Shown in pieces: positions 1 to 64,000 of a stretch of 64,000 nt of DNA. Numbering within the stretch: position 1 is the first letter of the stretch; each line of letters begins with the position of its first letter. The DNA is taken from positions 1-64,000 of the forward strand of contig NZ_CP119148.1 of the NCBI RefSeq assembly GCF_029167645.1, in the 5' to 3' direction. A program made the position numbers and the translations under genes. The notes under the pieces are model-generated. The model saw nothing but the letters and a program-made list of their open reading frames with translations. It was not told the DNA's origin and did not search any database. The DNA comes from Streptomyces sp. AM 2-1-1. Lineage in GTDB: Bacteria; Actinomycetota; Actinomycetes; Streptomycetales; Streptomycetaceae.

Positions 1-200
1 CCCGCGGAGCGGGTCCCTCCGGGCTGCGCCCGTCACAGCGAGCCGGGTCGCTGCGCTCCCCGGCCGCTCCCGCTCCGCGTGAGCGGATGCGGCTCGCTCC
101 GCTCACCACCAGGCGGCACGCGCTCCGCGCCCGCCACCCAACCGCAGGGCATCCGGCCCGCGTTGCGGGCCGGGGCCGGCCTCCGGCCGACCCGTGGCCT
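1..200. other. left telomere of a linear replicon (palindrome cluster)
   Basis: The first 13 bases are CCCGCGGAGCGGG, the opening of the well-known Streptomyces telomere consensus. Packed palindromes follow: CGGGC-TGC-GCCCG (20-32), an imperfect AGCG.GCCGGG / CCCGGC.GCT pair (37-68), CCGCTC/GAGCGG (70-86), TGAGCGGA/TCCGCTCA (80-105) and CCGGCCCGC-GTT-GCGGGCCGG (153-173). Three-base loops, including a TGC loop, are typical of these ends, whose 3' overhang folds into hairpins and is patched by a terminal protein. The window therefore probably begins at the physical end of the molecule. After palindrome I the sequence departs from the classical consensus (no TACCACATCGC), so it may be a variant telomere class. 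Confidence 0.85.
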
Positions 201-700
201 CCGCTGCGCTCCAGCCACACCGGGCGCACCCCCACTCCCCCGTGCGGGCCAGGCGTGCCACGCTCCGCGCGGCCCACCCACGGGCCTGCGGCCCGAGCAG
301 CAGCAAGAGGAAGGGGAGGTGACAGGTGGTCGGGCGAGTGACGGGGCGCGGGGGCCGGCCCCTCTCGGAGAGGGGCCGGGACTGAGGGGCCATCAAGGCC
401 CTGGATTCGCTTGCGATAAGGCAAGACTAGCAGCTTTCGGCCACGTTAGAGGGAATCTCGGGATTCTGTGTGCTTCATTTTGGGAGCCAAGATAAGCTAT
501 GGACTCAGAGCACACCAACCCGGACCCCTCCGGAGCGATATCGAGGTCCATCCCCCGGCCTTGCCTGTGCTCTGGCGAGGCAGAGAACCGAGCCGATCAC
601 ATCCGTCCAACCGTAGCCCTCACGGTTCGTCTACGTGCAGGTTTCCCGTTTCCCGCCGCTCGAATCGAGTGGGCAGCACCCCAGGAGAAGGCAGGCGAAT
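201..700. other. gene-free subtelomeric region with strong hairpin
   Basis: No convincing gene lies between the telomere and the helicase. The stretch continues GC-rich with small inverted repeats. At 355-379 an 11-bp perfect stem (CCGGCCCCTCT, loop CGG) forms. Composition becomes less extreme after about 400, where a promoter for the helicase gene could lie; I could not fix one with confidence. Confidence 0.5.
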
Positions 701-3226
701 ATGTCGAGCACAGACCACGTTGACCAGCGCGAGGCAGCCCAGCGAGAAGCCATTGACGCGGTCGTGCGCGCCCTCGAATTGCCTGCAAGATCACTTGTGC
801 CCGAACGAGGGCTTCGAACGCAGGTGATCATGGCGACCGGGTCCGGGAAGACCCGGGTGGCGGTCCGCAGCGCGGAGGAGCTCCACGCGGGCCGTGTGCT
901 GGTGCTCGTGCCCTCGCTGGACCTGCTCGCCCAGACCGAGTCCGCGTGGCGCGAGGGGGGCCGCAGGGGGCCGATGATCGGGGTGTCCTCGCTGCGGGGC
1001 GAGGAGGTGTCCTTCCCCAACACCACGGACGTGGACGAGCTGGTGGAGTGGACCCGGGGCCTGGACAAGGTCACCGTCTACGCCACGTACGCCAGTCTCG
1101 GACTCGGCACGCTGGAACGCGCGCACGCCGGGGGCCTCGCGGCCTGGGACCTGATCGTCGTGGACGAAGCCCACCGCGTTTCGGGCCGGATCGGGAAGCC
1201 GTGGGCGGTCGTGCACGACAACCAGAAGATCCCGTCCCTGCGCCGTCTGTACATGACGGCCACGCCCCGGCTGTGGCAGCTCGGAGACGAGAACGAGGCC
1301 GGCGCACCCGGCGAGCTGGTCGCGAGCATGGAAGACGACCCCGAAAGCCCCTTCGGCAGCCGCTGCTTCACCCTGACCCTCTCGGACGCCATCGACCGGG
1401 GAATCTGTGCCCCCTACCAGGTCGTATGCGTCGACGTCACCGACACCGCCCTCCAGGCCGCGCAGCTCCTGGGCGCCGAAAGCCGCTCGGCAGAGGTCCG
1501 CGGAGCCCGACTCGCCGCCCTGCAGACCGCCCTGGTGAAGGCGTCTGCGGAGGAGAACTTCCGGCGCACGCTCGTCTTCCACCACGTCGTGAAGGAGGCC
1601 GAAGCCTTCGCGGTCGGCCTTCCCGACGTCGCCGCGCAGCTGCACGCCAGCGACCCGGAGCTCTACCCGAAGACGATCTGGGCGGACTGGCTGTGCGGCG
1701 ACCACAAGCCCCTCCACCGGCGCCGCCTGCTGGGCGAGTTCGCGGCCGGGATCGCCACGGACGGCACCGTCGTGGAGAAGTGCTTCCTGTGCTCGGTGAA
1801 GGTCCTGGGCGAGGGCGTCGACACCAAGAACTGCGACTCCGTGTACTGGGCGGACGTTCGCGGGTCGATGCCCGACCTCGTCCAAGCGGTGGGCCGGGCG
1901 CTGCGGATGCAGCCGGGCGAGGGCAAGGTGGCCTCGCTCGTGGTGCCGGTGCTGCTCGGGCCGGGCGAGACGGCGGACAACATGCTCACGAGCCGGGCGT
2001 TCGGCGGGCTGGCGAAGCTGCTGGAGGCGCTGCGGGCGCACGACGCGCGGATCGTTGAGAGCCTCGCGGAGCAGCAGGCCCCGAGCCGCTACAAGCCCGT
2101 CAGCAAGGACGACAGCGGCAAGAGCACCGACGGGAGCGGCGAGGGCGCCGGAGGCGTCAGCGGCCCCGCCAAGGCACTGCTGAAGTTCTCCACGCCCCGC
2201 GACCCGGCCGCCCTCGCCGCGTTCATCAACCTGCGGGTCCTCAACCCGGAGCACGAGCACTGGCGGCGCGGCGTGGAGGCCGCCGTCATCTACGCCCGCG
2301 AGCACGGCGACCTGCGCGTCCCGTTCACGTTCCGGGTGCCCGCCGCCGTCGACGGCCAGGAGGCCGAAGAGGCCGGGTGGCCGGCCTCGCTCGCCGGGTT
2401 CCCTCTTGGGCAGTGGACCGCCGACGCTCGCCGGTTCTACGCCCGCAGTGACATGGACGAGGACCGCGTCGCGCAGTTGGAGAAGCTCGGCATGATCTGG
2501 TCGCACTTCGACGTCGCGTGGGAGGAGGGCCTGTCTGCCGCGCGCGGGTGGGCGTCCGAACACGGGCACCTCCTGGCCCCGCTGGACGCCACCTTCCAGG
2601 GCGCGAAGGTGGGCATCTTCCTGAAGAACGCGCGGGCCGCCGCCCGCAAGGCGCAGGAGAACGAGCAGCGGCGTGCCGAGGGCCTGCCGGTGGAGTCGTC
2701 GGCCGGGGCGCTGTCGGACGAGCGGCGCGAGCAGCTGGAGGAGGTCGACGCCTCTTGGTGCCCGAGCTGGCCGGTGACGTGGCAGCGGTGCTTCCACCTG
2801 GTCCGGATGCACCTGGACGCCGGCGCGGCGCTGCCCACCGAGGCGGGCGACGTCGTGCGCCAGGGCGAGGATCTCGGGCGCTGGGTGCAGTCGGTGCGGC
2901 TCGGCTGGGACCAGCTCACGACCGTGCAGCAGTGGATGTGCGAGCAGGTCCTCGGGATCGAGCCCGCCAGCGAGGACGAGAAGCCGCCACCGCGCCGCAC
3001 ACAGGCCGACAAGTGGGCCATGAACTACGAAGCCGCCCGCCAGTTCTACGAGCGTGAGGGGCACCTCCAGGTCCCGAGGAAGCATGTCGAGCGGATCGGC
3101 GGCGAGGGCCAGGAGGAGCGGGAGTACAGGTTGGGCTCCTGGATCGGGAATCAGCGCAGCCGGGCGTCGACGCTGACGCCGGAGCGGATGGAGCAGCTGT
3201 CCGCGATCGGGATGCGGTGGTCCTGA
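701..3226 (+). CDS. telomere-proximal SF2 helicase with helicase-associated repeats
   Basis: Predicted superfamily-2 DEAD/DEAH nucleic-acid helicase of 841 residues. Visible motifs are Walker A MATGSGKT (about 44-51), motif II VVDEAHR (DEAH about 155-158), motif III MTATP (about 185-189) and motif VI QAVGRALRM near 420. The C-terminal half holds several repeats of the small Helicase-Associated (HA) type, with the pattern W..ar.....hg.L.vP....LG.W...qR. ATG 701 is chosen because AGGAGAAG lies about 10 bases upstream; the frame is open further 5' without a ribosome site. Helicase-like genes directly inside the telomere (such as ttrA) are common in Streptomyces linear replicons and have been linked to conjugal transfer of ends. 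Function here is inferred from position and motifs. It is coupled to the next gene by TGATG. Confidence 0.85.
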   Translation: MSSTDHVDQREAAQREAIDAVVRALELPARSLVPERGLRTQVIMATGSGKTRVAVRSAEELHAGRVLVLVPSLDLLAQTESAWREGGRRGPMIGVSSLRGEEVSFPNTTDVDELVEWTRGLDKVTVYATYASLGLGTLERAHAGGLAAWDLIVVDEAHRVSGRIGKPWAVVHDNQKIPSLRRLYMTATPRLWQLGDENEAGAPGELVASMEDDPESPFGSRCFTLTLSDAIDRGICAPYQVVCVDVTDTALQAAQLLGAESRSAEVRGARLAALQTALVKASAEENFRRTLVFHHVVKEAEAFAVGLPDVAAQLHASDPELYPKTIWADWLCGDHKPLHRRRLLGEFAAGIATDGTVVEKCFLCSVKVLGEGVDTKNCDSVYWADVRGSMPDLVQAVGRALRMQPGEGKVASLVVPVLLGPGETADNMLTSRAFGGLAKLLEALRAHDARIVESLAEQQAPSRYKPVSKDDSGKSTDGSGEGAGGVSGPAKALLKFSTPRDPAALAAFINLRVLNPEHEHWRRGVEAAVIYAREHGDLRVPFTFRVPAAVDGQEAEEAGWPASLAGFPLGQWTADARRFYARSDMDEDRVAQLEKLGMIWSHFDVAWEEGLSAARGWASEHGHLLAPLDATFQGAKVGIFLKNARAAARKAQENEQRRAEGLPVESSAGALSDERREQLEEVDASWCPSWPVTWQRCFHLVRMHLDAGAALPTEAGDVVRQGEDLGRWVQSVRLGWDQLTTVQQWMCEQVLGIEPASEDEKPPPRRTQADKWAMNYEAARQFYEREGHLQVPRKHVERIGGEGQEEREYRLGSWIGNQRSRASTLTPERMEQLSAIGMRWS

Positions 3227-3522
3227 TGGCGGGCGTCGTCACCGCGGCCGCCGCGCTCGCGGCCGGCTATCTGCTCGGGCGGCTGCGCCCGTGGCAGCGG
3301 CTGGGCGACTGGGCGGCCGATCAGGTCCGCTTCACCGGGGCGTGGGTCCGGGGCGGCTTCGGTCGCCAGGCCGTCGTCGTCCTGGTCCACGCCGTCACCG
3401 CGCCGCGCACCAGCTGGCGCATCATGCGCGCCCCGGCCACCGACACCTCGGTGCCGGTGCCCATACGCGATCCGGACTGGGTCGCCAACCGCACCCGCCA
3501 CGACAAGGGAGGCTCCGCGTGA
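3226..3522 (+). CDS. small single-span membrane protein
   Basis: A 98-residue protein whose ATG overlaps the helicase stop (TGATG), so translation is coupled. It begins with a hydrophobic segment (VVTAAAALAAGYLLGRL) that looks like one membrane span or signal anchor, followed by a Trp/Arg-rich amphipathic body and a charged tail ending near HDKGGSA. I do not recognise a family. Its stop overlaps the next start as GTGA, so the helicase, this gene and the next form one operon. Confidence 0.7.
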   Translation: MAGVVTAAAALAAGYLLGRLRPWQRLGDWAADQVRFTGAWVRGGFGRQAVVVLVHAVTAPRTSWRIMRAPATDTSVPVPIRDPDWVANRTRHDKGGSA

Positions 3523-4325
3523 GCACCGAGCAGCACGACGCCGACGCGTACGGCCAGGAGCTGGCCCGCATCAGCCACCACCAGCACGAGGCCACCGACG
3601 CGCGGTTCATGGTCTTCCAGGCCCTGGCCGCCGTCGGGCTCTCGAGCGAGCAGGCCGACGACGTCGTGGCGAAGCTGGAGGTTGGGGCGGTGGCCGGCGC
3701 ACACACCTGGATCTCCGAGAGCAGCCCCCCGCACAAGTCCGAGCCGCGGTTCGAGGACGGCTGGTTCGCCGGTGTCCGCGACGTCGCCAGCTACCTGCTG
3801 CGCATCGCCGACACCACCGCCAACGCGGGACGTGGCCGCGCCGCCTCCAGCGCCATGCTCCTCGCCCACCTCCAGCAGCCGCACTCCCCCGCCCCGGCAG
3901 AGGCCCCGGCGGCGGTCCCGGCCGTGGAGCTGGACGCGAAGGACGTCCTGGCGGCCGCGGAGCGGTTCACGTGGGCTGTGGCCGCGCCCGGTGTCCGCCA
4001 CTGGCCGGACGGCAGTGACTTCCTGGACGTCGCCCTGAGCGCGGTGAGCCCCGAGGAACGCGAGGGGTACATCGAGCACCTGGCGGTCTTCGTGGAGGGG
4101 CACCGAGACCGCCTGGAGGAGCTGCTGCGCGCGTACGGGCCGGGCAGCAGGCCCGCCTCGCACGGTCGGTACGCACTGATTGGACAACCCGAAACCCTGG
4201 TCATCGTCGAGCGCATGGAAGCCGTGCCGTTCCTCCTGCGCAGCCAGTGGGAGAAGGAGCTGGAGACCGTCTTCCTGAACGACCTCGAGTTCGCGTGGGG
4301 ACCGCGCATCCGCCTGAACCGATGA
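3519..4325 (+). CDS. hypothetical protein, third gene of the helicase operon
   Basis: A 268-residue soluble protein starting at GTG 3519, which overlaps the previous stop (GTGA) and has AAGGGAGG upstream. The N-terminal part (ISHHQHEATDARF onward) is helical. The middle is Ala/Pro-rich (about 120-150). The C-terminal half is acidic, with aromatic residues (EKELETVFLNDLEFAWG). No enzyme motif or zinc site is visible and I do not recognise the family. A perfect 18-bp terminator stem follows the stop by 7 bases. Confidence 0.7.
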   Translation: MSTEQHDADAYGQELARISHHQHEATDARFMVFQALAAVGLSSEQADDVVAKLEVGAVAGAHTWISESSPPHKSEPRFEDGWFAGVRDVASYLLRIADTTANAGRGRAASSAMLLAHLQQPHSPAPAEAPAAVPAVELDAKDVLAAAERFTWAVAAPGVRHWPDGSDFLDVALSAVSPEEREGYIEHLAVFVEGHRDRLEELLRAYGPGSRPASHGRYALIGQPETLVIVERMEAVPFLLRSQWEKELETVFLNDLEFAWGPRIRLNR

Positions 4326-4332
4326 AGCGAAA

Positions 4333-4374
4333 CGTCGACGGGCCGCACGGAATCTTCCGTGCGGCCCGTCGACG
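4333..4374. terminator. strong hairpin terminator between convergent genes
   Basis: A perfect 18-bp inverted repeat (CGTCGACGGGCCGCACGG and its complement) closes a 6-base loop, AATCTT. It lies just after the plus-strand helicase operon and before the end of the convergent minus-strand gene, so it can serve both directions. Confidence 0.9.
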
Positions 4375-4470
4375 TATGCGGGTCAGAGTGCATCGCCGTA
4401 CCGGTTCCAGCGACGTCTGACGTACGCGCAGGGCGAGCGGCGCCACTGAGCCGAAGACGTCGGGCGCCCC

Positions 4471-5679
4471 CTACGCTTCGAGGTTGTCGGGGAGCTTGTC
4501 TCCCTTGATGCCGACCTGGCTGATTGAGAGGCCCAACAAGAGCGCTCCCTCCAGGCCGGCGAGCAGAGAGAACAGCTGGTCCTTCTCCTCCTGTGTTCCA
4601 GCGTCACCGTGCTTGAACCCCTGGAGACTTTTGCGGGTGGCCACGATCACGCGGGCCAGGACGTCGTGGATGAGGCTCGGTCCTTGGCCGTTGTCGTGCT
4701 CGTGTGCTTCACGCGCCGTGGGACCGCCGCGGTAGACGAAGCACAGGACCTCCGCCCGCTTGTTCGGCTGATCAACGCCGTTCTCATCCGGGTAGGTCAA
4801 TCCGGGCTCGTCCGGCAGGTTGGCTTCGATCCAGGCCATGACTTGTTCCTTGGTGAACGCTTCCCGCAGGATCCGGTCAATCAGCTCGATCAGCGAGTTG
4901 GCCGCCTGAGAGATGCCGTCCTCGGAGTGAGCCAAGGCGTCCTTGGCTCCTCGGATCTTCCTGACGAGCTGGGAGTTTTCACGCTCGAGCCTCTTCACCG
5001 AGGAATCGGCCACCAAGTGCCGGATTGTGGAGACGATCTCTGTCATGTCGTCGGGCCGCCATCCGACGAGGTCGTCGGCGGTGGCGGTTGTGAGATCCAT
5101 GGGGAGTGTGGAGATGAACTTGTTGCCGAACGCCTCGTCCGCCATGATGACGATCTGCACAAAATCGAGGCCGAGGATGTCGGCCTTCGAGACAGCCTTC
5201 CGCTGGTTCTCCGTCATGTTGCTGATGGCGTCGCTCCACGCCACGGCGAACGGCATCGACGCGCGGAGTCCACGTCGCACGGCCAGAGCTACGATCGCGC
5301 CGTCCTCTTTCACTGCGTCCACGAGCCGTTTGAAGTCACGGGCCCCGAGCAGGCGGAGCGCGAAGGCGTTGTAATTCACGCCCTTGAAAGAGTTCAGCCA
5401 GGATATCGCCACATCCTTGTTCTGAGTTTGCTCCAGAATGTAGTCGAGCCCCGTTTCCACGTCGGAAAGATCGAACTCCTCGAAAGTGGACTCCAACCGG
5501 TCATACCAAGGCTGGTCACTACCTGTGTCCAGGAGGGCCCTGCACATCGAGATCAGCAAGTCTGCACCAATGATCGCCGAGTCGTCGAAGTGCAGGGCCG
5601 TGCGGACATCGGGGTCGAGCTGCCGGAGAAAATCCGCAATCCGCGATCGGCGCGTACCAACAACCGCAGAGTCCTGCAT
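4471..5679 (-). CDS. hypothetical protein with central coiled coil
   Basis: A 402-residue acidic protein from an ATG with a GAGGCG-type ribosome site. I do not recognise it. The N-terminal 200 residues look alpha-helical and repeat-like. A short coiled coil (VKRLERENSQLVRKIRGAK) falls near residue 245. The C-terminal part ends with a hydrophobic stretch (LFSLLAGLEGALLLGLSIS). No catalytic motif stands out. Its codon use looks less GC-extreme than the neighbours, with more AAC/AAG/GAT, which suggests separate acquisition. It is transcribed alone, facing the helicase operon. Confidence 0.75.
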   Translation of the reverse strand: MQDSAVVGTRRSRIADFLRQLDPDVRTALHFDDSAIIGADLLISMCRALLDTGSDQPWYDRLESTFEEFDLSDVETGLDYILEQTQNKDVAISWLNSFKGVNYNAFALRLLGARDFKRLVDAVKEDGAIVALAVRRGLRASMPFAVAWSDAISNMTENQRKAVSKADILGLDFVQIVIMADEAFGNKFISTLPMDLTTATADDLVGWRPDDMTEIVSTIRHLVADSSVKRLERENSQLVRKIRGAKDALAHSEDGISQAANSLIELIDRILREAFTKEQVMAWIEANLPDEPGLTYPDENGVDQPNKRAEVLCFVYRGGPTAREAHEHDNGQGPSLIHDVLARVIVATRKSLQGFKHGDAGTQEEKDQLFSLLAGLEGALLLGLSISQVGIKGDKLPDNLEA

Positions 5680-5720
5680 GTTCGCCTCGCTTCACCACGT
5701 GCATTTGAATACCGATCAAC

Positions 5721-6097
5721 TTACTCCGGTGAGTCGAAAACCTTCACCAATTTTCCTGCACCCCAATCCGTTGAACCACGGGCCACCGCTTCCGCAACAG
5801 GCGGCGCATCACGCGCGTCTGGCGAAGCCTCAGGATGACGTGTCATCGAACGGGGCCTTGAGGTTCCGTCGGCCGGGCCGCAGGTCTTACGAGGCACGGC
5901 CGCCGGCGTCAAACTGCCGAGCCCGGTCATCAGCGCGACACCGGTCTGGAACTCGTCCGCTGCCCCGCCGGTGATGTCGAGCCGCTGCACATCGAGCGGG
6001 CCGCCGACGAGCGCGGCGTAGCCGCGGCGTGGAGCGGGCCGCGGCGGTCGTCGTCGGTGTCGGTCCGGCCGCGCAGCGACTCTTCATCCCTGTCCAT
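5721..6097 (-). pseudogene. frameshifted remnant of a small acidic protein
   Basis: Reading from ATG 6097 gives MDRDEESLRGRTDTDDDRRG and then a loss of sense. The neighbouring frame continues with YAALVGGPLDVQRLDITGG and ALMTGLGS before stopping at 5721. The join of two sensible segments in different frames points to a decayed gene with one frameshift near 6020. I have a low-confidence impression that the pattern GYAALVGGPLDGQ..D.TG....E..TGVALMTELG occurs in a Streptomyces hypothetical family. No function is proposed. Confidence 0.45.
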
Positions 6098-6172
6098 GGG
6101 ATCAGCTTCCCAGCCACCACCGACAACCAGGGCCGGTACGTGCACCCAACGCCCAGCCACCGCCGACTGCAC

Positions 6173-6203
6173 GGGCAGGCCCAGGGTCACCTTGGGCCTG
6201 CCC
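6173..6203 (-). terminator. hairpin downstream of the replication-relaxation gene
   Basis: GGGCAGGCCCA (6173-6183) pairs perfectly with TGGGCCTGCCC (6193-6203). It sits 25 bases past the stop of the minus-strand gene. Confidence 0.7.
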
Positions 6204-6227
6204 GCGCCCGTGGGTGGCGTGCCCGGC

Positions 6228-7619
6228 TCAGCGGCGCAGACGTGAGAACCAGCCGATGGCCTTCTGCTCCGGCACGGCCTGCTCCTGCTCCTGTTGGTCG
6301 GCATCGTGGGCTTCGGCGACGGCTGTGTGCTTGCAGCTGTCGCACAGGTCCGGATGGGAGTCCGTCGGGGTGCCCCAGTCCGTCGCCCGGGCCGCCTCCC
6401 ACCGTGCGTCGGTGAACTTGGTCCCGCAGCCGGTACAGACGGGACGGTGCGCTTCCCGCTCGGCTGCCTTCTTCGCGGCCTGCTCCTGCGCCGCGCGCCG
6501 CACCTGGGCCTGGTACGCCGCCGTACGGGCCTTGGCTTCCTCTGCCTCGCGGGCGTCGGCGGCGTCACGGCGTGGGTTGCCGATCGCCTCGAGGAGCGGC
6601 TGCATGTGGTCGCGGCCGAAGCGGAGGAACACGGCGTCGGCCGGTCCGTACTTCTGGAGGTTGGGCAGCGTGACCGCCATGATCGGGATCTTCTGGTCGT
6701 AGAGGTGGTGACCTCCGCGTTGCCGCTCGCCCTGCCACAGGTGACGGGTCAGCTCTTGCAGGCGCGGGACGGTGCGGTCGGGGTTGCGCTCGCCGATGTG
6801 GTTGAACACGAGCAGCACGGGCGGGTGCGGTGTGTCGCCGTACCGGCCCTGGGGAACGGTCCAGCGGGTGCGCCACATCGGGCGCTCACGGCCGTCGGTG
6901 TCCTTCGCCTTCCGCCGGAAGAAGCGGGCGTACTTCTCCAACTTGGCGGCGAGCTCCTCCGGGGTCTCGTGGCAGTTGTCGACCTCGATGAACAGCAGCG
7001 GCACCTGATCCTGCGGTGCGGTGAGAACCAAGTCGGCCTGGGCGCCGCCCTTGCCGGGTGTGTTCCACGTCCCGGTGGCGGGCAGCGGGACCTCGGTCCA
7101 GAACGAGGCGATCGTGCCGATGCCGCCCGGTGAGTCGACGTCGGCCTGGGCGGCGGCCTGGACGTGCGGCGGGTCGTCGGCCAGCCGGGCCAGGTTCGGC
7201 TTCGGGCGCAGCAGCGCGATCACGGTCTCGTTGACGGCCATCGGGTGGGAGGCCCCGCTGGAGCCCGCGCCGCGCGCGGTGGAGCCCATCTCCGTCACCG
7301 GGCGCCGCAGCTCGTGGGAGGCGGCCTCCAGGCCCTTGAGGGTCAGGTTCCGCAGCGAGTCGCCGCCCCCGGTGGAGCCGCCGTTCTCGGACAGGCCGTG
7401 CTTGCGCATGTCGGAGAGCGCGCCGGTGTGCGAGGCGGTGCGGGCCTGCTTCCGCTTCGACGGCGGTTCCTTGTCGGCGTGCCGGAAGGTCAGGTGCGGG
7501 GCGCCGATCCGCTGGATCTGATCAGCCGTCGCCACCTTCAGCGCCCCGAGCACGCGCAGCACGTCGCCGCGGTAGCTGTTCGTCGACCCCGCCGGGTTGG
7601 TCTTCCGCTTCCCCGCCAT
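6228..7619 (-). CDS. replication-relaxation family protein
   Basis: A 463-residue protein resembling the Replic_Relax family (plasmid replication-relaxation), usually found near relaxase or origin functions on actinobacterial plasmids. The N-terminus (DVLRVLGALKVATADQIQRI) is the characteristic winged helix. The middle (DLVLTAPQDQVPLLFIEVDN, then EKYARFF) resembles the nuclease-like core of the family. The C-terminus has a long Ala/Glu coiled segment and then a zinc site, CTGC...CDSC. It starts at ATG 7619. The relaxase lies 1.4 kb away on the same strand, beyond a repeat-rich region, which supports a shared role in processing a plasmid origin. A 9-bp inverted repeat lies about 90 bases upstream. 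Confidence 0.75.
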   Translation of the reverse strand: MAGKRKTNPAGSTNSYRGDVLRVLGALKVATADQIQRIGAPHLTFRHADKEPPSKRKQARTASHTGALSDMRKHGLSENGGSTGGGDSLRNLTLKGLEAASHELRRPVTEMGSTARGAGSSGASHPMAVNETVIALLRPKPNLARLADDPPHVQAAAQADVDSPGGIGTIASFWTEVPLPATGTWNTPGKGGAQADLVLTAPQDQVPLLFIEVDNCHETPEELAAKLEKYARFFRRKAKDTDGRERPMWRTRWTVPQGRYGDTPHPPVLLVFNHIGERNPDRTVPRLQELTRHLWQGERQRGGHHLYDQKIPIMAVTLPNLQKYGPADAVFLRFGRDHMQPLLEAIGNPRRDAADAREAEEAKARTAAYQAQVRRAAQEQAAKKAAEREAHRPVCTGCGTKFTDARWEAARATDWGTPTDSHPDLCDSCKHTAVAEAHDADQQEQEQAVPEQKAIGWFSRLRR

Positions 7620-7711
7620 CAGCTCTGCTCCCTCGTTGCTCGCGACCGGCCGCCGGCTCGCCGCCGACCGCGCCCGGCCGGGGAGGATGTCCGGGCCGCC
7701 CGCAACCCGGC

Positions 7712-7744
7712 AATCTCCTCCACTTCATACATATAGAGGAGATT
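7712..7744. promoter_or_regulatory. inverted repeat upstream of the replication-relaxation gene
   Basis: AATCTCCTC (7712-7720) and GAGGAGATT (7736-7744) form a perfect 9-bp inverted repeat around an A/T-rich 15-base centre (CACTTCATACATATA). This is the most A/T-rich spot in the neighbourhood, so it is a plausible operator/promoter for the minus-strand gene starting at 7619. Confidence 0.45.
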
Positions 7745-7784
7745 AAAGGGTGTGACGGTTCGAAATCCGCCCCGATACCCGGCC

Positions 7785-8154
7785 TGACAAGGGGTTTTAT
7801 CGCTCCCGTGGGTGCCGGGCACCAAAGGGGGTTCCCACGGGCCCTCCGCAGGGGCGCCCGCAGGGACCTGCCACGGCCTGCCCGCCGCAGGCAGACCTTC
7901 CGCCCCCGTCGGCCCGCGGGCTGCTCGCACCCAGTCCGTGAGTGGGTGATCGCCATCGTCCGTCTCCTTCACTGCCCCGGGTCCGGGGCCTTGATCCGAA
8001 GGAGCAGCGTGCAGGAGACCCCCTTGTCCGCGGTCTGACGGCCGCCGATAGCCGGGGTGGTCAAGGGAAAACGCGGCGCCCAGGGCAGTGCGGCCGACCT
8101 GGACAAGGGGTAGGCGGTCCGGCTCGCCACCGGGCTCGGCAGGTGGACAAGGGG
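7785..8154. repeat. dispersed CAAGGGG-type motifs
   Basis: The gene-free stretch 7620-8294 holds repeated short motifs: TGACAAGGGG (7785-7794), GGACAAGGGG on the minus strand (8020-8029), GTCAAGGGAAAACGCG (8060-8075), GGACAAGGGG (8101-8110) and GGACAAGGGG (8145-8154). The 8060-8075 copy matches one arm of the 42-bp palindrome at 8879-8920 with one mismatch in 16. They look like binding sites of one protein. The rest of the interval holds no supportable gene. Confidence 0.55.
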
Positions 8155-8294
8155 GCCAGGTTCGCCCCTTGCCGCCCGATTCGCCCGACTCTGTGTGGCA
8201 GGGAGAAATCTCTGGTCTCTGTCCACAGGGCTGCCGCTGAATCCTGCTGGGGAGTCGTCGTGATCCACGCGGCGACCGCAGTTGAGGAGACGTC

Positions 8295-8738
8295 ATGCCG
8301 TACCTGATCCCGCCCCGAACGCCGCTCACCGAGGACCAGGTGGAGCGCGCCTTCGACTACGTCATCGCGTTGCAGCTGGGCGGTGGGGGCCAAGTCGCCG
8401 GCCGCGCGGACGCCGACCCGGAGCTAGCCTTCCTGCTGCTGCGACTGGCCGAGGACATCGTCTTCCCCGCCACCACCGTCTCGGACGATGACGACCCGTG
8501 CGCGGACTCCTTCGCCCTCGACGAAGTCGGGTGCATCCTGCTGTCCGCGCTGCGGGACTGGGCGCGGGACTCCCCCTCCACCGGCGCGCTGGGCATCGCC
8601 CGCACCATCATCCGGTTCACGGTGGACGTCATCCCGGACCCCGATGACGAGGACACCGCCACCACTCTGGAGACGATGCGGGACGAGCACCGGGAACGTG
8701 CCCGCACGGTGCACCCCGCAGTCGGCGCACACCAGTAG
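8295..8738 (+). CDS. hypothetical acidic protein
   Basis: A 147-residue protein from an ATG preceded by GAGGAGACGTC. It is acidic and mostly helical (LAFLLLRLAEDIVFPATT, then GALGIARTIIRFTVDVIPD), with a run of aspartates (SDDDDP) near residue 64. No membrane segment or catalytic signature is visible and I do not recognise it. It is the only plus-strand gene in this part and is convergent with the relaxase gene across the repeat block. Confidence 0.6.
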   Translation: MPYLIPPRTPLTEDQVERAFDYVIALQLGGGGQVAGRADADPELAFLLLRLAEDIVFPATTVSDDDDPCADSFALDEVGCILLSALRDWARDSPSTGALGIARTIIRFTVDVIPDPDDEDTATTLETMRDEHRERARTVHPAVGAHQ

Positions 8739-8756
8739 CCGCGCCCTGGCCGCACC

Positions 8757-9051
8757 GAGTGGAGCCCACCCGATGCGGCCTGGGCAGGACTCGGTGGCGA
8801 CCACTCTCGGTGGACTCCACTCGATGGAACCCACTGAGTGGAGCCCACTCGATGCGGTGTTCCAGGGGCGCCCGGTGGCGCGTTTCCCCTTGACACGGGC
8901 CCGTGTCAAGGGGAAACGCGACCGGGTGCGCGGGGGTGGATGCACGGCATCGTCACCACGATGCTGTGCACTACGGAGCGATGTCGTGCATCCATCCAGA
9001 GAGTGCACGGCATCGTCGGTGAGCATCGAGTGGACCACGCCGGGTCCACTC
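8757..9051. repeat. repeat-dense convergent intergenic block (origin or oriT candidate)
   Basis: Between a plus-strand gene and the end of the relaxase gene, about 300 bases are almost entirely repeats: GAGTGGAGCCCAC.CGATGCGG at 8757-8778 and 8836-8857; related TGGACTCCACTCGATGG at 8811-8827; GAGTGGAC/GTCCACTC as an inverted repeat at 9028-9051; TGCACGGCATCGTC at 8941-8954 and 9004-9017 with inverted relatives between; and the 42-bp palindrome. This density next to relaxase and replication-relaxation genes suggests an origin of replication or transfer. Confidence 0.6.
8879..8920. promoter_or_regulatory. 42-bp perfect palindrome
   Basis: A perfect palindrome of two 21-base arms with no spacer. 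The right arm reads GGGCCC...GTGTCAAGGGGAAACGCG through to 8920 (shared central GGGCCC), and the left arm is its exact complement. One arm recurs, with a single mismatch over 16 bases, at 8060-8075, which supports specific protein recognition. It is too long and symmetric to be a simple terminator, and no gene ends immediately beside it. Confidence 0.8.
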
Positions 9052-11002
9052 AGCGGCCGGCTTCTGGCCCGCGGTGTCGGTCCGGCTGCTGGGGGTGGTG
9101 CGCCCGCTGGTCGTCCTCCCGCACCGGGTGCGGTGCGGGAGCGTCCTGCGGGTCGGTGTACTTCTTCGTCCTGGCGGCGGCGGCGTCGCCGGCCTTCGTG
9201 ATGACCTCCATCGCGCGGCGCAACTGCTCGGCGGTGAAGTCCAGAGCCTCCACGTCCGTACGCGACGCCTTCAGGGCCCGCAGCTCCTTGAAGTCGACCG
9301 CCTCCTCGACCCCAACCCCCGGCTCCTGGTCGTCGCGCTCGGGGTCGGCGGCCGCGAGCAGCTGCTCGGGCATCGCCGTCTGCTGGTGCCGGACGATGTC
9401 GTACCCCCGGCCCCGCACGACGGTGGTGTGCAGCTTCTCCCTCACGACCGCACCGGCGAGGACGGCCCGCTCGTACTGCAGCGGGATGCGGGGGATCTCC
9501 CACTCCCCCGCGTCCTGGCCCGAGGACCGGGGCGCGGCCGGCTCGCCGGGATCGGCCGGAGGTTGCCGGTCCGGATCAGGTACGGCGGATGGGCGGCGTC
9601 GGGCGGTGAGGTCGGACAGGGCCCACCGGGCTGTGTAGAGGCGGTAGCCGGCCTCCAGGCCGCGCACGGTCTTCGGCTCGCTGATGTCCAGGCAGTAGGT
9701 GGAGATGGCGGCGGCCACGATCTCCTCGTCCAGGCCCGGCTCGCGGCAGCGGCCCCGCAGGACCAGGGCGAGGTGGCGGCGGGCTTCGGCGAGCAGATGC
9801 CTCCGGTGGAACCGGCCGCCTTCGTTCATCACGAACACCGTCGCGGCGACGTCGACGGCCGCCAGGGCGACGTCGACCACGGCGACAACCCGGGCCCGGA
9901 TCGCCACGGCCGCGGCGCGGGCGTACTCGAGGAGGGAGGTGATGACGTCGGCGGCGACACCGGAGGTGAGGATCGCGCTCGTCTTCCACCAGGCGCGCAG
10001 CTGCGCGAGTGGCAGCGTCTTCTGCTTGGGCGGGCGGGTCTTGCGGGCGGCTATGGCGTTCATCTTGGCGCGGGCCCGCTCGGAGACCACGGGCAGGAAC
10101 TTCGGCTCGCCGTTGTCGTCGACGGCGGTGACGTACTCGTGCTCCAGCTCCTCGAGGCAGGCGGCGATCTGGTCGCTGCGCCGGGAGGTCCAGCGGATCA
10201 GCTCGTGCGGCACCCCCGCGATCTCCATCACCGGCCGGCGCCCCGGCGTGACGGTGCGCGGCTCGGTCGCCAGCCCGAGCTCCTCGCAGACCTCGGCGGC
10301 CACGAGCTCGTTGTAGAGCGCGGAGGCCGCGACGGTGTTCTCGTGCAGGGCCGTGGTGTGGATCGAGCCCCACTTCCCGTCCCGGCGCTGCCCCTTCACG
10401 GACAGCAGTACATGGTCATGGAGCAACGGGCGGCCGGAGCGCGCCTCGTAGTGGCGAAAGCGCGCGGCGACCAGACCGCCGGGCGGCCGCACCCGGTAGA
10501 TGCCGTCCTTGCCGTACCGGATCACCGCGACCTCGTCCTCGATCCACTCCAGCACCCGTACGATCGCCCGCTCGTGCGCGGCCTCGATCACCCGACAGGT
10601 CTCCTCATCCCCCAGCGCCCACAGGAGGTAAATCGTCGGCTGCGGCCGGAACACGAAGTCGACCCCGGTCACCATCACCCGGCGGCCGAGGGCACCGGCC
10701 TTGAACGCCTTCGCCGGGGAGTCGCCCGCGGCGAGCCGCTCGGCCTCGATCCGGTCCGCGTACGGGTGCCAGCCCCGCTCTCCGAACAGGTTCCGCAGCT
10801 GCGCCTCGGTGACTTCCTTACCCGGCGCGAGTCCGAGCGCGGCAAGTCCGCGGCCCATCCAGCGCCCGGCCGGGACACCGGCTTGCTCCCGGGCGGCGCG
10901 CAGCGGCGTGCGGGCCGGGCGGCGGCCGTCGCCGACGACGGTCTGGCGCAGGTAGTAGCGGTACATCTGACCGGCTCGGATGACCTTGATATCCACTGTC
11001 AT
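9050..11002 (-). CDS. MobF-type conjugative relaxase without helicase domain
   Basis: A 650-residue protein whose N-terminal 300 residues match the TrwC/TraA (MobF) relaxase fold. Seen features are the tyrosine cluster MYRYYLRQ (Tyr14, 16, 17), GLAALGL with LRNLFG, VTGVDFVFR, and the metal-binding histidine region LLHDHVLLS (about 192-200) followed by HTTALHENTVAASALYNE. MobF relaxases nick oriT and attach to the 5' end through the tyrosine. Usual members carry a C-terminal SF1 helicase; here the rest is a helical tail and the protein stops early, so unwinding must come from elsewhere. ATG 11002 is used; GTG 11011 is an alternative, and neither has a strong ribosome site. The gene's stop overlaps the repeat block. 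Confidence 0.8.
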   Translation of the reverse strand: MTVDIKVIRAGQMYRYYLRQTVVGDGRRPARTPLRAAREQAGVPAGRWMGRGLAALGLAPGKEVTEAQLRNLFGERGWHPYADRIEAERLAAGDSPAKAFKAGALGRRVMVTGVDFVFRPQPTIYLLWALGDEETCRVIEAAHERAIVRVLEWIEDEVAVIRYGKDGIYRVRPPGGLVAARFRHYEARSGRPLLHDHVLLSVKGQRRDGKWGSIHTTALHENTVAASALYNELVAAEVCEELGLATEPRTVTPGRRPVMEIAGVPHELIRWTSRRSDQIAACLEELEHEYVTAVDDNGEPKFLPVVSERARAKMNAIAARKTRPPKQKTLPLAQLRAWWKTSAILTSGVAADVITSLLEYARAAAVAIRARVVAVVDVALAAVDVAATVFVMNEGGRFHRRHLLAEARRHLALVLRGRCREPGLDEEIVAAAISTYCLDISEPKTVRGLEAGYRLYTARWALSDLTARRRPSAVPDPDRQPPADPGEPAAPRSSGQDAGEWEIPRIPLQYERAVLAGAVVREKLHTTVVRGRGYDIVRHQQTAMPEQLLAAADPERDDQEPGVGVEEAVDFKELRALKASRTDVEALDFTAEQLRRAMEVITKAGDAAAARTKKYTDPQDAPAPHPVREDDQRAHHPQQPDRHRGPEAGR

Positions 11003-11044
11003 GGAGACCACGTCACACCGCTCTGACCTGCGAGAAAAGGCCGA

Positions 11045-11212
11045 TCAGTCGTACGTCCCGTCAGGCGGGAGCAGCGGCCGAACTTTCTTCTCAAGTGCCC
11101 GCCAGGCGGGAAGCGGCCCCGGGCCGAACGCGAATGTCATCGCTCTCCGGCAGTCCTCACACCACGGCCCGGACAACACCGTCCAGCACCACTGAGCAGC
11201 ATTCAGCGCCAC
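11045..11212 (-). CDS. possible small cysteine-containing protein
   Basis: A 55-residue reading frame from GTG 11212 with WCWTVLSGPWCEDCRRAM near its start and a basic, Pro-rich end. The CEDC pair could bind metal. No good ribosome site is visible and it lies in a region of decayed genes, so it may be non-coding. Confidence 0.25.
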   Translation of the reverse strand: MALNAAQWCWTVLSGPWCEDCRRAMTFAFGPGPLPAWRALEKKVRPLLPPDGTYD

Positions 11213-11284
11213 GGAACGAGCACCGCCTACAGCAGCCCCTGGCAACCGGCGGGGGCTTCGTCGTGCTGCCCGGAGGAGACCCCC

Positions 11285-11559
11285 ATCCCCACCTTCGAGG
11301 TCCTCCCCCGCTTCACCGCCGACCTCCAGCACCTCACTCCGCCCAGCGCCGGCGCTTCCGCCGCGTCGCCTAGGACGCCTTCGTGCCAGACCTGCGCACT
11401 GGCCGCCAATTCCGACCCGGCATACGAATCACGGGCGTGCGCCGCGCCCCCGGCGTCTACGAGCTCACCTGGGCACCGGACGGACGCGCGACGTGGTCAT
11501 ACGGCGGGGAGAAATTCGCTGGACTCCCCCACATCGTGTGGCACCCGATCGGGACGCAT
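11285..11559 (+). pseudogene. decayed RelE/ParE-like toxin-type gene
   Basis: One frame gives PTFEVLPRFTADLQHLTPP. The next sensible piece lies in another frame, AQRRRFRRVA, followed by an in-frame TAG at 11371. The same frame then continues with FVPDLRTGRQFRPGIRI, APGVYELTWAPDGRATWSYG and PHIVWHPIGTH. The series resembles a common actinobacterial small protein of RelE/ParE-like design (F..dL..L...qr..F......F..dLr.G..frpglr...v....GvyElTWa.dGRA.f.yG......pHivWrriGtH). It carries at least one frameshift and one nonsense change, so it is dead. The family call is from memory of the pattern. Confidence 0.6.
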
Positions 11560-11672
11560 CCTGGGCCGGCCCCTGGCCGAAGGCTGTTCTGCGGGCGCGG
11601 GTCGCCAGTTGGTTGGCTGATCGTTCCGCGCATCAGGAAGGGGCACCGCGTGGCAGGCCTGGACGCGGGCGT

Positions 11673-12083
11673 TCATTCTCCGCCGCCGGTCGCTTCCTCG
11701 CCCTCGGTAGCGACTACCGCTTCGTTTTGGGTGCTGGCTCGGCGCGGGAGCTCAGGCAGCACAGGTCCGGTGGGGCACGGTACGGGCCGAAGCCCGTGCG
11801 GCCAGACGTACGTACGCGTCACGACGGCCCCGGGGGCGCCGGTCAGCGCTCCGGACACCGTGTACGTAATCTGCCCGTCCGGCCAATCGAAGCGGGCCTC
11901 CACCGAGCAGTGAACCCACGCGCTGCCGTCCCATACGTACATGCCTGGGCGCCGTCCGGCGGGGTAGGCCGTCACCCGAGGCCGCGGCCCTTGTGCCGGA
12001 GACCACGGCCGGCGCTCCTGCGGCTCCTGGCCCGGATGCCCAGGGAGGTTCCCCGGGACGGCGGCGGGCTCCTCGTTCTCCAT
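11673..12083 (-). CDS. hypothetical protein
   Basis: A 136-residue reading frame from ATG 12083. The centre, MYVWDGSAWVHCSVEARFDW then DGQITYTVSG, reads like a folded beta-rich domain of the sort seen in Streptomyces proteins that describe a displayed value and its formatting. The ends are low-complexity Pro/Glu-rich. No strong ribosome site is seen, and the gene lies just downstream of the parAB terminator on the same strand. I do not recognise a function. Confidence 0.45.
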   Translation of the reverse strand: MENEEPAAVPGNLPGHPGQEPQERRPWSPAQGPRPRVTAYPAGRRPGMYVWDGSAWVHCSVEARFDWPDGQITYTVSGALTGAPGAVVTRTYVWPHGLRPVPCPTGPVLPELPRRASTQNEAVVATEGEEATGGGE

Positions 12084-12103
12084 GCTGCCGAGGGTAGACA
12101 GAA

Positions 12104-12128
12104 GCCCTCGTCCGAGAGGGACGAGGGC
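12104..12128 (-). terminator. terminator of the parAB operon
   Basis: GCCCTCGTCC and GGACGAGGGC form a perfect 10-bp stem with loop GAGAG, 66 bases after the parB stop. Confidence 0.75.
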
Positions 12129-12193
12129 CCTGCGTGCCAGCGGACCGGTTAGGGGCCGCTTCGCGAACCTGGAAGACAGCTCGGGCCTGTTTT

Positions 12194-13099
12194 CTACTCG
12201 CCAAGCAGCTTGACCAGCATCCGGCGGTCTTCCTCGGTCAAGTGTTCCCGCAGGATCTTGTTGAGGGCTGCAGGGTCTTCCCAGGGCATGCGCGGCGCGG
12301 CGGCCCCGGGCGGCCTCGGTGTGGCGTGGGTGATAACTGAGTTATCACCCTTGGGGGCGGTACCCCGCCGTGAGGCAGTCCGCTGCCTCTTCTTGTCAAC
12401 GTCAGCGCGTGCGCGGCGGTCTGCTTCGTCCTTCTGTTGTGCCGTGGGGATCTTTGCCATGTTCCGGAGATGTGCGACGTTCCGCCTGCCCGCCTCCAGA
12501 TCTGCTTGGAGCTCAGGGGTGAGGGAGAGAAGGGAGATCTTCTGACTGATCAGGGGCTGGCTGATGCCGAGACGCTTCGCAGCTTTGTGCTGGGATCCGT
12601 AGAACTGGACGAGCTGCTGGAGTGCCTGAGCGTCCTCGAGTTCGCTGAAGTCCTTGCGCCGAGCGTTGGCGATATACGCGGCTTCCAACAGAGTTTCGTC
12701 TGTGCTGGCGAACTCGTCGCCAAGCATCACCTTGATGGCCGGCAGACCGGCTTCGCGTGCGGCTTTCAGACGGCGATGGCCGTCGATCACGACGTACGCG
12801 GCGCCAGCATCGAGTTCGTTTCGTCGTTCTGGCCGGTTGGCCAGGTACGCCTCTGTAGTGGCCACTGTGATGGCGGTGATCTGGCCGACCTCGGTCAAGG
12901 TCTCGACCAGATCGCTGACGTCCCCGATCTCCTCGCGGGGGTTGTCCGGGTTGAAACTGACGTCGGCGGGCGCCACGAGGGCGGGCTGGGGTACCACCGG
13001 CGTTCCCGTGGCAGCGGCGATGGCTCGTCCTCGGCTGCTCTGCGGGGCGCCGAACGCCGGGGCGCCTACGCGGCTTGCCGCATTCTGGCGGGTGGTCAC
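12194..13099 (-). CDS. parB: ParB plasmid partition protein
   Basis: A 301-residue centromere-binding partition protein. The N-terminal ParB/Srx fold has FNPDNPREE, then GQITAITVAT and VVIDGHRRLKAAREAG (the box that includes the CTP-binding region in known ParBs). A helix-turn-helix follows (HKAAKRLGISQPLISQKISL), then a basic linker and a short C-terminal dimerisation-type helix (EEDRRMLVKLLGE). Start GTG 13099 overlaps the parA stop (GTGA), which shows coupling; the open frame continues upstream but inside parA. A 23-bp palindrome that may be its own binding site lies within its coding sequence at 12328-12350. Confidence 0.92.
   Translation of the reverse strand: MTTRQNAASRVGAPAFGAPQSSRGRAIAAATGTPVVPQPALVAPADVSFNPDNPREEIGDVSDLVETLTEVGQITAITVATTEAYLANRPERRNELDAGAAYVVIDGHRRLKAAREAGLPAIKVMLGDEFASTDETLLEAAYIANARRKDFSELEDAQALQQLVQFYGSQHKAAKRLGISQPLISQKISLLSLTPELQADLEAGRRNVAHLRNMAKIPTAQQKDEADRRARADVDKKRQRTASRRGTAPKGDNSVITHATPRPPGAAAPRMPWEDPAALNKILREHLTEEDRRMLVKLLGE
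12328..12350. promoter_or_regulatory. candidate parS site inside parB
   Basis: Perfect 23-bp palindrome: arm GGGTGATAACT, centre G, then the complementary arm. An identical copy lies upstream of parA (14426-14448). It is A/T-rich compared with its surroundings and is embedded in codons for the basic linker of ParB. Confidence 0.75.
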
Positions 13100-14346
13100 A
13101 CGATCTCCCTGACAATGCGGCGGATGACTTTTGCCTGTTGCGAGGCCGGAGCGTAGGACATGAGGGCCCGCTTGTTCCTGACGGCTTCGCGCTGGTCCTT
13201 GAGACGGCCGATGACGCCCACGACGCGGGGTTCCTTGAACTGCTTCCATGCCTCCAGCGAGGAGGTGATGACGTAGCCGTCCCGTGCGTCGTAGAGGTTG
13301 ACGACGAGGCCAAGGTGGTCGACCTGGATTCCCCAGTCGGCTTGACCGGACTCGATCTGTTCCAGAAGGAGAGCGAAGGCATCGGCGGAGGAATCCTCGG
13401 CCTGTACCGGGATGAGTACACCCGAGTTGCTGGGCGCTTCATTGTCCCGTCGGCGGGCGTAGTAGATCGCCGCATCCATGCCGACGCCCAGGCTGGGCGG
13501 GCAGTCGACGACGATGACGTCGTAGTTGCCTTCTACCGGTTCCAGGGCGCGTTGGAGGGTGGCCTGCCGGTTGCGGTCGGTGGAGATCATGATGTCGAGG
13601 AGGAACGCGTCGGCGCAGGCGGGGAGGATGTCCAGTCGTCCTCCGAAGCGGTCGTCATCAATGGTGACGATGAGGTCTCTGACTGACCCTGTTCGTACGG
13701 TGCCGGCCATGTACTTGGCGAGGCTGGGGTCGTCGATACCGATGGCCTGCATGCCGAGCTGGGCGGTCAGGTGTCCCTGGGGGTCGTAGTCCACGAGAAG
13801 GACGCGCAGTCCGAGTCCAGGGTGCGCTTCGTCATTCTGGAGCAGTTCCTCGGCCTCGCCGGTAGCGGCTTCCTCGCTGGACTGGAGAGCTACTGCCTCT
13901 GTGGCTACCAAGACCTTGAGCTCGGGCCTTTCGGCGCAAGCTCCTGCAACTCCGGCGGCGACGGCGGTCTTACCGACGCCCCCTTTCTGGTTGCAGAGCA
14001 CGATGCGCCGGGGGTACGGGGTGGGGGCAGGGGCAGAGCGTTCCTGGAGCCAGAGATCGACTGCTTGGGCGAGGCCTTGCACGATCGGCATCTCGCGTTG
14101 CGCGCAGGTGGCTTTGAGTTCTGACCACTGACCGGGGCGCAGCCAGCTAGACCATGCAACCCCGCCGGTGGTGTCGATGACGGGTAGATCGTCGGTGCGG
14201 GTCTGCCACATGTCGAGGGCTTCGGACACGGCGTCCTGGATGTCCACGCCGATCTGGGCAGCCCGGACTTTGAGGTCTCGTCGTAGCTGGGACGGCAGCT
14301 TGGAGACAACCTTTTCCCTGTCTCCGGTGGGGCTTGGGGTAACCAT
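13096..14346 (-). CDS. parA: ParA partition ATPase with N-terminal extension
   Basis: A 416-residue deviant-Walker ATPase that positions plasmid copies together with ParB. Motifs are NQKGGVGKT (Walker A with signature lysine, about 124-132), LLVDYDPQGH (Walker A') and VIVVDCPPSLG (Walker B). Between the first two is an acidic insert (ATEAVALQSSEEAATGEAEE) that lengthens this region beyond the usual. The first 110 residues, beginning KLPSQLRRDLKVRAAQIG, resemble a ribbon-helix-helix or similar DNA-binding extension, as in Ia-type ParAs that autoregulate. Start ATG 14346. The palindrome at 14426-14448 lies 80 bases upstream and may serve as both parS and operator. Confidence 0.92.
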   Translation of the reverse strand: MVTPSPTGDREKVVSKLPSQLRRDLKVRAAQIGVDIQDAVSEALDMWQTRTDDLPVIDTTGGVAWSSWLRPGQWSELKATCAQREMPIVQGLAQAVDLWLQERSAPAPTPYPRRIVLCNQKGGVGKTAVAAGVAGACAERPELKVLVATEAVALQSSEEAATGEAEELLQNDEAHPGLGLRVLLVDYDPQGHLTAQLGMQAIGIDDPSLAKYMAGTVRTGSVRDLIVTIDDDRFGGRLDILPACADAFLLDIMISTDRNRQATLQRALEPVEGNYDVIVVDCPPSLGVGMDAAIYYARRRDNEAPSNSGVLIPVQAEDSSADAFALLLEQIESGQADWGIQVDHLGLVVNLYDARDGYVITSSLEAWKQFKEPRVVGVIGRLKDQREAVRNKRALMSYAPASQQAKVIRRIVREIV

Positions 14347-14425
14347 GAGGCGAGCTTACTAACCCCAACCTGAGGGCGAGTGACCCGACGTCATACAAAG
14401 TCGACCAATATGTCCGCCCTCCATC

Positions 14426-14448
14426 GGGTGATAACTGAGTTATCACCC
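14426..14448. promoter_or_regulatory. candidate parS/operator upstream of parA
   Basis: Identical 23-bp palindrome to the copy inside parB (arm GGGTGATAACT around a central G). It lies in the leader region of the parAB operon, suited to centromere binding and autoregulation. Confidence 0.75.
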
Positions 14449-14530
14449 CTGAGCCCGGCTGGTTCGGCACGTCTGGATGGGCTCGGGCCTCACCCCACCG
14501 AGTTTCTCGACCAGCCACGCAAAGCAAAAA

Positions 14531-14570
14531 GCGGCCCGCTGCTCCCCGGCGTTCGGGAGCAGCGGGCCGC
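14531..14570 (-). terminator. intrinsic terminator of the GGDEF-to-lipoprotein operon
   Basis: A perfect 16-bp stem (GCGGCCCGCTGCTCCC and complement) with an 8-base loop, followed on the minus strand by TTTTTGCTTTG. It begins 8 bases after the lipoprotein stop and insulates parAB from the operon. Confidence 0.92.
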
Positions 14571-14577
14571 GTTGTGG

Positions 14578-15051
14578 TCAGGGGGCCTGGGTGGCGAGGG
14601 TGTCGTCGATGAGGATCTCGGGGGCGGGGTCGGCGGTGGATCGTGCGGTGGTGGCCTTGTCGATGGCTGGGGTGAGTGCGTCGTAGACGCGGCCGGAGAG
14701 GGCTTCCTGGTCCGGGTAGTCAGCCCCGACCCAGCCGGGGTGGGCATCCCAGTCCAGCTCATCGAGGTAGGTGACGAGCTGGGCCCCGGTGAGCGTGATC
14801 CGGACCATGCCGCGCTGTCCGCGCTCTCCGCCGGCAGGGGCGGTGGTGACCTTCTTCAGTCCGTCCGGGCGGGTGCTCTCCCAGATGTCCTTGTTGCAGA
14901 TGATGGTCAGGGAGCCGATTCCGGCGGCCTTCTTCATGCGGCTGTCGTGATGGGCGGGGGACTGGGGGGTCGTCGCGCCGCACGCCGTGAGTGCGAGCAC
15001 TGTGATCAGGGTGGTTGCTGCCAGGGATGCGGTACGGCGGATCTGCTGCAC
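14578..15051 (-). CDS. secreted lipoprotein, paralogue of the one at 51390
   Basis: A 157-residue predicted lipoprotein. The signal peptide ends in lipobox LTACG (Cys about 24). The mature part has AAGIGSLTIICNKDIW, RGMVRITLTGAQLVTYLDEL and a C-terminal segment RVYDALTPAIDKATT. The same order (AAGVASFRITCTRDMW, GLVEVTLTGTQLVDYLKQL, RMYAAIAPVVDRI) occurs in the gene at 51390-51902, so the two are paralogues. Start GTG 15051 has GGAGG at a 9-base spacing, inside the end of the previous gene. It is the last gene of an eight-gene operon. Function unknown; its placement after regulatory genes suggests a cell-surface role. Confidence 0.8.
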   Translation of the reverse strand: MQQIRRTASLAATTLITVLALTACGATTPQSPAHHDSRMKKAAGIGSLTIICNKDIWESTRPDGLKKVTTAPAGGERGQRGMVRITLTGAQLVTYLDELDWDAHPGWVGADYPDQEALSGRVYDALTPAIDKATTARSTADPAPEILIDDTLATQAP

Positions 15052-15055
15052 GGGG

Positions 15056-15532
15056 TTATGCCTCCAGGTCGAGGTCGGGGGTGATGGTGCGTCCGGCGTG
15101 TGCGCGGGTGAGGAGTCGGTACGGCGTCCTCCAGGCGCCGTGGATCCGTGTCCTGGCGCAGTGGAGCGTGCCGGTGAGGGCGGTTTCGGTGTCGGGGTGG
15201 ATGAGGACCAGGGCGACGGGGTCGGCGTCCGGCTGCTGCTCGGGAAGCGGGCGTCCGCGCTCCAGGCCGCGCTGGCCGATCCGTACGGCGACGTCGCCGC
15301 GGCCGGTCCAGGGGGTCGGCCGCTGGCGGGCGGTGAGCATGGCGGTGAACTCCGCGACCGCCTTCTGATCGCCGGGGTGCAGGGGGCCGGTGCCGTGTCC
15401 GCAGCGGCGGAAGCGGGCCGTCACGTGCGCACCGTCCGGCGGTACAGCCGCGTCCGGGTCGCGGGGCTTGCCGGAGGGCCGGGTGGCGTGGGTGCATTCG
15501 GTGCCGTCCGGGTGGAGCGGGGTGATCTTCAC
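15056..15532 (-). CDS. hypothetical protein
   Basis: A 158-residue protein from GTG 15532, which overlaps the HNH stop (GTGA). It opens VKITPLHPDGTECTH. The middle has ARFRRCGHGTGPLHPGDQ and AVAEFTAMLTARQRP. The C-terminal half (VALVLIHPDTETALTG, then YRLLTRAHAGRTITPDLDLEA) is beta-rich. Two Cys and several His residues could bind metal, but no known motif is clear. Unrecognised; fifth to seventh genes of this operon are plasmid-type DNA proteins. Confidence 0.7.
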   Translation of the reverse strand: MKITPLHPDGTECTHATRPSGKPRDPDAAVPPDGAHVTARFRRCGHGTGPLHPGDQKAVAEFTAMLTARQRPTPWTGRGDVAVRIGQRGLERGRPLPEQQPDADPVALVLIHPDTETALTGTLHCARTRIHGAWRTPYRLLTRAHAGRTITPDLDLEA

Positions 15533-16026
15533 GGTGATGCGGCCATGGGCTTCGTCTCCTGGTCGGGTTCGGGGAAGGGCAGCTGGTGGAGCGCGGCCGC
15601 GCGGGCACGCCTGCGGGTGGGGCGTGGTGGGGTGGGCGGTTCGGTGCGGGTGAGTGCGGTGTCGGGGAGGAGTCCGAGCTGTCCGGCGGCGGCCGCGCGG
15701 GCGGCGAGGGTGAGGGAGCGGGTGACCCGGTGGTGTCCGTGGTCGATGCGCAGGTGGCAGAGCTGGCAGGCGGCGAGCAGGTTCTCGTCTCGCACGTCTT
15801 CGGGGGTGTGGTTGAGGTGGACGGTGGTGAGGTGGACCACGGACCCGGTGTCGGGGTGGGGCTCCTCGTGGACGGCGGGGCAGCGGCCGCCCGGGTGCGG
15901 CAGGCCGCAGTGGCCCGTGCACTCGCAGCGGCCGCCCGCCCGCTCGAACCGGATCCGCGCGCTGAGCTGGGGCCAGTCGCGCGGGTACCGGTGAAGGTTC
16001 TCGGGTCGGATGGGCACGGCCGTCAC
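15529..16026 (-). CDS. HNH endonuclease
   Basis: A 165-residue protein with a compact HNH nuclease module. The zinc cysteines fall in RCECTGHC and CQLCH. The catalytic core is VVHLTTVHLNHTPEDVRDEN, where the HLNH stretch and the Asn of DEN fit the H-N-H pattern, followed by HLRIDHGHH. The rest is a basic Pro/Arg-rich tail. Proteins of this size are common on actinobacterial plasmids and phages as nicking or restriction-type enzymes. Starts at GTG 16026, overlapping the upstream stop, and its own stop overlaps the next start. Confidence 0.85.
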   Translation of the reverse strand: MTAVPIRPENLHRYPRDWPQLSARIRFERAGGRCECTGHCGLPHPGGRCPAVHEEPHPDTGSVVHLTTVHLNHTPEDVRDENLLAACQLCHLRIDHGHHRVTRSLTLAARAAAAGQLGLLPDTALTRTEPPTPPRPTRRRARAAALHQLPFPEPDQETKPMAASP

Positions 16027-16514
16027 TCGCCCCCGGCGGCGTGGCGCTGCTCGAACTGCTCGATCAGTTCGCTCAGCGCGCTCGGGTCACCGGCGTGGCC
16101 CACCCAGACGCCGGCTTCGGTCCACACCGGTACTTCGCCGCTGTCCTCTGCGTCGAAGTAGCAGACGTAGGGTCCGTAGCGCTCGATGACGGCCGTGGAG
16201 ACGGCGGCCGGGTCGGACAGCAAGGGCGCGGTCTCCAGCACGGCGAGCGTGGTGATGGCCAGCCACATCGGTTCGTCCGGCGTGCGGGGCAGCCGGAGGT
16301 AGCCGGTGACGCGGAGCTTGTCGCCGGGCACCAGGTCGTGGATGACCGCGTGCGCCAGCTCGGGGTCGGCGACGCTGCACGGCAGGATCATCTCGTCGGT
16401 GCGCTCGTCCGTGGGGGAGACGGTGAGGCGGAACCGGGCCGTGCTGTCGTGCACGTCGCCGGGCACGGTCTCCTCGTCCAGGAACCCGTCCAGGGCTATC
16501 GCTTCGGCGGCCAT
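16023..16514 (-). CDS. OB-fold-like single-strand DNA binding candidate
   Basis: A 163-residue acidic protein from ATG 16514. Residues 20-100 (ARFRLTVSPTDERTDEMILP, LVPGDKLRVTGYLRLPRT, MWLAITTLAVLE) have the alternation of an OB fold like that of SSB/PriB proteins. The C-terminal part (YGPYVCYFDAEDSGEVPVW, ending in a helix ELIEQFEQRH) is separate. This is a fold impression, not a firm family call. Neighbours upstream (Lsr2-like) and downstream (HNH) also act on DNA. Confidence 0.6.
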   Translation of the reverse strand: MAAEAIALDGFLDEETVPGDVHDSTARFRLTVSPTDERTDEMILPCSVADPELAHAVIHDLVPGDKLRVTGYLRLPRTPDEPMWLAITTLAVLETAPLLSDPAAVSTAVIERYGPYVCYFDAEDSGEVPVWTEAGVWVGHAGDPSALSELIEQFEQRHAAGGE

Positions 16515-16517
16515 GGG

Positions 16518-17333
16518 TCAGCCGGCCTTCCGGGCCGGGGTCTGGTGGGCGGCGTCGTACGCCTCCCGGACCCGCTTGGGCACCATCCCGGCGTCAGCGA
16601 CCTGGTGGCCGTTGGCGCGCGCCCACGTCCGGATGGCGGCGAGCTCCGCCCGGATGCGGCCGCTGCCCAGTCCTGCCCGCATCAAGGTGGGCACGGCGGC
16701 CGTGGTGGTGCGGGTGGCGGTCTTCACGGTGCGCAGCTCCTGCTGCGCCCGCTCGAGTTCGGCCTTGGCCCGGGCGACCTTCTCCTCCGCCTCGCGCTGT
16801 GCGGCCTCGCTGTCGCGGCGCTCGGACAGCTCGCAGAGGTCGGCGGTGATGCGGGCGGCTCGGCTGCGCATGCTGGCGGCCGGGTGGGTGGCGGCCCAGT
16901 CGAGCAGCTTCTGGACGGCGTCGGAGAGGGGCGGCGCGACGACCGGGACGTTGATGGCCGGGGCGGCGGCGGGGACTTGGCGGGTGATGAGGTCGGTGAG
17001 TTCGGTCGCGCTCAGGCCGGTGGCCTCGCGGATCGTGTGCTCGGCGTCGCCGTTGGTGTGCATGGAGAGCGCCATGGCCTCGAACGCGGTCAGGGCCGGG
17101 GCGGCGGGGGTGTTCGTCATGGGCGTGTCTCCGGTTTCCGGGAGGAGGGTGAGCAGGGCGGTGAGGGTGTCGGGGTCGGTGGGCAGCCCGAGGACGTCCA
17201 GGAGCAGCCCGAGGTCGTCCTTGTCGCGGGAGCTGCGGGCGGTGACCCGGGCTGCGGCGGCGAGCTGCTGGGCGGGGTTCGGGTCCAGAGGCAGCGATTC
17301 GGCTTCGAGGGCCTCGGACCAGTCGGTGAACAT
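16518..17333 (-). CDS. protein with C-terminal Lsr2-type DNA-binding domain
   Basis: A 271-residue protein ending in an Lsr2 C-terminal-like domain (IRAELAAIRTWARANGHQVA, then GMVPKRVREAYDAAHQ). In Lsr2, a nucleoid-associated silencer of A/T-rich foreign DNA, this domain contacts the minor groove. The N-terminal 180 residues are unlike the short Lsr2 oligomerisation domain: they are helical, with an HTH-like stretch (TIREATGLSATELTDLITRQ) and a coiled coil (QREAEEKVARAKAELERAQQ). Its ATG overlaps the stop of the WhiB-like gene by one base. Possible plasmid-borne silencer of itself or of the host. Confidence 0.75.
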   Translation of the reverse strand: MFTDWSEALEAESLPLDPNPAQQLAAAARVTARSSRDKDDLGLLLDVLGLPTDPDTLTALLTLLPETGDTPMTNTPAAPALTAFEAMALSMHTNGDAEHTIREATGLSATELTDLITRQVPAAAPAINVPVVAPPLSDAVQKLLDWAATHPAASMRSRAARITADLCELSERRDSEAAQREAEEKVARAKAELERAQQELRTVKTATRTTTAAVPTLMRAGLGSGRIRAELAAIRTWARANGHQVADAGMVPKRVREAYDAAHQTPARKAG

Positions 17334-17890
17334 CAGGCCGCCCTGCCGCTGGCGGCCAGGGCCAGCACGTGGCGGTTGGACGCCGCCTGCTGGGGGGTGA
17401 TCGGCTGTTTCCAGGGGTTGTACGGTGCGGGCCGGGTGGGGATGGACTCCAGCTCCAGTCGGGTCAGGGCCAGTTCGCGGACGGTCGGCGGGACGACGCG
17501 GGCAGTGCGGGCCCGTTCCCGTCGGCGCCGGTCCTGGTCGGCCACCACGCCGACCCAGTCCTCACCGAGCCGCGCGACGAGGTCCCTGCGCAGCTGTGTG
17601 CGGTCGCGTTTGGTGGTCGCCGCCCACACCCCGGTGTGGGTCAGGTCGGGGTTGGCGAGCGCCCACTTCAGGCAGCCCGTGACGATCGGGCAGCCGGAGC
17701 AGGCGTGCTTCGCCTTGGCGAGCGCCTTCTCACGGGCGTGGGGGTCCTGGTCGGTGCTGTGGATGTCCTCGAGCGCGAACAGGCCGGGTTCCGTGCGGCA
17801 GCGCAGGGCCTGGTCGGTGATGGGGAAGGGGATCCGGTCGTCGGCCGCGATGAACGTCGGCGGGTGCGGGATACCGGCTTTGCCGCTCAT
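17333..17890 (-). CDS. WhiB-like iron-sulfur transcription factor
   Basis: A 185-residue WhiB-family protein (Wbl), an actinobacterial [4Fe-4S] regulator that works with the housekeeping sigma factor. The cluster cysteines are visible as ALRCRTEPGLF and HACSGCPIVTGC (C...CxxCxxxxxC). GVWAATT stands where the family's G[I/V]WGG turn is found, followed by a basic segment. The C-terminal tail is longer than in most Wbls. ATG 17890 has GGAGGG upstream and overlaps the ASCH stop (ATGA). It likely regulates plasmid or host genes. Confidence 0.85.
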   Translation of the reverse strand: MSGKAGIPHPPTFIAADDRIPFPITDQALRCRTEPGLFALEDIHSTDQDPHAREKALAKAKHACSGCPIVTGCLKWALANPDLTHTGVWAATTKRDRTQLRRDLVARLGEDWVGVVADQDRRRRERARTARVVPPTVRELALTRLELESIPTRPAPYNPWKQPITPQQAASNRHVLALAASGRAA

Positions 17891-18348
17891 GAAGTGCCCT
17901 CCGGGGTGAGGTGGGGAAGCTGAAGGAGGACCTGGTCCACGAGGTCCTGCGGGGGGCGCCACGGTCCGAGCTGGCCGCGGGGCCACGGGATGGGGAGCGC
18001 GAGCTCCTGGACGTCGGCCAGGACGAGGTGGAACGCGTCGGGCTGCGCCCAGCGGGAGCACGGGGCGGTGCCGGCGGTGTCCTGGTGGCAGTCGGTGAGG
18101 CGGGCGACGCCGATGACGGCCCGGGTGTGCAGGGTGCGGCCGCGGATCGCGGGGGCGACCAGCGGGTCGCGCATCAGGGCCCGTTCGGTGGCCGCACCGG
18201 CGTGGAGCAGCAGCCAGCCGCGCCAGGACCAGGGGGCCGGGCGGTTCTCCACGTCCTTCCCGGCGAGGATGCAGGTCGTCCACGGCTGACGGATCGTGAT
18301 GCCCCGGATCCAGGCGCCCGGGCCGGCGGTGACGGGTGTGTCGCTCAT
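17887..18348 (-). CDS. ASCH-domain RNA-binding-type protein
   Basis: A 153-residue protein matching the ASCH (PUA-like) domain: GITIRQPWTTCILAGKDVEN at the start, then RPAPWSWRGWLLLHAG, AVIGVARLTDCHQ, and a closing strand WAQPDAFHLVLADVQEL. ASCH proteins are thought to bind RNA or modified nucleotides; some hydrolyse N4-acetylcytidine. Starts at ATG 18348, overlapping the GGDEF stop. Function in this operon is unknown. Confidence 0.82.
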   Translation of the reverse strand: MSDTPVTAGPGAWIRGITIRQPWTTCILAGKDVENRPAPWSWRGWLLLHAGAATERALMRDPLVAPAIRGRTLHTRAVIGVARLTDCHQDTAGTAPCSRWAQPDAFHLVLADVQELALPIPWPRGQLGPWRPPQDLVDQVLLQLPHLTPEGTS

Positions 18349-19007
18349 GCCGCCCGCCCCGGGGTGTGGGTGCCCGGCCGTCCGGCGCGGCGCCCGTTGA
18401 CGGACGGCACGGCGGCGTGTGCGGCGGTCGCCAGGGTGACGGTGCCGGTGTGTTTGCCCTGGTACATCGCCGCGTCGGCGGCGCGCATCAGGGTCGGCAG
18501 GTCGTGGTGGGCGACGGCGTGCGGGGTGGCGGCGCCGAGCGACACGGCCAGCGGCAGCGTCCCGTCCGTGTACGGGACGGGACGGTGCATCAGCCGGACC
18601 AGGTGCTCCAGGCGCAGCGCCTGGTGGCGCGGCTCGATCCGGGTCAGGACCGCGAACTCGTCGCCGCCGAGACGCCCAGCGACGCCTCGGGGTCCGGCCC
18701 AGTCGGTGAGGCGGCGGCCGATCGCGGCGAGTGCGGTGTCACCGGCGGCGTGCCCGTGCGTGTCGTTCAGCTGTTTGAACCTGTCCGCGTCCGCGAGGAC
18801 CAGGACCGTCTCGTCGGGGTGCCGCTCCAGGAGGCGCTGGGCGCGGGTGGTGAAGGTCTCGCGGCGCCAGCAGCCGGTCAGTGGATCGCGGTGGGCCTGG
18901 GTGAGGCGGCGGTGCAGGAGGGTGGTGTGGAGGGTCCATCCGGCGAGCGGGACGGCCAGTGCGGTGATGTGCAGGACCCGGGTCGGTAAGGCGGTGGCGG
19001 CGGGCAT
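18345..19007 (-). CDS. diguanylate cyclase (GGDEF domain)
   Basis: A 220-residue protein with one N-terminal membrane segment (VLHITALAVPLAGWTLHTTL) and a GGDEF domain that makes cyclic di-GMP from two GTP. Seen motifs are DPLTGCWRRETF, LADADRFKQLNDTHGHAAGD and the active-site GRLGGDEFAV, all intact, so it is probably active; no inhibitory RxxD site is obvious. ATG 19007 has GGAAG upstream. c-di-GMP controls Streptomyces development through BldD, so a plasmid copy could influence host sporulation. It is the first gene of the operon running to the 14531 terminator. Confidence 0.9.
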   Translation of the reverse strand: MPAATALPTRVLHITALAVPLAGWTLHTTLLHRRLTQAHRDPLTGCWRRETFTTRAQRLLERHPDETVLVLADADRFKQLNDTHGHAAGDTALAAIGRRLTDWAGPRGVAGRLGGDEFAVLTRIEPRHQALRLEHLVRLMHRPVPYTDGTLPLAVSLGAATPHAVAHHDLPTLMRAADAAMYQGKHTGTVTLATAAHAAVPSVNGRRAGRPGTHTPGRAA

Positions 19008-19046
19008 ACTGGTGGCTTCCTTCTCATCTATGGCATGGGCGGGAAA

Positions 19047-19079
19047 GCCCGGGCCCGCCGGTGACACGGCGGCCCGGGC
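19047..19079. terminator. hairpin in the operon leader
   Basis: GCCCGGG.CCGCCG pairs with CGGCGGCCCGGGC (one bulged C), followed on the plus strand by GCTTTT. It lies 40 bases upstream of the GGDEF gene and may be a leader terminator. Confidence 0.5.
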
Positions 19080-19113
19080 GCTTTTGTGTTCAGGGTGTTG
19101 CGACTGAGCAGGT

Positions 19114-19153
19114 GCGCCGTGGTGACGGGCTCGGCGGCCCGTCACCACGGCGC
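19114..19153. terminator. bidirectional hairpin terminator
   Basis: A perfect 17-bp stem (GCGCCGTGGTGACGGGC and complement) closing the loop TCGGCG, just past the stop of the 39-residue gene. It separates the 19-35 kb region from the GGDEF operon. Confidence 0.85.
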
Positions 19154-19163
19154 TGAGAAACGG

Positions 19164-19283
19164 TCAGCAGCCGCCGTCGCGTTTGGCCGCGTCGGCCATC
19201 GACTGGACGAGGCGGCGCTCGGCCTCCAGCAGCTCCTCGGCCGCCCGCTCCAGTTCCGCCATGCGTGCTTCTTCGTCGGTCAT
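19164..19283 (-). CDS. 39-residue coiled-coil peptide
   Basis: A short gene from ATG 19283 with GGAGGGAG as ribosome site. The product is almost one amphipathic helix (EARMAELERAAEELLEAERR) and ends in a cysteine. No family is recognised. A well-placed ribosome site and a terminator right after the stop argue that it is real. Confidence 0.6.
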   Translation of the reverse strand: MTDEEARMAELERAAEELLEAERRLVQSMADAAKRDGGC

Positions 19284-19401
19284 GGGATCTCCCTCCGGGC
19301 GAGCCGGCTGTTCCGGCTCCCCGCCCGTCCCCGTCTCCGATCCGGGCCGAGGCGCGGAGCGGGGACGGGGAGGGACAGGGAAACGTCCAGATGCTCTGCG
19401 G

Positions 19402-19752
19402 TCAGCGGGAGGGGTGGGCGCGGTCGCGGGCGGCCGCGAGAAGGGCCGCACGGTCGGGGTGCTCGTCCACGACGGCTCGCAGGGCGCGCCACCAGGTGCG
19501 GGCGTACCGGTCGCGGCGGATGAGGTCGCGGAGCTGTTGGCGGGCGCGGCGGTGGTGGGCGGTGAGGGTATCGCAGAGGCATTCGGCGTCGGGGTCCTGA
19601 ATGCGGGCCATGCAGGACGGGGCGAGGCAGAGGGTGCCGTCGGGGTCGGTGAACCAGAAGCAGCCGCGCGGAACCGTGTCGGGCGTGATGGGGGTGGGGT
19701 TGGTGCGGGTTCCGCGCAGGGCGGCGGTGCGGGTCCGGGAGCGGCCGGTCAC
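19402..19752 (-). CDS. small cysteine-cluster protein
   Basis: A 116-residue protein from GTG 19752, overlapping the previous stop (GTGA). The core GCFWFTDPDGTLCLAPSCM and AECLCDTL holds five cysteines, suggesting a zinc knuckle. A basic helical tail follows (RRARQQLRDLIRRDRYARTW). It belongs to the set of small zinc-type proteins scattered through this transfer region. Function unknown. Confidence 0.65.
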   Translation of the reverse strand: MTGRSRTRTAALRGTRTNPTPITPDTVPRGCFWFTDPDGTLCLAPSCMARIQDPDAECLCDTLTAHHRRARQQLRDLIRRDRYARTWWRALRAVVDEHPDRAALLAAARDRAHPSR

Positions 19753-20270
19753 CGCGTGGTGGCCTTGGTGGTGGCCTTGGTGGTGGCGATCAGAGCGGCG
19801 ACCGTTTCCCAGCCGTGGTGCCATGCGGAGTCGAGCTGGAAAGCACCATTCATTCCGTGCGAGGCCAATTGGTAGAAGCCGCCCTTTCCGGTCTTGGTGG
19901 CGATCTTCTCCAGCAAACCGTCCCCGGGGACGCGTCGGTCCGCCGCGTAGTGGGTGCCGAAGGAGAGGGCGAGCGCGGCCGCGGCGGCGGCCGGGTGGAC
20001 CCGGATGCCGAGCACGCGGGCGCCGACCCCGGCCACGATCGCCTGCGTGGCCGTATAGGTCAGGCAGTGAGTCAGGCACGCCTTGCGGCCATCGGCTGTG
20101 CCGTGGGTCGTCTGCTCCTTCGTGGCCGGGTCCTCGTAGGTGACCGGGTGGTCATCCGAGGCACCCTTCACGCGGGCACAGAAATCGTCCTGGATCCAAA
20201 AATCTCCGATCGCGCTGGCGGCGCGGGTCAGTCCGAGCAGGGCGGCGAAGGTGGCGGGTCGATGCGTCAT
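19749..20270 (-). CDS. DUF3307-like membrane protein
   Basis: A 173-residue protein from ATG 20270 (AGGAGA upstream). The order SAIGDFWIQDDFCARVKGAS, THCLTYTATQAIVAGVGARV and ALALSFGTHYAADRR resembles DUF3307 integral membrane proteins (H/D..DF.lQ at the start, H..D in a later span). Two or three hydrophobic segments are visible. The C-terminus holds a short repeat, TTKATTKATT, from a 12-base repeat near 19758-19790. Role unknown; it sits among plasmid-spread genes. Confidence 0.6.
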   Translation of the reverse strand: MTHRPATFAALLGLTRAASAIGDFWIQDDFCARVKGASDDHPVTYEDPATKEQTTHGTADGRKACLTHCLTYTATQAIVAGVGARVLGIRVHPAAAAAALALSFGTHYAADRRVPGDGLLEKIATKTGKGGFYQLASHGMNGAFQLDSAWHHGWETVAALIATTKATTKATTR

Positions 20271-20396
20271 GCTGGAGTTCTCCTGATCTCGATTCGGGTG
20301 ACGGGGAGCGGGACGACCGGCCTCTTTGCCGATGCTGCGGTCGCCCCCGTGCGCCTTCCGCCCCGTCCTGTGTGGCCGGGGCGGAGGTCGTTCAGA

Positions 20397-20519
20397 ACGG
20401 CGGTTCGTCCGGCCAGGCCGGGCCTGGGACGGGCATGAGCCGGACGCGGAGCTCGCGCCGGGGCCGTCCAGCAGCCACACGCCTCCATCTCCGGGAACGG
20501 TCCCCCGGGCCACCAGCCG
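20397..20519 (-). pseudogene. degenerate partial copy of the zinc-ribbon gene at 21355
   Basis: The minus-strand reading GWWPGGPFPEMEACGCW matches GWWVGGAHPEMEACGCW of the intact gene at 21355-21723, and the next frame over continues with ELRVRLMPVPGPAWPDEPPF, parallel to ELRVRLLSHRDPWPDEPPV. A frameshift lies just after the CGCW motif, and the first CxxC of the zinc site is reduced. No start codon fits. It is a decayed duplicate of about 120 bases. Confidence 0.65.
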
Positions 20520-20575
20520 CCCGCGCCCCGGCAGTCGGGACGGGAGCGGCGGGCGTCAGGTGGATGCGGTGGGGG

Positions 20576-21343
20576 TCAGGCGCCGGCGGCGACGCTGTCC
20601 AGGCGGACCCCGCGCAGCGCGTCCAGCACGTACGCGTCGAGTCGGGCCTGGTGCTGGGCGGCGGCCGCCAGGTCGGCGGCGCGCTCGCGCGCGTAGGACG
20701 CGGCGTCCGGGCTGACGCCGGCTGCGGCCAGGGCCCGGTCGACGGCCTGGCCCGCGAGGTGTTCGGACCACCACTGGGCGGCGCACTCGCGGCGGGCGCG
20801 GGACGCCGCGCCCGCCACCGACTGCGCCCACGAGCCGCTGGCGGTGTTCCGGCTGCTGCACCGGCTCCAGGTCCGCCACCGGTCGCTCATGTGCTCGGGG
20901 TCGGTGTCCCAGTCGGCGGCCCACCGGGCGGCCCGCTCGGGGATCTCGCGGTGGATGACGTCCAGGACCTCCCGGCCGCCGGCACCCAGTGCGCGCCACG
21001 CGTCGGTCTCCTCCACCACACGGATCCGGTGGGCGAGCAGCCGGTAGGAGTAGTGGTGCTGGGACCAGTTGCCGGTCTCGCCCAGGGGCTCCACGACCCA
21101 CAGGCGGACCGGCCAGGCGACGGGCCAGATGCCGGTGTCCTCCAGGACCTCACCGACGCGCTTGACCATGCGGAAGTACGAGAAGCGGCTCTCGTCGAAC
21201 CACTTCTCCGTGCAGGGGCGCGGGTGGTCGATGACCTGGCCGACGTGGTCGGCGAGGCTGACCGGTGTGCCGGCCTGGCGGCTGAGCTCGATGATGCCGT
21301 CGGCCGGGGTGGCCATGTACCAGGTGACAGGCGTGCGTGCCAT
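20576..21343 (-). CDS. hypothetical protein of the transfer region
   Basis: A 255-residue protein from ATG 21343, chosen because GGAGG lies 5 bases upstream. The N-terminus (TPVTWYMATPADGIIELSRQ) and middle (KWFDESRFSYFRMVKRVGEV, GIWPVAWPVRLWVVEPLGET) look folded. The C-terminal half is Ala/Arg-rich helix. I do not recognise it and see no catalytic motif. The ATG for the upstream start 21355 overlaps the previous stop, so it is in an operon with the zinc-ribbon gene. Confidence 0.65.
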   Translation of the reverse strand: MARTPVTWYMATPADGIIELSRQAGTPVSLADHVGQVIDHPRPCTEKWFDESRFSYFRMVKRVGEVLEDTGIWPVAWPVRLWVVEPLGETGNWSQHHYSYRLLAHRIRVVEETDAWRALGAGGREVLDVIHREIPERAARWAADWDTDPEHMSDRWRTWSRCSSRNTASGSWAQSVAGAASRARRECAAQWWSEHLAGQAVDRALAAAGVSPDAASYARERAADLAAAAQHQARLDAYVLDALRGVRLDSVAAGA

Positions 21344-21354
21344 GCGGTCCTCCA

Positions 21355-21723
21355 TCAAGGGGTGCTGACTACTGATCGGGTGTGCCGGTCGCCCGCGCCG
21401 GTGTGGATGGTGCGGTGGTAGCGGGATGGGGTGGTCAGAACCGGGGGTTCGTCCGGCCAGGGGTCGCGGTGCGAGAGGAGCCGGACGCGCAGCTCGGGCC
21501 GCTCGGCCCAGCAGCCACACGCCTCCATCTCCGGGTGGGCGCCGCCGACCCACCAGCCGCTGTCACCGTGGCAGCGCGGGCAGCGGGGCCGGGGTACGGC
21601 GGTGACGCGGATGCCGTGCCGGTCGGCGGACACCCGCCAGTGGCCGGCCTTGAGTACGGCGGCCGCCGCCGTCACCGCGGTGAGCGGGACGGCGGCGAGC
21701 CGCAGAGCTGCGCGTGCGCTCAC
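21355..21723 (-). CDS. zinc-ribbon small protein with N-terminal hydrophobic segment
   Basis: A 122-residue protein from GTG 21723, overlapping the previous stop (GTGA). A hydrophobic N-terminus (LAAVPLTAVTAAAAVL) precedes CPRCHGDSGWW and MEACGCW, a CxxC...CxC zinc site, then ELRVRLLSHRDPWPDEPPV. A decayed copy lies at 20397-20519. Function unknown. Confidence 0.65.
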   Translation of the reverse strand: MSARAALRLAAVPLTAVTAAAAVLKAGHWRVSADRHGIRVTAVPRPRCPRCHGDSGWWVGGAHPEMEACGCWAERPELRVRLLSHRDPWPDEPPVLTTPSRYHRTIHTGAGDRHTRSVVSTP

Positions 21724-22208
21724 GTATCCGCCCTCCAGGGCCCGGTGCGCTGCGGGGTGGCGGCGGCCAGCCGGTGTGCGGCGGGCTCGATGTAGGTGGT
21801 GGGGTCGGCGGGGGTTCCGTCGTGGCACTCCAGGCAGGAACCCAGGGTTTTGAGGGGGAGGCAGTGGCTGTAACGGCGGCCGCAGGTCGGGATGGGGCAG
21901 GTCTGCCGGGCCGCCATGGCGCGGTCGAGAGCGGCCTCCTGGGCGAGCGTCGGGGTGCGGCGTGGTAGGGCCAGGTCGATCCGGTAGAGCCATGCGAAGC
22001 GGCGCCCGCTGCGGCATTCGATCCGGGCGACCGGCGGTTGCCCTCCCGGCCGTAAGCCCATGTCGCGGAGCTGGCGGCGCGTCGCCATCTCGGCGCGTCC
22101 GGCCTGCGTCCAGCGGAAGACCGGGAGTGATCCGTCGCGGGGGTCGTTCGGGTCGACGTCGACCAGGTCCTCGCCCGCGCAGGGTCTCGTCCTGGCGAGC
22201 GTTGTCAT
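21720..22208 (-). CDS. zinc-binding RRQ-type plasmid protein
   Basis: A 162-residue protein. ATG 22208 is preferred over TTG 22226. Features are an Arg-rich helix (MATRRQLRDMGLRPGG), a short beta segment (RIECRSGRRFAWLYRID) and a zinc-type cluster CPIPTCGRRYSHCLP...CLECHDG. Proteins with RRQL..mgLRPGGq are frequent in Streptomyces plasmid and integrative-element transfer regions; their role is not established. It is translationally coupled to the next gene. Confidence 0.65.
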   Translation of the reverse strand: MTTLARTRPCAGEDLVDVDPNDPRDGSLPVFRWTQAGRAEMATRRQLRDMGLRPGGQPPVARIECRSGRRFAWLYRIDLALPRRTPTLAQEAALDRAMAARQTCPIPTCGRRYSHCLPLKTLGSCLECHDGTPADPTTYIEPAAHRLAAATPQRTGPWRADT

Positions 22209-22420
22209 CGCTGGTTCCAGGCGCAAGGGAGCGGTGCGGGCCGGTAGGGGTGGCGGGGGCCGGGGCGCTGCGGGTGGGGCCGGCCGGTACGACGGCGCGG
22301 GCGAGGCGTTCGGGGGGTGAGCACAGGTTCCTCCATCAGGTGCGGTGGCGGGCAGTGCTGCGCCCCGTCGACCGAAGGGCCGGCGGGGGGCGTGGTGGGA
22401 CGGGTGGCCGGGCGGCCTGT

Positions 22421-22464
22421 CCGGTCCTCACCGCCCCGGGTGGTCCAGGAGCGGTGAGGGCCGG
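22421..22464 (-). terminator. leader hairpin, copy A of a recurring unit
   Basis: CCGG.CCTCACCGC pairs with GCGGTGAGG.CCGG around a 16-base loop. It follows the NUDIX gene and leads the 22208 gene. On the minus strand the 3' side reads GAGGACCGGACAGGCCG, shared with copies B and C. Confidence 0.7.
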
Positions 22465-22477
22465 GCGGGCGGCCGGG

Positions 22478-22891
22478 TCAGCGGGTCATGGCCGCGAGGA
22501 TGGTGGCGTGGTCGAACGCCAGGGGTGGAAGTGCGTTCAGGGGCCACCAGCGGGCGTCAGCCGCATCGTCCAGGGCCGTCGGGGCGGTGAGCTCGGGCAG
22601 GGTCGCGGTGTAGGCGACGGTGACGTACCGGCCTCGCGGGTCACGGCCGGGAGCGTCGAACACGCCCACCTGCACGAAGGCGTCGGCCGGGACGGTGATG
22701 CCGGTCTCCTCTTTCAGCTCGCGCACGGCAGCCTGGAGGGATGCCTCCCCGACGTCGACGTGCCCGCCGGGGAGTGCCCAGGAGCCGGCGTAGGGGTTCC
22801 AGCGGCGCTGGATGAGCAGGACATGGCCGGCGGCGAGGAGGACGACGTCCGCGGTGTAGCGGATCGTCTCGTCGCGGGTTTCAGGACTCAT
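22478..22891 (-). CDS. NUDIX hydrolase
   Basis: A 137-residue NUDIX hydrolase that cleaves nucleoside diphosphate-X substrates. The Nudix box is intact: GGHVDVGEASLQAAVRELKE followed by ETGI (G-x5-E-x7-REUxEExGU). The first strand, VVLLAAGHVLLIQRRWNPYA, is typical. ATG 22891 has AAAGGA upstream. Substrate cannot be told from sequence. A stand-alone gene with hairpin leaders on both sides; possibly nucleotide-pool sanitation cargo. Confidence 0.9.
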   Translation of the reverse strand: MSPETRDETIRYTADVVLLAAGHVLLIQRRWNPYAGSWALPGGHVDVGEASLQAAVRELKEETGITVPADAFVQVGVFDAPGRDPRGRYVTVAYTATLPELTAPTALDDAADARWWPLNALPPLAFDHATILAAMTR

Positions 22892-22935
22892 GAGGTGGTC
22901 CTTTCTCAGCGTGGGTCAGGCCGGTCGGCCTGCCC

Positions 22936-22979
22936 GGTTCTCGCCCGGCCCCCGGTGTGGTGGGGGTGGGGCGAGAACC
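22936..22979 (-). terminator. leader hairpin, copy B
   Basis: GGTTCTCGCCC pairs perfectly with GGGCGAGAACC around 22 bases. The minus-strand continuation, GAGAACCGGGCAGGCCG, matches copies A and C. It separates the 22997 gene from the NUDIX gene. Confidence 0.7.
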
Positions 22980-22996
22980 AGGCGGAGCGACCGGTG

Positions 22997-23680
22997 TCAG
23001 TTGAGGGAGGGGGGCTGCTGAGGGTCGAACGGCTTGAGGACGGGCGGTGCGGGGGCCTGGTGGGGGACGTGGATGGTGGCGTGGATCTGCGGTGCGGGCG
23101 GGGCGGGCGGGGCCTGAACGTGGACGTTGATGAAAGCGGTCGGGGAGAGGCTGATGCCGCGCAGCGCGAGCAGACTCAGCGCGGCCCAGCCCAGAGCAGC
23201 GATTCCCGCGGCGATTTCCCGGCCGGGGGCGGGAGTGCCGGTGAAGACGATGGCGACGGTGAAGGCGCCCCACAGGAGCCAGAGGATCCGGCCGCCGCTG
23301 GACCGGAAGAAGCCGAGGACCAGGGCGAGTGCTCCGGTGGCCTGCCACAGGGCGTAGGCGGTGGTGGGGGTGACGGGCAGGTGGGCGGTGTGGGTGTTGA
23401 GGTAGCGCCGTACGGGCTGGTCGACCGTGGCGAGGAGCCCGGTGGGGTCGGCGACTTTCTGGGTCGGCCAGGGCAGGGCGTGGGCTGCCTGGAGGCCGAG
23501 GTGGCCGGTCCATCCGAGGAGGAGGGCGGCCGTGGCGAGGCCGCCGATGACCACGGCCGCTTTGAGCCACAGGGCGGTGTGTGACCAGCCGAGCGTGACC
23601 GCGCTGTTGATGTCGTCGGCGCGGTCCCGGAGCCAGCCGAGGACCTGGAGGCCGCAGTAGGCGAGGGTGGACGTCTTCAT
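22997..23680 (-). CDS. multi-span membrane protein
   Basis: A 227-residue integral membrane protein from ATG 23680. About four hydrophobic segments are visible: ALWLKAAVVIGGLATAALLL, ALWQATGALALVLGFF, ILWLLWGAFTVAIVF and IAAGIAALGWAALSLLALRG. The C-terminal tail is Pro-rich with His (NVHVQAPPAPPAPQIHATIH). It resembles the Spd/Tra-associated membrane proteins of Streptomyces conjugative plasmids in size and place, but no family is certain. Confidence 0.65.
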   Translation of the reverse strand: MKTSTLAYCGLQVLGWLRDRADDINSAVTLGWSHTALWLKAAVVIGGLATAALLLGWTGHLGLQAAHALPWPTQKVADPTGLLATVDQPVRRYLNTHTAHLPVTPTTAYALWQATGALALVLGFFRSSGGRILWLLWGAFTVAIVFTGTPAPGREIAAGIAALGWAALSLLALRGISLSPTAFINVHVQAPPAPPAPQIHATIHVPHQAPAPPVLKPFDPQQPPSLN

Positions 23681-23942
23681 GGGCGGGTGCCTTCCGGGGT
23701 GGTGGGGCGGGTGTCGGGTGCGGTGTGGGCCGGGCTGGCCCGGTCCTGGCGGGCGGTGGTCTCGGTGGAGGCGTTGTGGTGGGCCGGGTGGAAGCCGGCG
23801 GCCGGGCTGGGCGACCGGAGCGCCTTGGGGCGGTGGGTGCCTGGCCGGGTGGGCGCGGTGGTGGCGGTCGGTTCGTCTGCGACGGGGTGTGTGGCTTTCC
23901 TTCGGGGTGGTGGCCGGACGGTGGGGTGAGGCTGTGCGGCGG

Positions 23943-24218
23943 TCAGGTGGTCGGCGGGGTGCCGGGGCGGGGGTAGCGGCTGGTGAGGGCATCCAGGCGG
24001 GCGCGGATCTGGTCGGTGTGGTTGTGGATCCAGTCGGGCACGAGGTCCTGCCGGTCGCGGGGCGTGTAGTGACTGGTGGTCTGGGCGGGGTCGGCGGCGA
24101 GGGCTTTGTCGAGGTGGGCCATCGCGGCGACGAGTTCGGTGATGGCGGGTGCCTCGATGCGGATGACGCGGGCGGCGTGCTCGCAGTACCGGATCTCGGC
24201 GGGGCTGCTGGAGGGCAA
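23943..24218 (-). CDS. small hypothetical protein (TTG start)
   Basis: A 91-residue protein. TTG 24218 is accepted because AAGGAG lies 8 bases upstream. It is mainly helical (APAITELVAAMAHLDKALA, then DWIHNHTDQIRARLDALTSR) with no cysteines beyond one. Not recognised. The 260 bases between it and the next gene downstream hold only low-complexity GC-rich sequence. Confidence 0.55.
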   Translation of the reverse strand: MPSSSPAEIRYCEHAARVIRIEAPAITELVAAMAHLDKALAADPAQTTSHYTPRDRQDLVPDWIHNHTDQIRARLDALTSRYPRPGTPPTT

Positions 24219-24245
24219 GAGGGTGGCTCCTTGGTGGCAGGCGGT

Positions 24246-24310
24246 GGTGGGGCCGGGCGGCCTGCCCGGTCTCCGCCCCGGCCCCGTGGTGCCGGGGTGA
24301 AGGGGGCGGG
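24246..24310 (-). repeat. leader element, copy C
   Basis: Minus strand: a GC-rich hairpin (CCCCGGC around GGTGCC) followed by GGAGACCGGGCAGGCCG and CCGGCC, the same tail as copies A and B. It leads the 24218 gene. Confidence 0.6.
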
Positions 24311-24353
24311 GGCCGGGCAGGGCGACGGGACCGGAGAGGCCGGTGCGCCTGGG

Positions 24354-24932
24354 TTACTGCTTGTTGCGGTTGCGGTCGCCGAACTGGATGTTGACGTCGC
24401 CGCTGCGGCCGAGGAGTCGGGTACCGCCGGTGTCGATCTGCGGGGCGAACACCATCGGCTGCTGTTCGGCGGCCGGGGTGGCGGTGTCCGTGCGGCGGGG
24501 TGCGGGGAGGAGGAACCGGCCGGTGAGGGAGAGGCCGAAGAGGATGACCGCGAGGGTCAGGGCGACCTTCCAGAGCATGTCCAGCAGGTCCACGAGTCCT
24601 CCGAGGGCGGGGGCGGCGATCCGCAGCGCGGTGGCGCTGCCCAGGGCCATGACGGTGAGGCTTCCAGCGATGAGAGAGACGGCCTTGGCCCAGCCCGGTG
24701 TCGCCTCGGTGGGGGCGGCCGGGGCGGGCACGGGGTCGAGGTGGTGGTCGACGGGGCGGCCCCAGGCGATACGGCCGTCGGGCAGCTGGACCTGGACGGC
24801 GCCGGGCACCGGCACCTGGTAGAGCGTCAGGGCCGGTGCTGGTGCGGCGGGCTGCCAGATCGCGGTGGGAATGGCGGGTGTGCGGGTGTGGTGGGCGGCC
24901 GCCTGGCCGACCGGGTACTGCTCGGTGTTCAC
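24354..24932 (-). CDS. two-span membrane protein
   Basis: A 192-residue protein. GTG 24932 is chosen for its GGAG site; GTG 24962 lacks one. A Pro/Ala-rich N-terminus precedes two membrane spans (AVSLIAGSLTVMALGSATAL and MLWKVALTLAVILFGLSLTG). The tail ends SGDVNIQFGDRNRNKQ. Such small membrane proteins accompany the translocase in Streptomyces plasmid transfer regions. No family is certain. Confidence 0.6.
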   Translation of the reverse strand: MNTEQYPVGQAAAHHTRTPAIPTAIWQPAAPAPALTLYQVPVPGAVQVQLPDGRIAWGRPVDHHLDPVPAPAAPTEATPGWAKAVSLIAGSLTVMALGSATALRIAAPALGGLVDLLDMLWKVALTLAVILFGLSLTGRFLLPAPRRTDTATPAAEQQPMVFAPQIDTGGTRLLGRSGDVNIQFGDRNRNKQ

Positions 24933-24961
24933 GGAGGGCTCCAGGGTGGGTTGGGGGGTCA

Positions 24962-25002
24962 CGGCGAAGGCCGGCCCCGTGTGCGGGGGCCGGCCTTCGC
25001 CG
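24962..25002 (-). terminator. terminator after the translocase gene
   Basis: A perfect 17-bp stem (CGGCGAAGGCCGGCCCC and complement) around GTGTGCG, 24 bases beyond the translocase stop. Confidence 0.85.
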
Positions 25003-25025
25003 TGGTGCGGGTCGGGGCGGGTGGG

Positions 25026-27137
25026 TCAGGCGGCGGCCATGTAGTCGGCGGCGTGGTCCTGGTGGACCCACGCACCGTGGCCGACGTTGACGACCGGGAT
25101 GGTCGGGTCGTCCTTCATCCGCTTGAGCGCGGTACGGACCTGTGGGCCGGGCATCCCCAAGCTCTTGGCGATGATCGCCGGGGAGACCGGCTTGCCGTGC
25201 TGCTGGAGGAACGCCACGACCTTCCGCCCGGTCGCCGACAGGCCCGGCTTGACCGGTTCGACGGCGGCGGGCACCAGCTCCGGCACCTGCTCGGCCGCCT
25301 GGGCGGGCAGCGTGGCCTTCTGGGTGCTCACCGGCGAGGCGGCGGGCGCCGACGGTACGAGAGGCGCGGCCGGGGTGTCGTCGAACCGGTCGGGGTCGTA
25401 GGTGTAGCGCTCCCCGGCGTTGCGCAGGCGGAGCATCAGGGCGTGCTCCTCGAGGATGTGGCGGACGAGGGGCAGGGCGTCGATCGAGGCCTGCTCGATG
25501 CCCGTGGTGAACCCTTCGTGGGCCAGGCCGTAGGGGTCCTCCACGTACGGGGCGCGCCACATCGCGGTGCGGCTGTCGGGTCCGGCGAGGTAGCCGAGGC
25601 CGCCGGTGGACGTGCCGTCTGAGAACTCCTTGGGGATGGCGCCGGGGTCGACGCCGTCCAGGGCGCTGCCGGCGGCCCGCTTCCCGGTTGCCGAGGAACC
25701 GGAGCGCAGGACGGCGTTGTTGCCGCCCTGGAGGATGTCGCGGATCAGGGTCTCCCCGCCGAGTTCGGAGGCGTTGGGGGACTGGTTGGCGAGGCGGAAC
25801 TTGATGCCGACCTTCCGCGCTTCCTTGGCGAGGTCCCCGACGATCTTGACGGCTTCCTCGCCGTACTCGGGGTCGTTGAGGAGGTCGTGCGCCTCGTCCA
25901 GGGTGAGCGAGAGCAGCGGGTCGGGGTCGCCGGGGACGAAGAACGCCCGCCCGACGCGGGTTCGGCCCTTCTCGTCGGTCCACTTCATCCGGTTGTAGCG
26001 CTCGGACCGCTCGTGCATGATCGCGTGGACGGCGCGCAGCACGACGATCCCGAAGTCGTTGCCCGGGGCGAACACGGCGACGCCGTCGGGCCAGTCCGGC
26101 AGGGACAGGCCCTTTTGCGGGTCGATGACGATGGAGCACACCAGCGGGGAGCGGCGCTCGATGCCCAGCAGGGCGTCCAGGAGGCGGGACTTGCCGGAGC
26201 CGGAGGTGCCGGTGACGAAGGAGTGCACCGCCCCGGAGCCCGGCAGGAAGAACCGGTAGGAGGCGATCGCCCCGTCGTAGAAGATCCCGATCGGGGCGAG
26301 TCCCGTCTCCGGGTCCAGGACGTGCTGCTCGCCGAAGAGGTTTCCGTTCTTGAGCGGGTTCTCGGTGAACACGGTGATTTTGCCCTTGCGGGGGGCGAGC
26401 CGCTCCAGTGCGACCAGGTCCGGGTCGTCGATCCCGAGCGCGGACAGCACGTCGTCCATGGACTGGATCTTGAATCCCTTGCCCCGGGGCATGTGGATCT
26501 CCGCCGACCAGCCGCCCTTGGCGGTGGCGAGCGGGGAGACCAACTGGCTCTTGGGGTAGGGGCCGTCGGAGACGGCGGCGTACTGCATCCAGTCCAGCAT
26601 CTGCTGGGCCAGCTCCGGCGCCCCCTTCGCTGCGGGGCGCCTGCCCCACCGCTGCCAGGCCCAGGTGCCGTATCCCGCTGACCACAGCAAGGAGAAACCC
26701 CACCAGGGGTTGTCTCCCCACTCGGGGCCGCCGACAGCGGCCATCGTGGTCAGCAGGCCGGCCCCGGTCACCGGCATCGACAGGCCGACGTACCGGTCGA
26801 AGCCGCCGGGCAGGGTACGGGCGGGGCGCCAGATGCCGTTCCACTTCACCAGGCCGGGCATCCAGCACCAGGTTCCGGCGGCCACCGCCCCGGCCGCGCC
26901 GAGCGTCAGCGCGGTCCGCCACCCGTCACCGGTGGCGGACAGCAGCTCCCCGGCCGGCCCCATGCTCGCGGCCGTCGCCGCGACGGTGAGCTTGCCGCGG
27001 TTGTCCAGCGCCCACCGCTTCAGCGTGCGCGAGGACGTCTTCCCGGCGGCGGCCTGGGCGGTGGCCGGGTTGGTCTGGGCGGCGACGAACGCCGCGAGGT
27101 CGGTGTACTGCGGGGTGGGGTTCTTCGGGGCGCGCAC
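25026..27137 (-). CDS. FtsK/TraB-type conjugative DNA translocase
   Basis: A 703-residue membrane-anchored ATPase of the FtsK/SpoIIIE-HerA superfamily. Hydrophobic segments lie in the first 170 residues. Walker A is FVTGTSGSGKSRLLDALLG (about 315) and Walker B is LSLTLDEAHDLL (about 412), followed by KVGIKFRLANQSPNASELGG, a sensor-type stretch. The last 90 residues form a winged helix (GRKVVAFLQQHGKPVSPAII), comparable to the FtsK gamma domain that reads DNA repeats. In Streptomyces, TraB hexamers pump double-stranded plasmid DNA between hyphae. Start GTG 27137. Candidate recognition repeats are noted at 29571. Confidence 0.88.
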   Translation of the reverse strand: MRAPKNPTPQYTDLAAFVAAQTNPATAQAAAGKTSSRTLKRWALDNRGKLTVAATAASMGPAGELLSATGDGWRTALTLGAAGAVAAGTWCWMPGLVKWNGIWRPARTLPGGFDRYVGLSMPVTGAGLLTTMAAVGGPEWGDNPWWGFSLLWSAGYGTWAWQRWGRRPAAKGAPELAQQMLDWMQYAAVSDGPYPKSQLVSPLATAKGGWSAEIHMPRGKGFKIQSMDDVLSALGIDDPDLVALERLAPRKGKITVFTENPLKNGNLFGEQHVLDPETGLAPIGIFYDGAIASYRFFLPGSGAVHSFVTGTSGSGKSRLLDALLGIERRSPLVCSIVIDPQKGLSLPDWPDGVAVFAPGNDFGIVVLRAVHAIMHERSERYNRMKWTDEKGRTRVGRAFFVPGDPDPLLSLTLDEAHDLLNDPEYGEEAVKIVGDLAKEARKVGIKFRLANQSPNASELGGETLIRDILQGGNNAVLRSGSSATGKRAAGSALDGVDPGAIPKEFSDGTSTGGLGYLAGPDSRTAMWRAPYVEDPYGLAHEGFTTGIEQASIDALPLVRHILEEHALMLRLRNAGERYTYDPDRFDDTPAAPLVPSAPAASPVSTQKATLPAQAAEQVPELVPAAVEPVKPGLSATGRKVVAFLQQHGKPVSPAIIAKSLGMPGPQVRTALKRMKDDPTIPVVNVGHGAWVHQDHAADYMAAA

Positions 27138-27203
27138 GGCGGAGATCCCTTCGGGTCAGGGGTGCTGGAGGACAGGGCGGGCACAGGCCCGGTGCTCCCC
27201 ACC

Positions 27204-27288
27204 GCCCCCGGAGCACCCCGCTGGTGCGGGGCTCCGGGGGCGTCTGGGCAGCAACGGGCCGGGCCCCGGAGGTTCGCGGGGCCCGGCC
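27204..27288 (-). terminator. tandem hairpins between 27335 gene and translocase
   Basis: Two hairpins: GCCCCCGGAG/CTCCGGGGGC with CCCCGC/GCGGGG inside (27204-27241), and a 12-bp stem GGCCGGGCCCCG (27257-27288). Both lie downstream of the 27335 gene and in the leader of the translocase. Confidence 0.75.
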
Positions 27289-27334
27289 ATGGGTGGAGCA
27301 GCCGGCATGGGGCGGCCGGGGGTGCGGCAGCGTC

Positions 27335-27721
27335 CTATTCGGCGTTGTAGAAGGTGTTCTTCGCCATCGGGACGTTGGAGTCGTCGACGGCGTCCTGGAT
27401 ACGGCCGTGGTTGCGGTGCGCGGTGCGTGCCGCGCTGGCGGCCTGGGTGACGGAGGTGTCGGTGGCGTTCTTGTACGCGTCGGCGGCGCTCTTCTGGCCG
27501 GTGATCAGGTCACCGAGCATGAGCATGTTCCCGACGGTGTAGGTGTCCAGGGCGAGGGCCTTGAGCTCCTCGCCGATGCCGGCCATGCGCTCGGCCATCT
27601 CACCGGACCAGTCGGCCAGGGCGTCGACGTCCTCCTGGCGGGACTCGACCTCCGCCCGGATCGTGTTCAGTGCGGCCAGCAGGGCCCGGTGGTTGACGAC
27701 GTCGTCGATCTTGGAGATCAC
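27335..27721 (-). CDS. helical protein, paralogue of the C-terminal part of the next gene upstream
   Basis: A 128-residue all-helical protein from GTG 27721 (AAGGAAGG upstream). ISKIDDVVNHRALLAALNTI opens it; AASAARTAHRNHGRIQDAVD and PMAKNTFYNAE close it. The order matches the C-terminus of the 27736-28947 product (AAQAAYKAHGGIAEAVQSSP, SAAQAGYYER), so the two share a module. No known family is recognised. Placement beside the translocase suggests a transfer accessory. Confidence 0.65.
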   Translation of the reverse strand: MISKIDDVVNHRALLAALNTIRAEVESRQEDVDALADWSGEMAERMAGIGEELKALALDTYTVGNMLMLGDLITGQKSAADAYKNATDTSVTQAASAARTAHRNHGRIQDAVDDSNVPMAKNTFYNAE

Positions 27722-27735
27722 GCGAGGCCTTCCTT

Positions 27736-28947
27736 TCAGCGTTCGTAGTAGCCGGCCTGGGCGGCCGACTCGATGGGCGAGGACTGGACGGCTTCGGCGA
27801 TCCCGCCGTGCGCCTTGTAGGCGGCCTGGGCGGCGGCGGAGGCGAAGTCGCCGGAGTCCTTGGCCCGGCCGCCGTACTGGGCGGCGGCCTGGGACTGGGT
27901 GCGGATCGATTCGCGCAGCAGGTCGACCTCACCGCGGGTCTTGTCGTCGACCTCCATGTCCGCCATCTCCGCCTCGATCTGGTCCAGGCGGTTGGACAGG
28001 GTCAGGTCGTCGGCGGCGATGGCGAGGGCCTCCTCGGCGCGCATCTCGCACATCGCCCTGACGAGGGTGAGGGCGTTCATCAGGCCGTCCAGGGTGCGGA
28101 TCTCGGGGATGATCGCGTGCGGTGCGGACATGGAATCTCCGTTCTGTGCGGTATCGGGCACCACCGTCAGGTGGCGGGGCCCGGCAGGCGGTACAGGCCC
28201 CGAAGTCGGGTCAGGAACCGGCCCCGGGACGGGGGTGGTGGACGGGGGAGGCGGGGCCGGCACGGTGGTAGCGCCGCTGCCCGGCCCGCCCATGACGTCC
28301 GGCTTGCGCGGCTCGGGCACTGTCCCGGCCGGGGGCACCGGGGCGGGGGCGGGTACCGGGCTGACCGGACCGGCGGGGGGTTCGGCGACGGCGGGGGGTT
28401 CGGCGACGGCGGGGGGTTCGGCGACGGCGGCCGGCGGGGCGGGCATCGCCGGGGAGGGCGGGAACGGCGGAGGGGGCCCCGCCGCCGCCACGGCCTCCTC
28501 CGCCCTGCGCTTCTCCTCGGCCGCGGTCTTCTCCGCTTCGGCCGCTTCCGCCTCGGCCTGGGCGGCTTCCTTCTCGGCCTTGCGCTTGGCGGCACGCTCG
28601 GCCATCTTCTGCCGGCGTTCCTCGCGGATCTGGGGCCACCGCTCGCGGTAGCCCTCGCCGATGGCCTTCCACATCACCGTGCTGGTCTCGGTGAGGACCG
28701 CGAGCGGCACCGCCGCTTTCCCGCCGATCGTCGCGCTGCGGGGGGCGGCGGCGCTGAACGTGCCGCCCGGCTCGGTGGGGCCGGGCTTGACGGTGCTCTT
28801 GCCGCCCTTGGTGCTGCTGGCGGCGACGGTCTTCACCGTCTTCTCAGCGGCTGTGGAGTCCAGGCGCCGGTCGCCGGTGCTGGTGATGGACTCGACACCG
28901 CGCGCTCCGGCGTAGGCGATGGCGATGAGGACCAGGAGCTCGATCAC
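27736..28947 (-). CDS. membrane-anchored coiled-coil protein with Pro-rich linker
   Basis: A 403-residue protein from GTG 28947 (GGAGGAG upstream). The layout is: an N-terminal membrane anchor (IELLVLIAIAYAGARG), a highly charged coiled coil (KRKAEKEAAQAEAEAAEAEK, about 115-155), a Pro-rich linker of about 120 residues with a threefold AVAEPP repeat (DNA repeats at 28378-28436), and a helical C-terminal module of about 130 residues related to the 27335 gene. An internal ATG (MSAPHAIIPEIRTL) could make the module separately. The shape suits a protein bridging membrane and cytoplasm in a transfer complex. Confidence 0.65.
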   Translation of the reverse strand: MIELLVLIAIAYAGARGVESITSTGDRRLDSTAAEKTVKTVAASSTKGGKSTVKPGPTEPGGTFSAAAPRSATIGGKAAVPLAVLTETSTVMWKAIGEGYRERWPQIREERRQKMAERAAKRKAEKEAAQAEAEAAEAEKTAAEEKRRAEEAVAAAGPPPPFPPSPAMPAPPAAVAEPPAVAEPPAVAEPPAGPVSPVPAPAPVPPAGTVPEPRKPDVMGGPGSGATTVPAPPPPSTTPVPGPVPDPTSGPVPPAGPRHLTVVPDTAQNGDSMSAPHAIIPEIRTLDGLMNALTLVRAMCEMRAEEALAIAADDLTLSNRLDQIEAEMADMEVDDKTRGEVDLLRESIRTQSQAAAQYGGRAKDSGDFASAAAQAAYKAHGGIAEAVQSSPIESAAQAGYYER

Positions 28948-28970
28948 GAGACGACTCCTCCTTCTTCTTC

Positions 28971-29438
28971 TTAGGCGATGCCGAAGGCGCCGGCGACGAG
29001 GGTGCCGATCTTCGTGATGACCCAGGCCAGCACTCCCTGGACGCCCTCACCGATCGGCCCGGGGATCGTGGACACCAGCACCGGCAGGACCGCTCCCAGG
29101 ACGAGCGTGCGGTGCTCGACCTTCCGGGTCACCAGGTCGTTGGCGAACATGAAGGTCACGCCCAGCGCCGGGAAACCGGTGATGATCAGCCCGGTCCACT
29201 CGCCGACCGACGACGTCGCCCACTCGTTGAGCGCGTTGACGTGTCCGTTCCACCACTCCCCGGCCGGGGTCGCGACCATCGCCGCCGACGCCGTCGCGAT
29301 CAGCAGCGCCTGGGCGCGGTCGGTGTGGAGCTTGTTGGTGACTTTGGCCAGTCCGGGGAGCTTCTCCGCGTAGTAGAGGAGCGCGGCCGAACCGGCGCAG
29401 GCACCTCCGGCGGCAGCGGTCACAGCGGTTTCGATCAT
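28971..29438 (-). CDS. integral membrane protein
   Basis: A 155-residue protein from ATG 29438 with GGAAGG upstream. Four hydrophobic segments can be seen: AAGGACAGSAALLYYAEKL, QALLIATASAAMVATPAG, GLIITGFPALGVTFMFANDL, and the C-terminal VLGAVLPVLVSTIPGPIG with VLAWVITKIGTLVAGAFGIA. The size and topology resemble small phage-holin-like or Spd-type membrane proteins. A GTCACAG motif falls within its first codons (29419-29425). Confidence 0.65.
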   Translation of the reverse strand: MIETAVTAAAGGACAGSAALLYYAEKLPGLAKVTNKLHTDRAQALLIATASAAMVATPAGEWWNGHVNALNEWATSSVGEWTGLIITGFPALGVTFMFANDLVTRKVEHRTLVLGAVLPVLVSTIPGPIGEGVQGVLAWVITKIGTLVAGAFGIA

Positions 29439-29570
29439 GGTCTTTTTCGTCCTTCCGGGACAGGATCAGGGGTTTGACAGGGCGTCACAGAGCGTCGTAT
29501 CCTCGCGCGCGCCCGCACGCGCTCGTGCGCGCAGGTACGCGTGGGCGTACGGGTGGAGGTTTTTTCGGCG

Positions 29571-29618
29571 GTCACAGGGCTTGTCACAGCTCCGGTCACA
29601 GCGGCTGTCACAGCCGGG
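29571..29618. repeat. four GTCACAG iterons at exact 12-bp spacing
   Basis: GTCACAG occurs at 29571, 29583, 29595 and 29607, a strict 12-base period with unrelated spacers. Further copies lie at 29484-29490 and 29419-29425. The array occupies the leader between the 29892 gene and the 29438 gene. Short direct repeats near a TraB-type translocase are candidate recognition sites (clt/TRS) or operator sites. Confidence 0.7.
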
Positions 29619-29622
29619 CCGG

Positions 29623-29892
29623 TTACTGTGCGTGCCGCTCGCGGATCTGGTCCAGCGTGCTGACCACGTCCTCGAAGGCCCGCTCACGGGCACCCGCGGG
29701 GAGCGCGTCGAGGGCCTTGCGGAGCCGGTCGAACGCGACTGCGGCGACCATGTCCGGGCCCTGCGCGCGGGCCTCTTCCAGGCGCCGGCCCCAGTGCTCG
29801 GCGCGGCGGGCCAGCTTCTCGGCGCGCTTGCGGCGCAGTGGTTTCGACCGTTCCGGCGGGTTGTTCCACGGTGCGGCCGGGTGATCGTTCAC
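29623..29892 (-). CDS. small basic helical protein
   Basis: An 89-residue protein from GTG 29892 with an ideal ribosome site (AGGAGGTGA, 8 bases upstream). It is rich in Arg/Lys/Glu helix (SKPLRRKRAEKLARRAEHWG, then ALDALPAGARERAFEDVV). Not recognised. The strong ribosome site suggests good expression, unusual among its neighbours. Confidence 0.65.
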   Translation of the reverse strand: MNDHPAAPWNNPPERSKPLRRKRAEKLARRAEHWGRRLEEARAQGPDMVAAVAFDRLRKALDALPAGARERAFEDVVSTLDQIRERHAQ

Positions 29893-29967
29893 GTGTTTTC
29901 ACCTCCTCTCGGCGGCCTGGGCTCTGCTCTACTTGGAGGGCTGTCGACTGCTTCCGGCAGTCGCAGC

Positions 29968-30000
29968 GAGGGCCAGCCCGGTTGCTGCGGGCTGGCCCTC
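29968..30000 (-). terminator. hairpin terminator
   Basis: A perfect 13-bp stem (GAGGGCCAGCCCG and complement) with loop GTTGCTG, downstream of the SpdB-like operon. Confidence 0.85.
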
Positions 30001-30033
30001 ACTGGTGTGTGCCGGACGGGGCGGGCGGGGTGG

Positions 30034-30126
30034 TCAGCGCTGGTCGCGGCGCCGACGGGGCAGGTGCGGGTGGCACCACCAGCAGGCGGTGCCGTGGTCG
30101 TGCGGTGCGCGGGAGTGGATCAGCAC
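30034..30126 (-). CDS. 30-residue His/Cys peptide
   Basis: A very short frame from GTG 30126 with AGAGGAG 9 bases upstream. The peptide contains APHDHGTACWWCHPHLPRRR, a CxxCxxH cluster able to bind zinc, and a basic tail. It is followed at once by a terminator. The match of ribosome site, motif and terminator supports it, but its length leaves doubt. Confidence 0.45.
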   Translation of the reverse strand: MLIHSRAPHDHGTACWWCHPHLPRRRRDQR

Positions 30127-30185
30127 GTGCAAGGGCTCCTCTGGGCCCGTTTCAGCGGGGTTGGTGGCGGTTTGTGCGGGTGGGC

Positions 30186-32180
30186 TCAGGGGCGGTAGCC
30201 GTCGGCGACGAGCGCGGCGGCTTCGGCGCGGTACTTGGAGGCGGTGTCGGTGGAGGACACGTCGACCGCGTGCTGGACGTCGGCGATCGTGACGCGGGCG
30301 CACAGCTCGCGGGTGATGTCCTCCAGGCCCAGGCCGTCCGGGGCGAGGTCGGCGGCGAAGGCGAGGCGGGCGACCTTGCGGACCGCGCGCTCGCGCGGCT
30401 TGAGCTTCGCCTCGTCCTCGATTTCGATGGCGCGCCGGTCGATTTCGGCAGCGGCCAGCCGGGCTTCGGCAGCGGCCACCTTCGCTCGCTCGGCGTCGGC
30501 GAGGAGGGCCTCGCGGGCCTTGATCTCCTGCGCCTTCAGACGCTCGGCTTCGGCAGTGGCACGGCGCGCTTCGGCAGCATCCGCCTTCGCTTCGTCAGTG
30601 GCCTTCTCCGCTTCGGCAGTAGCCCGGGCGGCTTCGGCGATGGCCTGGGTCTCGACCGCTCGGGTCTCCGCGGCGGCGACCTTGTCGGCCTCCTCCATGT
30701 CCCTCCGCTTCCGCGCCGCCAGCGCCTCGATGCCGGCGGCCTCGGCGTCGGCCTTGGCCGCCGCCAGGCGCGCTTCGGCGATGGTCTGCGTCTCGATCGC
30801 CTGCGCCTCGGCGTCGGCGATCCGGTCGTACTCCGCGGCCTCCGCACGGGCCTTGGCGGCCTGGCGCTTGATCTCGGCGGCTTCGTTGTCGGCCTTGGCC
30901 GCGGCCAGGCGGGCCTCGGCGATGGTCTGCGTCTCGATCGCTTCCTTCTCGGCGGTAGCGATCCGGTCGTGCTCCGCCGCCTCCTCACGGGCCTTGGCGG
31001 CCTGGCGCTCGATCCCGGCGCGGCGCAGGTCCGCTTCCGCCGCCTTCTCCTGGGACTCGGCGGTCTGGCGGTCGGCCTCCTTCGTGCGGGCACGGGCCTC
31101 GGCGATGGCCGCCGTCTCCAGCGCCGCTGTCTCCAGTGCGGCGACCTTCTCGGCGGCGGAGACCTTGGCGTCGGCCTGCGCCTTGGCTTGGCCGGTCTTG
31201 CCCGCCACCGCGGCCCGGGTCTCCTCGACCTTTCCCTCCGCGAGGAGCTCGGTGGACTTGGCGTCGGCGTCGGCGACCTTGCGGCGGGTCTCCGCGTTCC
31301 GGCGCCGGGACGCGGCCTCTTCCTTGCGCTGCTCGGCGGCCTGGTCCTGCGCGTCGGGCATGGCCAGGGCCTCGGCGACGGTGTAGCCGTAGGGGGCCAT
31401 CTTCATCGGCAGCAGCTCGTCCTCCGACGCCTTGCCCAGGTCGCCCTTGTGCTTGCGCTTGAGCCACTGCTCGTAGGCGATGAGGTCCTGGTCCCGGCGG
31501 ATCATCTCCGGGTAGGAGGTGACGCCCCACAGCCGCATCCGCCGGTAGATCCGGGGGGTCGCGAACGGTGCGAGAACCCAGCGGATGAGAGGGATCGAGT
31601 CGCGTTCGGCGTGGTCCGGGCGCATGGCCCGGTCGATGGCCGTGCGGCCGAGCTCGACCACCGTGATGAACAGGATCGGGACGACGCCATGGGCGCCGGC
31701 CGCGATGTAGTCCATGAACTTCCACGCCTGGTCCTTGGGGGCGCCGGAGGCGGCGTTCAGGACGACGGTCGCGCCGGTCAGGAACCAGACCGGGTAGCGG
31801 ATCCAGCCGATGGGGCGCTTGAGCCAGGCCATCAGGAGGTCGACGGCGATCATCACCATGATGCCGACGTCGACACCGACCGCGAACAGCCGGCCCTCGG
31901 TCAGAGAGCCGAAACGCAGATCGTCATGGGCGAAGGACGCGACGTGCTCGAAGGACAGGTACAGGCCGATGCCCGCGAGGGTGATCGCGGCGATCACGAT
32001 CACGCCGATCACCCGCTTCTGCGTGCCCGTGATGGACGGCTTGATCGTCTTCCGTTTCGGTGTCCCCGAAACGATGTCGGCCGTAGGCGAAACGATGCCC
32101 GGTGTCTCCGAAACGGTGGGGCGCGGGAGCGAAACGGGGGTGTCGGTGGCCGCCGTCTGCGGCCACTCGGTCATGGTCAT
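30186..32180 (-). CDS. DUF2637 (SpdB-like) membrane protein with long coiled coil
   Basis: A 664-residue protein. Residues about 50-190 form a DUF2637 unit with four membrane spans (VIGVIVIAAITLAGIGLYLS, FAVGVDVGIMVMIAVDLLMA, YPVWFLTGATVVLNAASGAP, GVVPILFITVVELGRTAIDR), the type found in Streptomyces plasmid-spread proteins. Residues about 270-600 are an extreme Ala/Glu/Lys/Arg coiled coil with internal repeats (IETQTIAEARLAAAKAD twice). The end is a small helical domain. ATG 32180 follows GGAGG. The same frame stays open to 32372 through a 21-bp repeat array, so the start is uncertain. Likely role: spread of the plasmid through hyphal cross-walls. Confidence 0.8.
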   Translation of the reverse strand: MTMTEWPQTAATDTPVSLPRPTVSETPGIVSPTADIVSGTPKRKTIKPSITGTQKRVIGVIVIAAITLAGIGLYLSFEHVASFAHDDLRFGSLTEGRLFAVGVDVGIMVMIAVDLLMAWLKRPIGWIRYPVWFLTGATVVLNAASGAPKDQAWKFMDYIAAGAHGVVPILFITVVELGRTAIDRAMRPDHAERDSIPLIRWVLAPFATPRIYRRMRLWGVTSYPEMIRRDQDLIAYEQWLKRKHKGDLGKASEDELLPMKMAPYGYTVAEALAMPDAQDQAAEQRKEEAASRRRNAETRRKVADADAKSTELLAEGKVEETRAAVAGKTGQAKAQADAKVSAAEKVAALETAALETAAIAEARARTKEADRQTAESQEKAAEADLRRAGIERQAAKAREEAAEHDRIATAEKEAIETQTIAEARLAAAKADNEAAEIKRQAAKARAEAAEYDRIADAEAQAIETQTIAEARLAAAKADAEAAGIEALAARKRRDMEEADKVAAAETRAVETQAIAEAARATAEAEKATDEAKADAAEARRATAEAERLKAQEIKAREALLADAERAKVAAAEARLAAAEIDRRAIEIEDEAKLKPRERAVRKVARLAFAADLAPDGLGLEDITRELCARVTIADVQHAVDVSSTDTASKYRAEAAALVADGYRP

Positions 32181-32452
32181 CAAGACCTCCAGGAGAGGGT
32201 GGACGGGCGTGAACGAAACGAATCCGGCTGCCCCCGAAACGACGGCCGGTGGAGACGAAACGACGACCGGTGGAGACGAAACAGGAGCCGGTCTACCCGC
32301 CCCGGACACCCCGTCGGGCGGGCCTCCCACCACAGGGGAGACCCGCCCGACGAAGCCCCACGGGGCGGACACGAAACGGGATACGGCTCCCGTCGGGCGG
32401 GCCCGAAACGCGACCGGGCGGATGCGAAGGACGACCGGGCGGACCCGAAACT
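32053..32452. repeat. CGAAACG array with 21-bp period
   Basis: CGAAACG occurs at 32067, 32088, 32109 and 32130, then (four periods later, still in phase) at 32214, 32235, 32256, and as CGAAACA at 32277. Further copies are at 32372, 32404 and, 42 bases on, CGAAACT at 32446; an inverted CGTTTCG is at 32053. The array spans the leader and first codons of the SpdB-like gene, where it encodes heptads starting Val-Ser. Confidence 0.8.
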
Positions 32453-32524
32453 CAGCCGGCCGTGTCCCCGGCGAGCGCCGCGACCTCGCGCAGCCGGCGG
32501 ATCAGCGGCCGTGTTGGCTGTGTG

Positions 32525-32911
32525 TCAGCGGACCCAGCGGCCGTCCTTGATGACCTGGCGGCCGTCCTTGAGGGTCAGGCCGGTGAGGAAGGGCGAGAGG
32601 GTGGTGCCGTCCAGGGCGCGCCGGGTGTAGTCGGTGGCCCAGACGTCCTCGCCGTCCCGGGACCCGAGGATGTAGACCTTGGTCTCGTAGGCGGGCTCGA
32701 GGGCGGCCGCGGCGTTCTCCGCGCGGGACTCGGTGGGCAGCACGACGGTGCCGCAGGAGTCGTTGAAGCCGATCAGGAACAGATCGTGCAGCTCGAAGCC
32801 GCGCACGTCCAGGATGGTCAGGACGGGCTCGGCCGCCCCGTGGACGTACACGCGGTTGGGCTGGCTCTTCACCCACCGGCTGTCGGCGAACTTGCTCATG
32901 TCGTAGGGCAT
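32525..32911 (-). CDS. hypothetical protein
   Basis: A 128-residue protein from ATG 32911 with GGAGG upstream. It reads as a compact beta-rich domain (VYVHGAAEPVLTILDVRGFE, DLFLIGFNDSCGTVVLP, YETKVYILGSRDGEDVWATD). No catalytic motif seen and family unknown. The stop is 70 bases upstream of the CGAAACG array. Confidence 0.65.
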   Translation of the reverse strand: MPYDMSKFADSRWVKSQPNRVYVHGAAEPVLTILDVRGFELHDLFLIGFNDSCGTVVLPTESRAENAAAALEPAYETKVYILGSRDGEDVWATDYTRRALDGTTLSPFLTGLTLKDGRQVIKDGRWVR

Positions 32912-32962
32912 CAGGGCCTCCTGGATCAATCGGTCCGGGCTGTCCGGCTCCCCCTCACCGCC

Positions 32963-33001
32963 GCTGCCCGCCCCGCGCACACGGTGTGCGGGGCGGGCAG
33001 C
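32963..33001 (-). terminator. hairpin terminator
   Basis: GCTGCCCGCCCC..GCACAC pairs with GTGTGCGGGGCGGGCAGC (two-base bulge), 30 bases past the stop of the 33031 gene. Confidence 0.75.
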
Positions 33002-33030
33002 AGCCGATCAGGCAACCGTCAGACCAGCTG

Positions 33031-33357
33031 TCACCAGTCGTTGGTCCAGGCCTCGTAGTACGGGTAGCCGTGGCGGGCAGCCTCGGCGAGCTCGCGCTGC
33101 TCGTCGGCTCCGCGCGACCAGATCCCCGCCGCGATGTCGTGGCCCTCGGAGGCGAGCTGGTCGGCCATCGCCTGGTGGGCGTCGGCCGAGCGGGCGTGAC
33201 AGGCGGCCAGCTTCTGCATCTCGGCGTAGGAGTAGAGCGGCGGGGTGGGCGGGGCGATGTCGCCGATGACGACGTAGGAGTCGATGTCGGCGGCCGTCCA
33301 GCGGTCCGGGTCGCCGTGCTGGTCACGGAACCCGTCGAGGCTCAGGGTCTGCTGCAT
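33031..33357 (-). CDS. hypothetical protein
   Basis: A 108-residue protein from ATG 33357 (GGAG upstream). After a short lead (LSLDGFRDQHGDPDRW) the C-terminal two-thirds is a helical, His/Ala-rich domain (ACHARSADAHQAMADQLASE, GIWSRGADEQRELAEAAR). Not recognised. Its start lies inside the end of the 33545 gene, so the two are coupled. Confidence 0.6.
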   Translation of the reverse strand: MQQTLSLDGFRDQHGDPDRWTAADIDSYVVIGDIAPPTPPLYSYAEMQKLAACHARSADAHQAMADQLASEGHDIAAGIWSRGADEQRELAEAARHGYPYYEAWTNDW

Positions 33358-33545
33358 GGGGTGTTCTCCGTCCGGTCAGGGTTCGCGGAGGTGGTGCGGG
33401 GGTGGAGGTCGGCGACGGTGTGCCCGCGGTCCCACGCCCTAGCGGCCGCCGTGCTGGCGGCCACCAGGAGCGCGACGGTGACCGGGTGGGCCAGGCCGTG
33501 CACGGTGATGGCCCGGACCGCACGGTGCTGCGCGGTCCGGGCCAT
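33342..33545 (-). CDS. small single-span membrane protein
   Basis: A 67-residue protein from ATG 33545 with one hydrophobic segment (LAHPVTVALLVAASTAAARA) and basic ends. The ribosome site is weak. It overlaps the next gene by 16 bases and follows the zinc-finger gene closely, consistent with one operon. Confidence 0.5.
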   Translation of the reverse strand: MARTAQHRAVRAITVHGLAHPVTVALLVAASTAAARAWDRGHTVADLHPRTTSANPDRTENTPCSRP

Positions 33546-33573
33546 CCGTATGAGGGGCGGCGGCGTGCTCAGC

Positions 33574-33732
33574 TCAGTCGTCCTCGCTGGTGGTGACCTG
33601 GCCGGAGCCGGAGCACGTCCCGCAGGTCTCCATGACGACGCCCTGGTAGGGGGTGCCGTCGGCACCGACCCGGCTGACCGTCACCATCCGCTGGCCGCTG
33701 CCGCAGCAGGAGCCGCACGAGGCGGTAGCCAT
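33574..33732 (-). CDS. 52-residue DnaJ-type zinc-finger protein
   Basis: A very short gene from ATG 33732. It carries two CxxCxGSG repeats of the DnaJ central domain: CGSCCGSGQ near the N-terminus and CGTCSGSGQ near the C-terminus, with a beta hairpin between (MVTVSRVGADGTPYQG). Isolated DnaJ-like zinc fingers of this size are common in Streptomyces plasmid regions. It lies 2 bases after the previous gene's stop. Confidence 0.75.
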   Translation of the reverse strand: MATASCGSCCGSGQRMVTVSRVGADGTPYQGVVMETCGTCSGSGQVTTSEDD

Positions 33733-33734
33733 GG

Positions 33735-34211
33735 CTACCGCCCGCCCGTCGCACCGGCCGTGACCGGGCTGAGGGCGACGCCGCTGTTCGGCGGGCAGTC
33801 AGACCCCTTGCACGACCACCGGCCGCACACCGGGCACGAATCCTCCGCACCCCGCATCGGCAGGAAGCGGGTCAGGCGGAGAACCGGCTGGCGTTCGTAC
33901 CCGGGGGCCATCGCGGCGAGGGTGCGGCGCGCCCGGCGGCCGGCGGACCGGGCCCGGGTGTCACCGTCGTCGACGAGCTGGCGGACGAGCTGGTGGAAAC
34001 CGGTGTCGGTCTCGTCGCGCTCGTACCCGCTGCCGTCGTGACCGCTCTGGTCGTCCTCGCGCCTGATGTCGTCGATCCCCGCACGCGGGGCGAGGAATGA
34101 CAGCAGCTGCGCGGTGCCGGTGCAGGTGCACGTCTCGAAGGATCCGTCGCAGTCCGGGCAGGAGCCCGTCAGCCCCGGGGCCGGGACGGTGAGGGTGAAG
34201 GTGGTGGTCAT
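33735..34211 (-). CDS. zinc-ribbon protein
   Basis: A 158-residue protein from ATG 34211 with GGGGAG upstream. It has two candidate zinc sites: CPDCDGSFETCTC near the N-terminus and CPVCGRWSCKGSDC near the C-terminus, separated by an acidic and then basic helical middle. No enzyme motif. It overlaps the WhiB-like gene's stop, so it is in the same operon. Confidence 0.65.
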   Translation of the reverse strand: MTTTFTLTVPAPGLTGSCPDCDGSFETCTCTGTAQLLSFLAPRAGIDDIRREDDQSGHDGSGYERDETDTGFHQLVRQLVDDGDTRARSAGRRARRTLAAMAPGYERQPVLRLTRFLPMRGAEDSCPVCGRWSCKGSDCPPNSGVALSPVTAGATGGR

Positions 34212-34750
34212 GCGGCGACTCCCCATCCGGTGCGGGTGCGGCGGGCGGTGCGGATCTGGCGGATCTGTGCGGCGAGGGTGCGCAGGCGGTCGGTCTGGGC
34301 GGCGGTCCGCAGCGCGGTGCTGCGGACCGTTCCGTACCGGGCGCTGTCCGGGCTGGTGATCGCCTCGGCCCTCAGCTCGGCCACCAGGCGGTCGAGCTCC
34401 TGGCCCTCGGTGTCCCGGTCGGCGGCCGTCGCGGCGGCCAGGCGCACGGCCTGACGACCGCGCAGGGCGGCGAGCTCGGGGCCGGTGAGACCGGCGCGGA
34501 CCATGTCGTCACGGGTCGGCTGGCCGTCACCGTCGCGCAGGGCCAGCTCGGTGCAGGCCGCCCGGGCCGGGCAGCCGACGCAGACCCTGACGGCCTCGGC
34601 GCGGCGGGCCTGCCACTCGATGTACGGCTCGCCGTCCTCACGGAAGAACAAGTCGGTGCCTACGGTGGCGCACTCGGCGCCGGCATCGACCGCCGCCTGG
34701 AGTACGGCCCGGCGCGTGTGCCGAGCCTGGGTGGATGTCATCCTGTGCAT
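34208..34750 (-). CDS. second WhiB-like protein
   Basis: A 180-residue WhiB-family protein. The cluster region reads AECATVGTDLFF, then VRVCVGCPARAACTELAL, giving C...CxxCxxxxxC. In the usual G[I/V]WGG place there is DDMVRAGLTGPEL, so the turn is divergent. The long C-terminal half is a helical Arg/Ala-rich tail. ATG 34750 has GAAGGGA about 9 bases upstream. It heads the operon that continues into the zinc-ribbon and DnaJ-type genes and may regulate the transfer region. Confidence 0.78.
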   Translation of the reverse strand: MHRMTSTQARHTRRAVLQAAVDAGAECATVGTDLFFREDGEPYIEWQARRAEAVRVCVGCPARAACTELALRDGDGQPTRDDMVRAGLTGPELAALRGRQAVRLAAATAADRDTEGQELDRLVAELRAEAITSPDSARYGTVRSTALRTAAQTDRLRTLAAQIRQIRTARRTRTGWGVAA

Positions 34751-34862
34751 GCGCGTTTTCCCTTCGAGAGAGGGTGAACTGCGAAGACGAACCCTCGGGC
34801 CTGTCCGCCTGGGGGTTCGTCGTGTTCTGCGGCCGGATGGCCAGGACTGCTGTACGAGCAGG

Positions 34863-34906
34863 CCTCGGCCCCGGCCATCCCGAGATCGGGATGGCCGGAG
34901 CCGAGG
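34863..34906 (-). terminator. hairpin terminator
   Basis: A 19-bp stem with a single mismatch (CCTCGGCCCCGGCCATCCC against GGGATGGCCGGAGCCGAGG) and a 6-base loop, 24 bases past the stop of the 34931 gene. Confidence 0.85.
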
Positions 34907-34930
34907 TCGTTCGTCGTCGGAACTCGGGGA

Positions 34931-35662
34931 TCAGACCGAGGTGCGCGCCCAGGCCGGAAAGCGTTTGGCGCATCGCCCGCAATGGGGTCGGCGGGTGATC
35001 CGGCACCATCCGGCAGCGACCGCGCTGGTCAGGCTGGACTCGGCGGCACCACAGCGCTCACACCTGAGCTGGCCCGCTTCCGGCTGCTCGGCAGCCTGGC
35101 GGGGGACCAAGTGGTCCAGGGGCACATCGGGGCCCTCGGCGGGCTGCGCGCCCTGAGGAACCGCGGCACGCCGCTGGTCGGCCTGCCGCACGCGGTAGAG
35201 AACACCGGCCCACTCAACGCGGCGCGTAACCGGCCCACGCTCGTCCCGCCCATGCAAAAGCCGTTCGGTCTGCGGGCTGGCCGGCTTCGGCAGAACCTTC
35301 TTGGCCCGGCGGGTGGCGACCGACGCGGACACTTCGGTCCGCTCGGCCAGCTGCTCCTGCCACGCCTCGACCTTGGTGTCGACGACGATGCGGCGGTTGC
35401 TGCTGGAGCAGCGGCGGGGGGTGGTGGTGCTGTTGTGGTACGGGGTGGTGTGGTGGGGGACCAGTACCGGCGTGCCGAGGACGCCGGTGATCGGCGTCCA
35501 GCACTTGCAGGCCGGGCAGATCACGTGCTCTTTACCTGGTGTCAGGTCGATCTGGCTGGCCGTGAGCTTCGAGGCGAGGATCGCCGGGAGGCTGCTGACG
35601 TTCTTCGTGCGGGTCTTCTGGCGGCGCTTGCGGGCCTTGGGCTCCACAGTGGTCGTGGCCAT
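34931..35662 (-). CDS. zinc-binding hypothetical protein
   Basis: A 243-residue basic protein from ATG 35662 with GGAGGAG upstream. Zinc-type pairs lie at HVICPACKCWTP (about 50) and at the C-terminus (LRCERCGAAESS with PHCGRCAKRFP). The body is Lys/Arg/Thr-rich. It is the first gene of the long minus-strand region, transcribed away from the GntR gene. DNA or RNA binding is plausible; family unknown. Confidence 0.65.
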   Translation of the reverse strand: MATTTVEPKARKRRQKTRTKNVSSLPAILASKLTASQIDLTPGKEHVICPACKCWTPITGVLGTPVLVPHHTTPYHNSTTTPRRCSSSNRRIVVDTKVEAWQEQLAERTEVSASVATRRAKKVLPKPASPQTERLLHGRDERGPVTRRVEWAGVLYRVRQADQRRAAVPQGAQPAEGPDVPLDHLVPRQAAEQPEAGQLRCERCGAAESSLTSAVAAGWCRITRRPHCGRCAKRFPAWARTSV

Positions 35663-35915
35663 GCGGGACTCCTCCGGTAGAGGCGAGAGGGGCTGCGTCG
35701 CGGGTGGGCTCTCCGACCGGCAGGCATCCGACCGGGGTCGGCGTCCTGGCTGATCGGACAGCGCATCAGCGCTGCGACGTGCAACAGGCGACGTCCGGCC
35801 TGGTGACCGGTCCAGGGGATTTGGTGGAGCTATCAACCCTGGTCCTCCCCTTCGGGGAGGAGCTTCCTGCGATGGAGAGGCGCCGACCTGCGCTTTCACC
35901 AGATCAGCTAGGTTG

Positions 35916-36019
35916 CAACCAACTTGCGTTGGTGACTTCCTGCGATGACGATGACACGGCAGCACCGCCAACGTCAACAACCAAAGTGAGTTGGATTTTC
36001 AACCAGCTCAAGTTGGTTG
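35916..36019. promoter_or_regulatory. repeated CAACCA/TTGGTTG operator-like sites
   Basis: Three related inverted elements lie ahead of the GntR gene: CAACCAACTTGCGTTGG (35916-35932), CAACAACCAAAGTGAGTTGG (35975-35994) and CAACCAGCTCAAGTTGGTTG (36000-36019). Half-site CAACCA / TGGTTG. The region is much less GC-rich than average and is the likely divergent control region of the regulator and the minus-strand transfer genes. The interval 35663-35915 otherwise holds nothing I can support. Confidence 0.65.
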
Positions 36020-36054
36020 TTGCGCATGGGATGACGCCATGACAAGCTGCACCC

Positions 36055-36849
36055 ATGGCGAACACGGCGAAATATTTGGAGCTGGCTGAGGAGCTAGCTG
36101 CCCGCATCCAGAAGGGAGAGCTCGCTCCCGGAGATCGCGTCAGCACCGTCGCCGAGCTTGCTCATCAGTACGGAGTGGCTCACAACACGGCGAGCCGGGC
36201 TGTGCAGACACTCAAAGAGCGGGGCCTCCTGTCGGGTAAACCCGGAGGCACCACGTGGGTACGAGTCCCCCCCGCCCGCACCACTCGACGCAATACCCGC
36301 TATCAGGCGGAAAAGGACTTGGTCCTGCGCCCCCTTGAGGAACGTCAGGCTGTAGGCGTCGCCGAATTGGATTCCGGCGTCCCGCTGGCCGCGATGTACG
36401 AGGACCAGGTCGACCTTGACGTCGTGCGCGCGAGCCCCGAAGTCGCGGCTGCGCTCAAAATCGAGGCAGGCTCTCTCGTTCTGCGGCGCATCGGCCGCCG
36501 GCGCCACCGTCAGCGAGCTGGCATCAGCACATCGGTTTCGTACATGCCGCACGACCTGGCGAGCCGTAACCCTGAACTTTTCGACGCCGAGAATCAGCCG
36601 TGGCCCGGCGGAACTCAGCATCAACTCCACACTCTCGGTGTGGAGGTCGACAAAATCGTTGATTACGTGACTGCCGTCATGCCAACGGATGAGGAAGTCG
36701 CAGAGCAGGACATCCCTCCCGCCGTGCCAGTCATACAGATCAGAAAAGTGACCTACGCGACCACTGGGCAGATCGTCGAGGTCGCTGACATCCCTCTGCC
36801 CGCCGACCGCTCGGAACTCATCTACGAAACGAAGTTGGAGCGTTGGTGA
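36055..36849 (+). CDS. GntR-family (HutC/KorSA-type) regulator
   Basis: A 264-residue repressor. The N-terminal winged helix is clear: KYLELAEELAARIQKGELAP, LAHQYGVAHNTASRAVQTLK and ERGLLSGKPGGTTWVR. The C-terminal UTRA-like ligand domain follows (VLRRIGRRRHR, ISTSVSYMPHDLA, VIQIRKVTYATTGQIVEVAD). KorSA-type GntR repressors control transfer genes of Streptomyces plasmids and usually bind their own promoter; CAACCA repeats just upstream fit this. It is followed by a glycosyltransferase coupled through GTGA. Confidence 0.88.
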   Translation: MANTAKYLELAEELAARIQKGELAPGDRVSTVAELAHQYGVAHNTASRAVQTLKERGLLSGKPGGTTWVRVPPARTTRRNTRYQAEKDLVLRPLEERQAVGVAELDSGVPLAAMYEDQVDLDVVRASPEVAAALKIEAGSLVLRRIGRRRHRQRAGISTSVSYMPHDLASRNPELFDAENQPWPGGTQHQLHTLGVEVDKIVDYVTAVMPTDEEVAEQDIPPAVPVIQIRKVTYATTGQIVEVADIPLPADRSELIYETKLERW

Positions 36850-37613
36850 ATCGGACGATCAGCGTCATCACAGCCGTCTACTCAGGTGGTGAAAACTACC
36901 TCGCCGACGCGGCGCAGTCCGTACGGGAGCAGCGGGACTCCCTGCCCTTGGGGTGGGACGTGCAGTGGGTCGTCCAGGAGGACGGGACCACAGGTTCTCC
37001 GCTGCGCGATCTTCCCCCTGAGTCGTGGATCTCGCGCGGACAGGCACGGCGCGGTGGTGCAGCCGTGGCGCGCACGATGGCGCTGCCTCGTGCTACCGGA
37101 GAACTGGTCAGAACTCTGGACGCGGACGACCTGCTCGCGCCTGGCGCGCTCGCTCGCGACATTGCCGCACTGGAGGCCCATCCGCAGGTCGGTTGGTGCA
37201 TCTCCTCGGGGCTTGACCTCCTCCCTGACGGCACTACTGTGCCCGGGCCGTATGACCCGCCCGAGGGACAACTGACCTACGAGGAACTCCTGTCCGCGTA
37301 CGACGCGAACCTGTTCTCCGTACTCGGAACGCACCTGACGGTCCGAAAATCTTTGCTTCATGCACTGGGCGGCTGGCCTGCCCTGCCGGCGTGGGAAACG
37401 GTCTCGATCGTGCTGCGATGCGCTGCCGTCAGCCCTGGGTGGATGATCGCCGCACCTGGCGGCCTCTATCGCAAGCATGCCGAACAGACCACGGCGCGCT
37501 CGTCCTACACGCAGACCGCGGACTTTGCCGAACTGCGTTCACTCGTGAGGGCGCAGGCTGAATTCCTGCGCACGACCGGATGGCGTTGGTGCCCGAATCC
37601 CGTGGAAGAGTGA
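36846..37613 (+). CDS. family-2 glycosyltransferase
   Basis: A 255-residue GT-A fold glycosyltransferase. It opens ISVITAVYSGGENYLADAAQ, has VVQEDGT, GAAVARTMALPRATGELVRT and the nucleotide-sugar motif LDADDLL (DxD). The C-terminal acceptor part is GTHLTVRKSLLHALGGWPAL. Such enzymes move a sugar from an NDP-donor to a cell-surface or small-molecule acceptor. GTG 36846 overlaps the regulator stop, with GGAG upstream. No membrane span; substrate unknown. The pairing with a transfer-type repressor is unusual. Confidence 0.85.
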   Translation: MNRTISVITAVYSGGENYLADAAQSVREQRDSLPLGWDVQWVVQEDGTTGSPLRDLPPESWISRGQARRGGAAVARTMALPRATGELVRTLDADDLLAPGALARDIAALEAHPQVGWCISSGLDLLPDGTTVPGPYDPPEGQLTYEELLSAYDANLFSVLGTHLTVRKSLLHALGGWPALPAWETVSIVLRCAAVSPGWMIAAPGGLYRKHAEQTTARSSYTQTADFAELRSLVRAQAEFLRTTGWRWCPNPVEE

Positions 37614-38812
37614 CCTATGGCCGTCCCGCCTGACGGGCGAACCGTTTCCCGTTCACCGTCTGGCGGGCGCAGCATTCCGGGCACCTCGGACGCTTCTCGA
37701 ATTCGTCCCGCAGTTCTGTCGGGTCGTGCGGTTAGGCTGTGCCCAGAAGTGATCCATAACGACGAGAACCCCAGCGACCGGGCCTGGTCTGCTGGGGCAT
37801 CTCGAACGGGGCTAAGCCTCGTTGGGCGACACACCTTGATGGGAGGTGCTCGTGGGATGAAGGCTACCCGCCGACGCGGAACTACACGCGCCGCTTCGCC
37901 GTTTCTCCATCGCGCTCACGCCATCGGGTGCGCCCCTGCGCATGCTGACGCCAACCTCCGTGTTCAGGGGGTTGGGATGACCTAGCCAGCCATCAGCCGT
38001 ACGCGCCAACAGAAGGTGGACTCGCAATCCCCTTCGGCCTCGCACGGCCCGTCTACCGCCTGGACTCGCAACCCAGAACGGTTCTCAGATCCCGGTTCGC
38101 AGCCGGTCCTGAGCTGCGGCTTATCAAGCCGCTCATTTCAAGTCGGCCCCTCATCAGGGCCACGCAGTACCCGCGGGCCCCGGCAAGGGGCTTCGCGGTC
38201 GCACCAAGTCCGTCGACAGAAAAGGATCCGCCTCTGGCCTTCGTACTCAGCCCACTCCTCACAGAGGGGGCTCCCGCGCATTCACACGAACCACCGAGTC
38301 GCGCTCCCGGCAGGGGGCTCGTCTGCGTTGATCCATATGAAGGCTGGTATCGCCATAGTGCACGAGCTTCGGTCGGCTTGTCAGGTCGGCCACGATCAGG
38401 TCAGTACCTCCGGGGTGGAGATTTCCGCAGGTTGCGGTATCTCCACCCCGGAGATCGTGACGTACATCACACCGCTTGCGTGTCACGCGAACGCTTCGCC
38501 GGAGGCGGGTTCGACCGCCCGAGTTTTCTCCGGCCGGACTGTCACACCGGCGCCTTCGGCGACACCTGTAGTAGATGTGACCACCTTTTTCGCCACCGCC
38601 GTCTCGACCACCTTCGCCGTCCGCGGTCTGTCTCGCGGGACGCGATCTGAGGTTGTTGCCCGCCGTGCGGGAGCGCGGGGGGTGATCCGGGCTGAGTGGG
38701 CTCTGTCCACAGGCCAGCCGGTAGAGGCTGCCGGGATGATCCGTTCCCACACCCCTGTCTCCGTGACCTGCGCTGTTCTGTCCGCCCCGGGTGTTCGAGG
38801 GGTGTTCCTGTG
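37614..38812. other. 1.2-kb gene-free region upstream of rep (origin candidate)
   Basis: No frame here has a convincing start, ribosome site and protein-like composition. Small hairpins occur at 37770-37800 and 37811-37829 (AACG.GGCTAAGCC.CGTT). A nested cruciform lies at 38408-38453. Partial direct repeats containing GACCACCTT and TCGCC run over 38578-38621. Position directly before rep, and structure, suggest a replication origin. Confidence 0.5.
38408..38453. promoter_or_regulatory. nested perfect cruciform upstream of rep
   Basis: CTCCGGGGTGGAGAT pairs perfectly with ATCTCCACCCCGGAG (15 bp); inside the 16-base loop CCGCA pairs with TGCGG. It lies about 360 bases ahead of the rep start and is far from any gene end, so it is unlikely to be an ordinary terminator. 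Non-coding sequence with strong secondary structure beside rep has been reported as essential in some Streptomyces linear plasmid origins. Confidence 0.7.
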
Positions 38813-41404
38813 ATGGCGAGTGCGGCGGCTGCCGTTCCCCGTCAGTTGCCGGGCCGTCCGGTGGGGGGTTCGCGTCGGCTGCGGTCGGTGCCGGCGCAGG
38901 CTGGTCCGGCGCCGGTGCGGAAAGCGGGGCCTGCATTGGCATTGGGCAGTGACATGAGGGCCCGGCTGGGTGGTGCGGTACGTGCGCTGCTGAGCGCGGA
39001 CGGTCTCCAGGGTGCGCCGGATTCGGTGCGGCTGGCGGTGCTGGTGCTGGCCTCGCGGACACCCTGGGAGACGGGTGAGGTCGAGATCTACACGCGTGAG
39101 CTGGGCCGGTGGATCGGGCTGTCTAAGTCCCATACGGCGAACGCGGTCGTCCCGGCCCTGCGCAACTCCGGCGTCGTCGCGGCGGAGACGGCGGAGGGCG
39201 AGTTCACGCAGGACGACGGGCTGCTGTGCGAGGTCGAGCCCATGAAGGCGGCCCGGGGTGTGGTGGGGCACCCGTTGAACCTGGCGAAGAAGGAGCTGGC
39301 CACGTTTCTGGCGCTGATGGAGGCCGTGATGGCGCCGGGCTGGGCGCGCCGGGACAGGTCGGTCACTCCGGCCGGGTTGCTGGGGGAACGGACGGGCCGG
39401 GGTGCGGCGACGGAGCGTCTGGCGCTGTTGTTGTTGGTGCTGGAGGCGCGGGAGAACGGGTGGGTGCGGCTGCGCGGCGGCCGGGTGGATACACAGCGTG
39501 GCCGTCCGGTGGCGACTCTGGCCCGGCTGCTGGGCTGCACTGTGTGGGTGGCGGAAGGAGTGCTGGAGCGGCTGGAGGCTATGGAGCTGGTGGTACGGCC
39601 CCGGGTGAAGACGGGGTCCAAGCTGAACCACCGGGCGCGGCTGGTGGTGCCGGCGGTCGCCGCCGCGCACGGCCGCAGGGCCGCTCTTCGCGTCGTGGAG
39701 GAGCGTGCGGAGGCTCCGGATCCCGGTTTTTCAGACCCCGGCGCTACGGTAGGGCCTAGTGAGCCCTTGGGTGCCGAGGAAGAAGTGCAGGTCAGCAGCC
39801 CGGAAGAAGGCGGCTTCCCCGAGTTTTCAGACCCCGGCGTTACAGGAACCCTTCACACTGATCACACTCACCTGGTTCCTCCCGTCGGTTCTCTGCAGGT
39901 CTCTGGTGGCTTTTCCGGCGAAGGCCGTGGAGCGGAAGGTCCGCTGCCGGAGGACGCGTGCGAGCGCGAGGACCAGGCCGCCGATGGCGAAGACGCCGCG
40001 GCCGTCCCCGGCCCGAGGTCGGCTGAGGTCGGCCCGCTGCGCGGGGAACAGCCCAAGAAGTCCCCGGCCGATGATCGCGAAGAACAGCCAGCTGCCCGGC
40101 CTGGTGCCGGTGCCCGGCCGCAGGCCGTTCGTGGTGAAAAAGCGCAGCAGCAGAGGCGCGTGGACCTGCCGGAGGAGTCTGGCCTGCGGGTGGCACTGGG
40201 GCCGGTCTCGTGGCTGTGGCAGGGGCTGTCCAAGTTCCAGCAGGCCCGGGTCCAGCAGGCCGCCGAGGCGGAGCTCGGGCGGCTGGAAGGCTGGACGGGG
40301 CAGCAGGAGCTGGCGGCCCGCCGACTGGCGTCCCGCCTCGCCGCTCGACTGGACGAGACCGGCGGCGAGGCCCTGGTCGACCGCCCGTACGGGTGGCTGA
40401 TCGGGCGGGGCCTGGTGCAGCGCCAGGCGTGCGCGGACCGGCGGTGCGACGACGGAACCCGCCTCGACACCGGTGCCGCCTGCGAGAGCTGCGCCAACGT
40501 GCTCCACATCCGCCGCGCCCACCGCGCCCGGATCGCGGCCGAGGTCGACCAAGAGCTGCCCGGCCTCGATGACGCCGCCCGCCGACAGGCCGTCGAGGAA
40601 CGGCTGCGCGCCCTGACAGCCGTCGACGCCGAGCGGTTCGTACGGCGCCGCGAGGAGGCCCGCGTCCGGGAGGCCGAGCGTGAAGCGGCCCGTGCCGCCG
40701 CCCGGGAGCGGGCGGAGCTGGAGCGCCAGGCCGCGGCCGTCGCCGCCACGGTGCGCCAGGCGCTGGCGTGCGAGGACTGCGGGCAGACCGGGGCCGGTGG
40801 GCTCTGCGAGGCGTGCGGGTGCCGCCGCGAGACCGAGACGCTCACCGCCCGGGCCGTGCAGCTCGTCGCGGCGCGGACGCTCGACCCTGCGGCCAGTGCG
40901 GCTGACGTCGCGGCCCTTAATGTCAGGGTCCGTACGGCCATCGACCGCAAGGTCGCCGCCGAGTGGGCGCAGTTCCTGGAGATCACCGACCCGGCTGAGC
41001 TGGAGGACGACCAGGAGCGCGCCGGCCTCGCGGCCGCGCTCACCGCCCACAGCACCGTCCAGCAGATCACCGACCAGGCCGCGGCCAGCGCGCTGGCCGC
41101 GTTCGGCCGGACCGACGAAGCCGACACCGAAGCGGACCGGGCCTACCGGACCGAGCAGGGGCGCCGCTGGTTCCAGCACAACCCGACCGGTGAGGCCGCC
41201 GTCGCCGCCGCGACCAAGGCCTCCGCCACCGCCCGGAACCGGGTCGCCCAGCACCTGCTCGCGGTGCGCCTGGAGCAGCTGCGCGAGCAGGCCACCACGG
41301 TGCGCCCGACCGGACAGACCGGGGCCGGGTCGTGGACGGACCGGCTGCCGGAACTCGCCGCCCGTACCCTCGGCGGCGCCACCGCCGGGGTGGTGATCGC
41401 GTGA
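38813..41404 (+). CDS. plasmid replication initiator-like protein with winged helix and zinc sites
   Basis: An 863-residue protein from ATG 38813 (GAGGGG upstream). Residues about 45-210 form winged-helix units (DSVRLAVLVLASRTPWETGE, WIGLSKSHTANAVVPALRNS, then VWVAEGVLERLEAMELVV), as in Rep proteins. The middle is acidic and low-complexity with a repeated FSDPG. The C-terminal half holds GPVSWLWQGL, RPYGWLIGRGLVQRQACADR, a cysteine cluster (CADRRC...CESCANVLH, about 541-565), a second (CEDCGQTGAGGLCEACGC, about 652-669) and long helices. I assign it to linear-plasmid Rep proteins by layout and position; no helicase motif is seen. Stop overlaps the next start (GTGA). The C-terminal 425 residues are duplicated at 44640. 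Confidence 0.65.
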   Translation: MASAAAAVPRQLPGRPVGGSRRLRSVPAQAGPAPVRKAGPALALGSDMRARLGGAVRALLSADGLQGAPDSVRLAVLVLASRTPWETGEVEIYTRELGRWIGLSKSHTANAVVPALRNSGVVAAETAEGEFTQDDGLLCEVEPMKAARGVVGHPLNLAKKELATFLALMEAVMAPGWARRDRSVTPAGLLGERTGRGAATERLALLLLVLEARENGWVRLRGGRVDTQRGRPVATLARLLGCTVWVAEGVLERLEAMELVVRPRVKTGSKLNHRARLVVPAVAAAHGRRAALRVVEERAEAPDPGFSDPGATVGPSEPLGAEEEVQVSSPEEGGFPEFSDPGVTGTLHTDHTHLVPPVGSLQVSGGFSGEGRGAEGPLPEDACEREDQAADGEDAAAVPGPRSAEVGPLRGEQPKKSPADDREEQPAARPGAGARPQAVRGEKAQQQRRVDLPEESGLRVALGPVSWLWQGLSKFQQARVQQAAEAELGRLEGWTGQQELAARRLASRLAARLDETGGEALVDRPYGWLIGRGLVQRQACADRRCDDGTRLDTGAACESCANVLHIRRAHRARIAAEVDQELPGLDDAARRQAVEERLRALTAVDAERFVRRREEARVREAEREAARAAARERAELERQAAAVAATVRQALACEDCGQTGAGGLCEACGCRRETETLTARAVQLVAARTLDPAASAADVAALNVRVRTAIDRKVAAEWAQFLEITDPAELEDDQERAGLAAALTAHSTVQQITDQAAASALAAFGRTDEADTEADRAYRTEQGRRWFQHNPTGEAAVAAATKASATARNRVAQHLLAVRLEQLREQATTVRPTGQTGAGSWTDRLPELAARTLGGATAGVVIA

Positions 41405-43010
41405 CCACCGTCCAGCCGGAGCTGAGCGGGGTCGACCTCGCGCGCCAGGCCCTGACCGCCGCCCGGGAAGCGGCGAAGAAGAACGGCGCCACCGCCAAGA
41501 AGCCTAAGCGGCGCACCACCACCGTCGTACGGCGCGATGGGCGCGAGCCGCTCGGGCTGGGCAGTGCGATCAGCCGGATGCTGACGGAGCGCGGTATGAC
41601 CGGCCCGGCCGCTGGCGGCAGTGTCCTCGCCCGGTTCGACGCGATCCTGACCGTGGTCGCGCCGGAACTCGTCGGCCGGGTCCGGGCCGTGGGATACGAC
41701 GCGGACACCGGCCGTCTGGACGTCGTCCCCGACATCCCGGCGGTCGCCACGAAACTCCGCTGGACCGCCCCGAAGCTGGCCGCAGCCGCCAACGCGCAGG
41801 TTCCCGGAGCGAACGTCCGCACCGTGCACGTCCTGCCGCCCGCGCCCGCGACGGCCGGCCCCGCCGTGGCAGCCGAACCGGTACCGCCGACGGTGCCCGC
41901 CGGACCTGCCGTGCGCCTGCCCGCACCGGCCGGCTACCACGAGGCGCTCGCCGCCCACCGCGCCACCCGGCAGGAGAAGACGGTCACCGACTCGAAGGTC
42001 CAGGCCGCCGCCGAACGGCAGATCCGCGAGCAGGCCCGTGAACCGGAGGAACTCTTCGGTGACGGCCGCAAGGCCCTCGAGGAACTCGCCGCCAAGGCCG
42101 CCGCTCAGCAACGGGCCGCGACCTCCAGCGACGCGGCCCGGGCCCGAGCACTACAGCGCCTCGCCGCCGAACGAGCTGGTCTCACCACGATCCCACCGGC
42201 GGGCGTGCGTGAACCTCTGCACCGTACGGCCTGATCACACGGTGTGCGCCGGGTGGGAAATCAGGGTGATCGGCTGCGAAGCGAAGGAGGTGACTGTCAC
42301 CCTGGCTGGAGAGGAAAGGGCGGGGAACGTGCGGCGTGACAAACGGCAGATCCAGACGGCGGTACTCGGCAGCGCGGATTCCGAGGAGCCGCTCGTTCTG
42401 CCGCTGGAGGCCATCGAACTGGACGCCTTCCGCACGGTCCACGAGCGCGACTCCTTCTGGTGCGGGCTTCTTCTCGGCGGCTGTGGTGGCCGGCTGACGA
42501 CGAAGCTCTACACCGACCGGGTCTGCCACTTCGCGCACGTGCATCCCGGCCCCGACGGCCAGCCCCACATCTGCGGTCGCCGCGCCCGAGGCATCTCCAG
42601 CGCCGACCACTTGTATGTGAAGTCCGCTGCCGCCGCCTGGTTCCGGAACAGGGGCGAGGAGGCCGATATCGCCTTCGCCCAGCCGAGCGGGGCACCGGTC
42701 GGCTCGCTGGTGGACATCACCTCCCGTCACCGCCGGCTGCGCGTGCACCTGGACCAGGTGGTGGAGCCGGTGTGGGACGACGACGGCATCGAGCCGGTGC
42801 TGGGGATGTCGGTGCCGGTCGACCGGGACACCCTGATCCGCCGCTGGTACGTGCACCGGATCCGGCTGGACAGCAAAGGCACCGCCCGTCGGGTGCAGAT
42901 CGGCACCGAGGCGTTCGCGCGGCCCGTCGAGTGGTTCGAGCTGAACACGTGCACGATGACCGAGCGCGGCCTGTCGACACCGGCGGTAGAGAAGATCATC
43001 CGCTCCCGTA
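40125..43010. repeat. replication-module duplication, unit 1
   Basis: From about 40125 to 43010 the sequence is repeated 4.51 kb downstream (44644-47520). Identity is highest from the rep C-terminus through the DciA-like gene to the first 30 codons of the CoiA-like gene; for example 41405-41530 and 45918-46043 differ at about one base. A single codon indel in rep shifts the offset from 4516 to 4513. Confidence 0.9.
41401..42234 (+). CDS. DUF721/DciA-like protein, copy 1
   Basis: A 277-residue protein from GTG 41401, overlapping the rep stop. Residues about 45-145 match DUF721/DciA: GREPLGLGSAISRMLTERGM, FDAILTVVAPELVGRVRAVG, YDADTGRLDVVPDIPAVATK and LAAAANAQVPGANVRTVHVL. DciA is the bacterial partner that helps load the replicative helicase DnaB. 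Placed right after rep, it may recruit the host helicase to the plasmid origin. The C-terminal part is a helical Arg/Glu tail. A near-identical copy lies at 45914-46747. Confidence 0.75.
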   Translation: MTTVQPELSGVDLARQALTAAREAAKKNGATAKKPKRRTTTVVRRDGREPLGLGSAISRMLTERGMTGPAAGGSVLARFDAILTVVAPELVGRVRAVGYDADTGRLDVVPDIPAVATKLRWTAPKLAAAANAQVPGANVRTVHVLPPAPATAGPAVAAEPVPPTVPAGPAVRLPAPAGYHEALAAHRATRQEKTVTDSKVQAAAERQIREQAREPEELFGDGRKALEELAAKAAAQQRAATSSDAARARALQRLAAERAGLTTIPPAGVREPLHRTA

Positions 43011-44044
43011 CCAGCCGGCCCGCCCCGGCCTGGACGGCTGGCAGGGCACGCAATGCCCCGGCCTGGACGGCTGATACGGCACACAAAGCCCCGGACGCCG
43101 AGCGGCCGCAGGTTCTGCTGTGCCAGCTCGCCGACGCCCGCAAGGTGGGGGCCGTCGTCGTCGTGTCCCGGCTGTGTGACCAGATCGCCGAGGTCACCGG
43201 GGCCGAGGAGGAAACGCAGGCACAGCTGGGGGCCGCCGTCGCGGATGCCAGGCGCTGGCTGGAGCAGCAGACCGAGGTCCGCCGCAGCCTCCTCGCCGAT
43301 CTGGACGCCGCTGTTGCCGCAGGCCGTACCCAGCGTGTTCGGACGCTGCTCACTCACGTCAACATGACCGCCGGCCCCGATCGCACCGAGGAGGAGATCC
43401 GCGTGGTCGGCGCGGCCGCCGACCACGTCGCCTCGGTCGCCTCGGCGGCGGCCGAGCGCGTGCATGCCCTCCTGGAGGGCCTCCGCAGCCTCCCCCAGAA
43501 CCGGGCCAAAGACCAGCTGCGCCCCCAGGTACAGCAGCTGATTCAGGCAGCGGCCCAAGTCGGCCGTCTTCTCGGGCAGCGCCAGCAGATCCAGATCGCT
43601 GCCTGGAAGGTGCGCGCGGGCCTCGACAAGCCGGCCCCGGCCCAGACAGCCGCGCCCCGCACGCCGGTGGGGTGGCCACAGCAGCGCCCGCAGCTGCACA
43701 AGCAGGTCGCTCGGCGGCACTGGATCAAGACCAGCTGTCCACGCTGCCGGGCGGGCAGCGGCCAGGAGTGCGTCATCGGCAACGGGAGCCGCACCCGTCA
43801 GGTGCGGCACGTGCCCCATGACGAGCGGCTCCAGCCGATCATCGACGAACGCAGGGAACGGCAGAGGAACCAGCCGAAGCCGCCGCCCCCGTGGCGGGTG
43901 TATGAGGTGACCTGTCCTGACTGCGGCCAGGGCGCTGACGCCCGGTGCACGACGACGGGCGGCCCGCACCGCTCACGCGTCGAACGGGCCAAGGAGTTCA
44001 CCCGCCTTCGAAAGCCCCGGCCCGAGACCGGCACAGAGGCGTGA
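42329..44044 (+). CDS. CoiA-like zinc protein, copy 1
   Basis: A 571-residue protein. GTG 42329 is chosen because the corresponding GTG is kept in copy 2 with the same GAGAGGAAAG site. The first 110 residues resemble the CoiA nuclease-like family (CGGRLTTKLYTDRVCHFAH, then CGRRARGISSADHLYVKSAA): a zinc-type C...HFAH...C followed by S..H...K, and GSLVDITSRHRRLRVHLDQ as the putative nuclease core. A long helical middle follows. The end carries two zinc knuckles (SCPRCRAGSGQECVIGNGSR and TCPDCGQGADARCTTTGGPH). A duplicated PAWTA segment is at about 232-252. Function on the plasmid is unknown; DNA processing is a guess. Confidence 0.6.
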   Translation: MRRDKRQIQTAVLGSADSEEPLVLPLEAIELDAFRTVHERDSFWCGLLLGGCGGRLTTKLYTDRVCHFAHVHPGPDGQPHICGRRARGISSADHLYVKSAAAAWFRNRGEEADIAFAQPSGAPVGSLVDITSRHRRLRVHLDQVVEPVWDDDGIEPVLGMSVPVDRDTLIRRWYVHRIRLDSKGTARRVQIGTEAFARPVEWFELNTCTMTERGLSTPAVEKIIRSRTSRPAPAWTAGRARNAPAWTADTAHKAPDAERPQVLLCQLADARKVGAVVVVSRLCDQIAEVTGAEEETQAQLGAAVADARRWLEQQTEVRRSLLADLDAAVAAGRTQRVRTLLTHVNMTAGPDRTEEEIRVVGAAADHVASVASAAAERVHALLEGLRSLPQNRAKDQLRPQVQQLIQAAAQVGRLLGQRQQIQIAAWKVRAGLDKPAPAQTAAPRTPVGWPQQRPQLHKQVARRHWIKTSCPRCRAGSGQECVIGNGSRTRQVRHVPHDERLQPIIDERRERQRNQPKPPPPWRVYEVTCPDCGQGADARCTTTGGPHRSRVERAKEFTRLRKPRPETGTEA

Positions 44045-44157
44045 CCTGACGAGGCCCCCCCTTTGCCCGAGAGGCTGGGTTCAGCGGAAGGAACATTCCA
44101 CGACTCAGCTACATGTCCACCATTAGATCCGACTGAAATTACGACGAGGGAGTATTC

Positions 44158-44337
44158 GTGCTTGAGAGCCCTGAAGCTAAAATGTGGGGTTTCATTTTCA
44201 TCGCGGCAGTTGTCGGGATATTTGGCATTGTCTGGGGTTCCAGTACAGGGAACGCTGTGGCGCTCGTAGCAGGGGCCGTCGCAACCGCAGGCGCCCTGAG
44301 CTTTGCGATCATGATGATCCGTCGTACAAAAGCTTGA
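44158..44337 (+). CDS. 59-residue two-span membrane peptide
   Basis: A short gene from GTG 44158 with GAGGGAG upstream. The product has two hydrophobic segments (WGFIFIAAVVGIFGIVWG and AVALVAGAVATAGALSFAIM) and a basic end (IRRTKA). Its base composition is lower in GC than its neighbours. It lies between the two copies of the replication module. Confidence 0.65.
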   Translation: MLESPEAKMWGFIFIAAVVGIFGIVWGSSTGNAVALVAGAVATAGALSFAIMMIRRTKA

Positions 44338-44352
44338 AGGTAGCTTCTGCGG

Positions 44353-44619
44353 TCAATTGAAGGTGCAGGAGCAGGTCAACGGCGGCCCAGTCCCGCAGGA
44401 GCCGAAGAAGCCTGCCATCAGAGCCAGAGCGACGGCGTAGATCATTGCGAACCGTCCGTGCTTGCGGCCCAGCAGAAAAGGGCGGGTCTCGGTGCTGAGC
44501 CACCAGGAGACGCTGGGCAGCGTCGTGAAAGCGAACGCTGCGAGCGGGACGAAGATCTGCAGCCAGAAAGTGCAGGTTGTCCTCTGCGGGCAGCCGCTGG
44601 CCCCACCGGTGGCCCGCAC
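44353..44619 (-). CDS. small membrane protein reaching into the duplication junction
   Basis: An 88-residue minus-strand frame from GTG 44619. The body is protein-like: TCTFWLQIFVPLAAFAFTTL, then SWWLSTETRPFLLGRKHGRF, and a second span FAMIYAVALALMAGFFGS. The start region runs into the start of the duplicated rep sequence, so the original 5' end may have been replaced and the gene may be broken. It faces the 59-residue gene. Confidence 0.4.
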   Translation of the reverse strand: MRATGGASGCPQRTTCTFWLQIFVPLAAFAFTTLPSVSWWLSTETRPFLLGRKHGRFAMIYAVALALMAGFFGSCGTGPPLTCSCTFN

Positions 44620-45917
44620 GGTGCAGAAACGACCCGCGGGCTGTTCGTGGTGGAAAGACGCAGCAGCAGAAGCGGGTGGACCTGCCGGAGGTGTCTGGTC
44701 TGCGGGTGGCTCTGGGGCCGGTCTCGTGGCTGTGGCAGGGGCTGTCCAGGTGGCAGCAGGGCCGGGTCGTGGAGGCTGCGGAGGCGGAGCTCGGCCGGCT
44801 GGAAGGTTGGGTCGGTCAGCAGGAGGCGGCTGCACGTCGGCTCGCGGCCCGCCTCACTGCCCGCCTGGCGGAGACCGGCGGCGAGGCCCTGGTCCAGCGC
44901 CCGTACGGGTGGCTGATCGGGCGGGGCCTGGTGCAACGTCAGGCGTGCGCCGACCGGCGGTGCGACGACGGCACCCGCCTCGACACGGGTACCGACTGCG
45001 AGAACTGCGCCAACGTGCTCCACGTGCGTCGGGCCGCCCGGATCCGGGTCGCGGCCGAGGTCGGCCAGGAGCTGCCCGGCCTCGATGACGCCGCCCGCCG
45101 CCAAGTCGTCGAGGAGCGGCTGCAATCCCAGACGGCCGCCGACGCGAAGCGGTTCGTATGGCGCCGCGAGGAGGCCCGCGTCCGGGAGGCCGAGCGGGAA
45201 GCGGCCCGCGCCGCCGCCCAGGAGCGAGCCGATCTGAAGCGTCAGGCTGCGGCCGTCGCCGCCACGGTGCGCCAGGCGCTGGCGTGCGAGGACTGCGGGC
45301 AGACCGGGGCCGGTGGGCTCTGCGAGGCGTGCGGCTGCCGCCGCGAGACCGAGACGCTCACCGTACGGGCCGTGCAGCTCGTCGCGGCCAGGACCCTCGA
45401 CCCGTCGGCCAGCGCGGTTGACGTCGCGGCCCTTGAGGTCAGGGTCCGTGTAGCGATCGACCGCAAGGTCGCCGCCGAGTGGGCGGAGTTCCTGGAGCTC
45501 TCCCCGGCTGAGCTGGAGGACGACCAGGAGCGCGCCGACCTCGCGGCCGCGCTCACCGCCCACAGCACCGTCCAGCAGATCACCGACCAGGCCGAGACCA
45601 GCGCGGTGGCCGCGTTCGGCCGGACCGACGAAGCCCAAGCCGAGGCGGATCGCGCCTACCGGACCGAGCAGGGGCGCCGCTGGTTTCAGCACAACCCGAC
45701 CGGTGAGGCCGCCGTCGCCGCCGCGACCAAGGCCTCCACCACCGCCCGGGACCGCGTCGCCCAGCACCTGCTGACGGTACGCCTGGACCAGCTGCGCGAG
45801 CAGGCCACCACGGTGCGCCCGACCGGACAGACCGGGGCCGGGTCGTGGACGGACCGGCTGCCGGAACTCGCCGCCCGTACCCTCGGCGCCGACACCACCG
45901 GGGCGGTGATCGCGTGA
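44577..45917 (+). CDS. N-terminally truncated Rep-like protein, copy 2
   Basis: An open frame whose residues from about 28 on match the C-terminal 425 residues of the 38813 Rep (shared GPVSWLWQGL, RPYGWLIGRGLVQRQACADR, CEDCGQTGAGGLCEACGC). The winged-helix half is missing. The first 27 residues come from unrelated sequence and the only in-frame start is TTG 44577 with a poor ribosome site. It may be silent, serve only to couple translation to the DciA-like copy, or yield a dominant-negative or zinc-only fragment. Both zinc clusters are intact. Confidence 0.6.
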   Translation: MSSAGSRWPHRWPARCRNDPRAVRGGKTQQQKRVDLPEVSGLRVALGPVSWLWQGLSRWQQGRVVEAAEAELGRLEGWVGQQEAAARRLAARLTARLAETGGEALVQRPYGWLIGRGLVQRQACADRRCDDGTRLDTGTDCENCANVLHVRRAARIRVAAEVGQELPGLDDAARRQVVEERLQSQTAADAKRFVWRREEARVREAEREAARAAAQERADLKRQAAAVAATVRQALACEDCGQTGAGGLCEACGCRRETETLTVRAVQLVAARTLDPSASAVDVAALEVRVRVAIDRKVAAEWAEFLELSPAELEDDQERADLAAALTAHSTVQQITDQAETSAVAAFGRTDEAQAEADRAYRTEQGRRWFQHNPTGEAAVAAATKASTTARDRVAQHLLTVRLDQLREQATTVRPTGQTGAGSWTDRLPELAARTLGADTTGAVIA

Positions 45918-47520
45918 CCACCGTCCAGCCGGAGCTGAGCGGGGTCGACCTCGCGCGCCAGGCCCTGACCGCCGCCCGGGAAGCGGCGAAGAAGAACGGC
46001 GCCACCGCCAACAAGCCTAAGCGGCGCACCACCACCGTCGTACGGCGCGACGGCCGCGAACCGCTCGGGCTGGGCAGTGCGATCAGCCGGATGCTGACCG
46101 AACGCGGCATGACCGCCCCGGCCGCCGGCGGAACCGTCCTCGCGCAGTTCGACACGATCCTCGCCGCGGTCGCGCCCGAACTCGCCGAGCGGGTCCAGGC
46201 CGTGGCGTTCGACGCGGACACCGGACGCCTGGACATCGTCCCCGCCACCCCGGCAGCCGCCACGAAACTCCGCTGGACCGCCCCGAAGCTGAGCGCGGCC
46301 GCCAACGCGCAGGTCCCCGGAGCGAACGTCCGCACCGTGCACGTCCTGCCGCCCGCGCCCGCGACGGCCCGCCCCGCCGTGGCAGCCGAACCGGTACCGC
46401 CGACGGTGCCCGCCCGACCTGCCGTGCGCCTGCCCGCACCGGCCGGCTACCACGAGGCGCTCGCCGCCCACCGCGCCACCCGGCAGGAGAAGACGGCCAC
46501 CGACTCGAAGGTCCGGGCCGCCGCCGAACGGCAGATCCGCGAACGGCTCCGGGAACCCGAAGACGACTTCGGCGACGGCCGCCAAGCCCTCGAGGAACTC
46601 GCCGCCAAGGAAGCCGCCCAGCAACGGACCGTGACCTCCAGCGACGCAGCCCGGGCCCGAGCGCTCCAGCGCCTCGCCGCCGAACGAGCTGGTCTCACCA
46701 CGATCCCACCGGCGGCCGCGCGTGGACCTCTGCACCGTACGGCCTGATCACACGGTGTGCGCTGAGCGGGAAATCAGGGTGATCGGCTGCGGAGTGAACA
46801 GGGTTACTGCCACGCTGGGTTGAGAGGAAAGGCAGGGGCACGTGCGGCGTGACAAACGGCAGATCCAGACGGCGGTACTCGGCAGCGCGGATTCCGAGGA
46901 GCCGCTCGTTCTGCCGCTGGAGGCCATCGAACTGGACGCCTTCCGCAGCTTTCATGAACAGGACTCCTTCTGGTGCGGGCTTCTCCTCGGCGGCTGCGGT
47001 GGCCGGCTGACGACGAAGCTCTACACCGACCGGGTCTGCCACTTCGCGCACCATCCCGGCCCGGACGGCCAGCCCCATGACTGTGGCCGTCGGGCCCGCA
47101 GCGTGAACAGCGCGGACCACCTCTACGTGAAGTCCGCGGCCGCCGCCTGGCTTCGCAGCCGTGGCACGCGGGCCGACTTCGACTTCGCGCAGCCGGACGG
47201 CAGCCCCCTGGGCTCCGTCGTCGACATCCAGCTCGCGCACAAGAAGCTGCGGGTGCACCTGGACCAGAGCGTGGCCCCGCAGTGGGACAGTGAGGACGAG
47301 CCGGTCCTCGGCCTCTCGGTCCCGGTGGACCAGGACACCCTGATCAGACGCTGGTACGTGCACCGCATCCGCCTGGACAGCGAAGGCACCGGCCGGCACG
47401 TCCGTATCGGTACCGAGGCCTTCGCCCGGCCCACCGAGTGGTTTTCCCTGGACGAGTGCGAGGTCACCGACCGTGGACTCTCCACCCCGGCCATCGAACG
47501 GATCATTCAGGCACACAGCA
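44644..47520. repeat. replication-module duplication, unit 2
   Basis: Second copy of the unit at 40125-43010. The left break falls at about 44640 (GGCTGTTCGTGGTGG against GGCCGTTCGTGGTGA in unit 1). Similarity fades within the CoiA-like gene after about residue 230. Confidence 0.9.
45914..46747 (+). CDS. DUF721/DciA-like protein, copy 2
   Basis: A 277-residue paralogue of the 41401 gene, equal in length, starting at GTG 45914 that overlaps the truncated rep stop. GREPLGLGSAISRMLTERGM is unchanged; FDTILAAVAPELAERVQAVA and LDIVPATPAAATKLRWTAPK show moderate change in the DUF721 core, with the tail nearly the same. Coding capacity is fully kept, so selection appears to act on it although its Rep neighbour is truncated. 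Possible role as for copy 1. Confidence 0.75.
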   Translation: MTTVQPELSGVDLARQALTAAREAAKKNGATANKPKRRTTTVVRRDGREPLGLGSAISRMLTERGMTAPAAGGTVLAQFDTILAAVAPELAERVQAVAFDADTGRLDIVPATPAAATKLRWTAPKLSAAANAQVPGANVRTVHVLPPAPATARPAVAAEPVPPTVPARPAVRLPAPAGYHEALAAHRATRQEKTATDSKVRAAAERQIRERLREPEDDFGDGRQALEELAAKEAAQQRTVTSSDAARARALQRLAAERAGLTTIPPAAARGPLHRTA

Positions 47521-48539
47521 CACCCGGGCGGGCGCGATGGACTCCGGGCAAGAAGCAGGAGACGTTGCCGCAGGACGGGCGGGCGCAGGAGCTGATGCGT
47601 CGGCTGCTTTACGCCCGCCGGACCGAGTCGCCCGACCTTACGGCGGCGGTGTGCCGCGAGATCGCCGGCCTTTCCGGAGTCAGCGCCCAACTGCAGAAGC
47701 GGCTGGAGGCCGCACATCACAGTGCTCTGCTCTGGGCAGAGAAAGAAGCCGAGTCTCGCCGCACCGAGGTACACGAGCTCAACCAAGCCGTGGCCGCTGA
47801 GAAGCTCAGCCAGGTGAAGAGCTTGATCGCCCAGGTCAAAAAGGCCACCAAAGTCGACCGGACGATGGAAGAGGAAGCGGCGATCCGCGCGGCTGCGGAA
47901 TACCTGACGGCGGCGATTCCAGCGGCACTCGCACACCTGAATAAACTTCTCGAAGAAGTAAGCCGCATTCCGGCCAACGGCGACCCGGATCTACTGGCCC
48001 TCAAGGTCCAGCAGATGACCCACGGAGCTGATGAACTCGCACGAGCCGGAAAGAAGGTGCGGCACCAGCGTGCCGAGATCTCTCTATGGAAGGAGCGGCT
48101 CGAGTCACTCCTCGCTCTCCCTCCACGCTCCCCGGTGCCGGGACCGTTGCACCAGTTGGTCGGCCGGGGGTACTGGACCACGAAAACATGCCCGCTGTGT
48201 GGAGCCGATCGCGGCCAGCAGTGCGTCACCCTGGGCGGTCCCCGCACAGGGCAATTGCGAGGCACTCCCCATGCCGACCGGCTGCGGCTCTTCCTCAGAG
48301 AGATCGGGGATCGAAAGACGGAAGAAACGGGAAGAGCGCCTACCATTTGGCAGGTGTACGACGTGACCTGCCCCGCCTGCCAGAAAGGTCCAGGGGCCTG
48401 GTGCCTGTCACCGGGCAGGCCGCACACACGGCGATACCAGCTTGCCGCAGACTTTACGCAGCAGAGAAAACCGAATACGGAAAATGAGAACAGCCAGCAA
48501 GACATCTACCAGGCCGCACCTGGCGTTCCGGAACTTTGA
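46842..48539 (+). CDS. CoiA-like zinc protein, copy 2
   Basis: A 565-residue paralogue of the 42329 gene, from GTG 46842 with GAGAGGAAAGG upstream. The first 30 residues are nearly the same as copy 1; the CoiA-type part is kept (CGGRLTTKLYTDRVCHFAHH, CGRRARSVNSADHLYVKSAA). The helical middle (residues 230-450) is unrelated in detail. The end keeps both zinc knuckles (CPLCGADRGQQCVTLGGPR and CPACQKGPGAWCLSPGRPH). The pattern, conserved ends with a replaced middle, suggests diversification of a recognition segment. Confidence 0.6.
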   Translation: MRRDKRQIQTAVLGSADSEEPLVLPLEAIELDAFRSFHEQDSFWCGLLLGGCGGRLTTKLYTDRVCHFAHHPGPDGQPHDCGRRARSVNSADHLYVKSAAAAWLRSRGTRADFDFAQPDGSPLGSVVDIQLAHKKLRVHLDQSVAPQWDSEDEPVLGLSVPVDQDTLIRRWYVHRIRLDSEGTGRHVRIGTEAFARPTEWFSLDECEVTDRGLSTPAIERIIQAHSTPGRARWTPGKKQETLPQDGRAQELMRRLLYARRTESPDLTAAVCREIAGLSGVSAQLQKRLEAAHHSALLWAEKEAESRRTEVHELNQAVAAEKLSQVKSLIAQVKKATKVDRTMEEEAAIRAAAEYLTAAIPAALAHLNKLLEEVSRIPANGDPDLLALKVQQMTHGADELARAGKKVRHQRAEISLWKERLESLLALPPRSPVPGPLHQLVGRGYWTTKTCPLCGADRGQQCVTLGGPRTGQLRGTPHADRLRLFLREIGDRKTEETGRAPTIWQVYDVTCPACQKGPGAWCLSPGRPHTRRYQLAADFTQQRKPNTENENSQQDIYQAAPGVPEL

Positions 48540-48574
48540 GATATTGGACCAGGGCCGCCGTGTCCTGGTGGGTG

Positions 48575-49459
48575 TCAGTGGCCGGGGATCAGCTCGGGCA
48601 TGGAGGACGCTGCTGTGCTCGGCCAGGTGATGGCGTCAGGCACACGGCTGTGCCCGGCGTGGCCGCTCTCGGCCCGGTGCGCGGTACGGACCCGGTCCAG
48701 GAGGGCTGTCAGTGCGGGAGGCTCGAACGTGGCGCGGGGGCCTTGGGTGAGTTCGTGGATCAGGGCGCTGAGCCCGGCACAGTTGAAGGTGCGGTGGGCA
48801 TAGTCGGTCGCGGCCAGGAGCAGCCCCTGGACGGCGGTCATGTTGGCGGCCGCCACCCTGTTCAGCTCCTGTCGGGTGAGGTCGTGGTGGTCCAGGGTCA
48901 GCCGGCCGCAGTCACAGAACCCCATCCTCTCGGCCAGGGCGATGGACTCGTCTTCGGCAAGGACGTCTCCGACAGCGTCGACGCCGATGAGCCCGAAGTC
49001 GACAGCGATCTGGAAGGCGGGGTGGCATACGGCCGGGTCCGCCGCGTACTCACCGGTCAGCGGGGCGTGGGGGCGGTCGACGACGGGCGGCCGCGAGGAC
49101 CGGCGACGGGGGCGCGAAGTGGGCATACCGCGCTCAACAGGCCAGGGGCGGGATTGGTCACCGCCGCCGCCCGGCCGTGTTGACGTCTCGTGCGTGCGGC
49201 GGTGCTCGATGCGGGCTGCCGCCAGCTGCGGTTCGCGCTGTGCGTGCGCTGCGTGCAGGCGGTCGAAGCCGACGTATCCGCCCCTCCCGTCCCGCCCCAG
49301 GACGCCTTCCTCGAAGAAACGGCGGAAGGAGTCGGTCAGCGCGTCGGTGGTCAGCGGCGGTTCTTCGTTCGGGCTGAGGGACGCCAGCAGCCCCGGATGG
49401 TCCTCCATGTAGGTCAGGGTCAGGGCGGTCAGGATGTCTGCGCACGGCCGTGTGTTCAC
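48575..49459 (-). CDS. hypothetical protein
   Basis: A 294-residue protein from GTG 49459 without a strong ribosome site. The N-terminus (CADILTALTLTYMEDHPGLL, then DALTDSFRRFFEEGVLGRDG) and C-terminal half (LVRQELNRVAAANMTAVQGL-like helices, ATDYAHRTFNCAGLSALIHE) look folded, joined by an Arg/Pro-rich linker. No motif recognised. It is convergent with the replication module. Confidence 0.55.
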   Translation of the reverse strand: MNTRPCADILTALTLTYMEDHPGLLASLSPNEEPPLTTDALTDSFRRFFEEGVLGRDGRGGYVGFDRLHAAHAQREPQLAAARIEHRRTHETSTRPGGGGDQSRPWPVERGMPTSRPRRRSSRPPVVDRPHAPLTGEYAADPAVCHPAFQIAVDFGLIGVDAVGDVLAEDESIALAERMGFCDCGRLTLDHHDLTRQELNRVAAANMTAVQGLLLAATDYAHRTFNCAGLSALIHELTQGPRATFEPPALTALLDRVRTAHRAESGHAGHSRVPDAITWPSTAASSMPELIPGH

Positions 49460-49638
49460 CGCGGGTTCGCGGATGACGCTCTTCGCGGGGCGGGTGAAGC
49501 TCCCGGGCGGGCGGCGTGACGGCGCGGAAACCCGGGAATTCCCCCTCGCGGTGCTTCATTGGGTGGCAGCACCGGTGGCCGAAGTCTTCACCGGGCCCGA
49601 TCACCCCGTGGGGGCCGCTCGCCGTTCTGCGCACCCGT

Positions 49639-49992
49639 TCAGTCGCGCGGCGGTGCGAGAAGTCCTCGGGCCGACTCGGCGGCGGTGAGGGCATCTTCGA
49701 CGGTGGGGTGGAGCTGGAGGAAGGTGTCGGCGCCGACGATGTGCAGGAGCCGGTGCACGGGGGGCGAGGGCGCGGCGATCCTGAGGTCGGCCTGGTCATG
49801 GACGGTCAGGACGAGCCGGAGGAAGGCGGAGTCGGCGAACGTGATGCTGCTGGCGTCCAGGACGACGGCGCCGTGTCCGGACGTTGCGGCTTCGATCTGG
49901 GCGGTCAGGGGCCCGAGGGAGTCCAGGTCCAGGTCTCCCCGGGGGGTGAGCACCGGTACCGGGCCGGGGTCGGGGACGTCAGGGTTCGTCAT
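49639..49992 (-). CDS. STAS-domain anti-sigma-factor antagonist-like protein
   Basis: A 117-residue STAS protein. LTPRGDLDLDSLGPLTAQIE opens the fold; AVVLDASSITFADSAFLRLV is the phosphorylation-site region (D-x-S-x-I-x-F-x-D-S), with the Ser of FADSAF at the place phosphorylated in SpoIIAA. LRIAAPSPPVHRLLHIVGAD follows. In Streptomyces such proteins bind anti-sigma kinases that govern stress sigma factors. Start ATG 49992 with GGAG upstream. No partner kinase is seen in the window. Confidence 0.85.
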   Translation of the reverse strand: MTNPDVPDPGPVPVLTPRGDLDLDSLGPLTAQIEAATSGHGAVVLDASSITFADSAFLRLVLTVHDQADLRIAAPSPPVHRLLHIVGADTFLQLHPTVEDALTAAESARGLLAPPRD

Positions 49993-50197
49993 GGGGAAAG
50001 TATCTCCAAGGCGTTGCAGGACGGCGGTGCCGGGGAGGCAGCCGACCGGGGGTCGCCTGAGCCACGGCACCGGCCTGACCCTCGCCGGACTGCTCGTCTG
50101 CTGGATACAGCACCTGCTGGAACGCGGAAACCCGGCTGCCTGGCATTCCGCCCGGCCGCCCAGGGTCAGCTGGGCGGCCGGCGGTGCGTCAGGTAGG

Positions 50198-51169
50198 TCA
50201 GTCGTCGGTTCCGGGAGGCAGGCCGTCGTCCAGGATGATGTGGATGGTGTCTCCCTGCCCATGTACGCCTGCGAGTTTCGCCGCGATGCGGTGGTAGGCG
50301 GTCGTGGCCAGTGCCCAGTCACTCTGGAAAGGGGGGGCACTGGAGCGGGTGTTCCACAGCTCGATCAGCAGGGCGATGAGGGAGCGTCCGGACAGGACGG
50401 TCTGGATGCGTCCGTCCTTGATGTCGTCGACCGAGGGCGGGGTGCGGAAGTGGCTGTGGTTGACGGCCAGGGCGGAGAGCCATTCCCAGGTGTCACGGTG
50501 GGCGGTCAGGTCCGCGGAGGCCACCCCGGCCGCCTTGAGCAGCAGCACTCCGTGGGCGACCAGGGGGTCGTGTTTCACGGCGGGCGCCTGCGAGGCGGGC
50601 GCGGCGGGCTCGGCCGCAGGGACAGCGGTGCCCTGGTAGGCGGCCTCGATCGCGCGCTTCAGTTCGAGGTCCTGGTCCTGCTTGTGTTCGGGCTCGCGCT
50701 CGCTGTTTTCCACGGTTCCCCCCTGGGACTCGGTGGCGGTGTTGGTTGAGGTGGGCGGCTGCACCGTCGTGGTGGCCGCAGAGTCATCGGTTTGCGCTCC
50801 GGGCACTGCGGGCGCTGTCCCGGCGTCCGTCAGCCGGCTGTCGCCGGGTTCCCCTCCCGTCTCTGCGGGGCGCACGAGAGGGCCCAGGGCATCGACGAGG
50901 TCCAGCAGCTGCCGGAGCTCGCCCCGGGTCTCGTTCAGATCGCTGATCATCCGGTCCTGGCGGCGGCGTACCTCCCGGTTCTCCTCGCGCAGACCCGTGA
51001 CGCCTCCCTGGACGACCTCCAGGATCTTCAGGCGGCTCTGGGTGAGTTCGCCGTGCAGAGCGGTCAGCCCGACCGTTGGGTCATCGAGGCGCCCCAGCTG
51101 GCTGCGTATCGCCTCCAGTTCCTTCATCGCGTCGGCGAACGCGTCTTTCCACTTCACCGGGGCCCCCAC
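50198..51169 (-). CDS. coiled-coil hypothetical protein
   Basis: A 323-residue protein from GTG 51169. Residues 10-95 are coiled coil (AFADAMKELEAIRSQLGRLD, GLREENREVRRRQDRMISDL). A Thr/Pro/Ala-rich linker (about 105-195) leads to a helical C-terminal domain (LVAHGVLLLKAAGVASADLT, LSGRSLIALLIELWNTRSSA, WALATTAYHRIAAKLAGVHG). I do not recognise it. The shape, coiled coil plus linker plus helical domain, is seen in actinobacterial plasmid proteins of unknown role. The stop is 205 bases ahead of the STAS gene; that gap holds no feature I can support. Confidence 0.65.
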   Translation of the reverse strand: MGAPVKWKDAFADAMKELEAIRSQLGRLDDPTVGLTALHGELTQSRLKILEVVQGGVTGLREENREVRRRQDRMISDLNETRGELRQLLDLVDALGPLVRPAETGGEPGDSRLTDAGTAPAVPGAQTDDSAATTTVQPPTSTNTATESQGGTVENSEREPEHKQDQDLELKRAIEAAYQGTAVPAAEPAAPASQAPAVKHDPLVAHGVLLLKAAGVASADLTAHRDTWEWLSALAVNHSHFRTPPSVDDIKDGRIQTVLSGRSLIALLIELWNTRSSAPPFQSDWALATTAYHRIAAKLAGVHGQGDTIHIILDDGLPPGTDD

Positions 51170-51389
51170 CTCACTTTGAGTAAACGTACTGTCACAGCGG
51201 TACTTTGCTCCGAGCGCGGCGGCTGTCCTGCCAGCTCACGAGGATTTGGCTTGATCCGGAAGGCGGGGGCCGAATCGCACGGTGTCGCCTCGTGTTGTGC
51301 TGTGGCGCCGCCCCCACCCGCTGTCACACATTCCGGTGATCTACGACGGAAAGCCCACCTGCGGGGGGCTGCTCACACAGGATCGGCCG

Positions 51390-51902
51390 GTGATCACTTC
51401 GATTTCCTTCCGGCCCCGTCGGGCCGCCCACGTTCTGCTGCTCGTCCCGCTGCTCACCTTCACCGCTGTCGGCTGCGGGGACGCACCGCCCGCCGGGCAT
51501 GCCGACCGCATCGAGAAGGCGGCAGGCGTCGCGTCGTTCAGAATCACCTGCACCCGGGACATGTGGGCCCGCACCAGTCACCCCGAATACGGTCGTGAGT
51601 CGTTCGACCAGGCCAAACCGCACAAGCTCGCGGGCGAGCGCGCGCAGCGCGGTCTGGTTGAAGTCACGCTCACGGGAACGCAGCTCGTCGACTACCTCAA
51701 GCAGTTGGAGAGGGACATCGGCGGCGGCTGGAATGCGAACTCCGACGACGAGCCGATGGCACGGCGCATGTATGCCGCGATCGCGCCGGTGGTCGACCGT
51801 ATCCAGGCGGGCGTCCAGCCGACCGAGCTGCCCGAGGCTGTCGTAGACGATGCGGCTGTGCCCGCCGGGCCCGCTCGCCCCTCCGGAGCCCCGCACCGCT
51901 GA
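51390..51902 (+). CDS. secreted lipoprotein, paralogue of the 14578 gene
   Basis: A 170-residue predicted lipoprotein. GTG 51390 has AGGATCGG upstream. The signal peptide (AAHVLLLVPLLTFTAVGC) ends in a lipobox with Cys about 28. The mature part (IEKAAGVASFRITCTRDMW, RGLVEVTLTGTQLVDYLKQL, RRMYAAIAPVVDRIQAG) parallels the 14578-15051 lipoprotein in order and residues. The two may be ancient duplicates kept by the plasmid. Transcribed divergently from the coiled-coil gene across 220 bases of control region. Confidence 0.8.
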   Translation: MITSISFRPRRAAHVLLLVPLLTFTAVGCGDAPPAGHADRIEKAAGVASFRITCTRDMWARTSHPEYGRESFDQAKPHKLAGERAQRGLVEVTLTGTQLVDYLKQLERDIGGGWNANSDDEPMARRMYAAIAPVVDRIQAGVQPTELPEAVVDDAAVPAGPARPSGAPHR

Positions 51903-52073
51903 GGCGGCATCCGCAAAAGGGCGTGACCGTGGCACTGCCCGTTCCAGTCTGGGCCGGCCCGTAGCCGAGGCGCATGGAGGACTGGGGCGCCTCCGTGCTC
52001 GGTGCGGGCCCGCCCTTTGGCATGCCGGTCCACCCGCACCTCGAAGTCCGGCGGGCGCGCGCGGGGGCGGGTG

Positions 52074-52247
52074 TCACTTCGCTCCGCGCGAGCCCTTCGC
52101 CGCGGCGGACTGTGCGCGGGCAGGAAAACCGGTCTGCGCGGTCCGGCTGCCCGGGTTCTTCGCGCCGGCGGACTGCACCCGCGAGGCCGCCTGCGGTGTC
52201 ATGGGCCCGCGCTGGCCTCCGGAGCCTTTGCCACTGTTCTTCCCCAT
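52074..52247 (-). CDS. SMP-like small protein
   Basis: A 57-residue basic protein. ATG 52247 has GAGGTGA 6-7 bases upstream. The core GPMTPQAASRVQSAGAKNPG with FPARAQSAAAKGSRG resembles the seed-maturation-protein (SMP) motif, M[TS]..AASRIQSA.A.n.g...sGFa.RAQsAA, which occurs in small Streptomyces proteins. Role unknown, possibly desiccation related. Family call is from memory of the motif. Confidence 0.65.
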   Translation of the reverse strand: MGKNSGKGSGGQRGPMTPQAASRVQSAGAKNPGSRTAQTGFPARAQSAAAKGSRGAK

Positions 52248-52375
52248 GCCGATCACCTCGTTTTCCAGCATGGGCAAAGCTGGCCCCGGCCGCCACCGGG
52301 TCCTCCCGGGGGCGGCCTCGTTGATCAGCGCGGACAGCGCCGTGAACAGGTGCTGACGAGAGCAGGGAGTGGGAG

Positions 52376-52999
52376 ATGACGGTAGCGGTCGCCCCGGAGG
52401 CCCGGGCCGCGCAGCGGCGGATCATCGGCACGATCAACACGTCTGGGAGGCTGAACGCGGACGGGCTGGCCCTGTGGCGGGAGGTTAACTGCGGTGAGTG
52501 GAAGGCGACCGCCGCCGACCTCAGCAGCGATCTGGACCTGCTCCAGGTCCCGCATACCGTCGTGACGGCTTTCCGCTTCCCGCTCGCCAGCTCCTACAGC
52601 AAGGCCATGCGTGAAGGCGAGGAGGTCCGCATTCTGCGCGAGAACCTGGGCCACCTGCTGCCGTGGATGCCGTCGCTGGAGCAGGTGATTGCCGACATCC
52701 CCGAGGACGCCCCGCACTGGGACTTCACGGTGTTCCAGCCCCGGGCCGACGGCATGGCCGTCGCCATCCTGCGGCTGTCGGCGGAGTGGCCCACCTGGTC
52801 GAAGAAGCAGGCCCGCGCCGCCCGGCTGGTCTGTGCGGAGTGTGACTACGACCTGCGCGACCAGGCCGAGGACCGGGCTCCGTTCGATGTCCGGCTGCCC
52901 GAGCAGCCGGGGCGTCGGCGGCTGGTGTGCGGGAAGTGCTGCAACGGCGGCGTGGACGAGATGGAGCGCCTGGCCGCGCTTGCCGGAAAGCCGTCGTGA
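52376..52999 (+). CDS. zinc-type hypothetical protein
   Basis: A 207-residue protein from ATG 52376 with GGGAG upstream. The N-terminal part is mixed (RRIIGTINTSGRLNADGLAL, HTVVTAFRFPLASSYSKAMR) and the C-terminal part has CAECDYDL and CGKCCNGG, a likely zinc pair. No enzyme motif is recognised. The stop overlaps the next start (GTGA), so the two are coupled. Confidence 0.65.
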   Translation: MTVAVAPEARAAQRRIIGTINTSGRLNADGLALWREVNCGEWKATAADLSSDLDLLQVPHTVVTAFRFPLASSYSKAMREGEEVRILRENLGHLLPWMPSLEQVIADIPEDAPHWDFTVFQPRADGMAVAILRLSAEWPTWSKKQARAARLVCAECDYDLRDQAEDRAPFDVRLPEQPGRRRLVCGKCCNGGVDEMERLAALAGKPS

Positions 53000-53283
53000 C
53001 GATCGCCGGGCCGGGCACGGACCGGCTGCTGGTCGCGGACCTGGTGGGCCTGCTGGGCGACGCCGAGCACTACAGCGGCCCCGGTTCTACGCCCGGCAGC
53101 CGGCTGGACTATCTGGAGCGGCGGGCCGCGCTGCTGCACCGGCTCGTAGACGTCGTCGGGGACGAGTCCTCCCGCTACTTCGCCCAGGACGCCGAGGACC
53201 GCGCCGCGGGCGTACGCGCCGGTGCCGAGGCCCTGGCGCGGGAGTGCGGCGACCCGCCGCCCGCACCGCGCCGCCCGCGGTGA
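52996..53283 (+). CDS. small helical hypothetical protein
   Basis: A 95-residue protein from GTG 52996, overlapping the previous stop. Helical throughout (LLVADLVGLLGDAEHYSGPG, LDYLERRAALLHRLVDVVGD, GVRAGAEALARECGDPPP). Not recognised. It shares an operon with the 52376 gene. Confidence 0.65.
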   Translation: MTIAGPGTDRLLVADLVGLLGDAEHYSGPGSTPGSRLDYLERRAALLHRLVDVVGDESSRYFAQDAEDRAAGVRAGAEALARECGDPPPAPRRPR

Positions 53284-53348
53284 ACGCTCAGGCTCCGAGG
53301 AAGAGCTGAGATAGAGCGGCCGCCATCTCCAGAGCCGCCGGCGTAGAT

Positions 53349-53789
53349 TCAGGCGGTGGCCGGCTGCGGGGGGACGGGGTGGCTGTGCTGCTCCTCCCAC
53401 TCCTTGATCACCGTGCGCAGCATGGCGGCGATCTCGGGGTTGGTCCCCTTGCGGGCGGCCAGGGAGCGCAGGTACGGCTCCGCTCCCTGGAGCATGCCGG
53501 AGCGGGGGTGGAGCGTCACCAGGGCGCGGTGGGTGCCGCGGTTGAGGTGGTGGCACCAGGCGTCGATGTCGATTCGCCCCTCGGGTGCGGCGATATGCCC
53601 GTCGACGAAGCCACCTGCGGGCTGGGTGCAGCTGTTCCAGCCGTAGTCGCCGATGCACCGCTCGCAGGCGAGGGTGCCGTGCATGTCCGGGTAGCGGCGC
53701 TGCCACTCGCCATCGAGGGCGATGACGTCTCCGGCGAGCGGGATGTTCTTGGCGCACAGGCAGCACCTGATGCGGAATGCGACGGACAT
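53349..53789 (-). CDS. zinc-finger hypothetical protein
   Basis: A 146-residue protein from ATG 53789 with GGAG upstream. The N-terminal module FRIRCCLCAKNIPLAGDVIA and LACERCIGDYGWNSC forms a CxxC...CxxC zinc site. HIAAPEGRIDIDAWCHHLNR and a helical C-terminus (IAAMLRTVIKEWEEQH) follow. Family unknown. It is convergent with the 52996 gene, 66 bases away. Confidence 0.65.
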   Translation of the reverse strand: MSVAFRIRCCLCAKNIPLAGDVIALDGEWQRRYPDMHGTLACERCIGDYGWNSCTQPAGGFVDGHIAAPEGRIDIDAWCHHLNRGTHRALVTLHPRSGMLQGAEPYLRSLAARKGTNPEIAAMLRTVIKEWEEQHSHPVPPQPATA

Positions 53790-53967
53790 GGCGGATCTCC
53801 ACTCACCCTGCGGGCCGGACGGATGTGCTCAGCCTGGCAGCCGGCCCGGGTTCTGCAGCGTCGCCATGCCGTCCGTCGCCGCCGCCCGCGCGGTGTGCGA
53901 AACACGCAGTGAAACACCAGGGGTGAAACGCACTCCCGTCTCACCCCTGACCTGCATGAATGTCCTG

Positions 53968-54009
53968 TGTCACCGAACTTTGAGCGATTGTCACCGAAGC
54001 CTGAGCGGT
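53968..54009. repeat. tandem 21-bp repeats, possible transposon end
   Basis: TGTCACCGAACTTTGAGCGAT (53968-53988, first 20 bases shown by TGTCACCGAACTTTGAGCGA) is followed directly by a diverged copy beginning TGTCACCGAAGCCTGAGCGG. TGTCA-starting terminal repeats with tandem transposase sites are typical of Tn7/Tn5053-type elements. It borders the 5'-truncated Imm21-like gene. Confidence 0.55.
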
Positions 54010-54021
54010 AGGGGCCGAGCG

Positions 54022-54500
54022 TCAGGAGCGACCGTTGTCGACGACGAGTTGCACCAAGCCGACCCATGGAAAGTCGCCGCTTCTATGGACCGCGCGCACT
54101 TTCCACTGACCTGCCGGGAGCTGCACGGGGGCCTGATCCGAGTGGCCCCCGTGGGGATAGTTCACTCCCAGATCGGCACCCGCTTCGGCCGAGTCCATCA
54201 ACACTGCCGGGCCGTCAGTGACCCACAGTCCGCTGTCCTCCCAAGCGGTGTCCGGATCGGCCAGAACCGCCGCGGCTGCCGTGAACACCTCGGCCTCGGA
54301 GTCCGCGGCCAGCCACCGCACGAACAGCAGTGTCTCCGGCAGGAAGCACGTCTTGGCAGGTTCATCGGCCAGGACAAGAGCAGTAGCGGTGCCCGTTCCC
54401 ACGGGGATCACACCGGCCAAGTCCTCCACCTCACAGGCGCGGTCGTAGTCATCACGGCCATCGGCGTCACCAAGGACAGAACCGTCTTCCTGTCGTCTGC
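54022..54500 (-). pseudogene. 5'-truncated Imm21-like immunity gene
   Basis: The product reads DYDRACEVEDLAGVIPVGTG, ALVLADEPAKTCFLPETLLF, SGLWVTDGPAVLMDSAEAGA and ends GLVQLVVDNGRS, in the order of Immunity protein 21. The frame is open to about 54500 (GDADGRDDYDRAC) but there is no start codon before an upstream TGA; the only start is GTG 54429, inside the conserved part. About 30 N-terminal residues are missing. No cognate polymorphic toxin is present in the window. Probably an orphan immunity relic. Confidence 0.65.
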
Positions 54501-54763
54501 CACGCGAACGTCAGCCGTCCTGCCGCGTGAAGTGTCAGTGGCTCGTGCGGCGGCAGGGTGACGTCTCCCGGGCTTGGGACTGGTAAAGAAGCAATCATCA
54601 GCGCTAAGCGCCTGATCGTGGATGGCGAAGGTTCAGCGTGGTGATCGCTGGGCCTTCGTCGCGTGGTGGATCAGTGGCGTTGGCTGGAGAGGCCGGCGAT
54701 GAGGTTCAGGCGGTGGCGTGGCGGGCCGGTACGCGGCCGTTCGACGTGCAGAGAGGGGCCGCT

Positions 54764-56674
54764 ATGACCAGTATGGGTGCTATGTCTATGACGCCTAAGC
54801 CCGTCTCCCAGACCGTCGCCGGCCAGAACGAGGCTCTGCTGAACAGCTTGCCGTTCTCCGACTCCCAGGACTTCGAGGACGCGAATCGCGGCTTCCTCGG
54901 GAAGCGGTCCCCGAACGCCATCACCGACTCCGAGGGCGCGGTGGTCTGGGACAACGACACGTACGACTTCCTCCGGGGCGACGCGCCGGACACCGCGAAT
55001 CCGAGCCTGTGGCGCCAGTCGACGCTCAATGCGATCCAGGGCCTGTTCGAGGTCGTGCCGGGTATCTATCAGGTGCGCGGCTTCGACCTGTCGAACGTGA
55101 CGTTCATCGAGGGCGACACCGGGGTCCTGGTGCTGGACCCGCTGGTGACCGAGGAGACGGCCGCGGCCGCGCTCGCGCTGTACCGCGAGCACCGCGGTGA
55201 GCGGCCCGTCACCGGCGTGCTGTACACCCACCCGCACGTGGACCACTTCGGCGGTGTCCGCGGGATCACGACGCAGGAGGATGTCGACGCCGGCCGCGTG
55301 CCGGTGATCGCTCCGGCGGAGTTCACGGAGCACGCGGTGTCGGAGAACGTCTATGCCGGAACCGCGATGTCCCGGCGCTCGGCGTACATGTTCGGTGCGG
55401 CACTGGCCCGCAGCCCGCAGGGCGCGCTCGGCACCGGTCTGGCGCAGACCGTGGCGACGGGCAACATCACGCTCATCGCCCCGACGCTGGACATCACCGA
55501 GACGGGGCAGACCGAGACGGTCGACGGTGTGCGGATGGTCTTCCAGATGGCCCCCGGCACCGAGGCGCCGGCCGAGTTCCTCGTGTACTTCCCCGACCAC
55601 AAGGCGCTGTGCGCCGCGGAAGACGCCACCCACACGCTGCACAACCTCCTCACGCTGCGCGGCGCCCTGGTCCGCGACCCGCACGCCTGGTCGAACTACC
55701 TCACCGAGACCATCGACCTCTTCGGTGGCGAGGCGGAAGTGGTCTTTGCGTCCCACCACTGGCCGACCTGGGGCAACGAGCGCGTCGTGAGGTTCCTCTC
55801 CGAGCAGCGCGACCTGTACGCCTATCTGCACGACCAGTGTCTGCGGCTGATCAACAAGGGTTGGACCGGCATCGAGATCGCGGAGGAGCTCAAGCTCCCG
55901 CCCGTGCTCGAACAGGCGTGGCATGCCCGCGGCTACTACGGTTCGGTGAGCCATAACCTCAAGGCGGTCTACCAGCGCTACATGGGCTGGTACGACGGCA
56001 ACCCGGCACATCTGTGGCAGCACCCGCCCGTCGAGCAGGGCAAGCGGTACGTCGAACTCGGCGGCGGCGCGGACGCGGTCGTCGCCAAGGCCCGTGCCGC
56101 GTTCGAGGAGGGCGACTTCCGCTGGAGTGCGGAGATCCTCAGCCACGTCGTGTTCGCCCAGCCCGACCACCTGGTGGCGCGAGAGCTGCTGGCCGACACC
56201 TTCGAGCAGCTCGGCTACGGTGCGGAGAACGGCGTGTGGCGCAACATCTACCTCTCCGGCGCGACCGAACTGCGCGAGGGGAAGTTCGGCACACCGACCG
56301 TCTCGGCGTCCGCAGACGTCGTTTCCGCCCTCACCCCGGAGATGCTCTTCGACGCCATCGCCATCCAGATCGACGGCCCCCGGGCATGGGAGGAGAAACT
56401 GACCATCGACATCGTTGTGACCGACACTGGCCAGCGGTACCGTCTGCGGCTGGCCAACGGCGCTCTCACCTACAGCCCGGCGGCCCAGAGCGGTGACGCG
56501 GACGTCACACTCGCGACGACGGCGCGGGCCCTGCCATCGCTCGCGACGGGAGGACTCAGGGCCGACGCTCTCGCGAAGGCGGGTATCGAGGTCACCGGCG
56601 ACGCCTCCGTCCTGTCCCGGCTGGCTGGCCTCCTCGACCCCGGCGACCCGGACTTCTCCATCGTCACGCCCTGA
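54764..56674 (+). CDS. SdsA1-type alkylsulfatase (metallo-beta-lactamase fold)
   Basis: A 636-residue alkyl/aryl-sulfatase that hydrolyses alkyl sulfates such as SDS. The metal site is VLYTHPHVDHFGG (HxHxDH, about 155). Flanking family blocks are complete: NPSLWRQSTLNAIQGLFEVV, FIEGDTGVLVLDPL, FVASHHWPTWGNE-like (VFASHHWPTWGN), GYYGSVSHNLKAVYQRYMGW and the C-terminal SCP2-like lobe (YRLRLANGALTYSP). Length agrees with the family. ATG 54764 has GAGAGGGG upstream. No export signal is seen although some homologues are secreted. Likely metabolic cargo. Confidence 0.92.
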   Translation: MTSMGAMSMTPKPVSQTVAGQNEALLNSLPFSDSQDFEDANRGFLGKRSPNAITDSEGAVVWDNDTYDFLRGDAPDTANPSLWRQSTLNAIQGLFEVVPGIYQVRGFDLSNVTFIEGDTGVLVLDPLVTEETAAAALALYREHRGERPVTGVLYTHPHVDHFGGVRGITTQEDVDAGRVPVIAPAEFTEHAVSENVYAGTAMSRRSAYMFGAALARSPQGALGTGLAQTVATGNITLIAPTLDITETGQTETVDGVRMVFQMAPGTEAPAEFLVYFPDHKALCAAEDATHTLHNLLTLRGALVRDPHAWSNYLTETIDLFGGEAEVVFASHHWPTWGNERVVRFLSEQRDLYAYLHDQCLRLINKGWTGIEIAEELKLPPVLEQAWHARGYYGSVSHNLKAVYQRYMGWYDGNPAHLWQHPPVEQGKRYVELGGGADAVVAKARAAFEEGDFRWSAEILSHVVFAQPDHLVARELLADTFEQLGYGAENGVWRNIYLSGATELREGKFGTPTVSASADVVSALTPEMLFDAIAIQIDGPRAWEEKLTIDIVVTDTGQRYRLRLANGALTYSPAAQSGDADVTLATTARALPSLATGGLRADALAKAGIEVTGDASVLSRLAGLLDPGDPDFSIVTP

Positions 56675-56891
56675 CCTGACCTGGGCGCGATGCGCTGTGC
56701 GGCTGTGGGTGAGGAGGGTGGGCCTCCAGCCCGGTGCGGATCTGGGCTTCCAGTGCCCTGTGCTGGTCGTGGGCCGCTGCGAGCGGGGCGGTCAGCGACG
56801 GGATCACGATGTCGAGGGTGCCGGTTCCCGGGACTACGACGGTCTGTTCGTCGAGGGTGTCCAAGACGTCGTCGATCAGCCGTGCGGCCAA
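56664..56891 (-). pseudogene. IS110-type transposase fragment
   Basis: A piece of about 65 residues: LIDDVLDTLDEQTVVVPGTG, IVIPSLTAPLAAAHDQHRAL and EAQIRTGLEAHP. EQTVVVPGT...L......RA.LE.QI...LEAHP is the linker ahead of the second domain of IS110-family transposases. Both the RuvC-like N-terminal and the catalytic C-terminal parts are absent, so it is a dead fragment. Family call is from motif memory. Confidence 0.5.
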
Positions 56892-57020
56892 GTGGGGTGG
56901 GTCGAGGTGGTTGTCGCCGCCCTGGTCAGGGGGTGTCCGGCGTTGCGGGTGGCGCCGGCGGGCGTCCGCTCTCCTGGTGGAGGAGGGCGGGCGCCCGCCG
57001 TGCTGTATTTCTTTGACGGG

Positions 57021-57914
57021 TCAGCAGTTGATGATCAGGCCGGTGAGGACGGTGCAGTTGGCGGTGGCGGTGTCGTTTGCGGGGTTCGGATCGGTGGGGC
57101 TGCTGGTGGTGCGGGTGGCGTTGGCGGGCAGCGAGCCGAGGGAGAGGAGGTTGAGGCGTGCGGTGAAGGTGTTGGTGGCGGTGGCGGCGTTGGCGAGGTC
57201 GGTGAAGGTGCAGGCGACGGTCTTGCCGGCCGGGTTGTAGGTGCAGTTGGCGGGCAGGCCGGTGACGCTGCTGGTCTGGGCGGGGAGGCTGGTGGTGACT
57301 GTGCCGCCGGCGGTGGTGGCGGGCCCGTTGTTCGTGGCGGTCTGCCGGTAGGTGATCGCGCCCCCGAGCAGTGGCGGTGCTGTTGCGGTCAGCCCCACGG
57401 CGATGTCGGCCTCGCTGGTGACCTGGAAGGGAACACTGGCGGGGGTGAAGACGCTGTTGTCCCGGCCCACTGCCCCGTCCAGCCTGAGGGTGTGGGTTCC
57501 CGGGGGTGCGTCCTGGCGGACGGTGACGGTCAGGCGGGCCTCGGCGGTGGCGCCGGCCGGGATCTGGCGTTCGGGGATCCGGTACAGGGCGACGAGGATG
57601 TTCCCGTCGTCGCCGAACTCGCAGGTGGGTGTCGGTCCTGTGACCGGGGTGCAGCTGCCGGGCACGTCGAACAGGGACGCGTCGGCGACGATGTACATCG
57701 CTGCGGGCTGGCTCGTGTCGGTGTTGTTGGTGATGCTCGTGGTGAAGGTGACGGTGTCACCCGGCTGTGCGGACGTCGTGGACATCGTCAGAGTGCTGTG
57801 CTGGCTCCGGGCGACCACGGTGTCGGCGGCTGCGGCCTGCGGGGCCAGGAGCACAGCCGCAGTGAAGATCGCCGCCATCGGGGCGAACCAGCGGAGTAAA
57901 GGGTTCTTGATCAT
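57021..57914 (-). CDS. secreted DUF11 repeat protein
   Basis: A 297-residue exported protein. ATG 57914; the signal peptide ends AAIFTAAVLLAPQAAAADT. Two DUF11-type beta-sandwich repeats are visible (TMSTTSAQPGDTVTFTTSIT.N and IAVGLTATAPPLLGGAITYR.TATNNGP). The C-terminus, SSPTDPNPANDTA.. C....LIINC, is shared almost exactly with the 58023 product. DUF11 domains occur in cell-surface and adhesion proteins. It stands just downstream of the second DUF11 gene on the same strand. Confidence 0.78.
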   Translation of the reverse strand: MIKNPLLRWFAPMAAIFTAAVLLAPQAAAADTVVARSQHSTLTMSTTSAQPGDTVTFTTSITNNTDTSQPAAMYIVADASLFDVPGSCTPVTGPTPTCEFGDDGNILVALYRIPERQIPAGATAEARLTVTVRQDAPPGTHTLRLDGAVGRDNSVFTPASVPFQVTSEADIAVGLTATAPPLLGGAITYRQTATNNGPATTAGGTVTTSLPAQTSSVTGLPANCTYNPAGKTVACTFTDLANAATATNTFTARLNLLSLGSLPANATRTTSSPTDPNPANDTATANCTVLTGLIINC

Positions 57915-58022
57915 TGGGTCTCTCTTTCGTTGTGCGCGGCCGTGGGCGTGCCGGGGTGTCCGGCTCACCCGCCGGGTCCTGGGGTACTCGGTGCTGGGCT
58001 GCGGTCGTGGCTGGCGGGGCGG

Positions 58023-59441
58023 TCAGGTGCAGTTGATGATCAGGGAGGTCACCGCGGTGCACTTGCGGGTGGCGGTGTCGTTGGCCGGGTTGGGGTCGGT
58101 GGGGCTGCTCGCGGTGCGGGTGGCGGTGACCGTGTAGGTGGTGCCGAGGCTGAGGAGGGCGACCGGTGCGGTGAAGTGCCGGGTTGTGCTCGCGCCCGGT
58201 GCGAGGGGGCCGGTGGTGCAGGTGACCTTGCCGGCGGCGACGGTGCAGTCGGGGCTGGTGGCGGTCATCGGTGCGGGCAGTGGCGCCTCGACGGTGCCCG
58301 CGGCCAGGGCGTCGGGTCCGTTGTTGGTCAGGGTCAGGGTGTAGTCGATGCGGCCGTTGACCAGGTTCGGTACCGGGGTGGCATCGAGCTGGACACCGAG
58401 GTCCGCCTCCTCGGGTACGGCGTCGACGGGCGTGATGGCGACGGCGCCCGGCCCGGCCCCGGTGGGGTGGGTGGCGGTCACGGTGTTCGTCGCGGTGTCC
58501 ACGACGCTGACGTTGTCGTCGCCGAAGCTCGTGACGTAGAGGTGGGCACCGTCAGGGGTCACGTCGACCGCTGTCCCCGAACCGCCGGGCAGGGTGGTGT
58601 TGCCGACGACGGTATTGGTCGCGGTGTCGATCGCCCGGACGACTCCGACGTCACCCTGGGAAACGTAGGCGCGGGTGCCGTCCGTGGAGAGCGTCACGGA
58701 GTCGGTGGTACCCGGGGTGGACACCTGGGTGAGCACGGTGTTGGTGGCCAGGTCGAGTACGAACACCTCCTGGGCCGTGGTCACATAGGCACGGGTCCCG
58801 TCCGGCGTGAGCGCGATGTCGCTCGTTTCGCTGCTGGTGGGAATGGTCGCGGTGACCGTCCTGGTGGCGGTGTCGATGACGGAGACCGTGTCACCGAAGT
58901 AGTCGGCGGTGTAGGCGCGGGTGCCGTCCGGGCTGATGGCCACCGCCAGCGGATTCGCACCGACGCCGATGGTGGAGACGGTCGCCCGGGTTGCCAGGTC
59001 CACGACCCGGACGCTGTCGGCGTCGGCGTCGGCGACATACGCTTCCGCACCCGAAGGGGTGACCGCGGCATCGTAGGGAGAGGTTCCGGCCGGGATCGTG
59101 TCGGTCACGGTGTTGGTGGTGGTGTCGATGACGGACATGCTGTCCGCCTCGGAGTTGATGACGTACACCTGTTCCCCGTCGGGGGCGACGGTCACGCTCG
59201 TCGGGGCGTTTCCGACGGGGACCGTGGCTACGGTGGTTCCGGTGACCGTGTCGATCGCGGTGACGGTGTCGGCGCTGTAGTTGGCGATGTAGGCCGTCGG
59301 GTTCGCGGGGGCGGCGGCGACGGCGGTCGCGGCCGTGCCGGCGGTCAGCCCGGCGGCGGCCAGGGCCACGGCCATCGCGGGGACCGCCGCCCTGCGGAGC
59401 AGACCGCCCCAGTACCGGGCGGTCACGGTGGAACTGTTCAT
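58023..59441 (-). CDS. secreted YVTN beta-propeller protein with C-terminal DUF11 domain
   Basis: A 472-residue exported protein. ATG 59441 with AGGAGAT; signal peptide with AGTAATAVAAAPA. Six to seven YVTN-type repeats follow (AYIANYSADTVTAIDTVTGT, VYVINSEADSMSVIDTTTNT, AYTADYFGDTVSVIDTATRT), each about 42 residues, forming a surface beta-propeller. A DUF11 unit (YTLTLTNNGPDALAAGTVE) ends the protein with SSPTDPNPANDTAT..C....LIINCT. Such proteins resemble S-layer or extracellular binding proteins. The DNA repeats make the gene prone to repeat-number change. Confidence 0.85.
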   Translation of the reverse strand: MNSSTVTARYWGGLLRRAAVPAMAVALAAAGLTAGTAATAVAAAPANPTAYIANYSADTVTAIDTVTGTTVATVPVGNAPTSVTVAPDGEQVYVINSEADSMSVIDTTTNTVTDTIPAGTSPYDAAVTPSGAEAYVADADADSVRVVDLATRATVSTIGVGANPLAVAISPDGTRAYTADYFGDTVSVIDTATRTVTATIPTSSETSDIALTPDGTRAYVTTAQEVFVLDLATNTVLTQVSTPGTTDSVTLSTDGTRAYVSQGDVGVVRAIDTATNTVVGNTTLPGGSGTAVDVTPDGAHLYVTSFGDDNVSVVDTATNTVTATHPTGAGPGAVAITPVDAVPEEADLGVQLDATPVPNLVNGRIDYTLTLTNNGPDALAAGTVEAPLPAPMTATSPDCTVAAGKVTCTTGPLAPGASTTRHFTAPVALLSLGTTYTVTATRTASSPTDPNPANDTATRKCTAVTSLIINCT

Positions 59442-59956
59442 GACGAGATCTCCTGTTCCTGGCCCGCTCCGTTCACGCGGGCCCGCACGGATCGGCTCCG
59501 CAGCACTATTCGTGCAGCGCAGCCCGGTCTTCAGCCGAGAACTCCACCGGCGTGACGGAGCTGTTGCCCAGCGGTCCTAGGCGGGGTGACGTCCTGTCGG
59601 TCAGACTCTGGACCTTGGCCGCTGCCGGAAACACGAGCCAGCGGAGACGACCCCCATAGCATTACGTTCGGTTATCAACTCCCACTTTCGGTGATGTCGG
59701 CGCGGTGATCCTTCCCGTGTTCCGCGACCGGTTCAAGGGCGCGATCGAGCCACCCCGGCCCTCTACGCGTCCCGGGCGAGCGAACGAAAGTCCCTCATGG
59801 GGAATGGCTCATAGACCAGTTGGACGCTGAGAGAGCGCGGGCGGGAAGGCGGCGCGGTACATAGCCCGTGCGTTCCTGGGGAATGAGCCCGTCAGCCCCT
59901 CACAGCAGGGCACCGGCCGCGCGGGTGCCCCTGCCCTTCACGGAGTGGAGAAGTGC
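59442..59956. other. gene-free stretch with transposon-type motif
   Basis: No gene is supportable. CCACTTTCGGTGA at 59682-59694 is the inverse of TCACCGAAAGTGG at 61822-61834. Between 59640 and 59700 the composition is less GC-rich (CATAGCATTACGTTCGGTTA), suggesting a junction or a promoter region. Confidence 0.4.
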
Positions 59957-60283
59957 GTGTCCGACACGGTCATTAAGGTCACCGACGGCTCGTTCGCCAC
60001 CGATGTCCTGGAAGCCCCCGGCCCGGTTCTGGTGGACTTCTGGGCGGAGTGGAACGGACCGAGCAAGATGATCGCGCCCGTTCTCGACGACGCCGCCGCG
60101 GCGTACGCCGGAAGGCTCACCATCGCGAAGCTCAACATCGATCAGAACCCCGACACAGCCCCGCAGTACGACGTCAGGGGTCTCCCCACGCTTCTGTTGT
60201 TCAAGAACGGCCAGGTCGTAGCGACCAAGGTCGGGGCGCTGTCCGAGGGACAGCTGGAGGATTTCCTCGACGCGAACCTCTGA
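59957..60283 (+). CDS. thioredoxin-fold protein lacking both active-site cysteines
   Basis: A 108-residue thioredoxin by fold: [60 protein letters not shown] (cis-Pro) and [11 protein letters not shown]. Where thioredoxins have WCGPCK this has WNGPSK: both redox cysteines are replaced (Asn, Ser), by two clear codon changes (AAC, AGC), so dithiol chemistry is impossible. All structural residues are kept. GTG 59957 with GGAG upstream. It may act as a folding/processivity partner, as thioredoxin does for T7 polymerase, or as a binding decoy; it is not evidently decaying. Confidence 0.88.
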
Positions 60284-60314
60284 CCCACAGGGCCCGGAAT
60301 CTCAGGAGGTTCCC

Positions 60315-60720
60315 GTGATCCGTACCGTTCTCGCCGCCCTGACCGCCCTGGCCCCGGTCTGCATCGGACTGGCTGTTTGCAGCACCGGCCCACGCGCAGG
60401 CCGGTGACCTGGTCTGCCTGCCACCCACCAGCTCGTCCGTCACGTTCAGCCCCGCGCTGACCACCACGCCCCAGGACGTCACCGTCACCACGAACACCCT
60501 GTTCGGCCCGTGCACCTCCACCACCGTTCCCGGCATCACCTCCGGCACCTTCCACGTCCCGGGCCGCAGCTGCCTGACCCTGGCTGGGTCGGGGTCCTCG
60601 GCCTCCACCATCACCTGGAACACCGGGCAGACCAGCACCCTGTCCCTGAACTACACCACCACCATCGCCGGAGCCGTCTACACCTCCGTCCTCACCGGAA
60701 CCGTCGTCGGCCTGGCCGAC
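60315..60720 (+). pseudogene. frameshifted secreted protein gene
   Basis: GTG 60315 has an ideal AGGAGGT. It encodes VIRTVLAALTALAPVCIGLA, a signal peptide, but the frame stops at 60402. With one T removed from TTT at 60376-60378 it continues AVAAPAHAQAGDLVCLPP, restoring an AxA cleavage site, then about 100 Thr/Ser-rich residues (SVTFSPALTTTPQDVTVTTN, SLNYTTTIAGAVYTSVLTGT). The 3' end is lost at a join with transposase-like sequence. Either an inactivated gene or a base-call error. Confidence 0.7.
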
Positions 60721-60786
60721 CGGTCCCCGGGCCTGCTGAAGGTCCTGCGTAAGACCGATCCGGAGTACGTGCTGCTCGACGGGACG
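60715..60786 (+). pseudogene. IS5-type transposase fragment
   Basis: In the frame of the secreted gene's body the sequence changes abruptly to SPGLLKVLRKTDPEYVLLDG then T, which resembles the first catalytic-Asp region (..YV.LDGTL) of IS5-family DDE transposases in actinobacteria. Only about 22 residues remain. It marks an insertion or deletion scar between the secreted gene and the recombinase. Confidence 0.5.
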
Positions 60787-60811
60787 CCTGTACCGCCTTG
60801 CTGGCTGATGA

Positions 60812-61486
60812 CTACTGCTGACCGCTTTCGAGTTGATGCGGAACACGGGAGACCCGGAGCTCTTTGAGGTCGGGGATGTGGTTGTAGAGGGTGCCCACCG
60901 AGACTCCGAGGAGGGCGGCGATGGTCTCGATGCTGTTCTCCGGATTGGGCAGCATGTCGCGGGCGGCGCGCAGCAGCTTGTCGTTGACGACCGAAGGCCG
61001 GCCGCCGACGCGGCCTCGGGCCCGCGCGGCGGCCAGGCCCTCGTTGGTGCCCTGCACGATCAGCTCCCGGATGAACTCCGCGAGGGCTGCGAACACGTGG
61101 AAGATCAGGCGGCCGCCGGGCGTCATGGTGTCGAGCTTCTCGTGCAGAGAGGTGAAGCCGATCTGGCGCTTGCGGAGTTCGGCGACCATGTTCACCAGGT
61201 CCTGGAGGCTGCGGCCGTACCGGTCCAGGGAGGGGACGACGAGGGTGTCCCTGGCCTGGAGGAAGGCGTGGCACGCCTTCAGTTCCGGGCGCAGGTCGTT
61301 CTTCCCGGACTTCTTCTCGGGGAAGATGCGTCGGCATCCCGCGAGGGTGAGCGCGTCGATCTGCCGGTCGAGCTTCTGCCCGCCGGTGGAGACCCGGGCG
61401 TAGCCGATGCGGATCTCGGTAGGGCGGGCCGGGAAGATGCCCAGGAGGTCGTCGTCGGCGCCGAGCGCTTCCGTCAGGGTGTCCAC
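60812..61486 (-). CDS. serine recombinase (resolvase/invertase)
   Basis: A 224-residue small serine recombinase. The catalytic domain has RIGYARVSTGGQKLDRQIDA with nucleophile Ser in ARVST, then VVPSLDRYGRSLQDLVNMVA and the E-helix GGRLIFHVFAALAEFIRELI. A C-terminal HTH follows (SIETIAALLGVSVGTLYNHI). Such enzymes resolve transposition cointegrates or invert DNA. GTG 61486 is the most likely start but lacks a ribosome site; about 25 residues precede the core, as in homologues. It lies next to a TniA/TniB module, so it could be that transposon's resolvase (TniR-like). Confidence 0.88.
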   Translation of the reverse strand: MDTLTEALGADDDLLGIFPARPTEIRIGYARVSTGGQKLDRQIDALTLAGCRRIFPEKKSGKNDLRPELKACHAFLQARDTLVVPSLDRYGRSLQDLVNMVAELRKRQIGFTSLHEKLDTMTPGGRLIFHVFAALAEFIRELIVQGTNEGLAAARARGRVGGRPSVVNDKLLRAARDMLPNPENSIETIAALLGVSVGTLYNHIPDLKELRVSRVPHQLESGQQ

Positions 61487-61532
61487 GGACCCGATCGTCC
61501 CATTTCCGGCCCGCGCGATCCGGGCTTTGAGG

Positions 61533-61730
61533 TCATGCCCGGTCGAAGAGGTCGGCGCTCCCGACCGGCGTCCGCTCGCTTGGGCCAGGTTGGCGGGGTA
61601 CCTCGCGGCCCTGCTGGAGCCACAGCCGCTTGACGGTGTCGTAGATCGGCGAGTCGGACTCCATCCAGTACGCGCCGGACAGCTGCGCGAATCCGGCGGG
61701 TGCGGGCGGTGCCAGGGCGGTGGGCTCCAT
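61533..61730 (-). CDS. small ORF, probably a gene fragment
   Basis: A 65-residue frame from ATG 61730: PTALAPPAPAGFAQLSGAYW, MESDSPIYDTVKRLWLQQGR and EVPRQP look like the first part of a folded protein, after which the sequence turns to low-complexity before a stop. The ribosome site is weak. Likely the truncated 5' end of a larger gene, cut when the recombinase sequence joined. Confidence 0.4.
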   Translation of the reverse strand: MEPTALAPPAPAGFAQLSGAYWMESDSPIYDTVKRLWLQQGREVPRQPGPSERTPVGSADLFDRA

Positions 61731-61821
61731 GTGCGGTCCAACGATCCGAACGCAGTCGGGGTCGCGGGACGTGACCTGATCGTCATCACAAAACCAACGT
61801 TTTCTGAGGATCGGCCGCAAG

Positions 61822-61834
61822 TCACCGAAAGTGG
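61822..61834. repeat. TCACCGAAAGTGG motif, inverse of 59682-59694
   Basis: A 13-base motif here recurs inverted at 59682-59694. It also shares TCACCGAA with the tandem repeats at 53968-54009. It may mark an end of a mobile segment 2.15 kb long or part of a TniA-type terminus; neither is proven. Confidence 0.4.
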
Positions 61835-62011
61835 CTCCGGAGCCTTCAATAACTCCCTCAAAAACCCCCGTCCCTCAAGAACACCCGGGCACCCTTAGAT
61901 GAGGAAATCCGGGCCCCTCTGGCCGTATCTGGATCATGTCCGGCGTCCTCGCGCCACAGGTTCGGGCACAGTTCACCCGGACGCGTGGAGGCGGGCGCAT
62001 GTTCGGGCGCG

Positions 62012-63628
62012 ATGGTTCTGGCACCACTGACACTTCGGTCCATGGGGAGGGTGTCGGCGGAGAAGCGCCGGGCGGCCGTCGACCGGCTGTCCAGGCTGCG
62101 CGAGGACGAGGCGCTCACGGCCGCGCACGTGCGCACGGTCGCGGACGGGCTTGAGGTGTCGGAGCGGACGGTGTGGCGCTGGCTCGCGCCACCGAAGCCG
62201 ACCGCGCCCGCCGCCCGCCCGCGCTACGAGCTGAGCGAGACCGACCGGGCGGCGCTCGCCTTCTACCGGGGCAACGTCGCCGCGGTCCTCCGAGCCCGCC
62301 GCGCGGTGACGGACGGGGACGGCACGACGGCCGGGGCGCCGGTGCCCGACTTCCTCGCCGAGGGCTGGGCGAGCGCGAAGCCGGTCGCGGAGCGCACCCT
62401 GTACCGGGCGTTCGCCGACGGCCTGCCCCCGGCGGAGCGGGCGGCGTGGAAGACCGGGGAGGCCGGACGCCGTGCGGGCTCGGTCTACCTGCGCCGCCCG
62501 GACGCGCTGCGCGGCCGGTGCTGGGAGATGGACCACAAGCAGCTCCCAATCCTGGTGCTGCCGCCGAAGGGCAAGGCCCTCGCGCCCTGGCTGACCACCG
62601 TGGTGGACGACGGCACCCGGGCCCTGCTCGGCTGGGCCATCGCCACCGCCCCGACCTCCGGCACGGTCCTCACCGCGATGCGCATGGCCCTCACCCACGA
62701 GCCGGACGTCTCGCCGTTCGGCGCGGTGCCCGAACTCGTCCGCATCGACCGGGGTCTGGAGTTCGCCGCCGGCGCGGTCAAGGAGGTCCTCGGCGGCCTG
62801 GCCGTGGTCATGCACCGCCTCCCGGCGTTCCAGCCGCACCGCAAGGGCAAGGTCGAGCGGCTGAACCTCACCATCGAGCAGATGCTGATCTCCCAGCTCC
62901 CCGGCTTCACCGGCGGCCCGCGCGACGCCGGCGGGAAGCTGTACGGGCCGATCAAGGACTCCGTGGCCGCCCAGCATGCGGCTGAGAGCGCCGCCGAAGG
63001 TGACGGGCCGCTGCGCCTGGAGCGGTTCGTGAAGCGGTTCGCGGACTGGGCCCGCTGGTATAACACCGCCCACCGCCACCGGATGCTCGGCGGCCGCACC
63101 CCGCTCCAGGCGTGGGAGGACGACCCGGCCCCGCTGCGGCGGATCGGCGCCGACCAGCTGCGTCACCTCATGCTCGCCGGGGCGGAGCGGATCGTGCAGA
63201 AGGACGGCATCAACTTCCACGGCCTGGCCTACGTCGCCCCCGAGCTGTACGGGCGCGGCGGGCAGCGGGTCCAGATCCGCTACCTGCCGCACGACGACCG
63301 CACCATCGAGGTCTACCTGGGGACCGAGCACCTGTGCACCGCCTACCCCACCGGGCAGCTCACCCCCGCACAGACCGACGCGTTCCGCGAGCACGCCCGC
63401 GCCGAAGCCGAACGCCTCGGCCGGGAACGGCGCCGCGCCACCCGCCAGGCCCGCCGCACCCTCGCCCCCATGACCGGCGACAGCGCGCCCGCGGAATCCC
63501 GGCTCGTGGCGGCCGCCGACGGCCGTACCCGCACCCAGCGCGACCGCGACGCCGCGCTGGCCGCCCGAGCCTCCACCAGCCTGCTCGGACTGATAGACCC
63601 CACCGCCCCCGCCGACCCGGAGAGCTGA
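62012..63628 (+). CDS. TniA/TnsB-like DDE transposase
   Basis: A 538-residue Mu/TnsB/TniA-type transposase. The order is: N-terminal HTH (AHVRTVADGLEVSERTVWRW), rve catalytic core with CWEMDHKQLPILVL (first Asp), LVRIDRGLEFAAGAVKEVLG (second Asp) and HRKGKVERLN (Glu), then the Mu-transposase C-terminal beta-barrel (VQKDGINFHGLAYVAPELYG). All three acidic residues are present. ATG 62012 is a choice; ATG 62042 is possible. The stop overlaps the next start (TGATG). With its ATPase it makes a Tn5053/Tn402-like or Tn7-like element that continues past the window. Confidence 0.88.
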   Translation: MVLAPLTLRSMGRVSAEKRRAAVDRLSRLREDEALTAAHVRTVADGLEVSERTVWRWLAPPKPTAPAARPRYELSETDRAALAFYRGNVAAVLRARRAVTDGDGTTAGAPVPDFLAEGWASAKPVAERTLYRAFADGLPPAERAAWKTGEAGRRAGSVYLRRPDALRGRCWEMDHKQLPILVLPPKGKALAPWLTTVVDDGTRALLGWAIATAPTSGTVLTAMRMALTHEPDVSPFGAVPELVRIDRGLEFAAGAVKEVLGGLAVVMHRLPAFQPHRKGKVERLNLTIEQMLISQLPGFTGGPRDAGGKLYGPIKDSVAAQHAAESAAEGDGPLRLERFVKRFADWARWYNTAHRHRMLGGRTPLQAWEDDPAPLRRIGADQLRHLMLAGAERIVQKDGINFHGLAYVAPELYGRGGQRVQIRYLPHDDRTIEVYLGTEHLCTAYPTGQLTPAQTDAFREHARAEAERLGRERRRATRQARRTLAPMTGDSAPAESRLVAAADGRTRTQRDRDAALAARASTSLLGLIDPTAPADPES

Positions 63629-64000
63629 TGCCGCGCCACTTCGTCGACCTGACCGGGGCGGCCGCCCTGCCCACCGGCCACTTCCAGATGACCGCCCGGA
63701 TCGTCCGCGACCTCGTCGCGCACGCGGCGACCGGCGTCGTCCACGGCCCGGCCGGCACCGGCAAGACCTTCGCCGTCGAAGCCGCCCTCGAAGCCCTCGA
63801 CCAGCTCCCCGCCGTCGACCGGCCGCAGGTGTGCCTGCTGACCTTCCCCTCCCGCCCGACCATGCGCATGATCGCCGACCAACTGCTGCGCGAACTCACC
63901 GGCGCGGACACCCCCACCTCCCGCAACCGCTTCGACCTCACCACCAAACTGGTCGGCCTCCTCACCACCCCGATGCGCCTGGTCGTCGTGGACGAGGCCC
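63628..64000 (+). CDS. TniB/TnsC-like AAA+ ATPase (partial)
   Basis: The first 124 residues of an AAA+ transposition ATPase, cut by the window end. ATG 63628 is coupled to the transposase stop. Walker A is VVHGPAGTGKTFAVEAAL (about 36-52); Walker B is MRLVVVDEA at the very end. TniB/TnsC proteins choose the target and pass it to the transposase. A TniQ-type gene might follow outside the window. Confidence 0.85.
   Translation, partial: MPRHFVDLTGAAALPTGHFQMTARIVRDLVAHAATGVVHGPAGTGKTFAVEAALEALDQLPAVDRPQVCLLTFPSRPTMRMIADQLLRELTGADTPTSRNRFDLTTKLVGLLTTPMRLVVVDEA

Follow-up and report, generated by a model that had tools for sequence, protein, structure and literature searches.

Probable replication region of a Streptomyces linear plasmid with a coupled rep–dciA pair and a partial second copy

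A rep gene directly followed by a gene for a DciA homologue forms a conserved pair that is widespread on Streptomyces-type linear plasmids. The example described here lies in a 64-kb window, the whole stretch of DNA analysed, which is the first part of a linear plasmid of 81,774 bp in total. The plasmid ends carry telomere-like terminal inverted repeats (348 bp, 88.5%) beginning CCCGCGGAGCGGG, which we take to be the usual telomere start of Streptomyces linear plasmids. Our overall reading, which we hold to be fairly probable, is that the locus is the replication region of the plasmid, that it specifies a pFRL1-like Rep and a DciA loader made together with it, that its second copy is partial and that its third gene is a neighbour.

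The rep–dciA pair and its plasmid lineage

The first copy of the locus comprises, on the forward strand, rep (38810..41404; 863 aa from the ATG at 38813, with the GTG at 38810 also possible), dciA (41401..42234; 277 aa), whose start overlaps the rep stop by 4 nt, and a third gene (42329..44044; 571 aa from the GTG at 42329). The second, on the same strand, comprises a rep fragment with TTG as its first possible start (44577..45917), an intact dciA (45914..46747; 277 aa) that overlaps this fragment by 4 nt, and another third gene (46842..48539; 565 aa). These reading frames are present where the first-pass annotation had placed them, and a PADLOC scan of four proteins gave no match.

The Rep of copy 1 has relatives with 45–67% identity as listed and 46–62% when aligned, and no sequence match in the PDB. 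In an AF2 model its N-terminus is predicted as a tandem winged helix, followed by a disordered linker and a C-terminal half that is helical and carries two Cys clusters. When the model was ranked by fold with VIA-align, places 1–6 were all taken by plasmid Rep/RepE entries of the PDB, with both winged helices covered, at Z scores tied with those of single winged helices; since the comparison covered mainly residues 41–261, it barely probes the fold of the C-terminal half.

A DciA domain, as proposed at the outset, is found in both copies. Copy 2 exceeds the PF05258 cut-off of 24 bits in the protein scan (27.7) and the genome search (29.4), and copy 1 is borderline, just under it in the former (23.4) and over it in the latter (25.3); the NCBIfam DUF721 model matches the two copies with E values of 8e-8 and 2.2e-9, at scores that fall well short of the threshold set for full-length matches. 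The plasmid protein aligns with chromosomal DciA across the N-terminal and DUF721 regions, and the host genome retains its chromosomal dciA, adjoining recF. In a tree, 25 plasmid DciAs, chosen by us with near relatives (L009–L013) and broken copies omitted, stand apart from 30 chromosomal DciAs, and members of the plasmid clade come after different Rep families. The chromosomal rows were drawn from the 30 best-scoring loci and the window genome's own, with an [ST]xAWA motif required, a rule that removed L092, so that they give no count of Trp conservation on chromosomes; the tree was rooted at its midpoint, so that the direction of transfer cannot be read from it. Profile, architecture and tree together support the assignment of the plasmid protein, at the level of sequence, as a DciA homologue and not as a proven loader.

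A full-length Rep of the window's family lies directly upstream of dciA at 13 of 23 loci, and a different Rep at two more. The 4-nt overlap of the two genes is shared by the window plasmid, pFRL1, pSGRIFU2 and genome loci such as L006. On pSCL2, pCQ3, pSSFR1 and a Kitasatospora plasmid, the Rep next to a plasmid-clade DciA is from another family, and on pFRL2 such a DciA follows an other-family Rep with one small ORF (186-aa) between. Some relationship between the Rep families is conceivable, since over a C-terminal stretch of 58 residues the Rep of L029 matches that of pSGRIFU2 (38%, E 1.3e-4) and the pSGRIFU2 Rep is related to that of the window in its N-terminal part. L029 is the one dciA relative found among viral contigs; its DciA is 100% identical to a protein on a Streptomyces plasmid, and contig and plasmid are both 91,197 long. 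The coupling of Rep to a DciA homologue, as first suggested, is thus upheld on four counts: the profile matches, the overlapping genes, the synteny and the tree. At L074 and L076 no dciA was found in the locus itself, and at L072 it is degraded; its loss or decay behind Rep on these three relatives implies that dciA is probably a booster and not an absolute need.

Upstream region and proposed mechanism

Some 0.7 kb upstream of rep, on the forward strand, lies a conserved non-coding element of six covarying helices (37995..38132). In an alignment of 17 sequences 96.9% of cells are paired, with double changes in 12 of 39 pairs; none of 500 shuffles attained the pairing or the covariation score, and slid versions were 31–46% paired. 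One shuffle control counts against this reading, the further pair types numbering 17, below all 500 shuffles (mean 21.8). Rfam gave no match up to E 1. We regard the element as a candidate, either for a component of the origin or for a regulatory RNA. Between it and rep there is a 23-nt inverted repeat (38400..38461; 87% complementary).

Closer to rep, a promoter- or operator-like CTGTCCACAGG element (38703..38713, forward strand) is followed by a leader ORF of 25 codons (38736..38813, forward strand), which begins 32 nt after TGTCCACAGG and whose TGA overlaps the GTG/ATG start of rep. TGTCCACAGG occurs three times in the 81.8-kb plasmid, always on the + strand. Of 30 motif sites in the plasmid and its relatives, 27 have an ATG or GTG exactly 32 nt downstream, and 17 have a short ORF from that position whose TGA shares 4 nt with a start codon; sites also precede tpg-like genes and genes for proteins of ~630 aa. 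Because of this fixed spacing and these other genes we prefer a promoter/operator reading, and on the same grounds we rejected TTGTCCACA-like sites upstream of rep as DnaA boxes; the CTGTCCACAGG element shares 8 of 9 bases with what we take to be the Streptomyces DnaA box. No TGTCCACAGG or TTGTCCACA was found within 1.5 kb upstream of rep at 8 of 22 loci of the same Rep family (L012, L014, L068, L073–L077) and at 5 of 11 loci of other Reps. In a further survey of such sites ~8.5 kb of pFRL2 was counted double, L064 lying inside L070; this stretch contains no site.

We propose that a single transcript, starting near the CTGTCCACAGG element, would carry three reading frames, the leader ORF, rep and dciA, with overlaps of ~4 nt between neighbours. 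This architecture, present here and conserved elsewhere, suggests that Rep and loader may be made together under translational control. The predicted tandem winged helix of Rep would bind an origin within the conserved non-coding stretch at 38.0–38.7 kb and open it, and the co-produced DciA, perhaps touching the C-terminal half of Rep, would pass host DnaB to the melted origin. A plasmid delivering DnaB through its own co-made DciA would be spared competition for the chromosomal one. It is in this sense that we infer capture of the host helicase by the plasmid.

The second copy, the third gene and alternative readings

Self-comparison of the sequence matches 40118..42936 with 44634..47443 (88.9% identity) and reveals no duplicate of the sequence preceding 40118. 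Contrary to the earlier claim, then, the trio does not occur twice: the second Rep corresponds to residues 443–863 only (86.9% identity over 421 residues) and lacks residues 1–442, the whole predicted DNA-binding part, and the third genes have diverged. The fragment has no internal stop and a dN/dS of 0.42 over 427 aligned open codons. The two DciA proteins are 88.4% identical (dN/dS 0.47), and their genes, said at first to be nearly identical in parts, indeed range from 82 to 99% identity per 100-nt block. Copy 2 is a partial duplication, consisting of half an initiator, an intact second loader gene and a diverged third-gene allele. Without the initiator domain it may either boost the loader dose or be decaying.

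The third-gene proteins are 54% identical, and 80% across the first 223 aligned codons. That of copy 1 has an N-terminal Cys/His domain and two C-terminal zinc knuckles, and the paired knuckles expected in each are recovered by Phage_zn_bind_8 (28.7 bits in copy 1, 47.8 in copy 2; cut-off 24). The further suggestion of a CoiA-type protein found no such backing from the profile search: CoiA_N scored 11.9 bits against copy 2 (E 0.17; cut-off 26.3), did not match copy 1, and matched 7 of 17 scanned relatives at E<=1 (best E 0.0042), making the assignment weak; the putative resemblance to a nuclease-type fold is one seen by eye. Against the PDB, copy 2 gave no match by sequence and a third-gene profile two insignificant ones; PHROGs matched the third genes only, always in families of unknown function. 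Copy 2 is 88% identical to a gene on an S. anulatus plasmid (L068), and no relative was found in viral contigs.

Could the three genes nevertheless form a true three-part initiation system, duplicated here, as the first-pass annotation held? They stand in order in copy 1, and L008, L068, L074, L076 and L078 likewise have a third gene no more than ~4 kb from rep or dciA. However, it accompanies dciA at one of 23 dciA-anchored loci (up to 10 kb each side), has no match at the pFRL1 locus, and is also close to Reps without dciA (L074, L076). At E<=1e-20, 45 of 199 genomes of the same genus contain a relative of it, among them the window's own and several that consist of a single contig. The gene is present at 7 of 44 compared loci, a set that includes loci fetched on account of this gene. 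These distributions place it outside the rep–dciA system, and we judge it a neighbour, not a replication partner; with copy 2 lacking the initiator domain as well, a three-part system is highly improbable. The role of DciA itself might also differ from that of a loader. Having lost its canonical Trp, it could bind DnaB or Rep without loading, as a regulator or anti-loader that restrains copy number or denies host DciA access to the plasmid. The conserved DUF721 Trp is V in copy 1 and A in copy 2, and is replaced in 20 of 25 plasmid DciAs (13 of 13 of the window's subtype) but kept in the other five; the plasmid proteins extend ~100 residues or more past DUF721, compared with ~35 for the host's own chromosomal DciA, and dciA has been lost on relatives. 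For M. tuberculosis DciA, PMC5720831 describes a W113A change that harms M. smegmatis growth and alters the association of the C-terminal part with DnaB, although the full-length W113A protein still bound DnaB. A dN/dS under 0.5 indicates that some function is kept, and nothing more. We consider an anti-loader unlikely.

Copy 2, for its part, may work in trans, as a stand-alone Rep C-terminus and a DciA acting on DnaB without origin binding. Its long open frame and dN/dS are consistent with this, and the L078 plasmid likewise has a Rep C-terminal fragment that overlaps dciA, its N-terminus missing. The divergence could, however, predate the truncation, under selection; none of the three TGTCCACAGG elements of the plasmid is near copy 2; and the fragment would have to start at a TTG at the earliest. 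Such action in trans seems to us quite improbable. Wider in scope, and doubtful, is the view that the loader left the chromosomal lineage a single time and has since served as an exchangeable part for one unrelated plasmid initiator after another, under a shared leader-ORF element that also precedes telomere-protein-like genes, with the truncated Rep C-terminus and second loader here forming a free-standing helicase-directing module.

Comparison with known systems

The locus had been called undescribed, which is only partly right: one instance of dciA mobility in Streptomyces is already given in Brezellec 2016, and public records label a 'DciA family protein' next to Rep. In the literature searched we found no account of DnaB recruitment by linear Streptomyces replicons and no description of the leader ORF or the covarying element. 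A plasmid DciA lineage apart from the chromosomal one would permit deletion and swapping studies that are hard with an essential gene, and could show whether initiators can supply a loader themselves; work on plasmid copy control could start from the leader, which is conserved, and from the structured element.

Compared with RepE-type tandem winged-helix initiators, the Rep described here shows 6–8% identity and is set apart by a long linker and by a C-terminal half that is helical and contains Cys. In 37600–38850, the stretch searched, we found no array of repeats such as the iterons of RepE-type origins. Chromosomal actinobacterial DciA (DUF721) is alignable over its N-terminal and DUF721 regions, whereas the plasmid form lies on the opposite side of the tree, has a longer C-terminus, has mostly lost the Trp and is partnered with Rep.

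For pFRL2, PMC3212956 lists a replicating 2.2-kb HindIII fragment of the origin; the pFRL2 record contains no HindIII fragment near 2.2 kb. The closest counterpart is pFRL1 (Streptomyces sp. FR1, linear, 54 kb), with a Rep of the same family (56% over 846 aa), the 4-nt overlap with a 'DciA family protein' gene, the leader and the upstream element; unlike the window plasmid, it has no third-gene match and no second copy in its 18.5-kb locus. On pSCL2, pCQ3 and pFRL2 a plasmid-clade DciA likewise follows a helix-turn-helix Rep, but this Rep is of ~500 aa, has no Cys clusters and gives no BLASTP match to the window Rep at E 1e-3. The two genes are there separated by gaps of 9 and 11 nt or, on pFRL2, by the 186-aa ORF, and on pCQ3 parA-parB come next. 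Two-gene rep loci in which the second gene is not essential are reported for pSLA2-L (repL1/repL2) and pSCL2 (repC1/repC2).

The rep–dciA pair and its partial duplication

Copy 1 comprises a Rep ORF of 863 aa from ATG 38813, a DciA ORF of 277 aa whose GTG (41401) lies within the stop of the Rep ORF, and a third ORF whose start we take as GTG 42329. The first-pass annotation had this trio occurring twice, which holds for copy 1 and for the intact DciA of copy 2, but not for the copy 2 Rep, and for the copy 2 third gene only as a diverged allele. The duplicated DNA (40118–42936 and 44634–47443, 88.9% identity) begins within rep, and the copy 2 Rep ORF matches only Rep residues 443–863. The two third genes share 54% protein identity overall and 80% in the first 223 aligned codons, that of copy 2 being nearer (88%) to an S. 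anulatus plasmid gene (L068) than to that of copy 1. Copy 2 thus combines the C-terminal half of Rep and a complete DciA with another allele of the third gene. dN/dS between the copies is 0.42 for the Rep half (dS 0.18) and 0.47 for DciA (dS 0.13). Of the 55 tree rows, the DciA of each copy has that of the other as its closest relative (100/99), and the nearest other plasmid examined (L072) is about equally distant from both (87.8 and 86.9%), which fits a duplication within this plasmid's lineage. In an S. anulatus plasmid a Rep C-terminal fragment likewise overlaps an intact dciA (L078:9059-10647); a Rep N-terminus was not found within that locus.

The DciA/DUF721 assignment is upheld for both copies: profile scores of the two proteins are close to the cut-off, but their N-terminal and DUF721 regions are alignable with chromosomal DciA throughout. 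A DciA match is present in 113 of 118 genomes of the class, in single copy save in two: this genome, with two extra copies on its second contig (C2) and a chromosomal dciA that adjoins recF, and one other, whose C2 carries a weak second DciA with internal stops. When 25 plasmid and 30 chromosomal DciAs are placed in one tree, a branch with 100/100 support separates the two groups, consistent with one origin of the plasmid lineage, whatever the direction of transfer. The domain Trp is missing from 13/13 rows of the window's subtype and from 20/25 plasmid rows (V, A or Y instead). W113A impairs growth of M. smegmatis dependent on M. tuberculosis DciA, and alters the DnaB association of the DciA C-terminal part, not of the whole protein (PMC5720831).

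How widely is the pairing kept? Among 23 dciA-anchored loci from a single scan of genome contigs, a full-length Rep of the window's family lies directly upstream of dciA in 13. Two others (L018, L024) have a different Rep of ~600 aa, whose sole match to the window's Rep is a stretch of ~63 residues reaching the first Cys cluster; three have Rep fragments, and in five Rep was not detected upstream. On pSCL2, pCQ3, pSSFR1, a Kitasatospora plasmid, HUAS 15-9 and S. zaomyceticus, dciA follows a helix-turn-helix Rep of ~500 aa, as it does on pFRL2 with a 186-aa ORF in between. These Reps give no BLASTP match to the window's Rep at E 1e-3; one Rep of this kind has a short C-terminal stretch in common with the pSGRIFU2 Rep. 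ParA-/ParB-like genes come next after dciA on pCQ3 (by annotation) and the QHH-9511 plasmid (by eye, on L029). dciA is absent from two loci, L074 and L076, with Reps of 858 and 828 aa, and the L072 dciA is missing the residues that flank the Trp site as well as its C-terminus. The conserved order and these losses indicate a pair that is conserved but not obligatory.

As queries, the window's DciA and that of L018 find DciA relatives in 177 and 226 plasmid records, respectively. The annotation's 'undescribed' is only partly right: Brezellec 2016 already reports one instance of dciA mobility, in Streptomyces. In the literature searched, which covers few of the subscription journals where papers on Streptomyces plasmid origins mostly appear, no other paper was found to describe a rep–dciA operon in its title or the beginning of its abstract.

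The third gene

Each copy of the third gene has two zinc-knuckle stretches, and its N-terminal domain is invariant in 17 rows at C45, C66-H67-F68-A69-H70, C82 and H94-L95. The CoiA assignment is not sustained, CoiA profile scores being sub-threshold and the likeness by eye only. Nor does a three-part system find support: the third gene lies near one of the 23 dciA loci (L008), and of 199 genomes from the same genus, 45, its own included, encode relatives (E<=1e-20). In our judgement it does not belong to the replication system. The same N-terminal Cys/His domain occurs in same-genus proteins (L031-L059) with varied, often long C-termini, several from single-contig genomes.

Candidate upstream control elements and a proposed mechanism

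About 0.75 kb of non-coding DNA precedes rep, parts of it conserved across plasmids. At 37995–38132 a 17-sequence alignment gives a covarying element of six helices, with 96.9% of cells paired and double changes at 12 of 39 pairs, as scored on the same sequences from which the structure was derived. None of 500 shuffles reaches this pairing or covariation and slid versions are 31–46% paired; the count of further pair types, however, falls below the shuffles. There is no Rfam match. The element is common to plasmids with the window's Rep and those with the L018/L024 type.

A shorter element, TGTCCACAGG, occurs on the + strand at 8220 and 38704 and at L004:9696 (plasmid 73696), three times in the whole plasmid. 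Across 623 kb of related loci it recurs 27 times, where 1.1 would be expected, and each time on the + strand of the locus, the one that carries rep; 200 permuted 10-mers average 1.0 occurrences and reach 18 at most. A start codon lies exactly 32 nt past the element at 27 of 30 sites, the site at 8220 not among them. At 17 of 30 a short ORF runs from +32, its TGA, often preceded by -GR, overlapping by 4 nt a start codon that is mostly rep's. At other sites the start codon opens genes of about 197 aa, presumably tpg-like, or 630 aa, so that TGTCCACAGG connects these with rep leaders across related plasmids. We read it as a candidate promoter or operator common to replication genes, with the leader ORF coupling its translation to rep.

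The gene order, overlaps, conservation and phylogeny of rep–dciA are direct observations; the fold of Rep is suggested by comparison. Leader-coupled expression would produce Rep and DciA together, Rep would melt the upstream origin, and plasmid DciA would help transfer host DnaB, host DciA standing in wherever a plasmid has lost its own gene. Copy 2 may raise the loader dose, or be in decay. We hold this account as a whole to be probable, with confidence eased slightly by the RepE matches of Rep, which tie in Z with single winged helices.

The replicon and its relatives

The genome comprises 7.2 Mb in two contigs, and the window is bases 1–64000 of C2 (81,774 bp), whose plasmid relatives are nearly all from Streptomyces. 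Its termini are inverted repeats of 348 bp (88.5% identity) starting CCCGCGGAGCGGG, as expected for a complete linear plasmid. The gene at 61985–63628, close to the window end, encodes both a Mu-transposase C-terminal domain and an integrase-core domain. A 781-aa helix-turn-helix protein (L004:3015-5360), which we take to be Tap-like, and a 197-aa protein (L004:9728-10321), assumed to be tpg-like, are encoded 4.4 kb apart, not adjacently.

C2 also encodes an end-located helicase, a replication-relaxation protein, a TrwC-type relaxase and a DUF2637 protein, which pFRL2 likewise has. Adjoining the right end is an overlapping pair of winged-helix genes (L004:15475-16898, plasmid 79475–80898), possibly a second initiator or a telomere regulator; pFRL2 has a similarly placed pair, one gene of which is annotated 'replication initiation protein'.
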